Shown: piece after piece, positions 1 to 5,672 of the stretch
How the letters are laid out: every line of letters starts with the position of its first letter
Numbering within the stretch: the first letter of the stretch is position 1
Assembly: GCA_005879255.1 (NCBI GenBank)
Contig: VBKY01000328.1
Coordinates: forward strand, 15,881-21,552
Direction of reading: 5' to 3'
From: Deltaproteobacteria bacterium
GTDB lineage: Bacteria; Desulfobacterota_B; Binatia; UBA9968
DNA: 5,672 nt
Notes under the pieces: generated by a model
What the model was told of the DNA's origin: nothing
Seen by the model: only the letters and a program-made list of their open reading frames with translations
Databases searched by the model: none
Translations under genes and position numbers: made by a program

Positions 1-298
1 CGATCTCGGCGAGCAGTTGGCCCTTGGTCACGGTATCGCCGATGTCAACGTGGATCGCCTTTAATTGGCCGGAGACCTGGGTGCCGACGTCGACGTATTG
101 CTTCGCTTCGAGCTTGCCTTGGGACGTAACGACTTCTTCGATGTTAGCGCGGGCGACGGCGATCGGCTGAACGGTTCCCTGCTCTTGTTTTTGTGCAGCG
201 GAACTGTACCAGTACCATCCGCCCGCCGCGATCAAAACAACGGCGAGAATGCTGATCGATTTTTTTAGGTTTTTTGGTACGAATGTTTTCCAATTCAT
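1..298 (-). CDS. macA: MacA-type periplasmic efflux adaptor (HlyD/RND membrane fusion family), N-terminal 99 residues
   Basis: Membrane fusion protein that links an inner-membrane transporter to an outer-membrane channel. Seen: a short basic N-terminus, a hydrophobic segment at about residues 14-32 (signal anchor), then VDVGTQVSGQLK (69-80) and IGDTVTKGQLLAEI (86-99). This is the first half of the biotinyl/lipoyl-like domain and closely resembles the MacA signature, so a MacB-type ABC transporter is the expected partner further left (inference). The gene runs off the window at base 1, so hairpin, beta-barrel and later domains are not visible. The ATG at 298 is preferred because AGAGGGG lies 9 nt upstream. 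An in-frame ATG at 331 lacks a ribosome binding site and falls inside the predicted promoter -10. The gene follows the sigma/anti-sigma/sensor operon on the same strand after 140 nt and has its own copy of the shared promoter-like element. The adaptor family is certain; the MacA subtype is likely. Confidence 0.88.
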   Translation of the reverse strand, partial: MNWKTFVPKNLKKSISILAVVLIAAGGWYWYSSAAQKQEQGTVQPIAVARANIEEVVTSQGKLEAKQYVDVGTQVSGQLKAIHVDIGDTVTKGQLLAEI

Positions 299-307
299 GC
301 TGGTTTG

Positions 308-314
308 CCCCTCT
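308..314 (-). promoter_or_regulatory. Ribosome binding site deciding the efflux adaptor start
   Basis: On the minus strand the sequence AGAGGGG ends 9 nt before the ATG at 298. No comparable purine run precedes the alternative in-frame ATG at 331, so this site fixes the start. Confidence 0.6.
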
Positions 315-330
315 GCAAGATTGTCACTCA

Positions 331-361
331 TTAATACGAGCGAGCCGTCGCCAGTCTTCGC
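331..361 (-). promoter_or_regulatory. Candidate ECF-type promoter of the efflux adaptor gene (shared 31-bp element, copy 1)
   Basis: Read leftward, the element has the blocks GCGAAGACT, CG, CTCG and TCGTAT followed by N-AA. It matches the element at 1843-1873 at 23 of 31 positions without gaps. The outer blocks sit where -35 and -10 elements of an ECF sigma promoter would sit, at 353-361 and 334-339, and TCGTAT carries the CGT core common in ECF -10 boxes. A run of eight T (minus strand, 372-379) lies about 10 bp upstream of the -35, like an UP element. Predicted transcription starts near 327-329, leaving a leader of about 30 nt before the ATG at 298. The repeat is directly visible; the promoter role is inferred. 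Confidence 0.6.
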
Positions 362-438
362 TTTCGGTGCGAAAAAAAAGTGATGGAATTTCAGGCACTT
401 AGACTGCAACGGGTGATCTGGTTAACGATTTGCTGATT

Positions 439-873
439 TTAGCTGGATGGCGGCGGGCGGCGCAGCAAATCGGCGAGCATACGGCGCTCTTCGGGTGAGA
501 ATTCTTTGGCAGTTTGCTTGAAGTCTTGCCCCATTCGCTTGAACATTTCACCACGCAGCTCTTCGATTTTGCTTACCTGGCGATCATATGCGGTTTCGTC
601 AAACCGCTCGGCCGCCAATAATCGAAGCGTCTCGGCGCGCGCCTCATCGATCTGCTGGCGCAGCGGATCGTTGACGGCGCGAATCTGCGCAAACTTTTCG
701 CGAAAGCGTGATTGCGCAGGTTCCGGAACTTTCTTAAGCGCTTCTTCCATCCTTTGCGTGCGCGTCGACGGTGTAGTTTCCAGGCCGCGCGGCACCTGGC
801 CTAAAATCACGCCGAGCAACAGTAGGTTCAGCACAAGCGACCCAAGAAACACTAATTTGAGGGCTTTTGTCAT
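439..873 (-). CDS. Membrane-anchored periplasmic sensor protein of the CnrX/Spy-like (periplasmic heavy-metal sensor) type
   Basis: Of 144 residues, about 7-25 form a hydrophobic anchor (LVFLGSLVLNLLLLGVILG). The rest is a charged, helix-forming periplasmic part (about 37-137) with FSPEERRMLADLL at 125-137, the kind of closing helix seen in Spy/CpxP and heavy-metal-resistance proteins. CnrX-type proteins (about 150 residues) hold their sigma/anti-sigma pair inactive until a ligand binds. Here the gene follows an ECF sigma factor and a probable anti-sigma factor, overlapping the latter by 4 nt (ATGA), so the same role is inferred. GAGG lies 7 nt before the ATG. Oddity: the whole protein has no histidine and no cysteine, only Met42, Met110, Met114 and Met132 as soft ligands beyond the start Met. 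A CnrX-like nickel/cobalt site is therefore unlikely, and it may sense another metal, a drug or envelope stress. The family is fairly sure; the ligand is unknown. Confidence 0.8.
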   Translation of the reverse strand: MTKALKLVFLGSLVLNLLLLGVILGQVPRGLETTPSTRTQRMEEALKKVPEPAQSRFREKFAQIRAVNDPLRQQIDEARAETLRLLAAERFDETAYDRQVSKIEELRGEMFKRMGQDFKQTAKEFSPEERRMLADLLRRPPPSS

Positions 874-1184
874 AACAACGCCTCATCGGCTGATAAGAAA
901 CTTTGCACGGACACGCCGCTGTCATCGGCGGCCGGACCGGTATCTTGGGGCGCACTGAATCCGATGACTATGCCGAAAACCAAAGCGCTGGCGAGCACGT
1001 AAGCCGGTTTAGGCAGATGAAATTCGCCGAACATCTCGCGCACCGACTGCCAGAGCGGCATGGTTTTTGTTTGCGGCAATTGTCGCGCCTTAAAAATAAT
1101 CCGCTGGGCCAAGTCGGCACTGGCCGGTTCATGGCGTCGAGAACGAAGCATTCGGTCGAGTTTTTCGTCGCGATTGTCGCTCAT
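870..1184 (-). CDS. Small single-pass membrane protein, probable anti-sigma factor
   Basis: A 104-residue protein with no family recognised by sequence. Seen: a charged cytoplasmic N-terminus (1-57) beginning MSDNRDEKLDRML with a helical stretch ADLAQRIIFKARQL (23-36), one transmembrane segment (about 61-78, AYVLASALVFGIVIGFSA), and a 26-residue acidic periplasmic tail. Small ECF anti-sigma factors such as CnrY have this topology and size: a short N-terminal helix binds the sigma factor and a single membrane span carries the signal. The gene starts 7 nt after the sigma factor stop and overlaps the sensor gene by 4 nt, so an anti-sigma role is the natural reading. The ATG at 1184 is chosen over a GTG two codons upstream (1190), because that GTG lies inside the ribosome binding site GAGGTGG. 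No zinc-binding HxxxCxxC (ZAS) motif is present. Confidence 0.72.
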   Translation of the reverse strand: MSDNRDEKLDRMLRSRRHEPASADLAQRIIFKARQLPQTKTMPLWQSVREMFGEFHLPKPAYVLASALVFGIVIGFSAPQDTGPAADDSGVSVQSFLSADEALL

Positions 1185-1186
1185 AA

Positions 1187-1193
1187 CCACCTC
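1187..1193 (-). promoter_or_regulatory. Ribosome binding site deciding the anti-sigma start
   Basis: The minus-strand sequence GAGGTGG overlaps the TGA stop of the sigma factor gene and ends 2 nt before the ATG at 1184; its GAGG core ends 5 nt before it. It covers the competing GTG at 1190, so translation from the ATG, coupled to the end of the sigma gene, is more likely. Confidence 0.5.
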
Positions 1194-1746
1194 ACAAATA
1201 CGCTTTCATGCGCTCTTTCAAAGTCGTCTTGGCGCGCATGACCAGCGATTGCAATGCTTTCAATTTCACGCCCATCACCGCGGCCGCCTCCTGATTGCTC
1301 AGACCCTCGTCGAAACAAAGATTCAAGGCCATCCGTTGGCGCTCGGGTAGGGCGGCGATCTCTCTTTCCAAGGCTTTTTGCTCTTGAATTTTCACCATCG
1401 TTTCATCCACCGGCTCTCGATCATCGATCAACGGCATCTCTTCATCGAGCGCCACCGGCCCTTTCCGTTTGCGCAAATCGAGACATAAATTCACCACGAC
1501 GCGATAAAACCACGTGGTAAATTTGCTGTTGCGCTCGGGCTGCCAGAGCGCCGGATTTTCCCATAATTTGAGAAAAGCGTCTTGAACCACGTCTTCAGCC
1601 GCTGCTTTACTCTGGAGGTAGCGATAAGCCAGCCGATAAAAGCGCTCGGTATGGCGCTCAACCAGCGTCGCAAACGCTTGGCCGTTGCCGTCCTGAATGA
1701 GCACGAGCAATTCGTGATCGTCTTTCTCCGGCCAAGCTGTCGCCAT
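1192..1746 (-). CDS. RNA polymerase ECF sigma factor (sigma-70 family, RpoE-like)
   Basis: Directs RNA polymerase to a small set of stress-response promoters. Its 184 residues fit the two-domain ECF layout. Region 2 (about 24-95) carries AEDVVQDAFLKLW (50-62) and FTTWFYRVVVNLCLDLRKRK (76-95), the core-binding and -10 recognition part. A variable acidic linker spans about 96-124. Region 4 (125-180) has LPERQRMALNLCFDEGLS (133-150) and the helix-turn-helix NQEAAAVMGVKLKALQSL (151-168), which reads the -35. No extra C-terminal domain is present. The start is fixed: an in-frame TAA lies four codons upstream (1756-1758) and ATG 1746 is the only start after it, although no clear ribosome binding site is seen. 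It is the first gene of an operon with the anti-sigma and sensor genes. The shared 31-bp element about 100 bp upstream suggests autoregulation. Confidence 0.93.
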   Translation of the reverse strand: MATAWPEKDDHELLVLIQDGNGQAFATLVERHTERFYRLAYRYLQSKAAAEDVVQDAFLKLWENPALWQPERNSKFTTWFYRVVVNLCLDLRKRKGPVALDEEMPLIDDREPVDETMVKIQEQKALEREIAALPERQRMALNLCFDEGLSNQEAAAVMGVKLKALQSLVMRAKTTLKERMKAYL

Positions 1747-1810
1747 AGTGTTGGATTATCAGTTTTGCGGCTGCGACGTATTCGTTCGATCATACAACCC
1801 ACGGGCTCCG

Positions 1811-1839
1811 AAAATAAGGCCGGAGACACTCCTGTTCAA
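1811..1839 (-). promoter_or_regulatory. Weak candidate housekeeping promoter inside the sigma gene leader
   Basis: Read leftward, TTGAAC (1834-1839), a 17-bp spacer and TATTTT (1811-1816) match the sigma-70 -35 and -10 at four of six positions each. The spacer holds a short inverted repeat (GGAG-ACA-CTCC, 1822-1832). It could give basal expression of the sigma operon downstream of the ECF-type element, but matches this weak also occur by chance. Confidence 0.25.
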
Positions 1840-1842
1840 TGG

Positions 1843-1873
1843 TTGATACGACCGAGGCGGGTAAAGTCTTCGC
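1843..1873 (-). promoter_or_regulatory. Candidate autoregulated ECF-type promoter of the sigma operon (shared 31-bp element, copy 2)
   Basis: The minus-strand blocks GCGAAGACT (1865-1873), CG, CTCG and TCGTAT (1846-1851) align without gaps with the element at 331-361. The five bases after the first block are all different, as expected for a promoter spacer. An AT-rich tract (1882-1897) lies 8 bp upstream of the -35 block and matches the position of the T-run at copy 1. Predicted transcription starts near 1838, giving a leader of about 90 nt before the sigma ATG at 1746. ECF sigma factors commonly transcribe their own operon; that this one does is inferred. Confidence 0.6.
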
Positions 1874-1894
1874 CGCCTGGCAATTCTTAATAAT

Positions 1895-2482
1895 TTAGGT
1901 CCGTGAAGGCAGCCGGCCTCCGAGCAAATCACAAAACTTGGCCCGATCGTGCTCGGAGGCGGCTTGAAATGAGCACCAAGGATAATCACCGGCGTAAAGG
2001 CGGACCGTCGGCTTGAAGCCATATTGGCTTGGAACCAGATCTCTCAGGGTATCGTACCAGGCGCGGCGCTCATCGCGATCGAACGGTTGGTAGTCCTTGG
2101 CATCGATCTCGCGGCATAGCTCTTTCCAATGAGAAAGCGAAAACCCTACGTCGATTTCATCGGGGTAGAGCGAAAGCGCAACCAGCCGCGGGCGCGAGAA
2201 GTGTTGGCTCTCGTCGAATTCTAAGATAAAAGGCGGATCTGAAATATAGAAATCGCAGGGCGGAACTTGCGCGCTTTTGATGAAGTCGCGGTGGCCGCGG
2301 AAATTGCCGAGCTCGGTTTGAATTTTTTGCAATAGATCACCTACCGGTGAATTTTCATAAGCCTGCGGTTGAGCCGACCACGGAAACGAATGATTCACCC
2401 GGCATTCGCCGTAGACCAGGGTTAAGATTTCCCGGCCCCGTTCTTTGCAGGCGCGGCAGCGGGCAGAGTGCTCAAGATTCAT
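1895..2482 (-). CDS. Conserved-looking hypothetical protein with CxxC pair and nuclease-like EFDESQHF segment
   Basis: A 195-residue protein not assigned to a named family. Seen: Cys9 and Cys12 (CRACKERG) and Cys27 near the N-terminus; D77-F-Y-I followed by FILEFDESQHFSRPR (85-99); ERRAWYDTLRDLVP (138-151); and a C-terminal VRLYAGDYPWCSF (160-172). The spacing of Asp77, Glu88, Asp90 and His94 recalls the strand pair D...E-x-D in PD-(D/E)xK nuclease-like folds such as DUF559 and Vsr, with the cysteines as a possible half zinc knuckle. This is a resemblance only. There is no signal peptide or membrane segment, so it is probably cytosolic. ATG 2482 is the only start after an in-frame TGA at 2507-2509. 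It is divergent from the molybdenum enzyme gene across 61 bp and lies 148 bp upstream of the sigma gene on the same strand, with no clear terminator between. Coding is well supported; function is open. Confidence 0.75.
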   Translation of the reverse strand: MNLEHSARCRACKERGREILTLVYGECRVNHSFPWSAQPQAYENSPVGDLLQKIQTELGNFRGHRDFIKSAQVPPCDFYISDPPFILEFDESQHFSRPRLVALSLYPDEIDVGFSLSHWKELCREIDAKDYQPFDRDERRAWYDTLRDLVPSQYGFKPTVRLYAGDYPWCSFQAASEHDRAKFCDLLGGRLPSRT

Positions 2483-2543
2483 GATGCGGCGATAGCATAA
2501 ACACCATCATCGTAGCAGAACACCAGTAAAGGGAGAACCCAAT
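2483..2543. other. Divergent intergenic region of 61 bp
   Basis: This separates the leftward hypothetical gene from the rightward molybdenum enzyme gene and must hold or overlap promoters for both. I find no convincing -35/-10 pair in either direction. The only visible signal is the ribosome binding site GGGAGA at 2531-2536 for the rightward gene. Confidence 0.5.
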
Positions 2544-4844
2544 ATGGCAAAGCCATCTTCAATCATCGGTGCTCCGGTCGCAAGAGTGGAGAGCGCCGAA
2601 AAAGCCAGTGGCCAGGCTATTTATGGCGCCGATGTGCACTTTTCCGACACGCTGTGGGGCAAAATTCTTAGGAGCCCGCACCCGCACGCGCGCATCTTGC
2701 GCATCGATACTTCCAAGGCTCGGCAGGTGCCAGGCGTCAAAGCGATCGTCACGGGCCAAGACGAGCCGAATCATTTCCAGGGCAAGAGCATCCGCGACAT
2801 CCCGGTGCTGTGTTGGGACAAGGTGCGCTACATCGGGGACCGAGTCGCAGCGGTGGCGGCGGAGACACGTGAGGCGGCTGAAGAGGCAATCGATCTCATC
2901 GAAGTCGAATACCGGGAGCTGCCGGCGGTCTTCGATGTTTTGGAGGCGATGAAGCCCGGCGCGCCGATCGTGCACGACGACGCTTCGGCCTATGACGGCG
3001 CACCGCAGGATATCTTGGTCAAAGACATTCCCAACGTACTTAATAAGCTCACGTGGGGTAAGGGAGACATCGAAAAGGGCTTCGGCGAGGCCGATCTGGT
3101 GTTGGAGCACACGTTCCGCATCCCGATCCATCATCAAGGCTATCTCGAGCCGCAATCTTTTCTGGTAAAGGTCGACGAGAACGGCCAGGTCGATGCCTGG
3201 TCGTCGACCAAGGGTCCATTCGGAACACGAGCGCAATTTGCCAAGGCCGTCGGCATTCCCGCCAGCCAGATTCGCATTCACGCAGTTCACGTCGGCGCGG
3301 ACTTCGGCGGCAAAAGCGGCGCGGGCGATCTGCCGATCTGCTACTTTCTCGCCAAGCAAGCAAAGCGGCCGGTGAAGATCGTCTTGACGCACACCGAAGA
3401 GCTAACGGTGATGAACCCGGATCACTACACCATCGTCAAGGTGAAGACCGGCGTGAAACGCGACGGGCGAATGACCGCGCGCTATTTGAAGGCGATCCAC
3501 GGCACCGGCGCATACGCGGGCATGAAGCCGGGGCGGGCCAGCATCGGCGGCGCAGGCACGGCCGGGCCGTACAAGATCGACAACACTTATATGGAAGCGC
3601 TGCAGGTTTACACGAATACGGTGCCGTGCGGTTTCTGGCGTGCGCCCGGGGCCATTCAAGCCGTTTTCGCCTCGGAATCGCATATGGATCTCATCGCCCG
3701 CGAGCTCAAAATGGACCCGGCGAAGTTTCGCATGATCAATCTCGTCGGCGAGGGTGAAGAGAATGCCCTCGGCAGATCGTGGAGCGGCGTCAAGGCCAAA
3801 GAAACTCTGCAGGCGGCGCTCGACGCCGCCGGCTGGAAGACGAAAAAGCGCAAGCCAAACTTCGGCCGCGGCGTTGCGATGTACGAGCGCGGCACCGGAG
3901 CGGGAAAGGCTTGGGTAGTTTTGACCGCGGAAGCAGATGGATCGATTACGGTGTTTACCGTCGCCGGCGATCAAGGCACCGGCTTGCAGACCGTTCTATG
4001 CCAGACGGTGGCCAACGAAATGGAAGTGCCCTATGAACGCGTGGCCTGCCGTATCGGCAATACGTCCGATGTGCCTTACAGTGTCGACGTCGGCTTCGGC
4101 GGCAGCCGCTCGACCAACATCAACAGCGCCGCGGCAGTGCAGGCCTCCGGCGAATTGCGCGGCAAGCTCATTCCGCTGGCGGCGAAGCTGCTCGGCTGTG
4201 CAGATGATCAAGTGGCTTACAAATCCGGCAAATTTTCGCGCCGCGGCAATCGCAAGTCGGTTTCGCTGAGCGATGTCGTCAAGAGCAGCGGGGCGCCGGT
4301 GAAGGTCAGTATCGAGCTCGAAGTACCGCGCAAAGGGTCGTCCACTTCCTTTGTCGCGCAAGTGGCGGAGGTCGAAGTCGACCGGGAGACGGGAAGAGTC
4401 AAACTGCACAAATTTGTCACGGCGCACGATGTCGGCACGATTATCAATCCACTCGGCCATCAGGGGCAGATCGACGGCGAGGCGATTATGGCGATCGGCT
4501 CCGGCTTGATGGAAGAGTTGATCGATGACCAAGGCAAGATCACGACGACGAATCTTGGCGAATATAAGATTCCCAACATTCTCGATATTCCGAAAATTAC
4601 GACGGTGTTGGTCAAAGGCAAAAATGGTCCCGGTCCTTACGAGGCAAAGGGTATAGGCGAACACGCCAACGTCACTCCGCCTGCGGCGATCGCCAACGCC
4701 GTACACGATGCTTGCGGCGTGAGATTGTTCGACATTCCGGTGACGGCGGAGAAGGTTTACAGTGCCTTAAACGGCAAGGTCTTCCCCCTCCTTCATCCTC
4801 CCCCGCACGCGGGGGAGGAAAGAGGGGGGGGCAAGGAGGATTAA
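2544..4844 (+). CDS. Molybdopterin-binding large subunit, xanthine dehydrogenase/aldehyde oxidase family
   Basis: Hydroxylates or oxidises a small organic substrate at a molybdenum-cytosine-dinucleotide centre, passing electrons to partner 2Fe-2S and FAD subunits. Its 766 residues fit separate-subunit members. Domains: alpha/beta hammerhead (about 17-130, starting KASGQAIYGAD), first molybdopterin domain (about 140-400) with QGYLEPQ (198-204), GADFGGK (251-257) and FWRAPGAIQAVFASE (364-378), and second (about 410-740) with DQGTGLQT (476-483) and GGSRSTN (519-525). KGIGE (702-706) supplies the catalytic glutamate, Glu706. The CO dehydrogenase loop AYRCSFR is absent, so it is not a true CoxL. 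GGGAGA lies 7 nt before the ATG. No Tat signal is seen. Residues 747-766 (starting FPLLHPPPHAGEERGGG) come from a GC-rich palindromic repeat and look like a later read-through extension. The partner subunits are not in the window. The stop overlaps the next start by one base. The substrate cannot be told. Confidence 0.95.
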   Translation: MAKPSSIIGAPVARVESAEKASGQAIYGADVHFSDTLWGKILRSPHPHARILRIDTSKARQVPGVKAIVTGQDEPNHFQGKSIRDIPVLCWDKVRYIGDRVAAVAAETREAAEEAIDLIEVEYRELPAVFDVLEAMKPGAPIVHDDASAYDGAPQDILVKDIPNVLNKLTWGKGDIEKGFGEADLVLEHTFRIPIHHQGYLEPQSFLVKVDENGQVDAWSSTKGPFGTRAQFAKAVGIPASQIRIHAVHVGADFGGKSGAGDLPICYFLAKQAKRPVKIVLTHTEELTVMNPDHYTIVKVKTGVKRDGRMTARYLKAIHGTGAYAGMKPGRASIGGAGTAGPYKIDNTYMEALQVYTNTVPCGFWRAPGAIQAVFASESHMDLIARELKMDPAKFRMINLVGEGEENALGRSWSGVKAKETLQAALDAAGWKTKKRKPNFGRGVAMYERGTGAGKAWVVLTAEADGSITVFTVAGDQGTGLQTVLCQTVANEMEVPYERVACRIGNTSDVPYSVDVGFGGSRSTNINSAAAVQASGELRGKLIPLAAKLLGCADDQVAYKSGKFSRRGNRKSVSLSDVVKSSGAPVKVSIELEVPRKGSSTSFVAQVAEVEVDRETGRVKLHKFVTAHDVGTIINPLGHQGQIDGEAIMAIGSGLMEELIDDQGKITTTNLGEYKIPNILDIPKITTVLVKGKNGPGPYEAKGIGEHANVTPPAAIANAVHDACGVRLFDIPVTAEKVYSALNGKVFPLLHPPPHAGEERGGGKED
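4784..4831. repeat. REP-like GC-rich compound palindrome at the end of the molybdenum enzyme gene
   Basis: The inner stem is a perfect 10-bp inverted repeat: CCTCCCCCGC (4797-4806) and GCGGGGGAGG (4809-4818) around a 2-nt loop. An outer pair, CCCCCTC (4784-4790) and GAGGGGG (4822-4828), flanks it across an asymmetric internal loop of 6 and 3 nt. The base composition is unlike the rest of the gene, and it encodes the low-complexity C-terminal tail from residue 747 on. Such compound palindromes are typical of dispersed REP-like elements. Copy number cannot be judged from one window. There is no T-run after it, so it is not a classic rho-independent terminator. Confidence 0.7.
4833..4839 (+). 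promoter_or_regulatory. Strong ribosome binding site of the substrate-binding protein gene, abutting the hairpin
   Basis: AAGGAGG is a full Shine-Dalgarno match placed 4 nt before ATG 4844. It begins one base after the G-run of the palindrome and lies inside the last codons of the upstream gene, so ribosomes finishing that gene would open the hairpin and expose the site. Confidence 0.7.
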
Positions 4845-5672
4845 TGAACGGCGGAATTCACGGCAACCGATGTTTGATCTGTTCGATGCTGTTATTTTTT
4901 ATCGCCATCTTGTCAGGTGACGCCCAAGGTCAGGAAAAAATCAAAATCGCTTACAGCTCGACGGATACGCTGAATCAGATCTGGACCATCGCGCAGGATG
5001 CGGGCTTTTATAAGAAGAATGGCTTAGACGTCGATTTGGTTTACATCGGCAGCACGACTGTCGGTATCGCGGCGATCATGGCACAGGATATCCAGGTCGG
5101 AAATGCCGCGGGAAGCGGCGTCGCCAATGCCAATGTGCGCGGGGCGGACACCGTGAGCGTCGCCTGCACGATCAATGTTTTGGCTTATGAGCTTGTCGTT
5201 CGCGACAGCATCAAGAATGCCGAAGATCTGAAAGGAAAATCGATCGGCATCAGCCGTTTCGGTAGCGTATCCGACGTGGCTGCCCGGGAATTACTCAAAG
5301 GACTGGGTCTTCGCCCCATGGAAGATGTGAAGATCCTGCAAGTGGGCGGCGCATCGGAGCGCGCCGCCGGATTTAGCCGGGGAGTCATCGCGGGCTTTCC
5401 TTCGCCGCCGGGCAACGTGCATTTGATTCCCGGCGGATTGCCACACCGTATCCTGGCAAATATGGCCGATTTGAAAAAGCCCTATCCGCTGCCGTTCATC
5501 TGCGCGGTGACGACTAAAAGTTACCTCGCCAAGAATCGCTCGGTCGTGAAAAGAGTGGTGATGGCGCTGATCGAAGCGTCGCACTTTTTCAAGACCAACA
5601 AGGACGCGACGCAGAAAATCGTCGCCAAATATTTAAGGGGAGCGAACAAGGCGTATCTCGATAGCTCCTATG
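4844..5672 (+). CDS. ABC transporter substrate-binding protein, NMT1/SsuA-like, 3' end cut by window
   Basis: Periplasmic binding protein expected to deliver a small organic solute to an ABC importer. An uninterrupted frame of 276 codons runs to the window edge. Seen: a signal peptide with hydrophobic core LICSMLLFFIAIL (11-23) and likely cleavage near AQG-Q (29/30), with no lipobox cysteine. The mature part begins IKIAYSS (33-39) and continues with AQDAGFYKKNGLDVDLV (50-66) and AEDLKGKSIGISRFGSVSD (126-144), the classic pattern of the nitrate/sulfonate/taurine and thiamine-precursor (NMT1) class. SPPGNVHL, near residue 190, is the usual domain-crossing loop. Family members are about 320-340 residues, so some 50 are missing. 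Its ATG shares one base with the stop of the molybdenum enzyme gene (TAATG), implying co-translation. Permease and ATPase genes would be expected downstream but are not visible. The ligand is unknown; the ligand may be the enzyme's substrate. Confidence 0.93.
   Translation, partial: MNGGIHGNRCLICSMLLFFIAILSGDAQGQEKIKIAYSSTDTLNQIWTIAQDAGFYKKNGLDVDLVYIGSTTVGIAAIMAQDIQVGNAAGSGVANANVRGADTVSVACTINVLAYELVVRDSIKNAEDLKGKSIGISRFGSVSDVAARELLKGLGLRPMEDVKILQVGGASERAAGFSRGVIAGFPSPPGNVHLIPGGLPHRILANMADLKKPYPLPFICAVTTKSYLAKNRSVVKRVVMALIEASHFFKTNKDATQKIVAKYLRGANKAYLDSSY

Follow-up and report, generated by a model that had tools for sequence, protein, structure and literature searches.

A probable ECF sigma factor promoter shared by a sensor cassette and a MacAB pump operon in Binatia

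The window, by which we mean the whole 5672-base stretch of DNA that was analysed, holds a three-gene sigma cassette and the start of an adaptor gene, all reading leftward (Table 1). The sigma protein has sigma regions 2 and 4 only, as ECF (group 4) factors do, and scores 100.6 bits with TIGR02937 (cut-off 42.9). The small protein encoded beside it is a candidate anti-sigma factor from its position and size. No Pfam or NCBIfam family matched it; its own family counts 985 homologs, for which the sole match among solved chains up to an E-value of 10 was importin-13 at 0.94, not a convincing relative. A profile of this protein matched 5 of 395 genomes sampled in the wider phylum, strongly only in G001. 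The third product of the cassette resembles Metal_resist and CpxP proteins, and CpxP is the best solved relative found with its profile (E = 0.0012).

Only the start of macA falls within the window. At the orthologous locus L001 of genome G001 the gene order is that of the window, continuing into macB and an outer-membrane channel gene. Among the relatives, macA and macB are present in 10 of 10 (two of the macB genes are partial) and the outer-membrane gene in 8 of 10, the contigs of the other two ending before it. In L119 the pump protein carries MacB_PCD, ABC_tran and FtsX domains, and OEP was also found. Genes for a MacA adaptor, a MacB ABC permease and an outer-membrane channel thus stand together in the relatives.

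Table 1. Features of the sigma cassette, the adaptor gene and their candidate control elements in the window
Feature	Position	Strand	Evidence
MacA-type adaptor gene, cut by window end	1..298	-	PRK11578 MacA 5e-18, fragment, 65.4 bits, cut-off 342
Candidate -10 block TCGTAT, putative promoter upstream of adaptor gene	334..339	-	Conserved in orthologous loci
Candidate -35 block CGAAGACT, putative promoter upstream of adaptor gene	353..360	-	Conserved in 10/10 orthologous loci
Weak terminator-like hairpin and T-run between sensor gene and putative adaptor promoter	372..400	-	-2.5 kcal/mol
Metal_resist/CpxP-like protein, 144 aa, N-terminal membrane segment (by eye), candidate periplasmic sensor	439..873	-	PF13801 6.7e-19
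106-aa protein, one apparent membrane segment (by eye), candidate anti-sigma factor	870..1190	-	Position and size
ECF sigma factor, 184 aa	1192..1746	-	Sigma70_r2 6.3e-21, Sigma70_r4_2 3.5e-13
TATGAT, candidate housekeeping (sigma-70-type) -10 of a second promoter	1789..1794	-	42 nt before sigma ATG
Candidate -10 block TCGTAT, putative promoter upstream of sigma operon	1846..1851	-	TCGTAT.A in 21/21 sites
Candidate -35 block CGAAGACT, putative promoter upstream of sigma operon	1865..1872	-	Conserved in 9/9 testable orthologous loci

An earlier note, made from the letters of this stretch, had pointed to a two-block element repeated ahead of the sigma operon and the adaptor gene. Bases 331-361 and 1843-1873 do align ungapped and in the same orientation (minus strand) with 23 of 31 identities, minus strand 1873-1843 reading GCGAAGACTTTACCCGCCTCGGTCGTATCAA and minus strand 361-331 reading GCGAAGACTGGCGACGGCTCGCTCGTATTAA, and they are the only pair in the window to reach that score. 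The mismatches lie mainly where the note had placed them, five of the eight being consecutive after the first block and the other three single. Common to both copies are a first block GCGAAGACT and a second block TCGTAT; the distance from element to ATG is 35 nt for the adaptor and 99 nt for sigma. A TTG-start ORF spans the adaptor-side element, and we rejected a reading of the element as adaptor coding sequence: the full-length relative in L001 aligns from the first residue of the adaptor, at base 298, and the element is therefore taken as non-coding. The AT-rich tract that the note saw 8-10 bp upstream of each copy is present before the adaptor gene, where it corresponds to the T-run of a hairpin resembling a terminator. 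It is not one feature shared by the two copies; the 30 bases upstream of the sigma-side element are unconserved, with a mean pairwise identity of 28%.

We searched for the sigma protein in the class of G001 (148 genomes). At 1e-30 there were matches in 17 genomes, ten of them close (E 2.9e-71 or better) and seven at only 34-41% identity. The ten close-ortholog genomes belong to one class; one (L001) is titled Candidatus Binatia, and its sigma is 74% identical to that of the window. As G001 and G147 are closely related (96% identity in macA), the ten amount to about nine lineages. A search pattern set beforehand from the window and L001, with one substitution allowed and a spacer of 14-16, was applied to the ten close and the seven distant sigma loci. 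The element lies before sigma in 9/9 testable close loci, G133 being excluded from this count because its contig starts inside sigma, and before macA in 10/10; the outcome named beforehand as fatal to the proposal, absence of the element before orthologous sigma genes, did not appear. With the pre-set pattern 17 sites were recovered in nine further genomes, and three of these, all sigma-side (L112, L115 and L117), needed one substitution. The few extra pattern matches elsewhere in these loci had one mismatch in all cases but one. Upstream of sigma in the seven distant loci there was no exact element match; a one-mismatch match in L120, starting 84 nt before the sigma match, has a different spacing and was not counted.

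The 21 sites, window included, refine the element to CGRAKACW-N13-TCGTATNA with fixed spacing. Five positions of the first block (C1, G2, A4, A6 and C7) do not vary among them, nor do TCGTAT and the A two bases later. Averaged over pairs of sites, identity is 0.89-0.95 for the blocks, against 0.38-0.54 for the spacer and 0.28-0.41 for the flanks. When the two sites of one genome are compared with each other (L112 dropped), the blocks are 0.90 and 0.94 identical against 0.26-0.38 for spacer and flanks. A matrix built from the 21 sites gave a maximum score of 12.6 in distant relatives (L002-L018 and L120-L126), compared with training scores of 30-44.

The genome-wide scan covered the ten orthologous genomes (carriers) and the 138 other genomes of the class. 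The exact pattern CGRAKACW-N13-TCGTAT matched 20 times in the carriers, 19 of these being sigma or macA sites, and 14 times in the 138 non-carriers; the reversed pattern matched nowhere in the 148 genomes. The pattern was derived from the sites that it then finds, so these figures measure specificity rather than discovery. Scanning for the blocks at the same spacing, as the earlier note had advised, thus puts 19/20 carrier matches at the two predicted places, and not at random inside coding sequence. ORFs of 200 aa or longer enclose 13/15 of the outside matches, 2/21 of the operon sites and 267/440 of random positions in the operon loci. A 100-aa ORF test failed as a control: 13/14 non-carrier matches and the extra carrier match fall inside such ORFs, and it does not discriminate because 10/21 operon sites and 363/440 random positions do so too. 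With two mismatches allowed the ten carriers gave 88 matches (19 known, 69 further) against 40 for the reversed pattern, and weaker additional targets in the carriers are possible on these counts. A looser pattern in G001 alone gave five matches, two of them known, and its control gave two. The element pair is real and conserved, and its exact form is nearly exclusive to the sigma/pump locus.

We hold it very probable that the repeated element is a promoter recognized by the ECF sigma factor of the adjacent cassette, and that it drives both this cassette and the MacA-MacB-channel operon. An autoregulated promoter before the own operon is usual, though not universal, for ECF sigma factors, and a conserved promoter-like sequence sits upstream of the sigma operon here; fixed spacing with a CGTAT core is likewise the usual ECF -35/-10 form. 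Conservation in orthologs and near-exclusive genome placement both support what the note had proposed, namely the sigma factor's own promoter motif linking signal cassette and pump. That the element is instead the operator of a separate transcription factor co-regulating both operons seems improbable. Two conserved blocks could be protein-binding sites, and an activator could also act from 35 nt before the adaptor ATG and 99 nt before the sigma ATG. Yet neither block repeats the other, in direct or inverted orientation, their spacing and core are of the ECF form, no other DNA-binding regulator is found among the six genes of the two units, and the exact element has only 14 matches in the 138 genomes outside the ten sigma carriers.

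A cascade, in which the element would be the promoter of a different ECF sigma of the same genomes, is marginally less probable still. The sigma query has five matches in G001, and cascades are reported elsewhere, for example SigT acting on sigV in Caulobacter (PMC13171946), but 19/20 exact carrier matches lie at the sigma cassette and its pump, and if an unrelated sigma were autoregulated, the element should stand ahead of that sigma's gene as well. We give almost no weight to chance similarity or to an inherited stretch kept without function. The loci are orthologous and some of the similarity is inherited, and 4/20 simulations of the whole window held at least one pair at 23/31, which makes the match alone less striking for a blind window. 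Against this, first-order Markov simulations of the two upstream regions (150 runs) gave no match better than 20/31, the blocks have stayed alike where spacer and flanks have diverged, and they are common to two non-orthologous places in each genome.

The hairpin and T-run end 7-13 nt before the macA -35 block in 10/11 loci, L117 having no such structure there. Its strength is -14.2 to -19.1 kcal/mol in eight relatives and -8.8 in L115; in the window, where it is weakest, a terminator scan called nothing at 372..400. By its predicted fold and place the hairpin separates the transcription units of the sigma cassette and the pump, and, with a clear terminator dividing these units in most relatives, a second promoter would be necessary. 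Within the sigma leader, TATGAT is found in 10/10 cases (the window and nine orthologous leaders), 39-54 nt before the ATG: 42 nt in seven leaders, 39 in one and 54 in two. It is likely a housekeeping -10 hexamer, although a consensus promoter scan of the window reported no promoter at 1789..1794. All the TATGAT-to-ATG distances are multiples of 3, while total leader length ranges from 96 to 178 nt. We considered a leader ORF starting at the ATG within TATGAT, whose frame stays open, and preferred the -10 hexamer because the peptides look unconserved and no ribosome site is seen (both by eye); the hexamer reading does not account for the multiples-of-3 spacing.

We infer the use of the sites by the adjacent sigma, the roles of anti-sigma and sensor, the signal and the second promoter. 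In the circuit that we propose, the -35 element CGAAGACT would be recognized by sigma region 4 and the -10 element TCGTATnA by region 2. In unstressed cells the candidate anti-sigma, the small membrane protein encoded beside sigma, would hold the sigma factor, the CpxP-like protein acting as periplasmic sensor; an envelope signal would then free the sigma factor. Freed sigma would transcribe the three genes of its cassette from the distal copy of the promoter, giving positive feedback together with fresh anti-sigma, and the separate macA-macB-outer-membrane-channel operon from the second copy of the element. Basal sigma would be supplied by the putative housekeeping promoter (TATGAT).

CnrX, the sensor of the cnrYXH-cnrCBAT system of Cupriavidus metallidurans (sigma CnrH, anti-sigma CnrY), has metal-binding His residues, unlike the sensor here, in which no His is conserved among 11 sequences. 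The 26 solved-structure matches of the latter include CpxP and Spy but not CnrX, and envelope stress seems the more likely signal than a metal ion. The two systems are alike in encoding sigma, a small membrane anti-sigma and a small periplasmic sensor together (the last two are candidates here), and in their promoter layout, which here is predicted from sequence. Published sections on Cupriavidus describe as CnrH-dependent cnrYp, ahead of the regulator genes, and cnrCp, ahead of the pump genes, with basal expression coming from an RpoD-dependent promoter (PMC9045368); the counterparts here are sequence elements only. The gene order is Y-X-H in cnr and sigma, small protein, sensor here, and the cnr pump is the RND-type CnrCBA whereas that here is the ABC-type MacA/MacB (from the L119 domains). 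Among PDB chains, SigE and SigW outscore CnrH as matches to our sigma. The part of CnrY would fall to the small protein with its single membrane segment (by eye), matched among solved chains only by importin-13 (0.94). We tested two marks of a cnr system, the conserved His and the RND pump, found both absent and therefore do not file the system as cnr.

Another likeness is to CaBP-SigV of Caulobacter vibrioides, in which an ECF sigma activates its own gene and that of a neighbouring periplasmic EF-hand protein (PMC13171946). The predicted sigV promoter, with -35 GGAAGCTTCG and -10 GCTTCA, is unlike the element here, and the part of that account consulted leaves the anti-sigma unsettled (PMC13171946). 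SigAb-AabA-AabB of Acinetobacter is a small autoregulated ECF operon with a 107-aa anti-sigma modelled like CnrY and very few direct targets. The sections consulted name sigAb, relA and a small RNA as these targets and describe what happens to RND pumps as an indirect effect (PMC12153292). Most ECFs autoregulate, according to the portion consulted of a survey in which 29 promoter motifs were found (Rhodius 2013, PMC3817407). Among the literature matches listed, no title concerned this promoter or an ECF-MacAB circuit in Binatia; in the available parts of two papers that combine ECF and MacAB terms, MacAB is mentioned only in the introduction or the references (PMC10433810 and PMC11832516).

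In the order of G003 (Micavibrio), where 53/142 genomes have a sigma relative at 1e-40, related cassettes have a sister form of the element, CGAAGGGTT...CGTAT, ahead of them. The cassette at L003, whose site was spotted by eye and missed by the 21-site matrix, encodes an EF-hand protein, sigma, a 103-aa protein and a Metal_resist protein; its EF-hand gene before sigma recalls CaBP-SigV. The ORFs of L004 are placed much as in L003, and L002 has no sensor-like ORF after the small protein. In the 30 loci of the order that were compared, CGAA-N18-CGTA occurs upstream of sigma in 16 and on the other strand in 1, against 0.55 expected from simulation; the remaining 14 are without the exact core. The 16 loci have the -10 core and the spacing in common with the Binatia element, and an altered -35. 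In 9 of these 16 loci the motif starts 44-85 nt before the called EF-hand ORF. Of the other seven, the called start is within the motif in two, the motif is inside the longest called ORF in three, no EF-hand ORF was called in one, and in one the motif is far upstream.

Across the 142 genomes, CGAAGGRTT-N13-CGTAT has 57 matches against 4 for the reversed pattern. By comparison of coordinates, 19/57 lie upstream of a sigma relative at a distance of no more than about 1.1 kb. We fetched 20 of the 38 others (L251-L270) for context: 5 lie inside a called same-strand ORF, 2 more resemble those, and 13 precede an ORF. Ten of these 13 downstream first genes were scanned, and they comprise three of the 17-kDa surface-antigen family, one OmpA-type, one HlyD_D23 adaptor, one cytochrome b561, one YHYH protein and three without family. 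This sample, which has no control gene set beside it, hints that the sister promoter may govern a wider envelope regulon in the Micavibrio order. In sigma region 4, KALQSL is found in 10/10 Binatia rows and KA(L/V/I)ESL in 24/24 rows of the Micavibrio order (6 of the 30 loci gave no row). The Q versus E difference is a candidate basis of the -35 change, through a residue-DNA contact that we infer.

The sister motif suggests that the Binatia element is one variant of a wider promoter type. We lean, with moderate confidence, towards the following fuller account. An ECF promoter specificity uncatalogued so far, CGAAGACT-N13-TCGTATnA, would define a two-promoter regulon of sensor cassette and MacAB pump in Binatia. 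It would be part of a wider type in which, from one phylum to another, the -35 shifts from AC to GG along with sigma region 4, -10 core and spacing remaining fixed, and in which a CpxP-like sensor without metal ligands replaces the metal sensor of cnr. A little-studied bacterial class would thereby gain a stress-response circuit that lends itself to testing and whose promoter code is defined, and one in which an ECF cassette is linked to a MacAB pump. The sister sigma/-35 specificities, CGAAGACT and CGAAGGGT, would form a natural pair for studying how ECF region 4 reads DNA, and so specific an ECF promoter could also be useful as an orthogonal part.

Elsewhere in the window, the plus strand encodes a molybdopterin-binding oxidoreductase subunit at 2544-4844, whose best NCBIfam model (4-hydroxybenzoyl-CoA reductase alpha) scores below cut-off, and directly after it, at 4844-5671, an SsuA/NMT1-type substrate-binding protein; these two genes have no evident tie to the sigma cassette. 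On the minus strand at 1895-2482, a 195-aa ORF with a weak DUF7255 match only reads toward the sigma operon.
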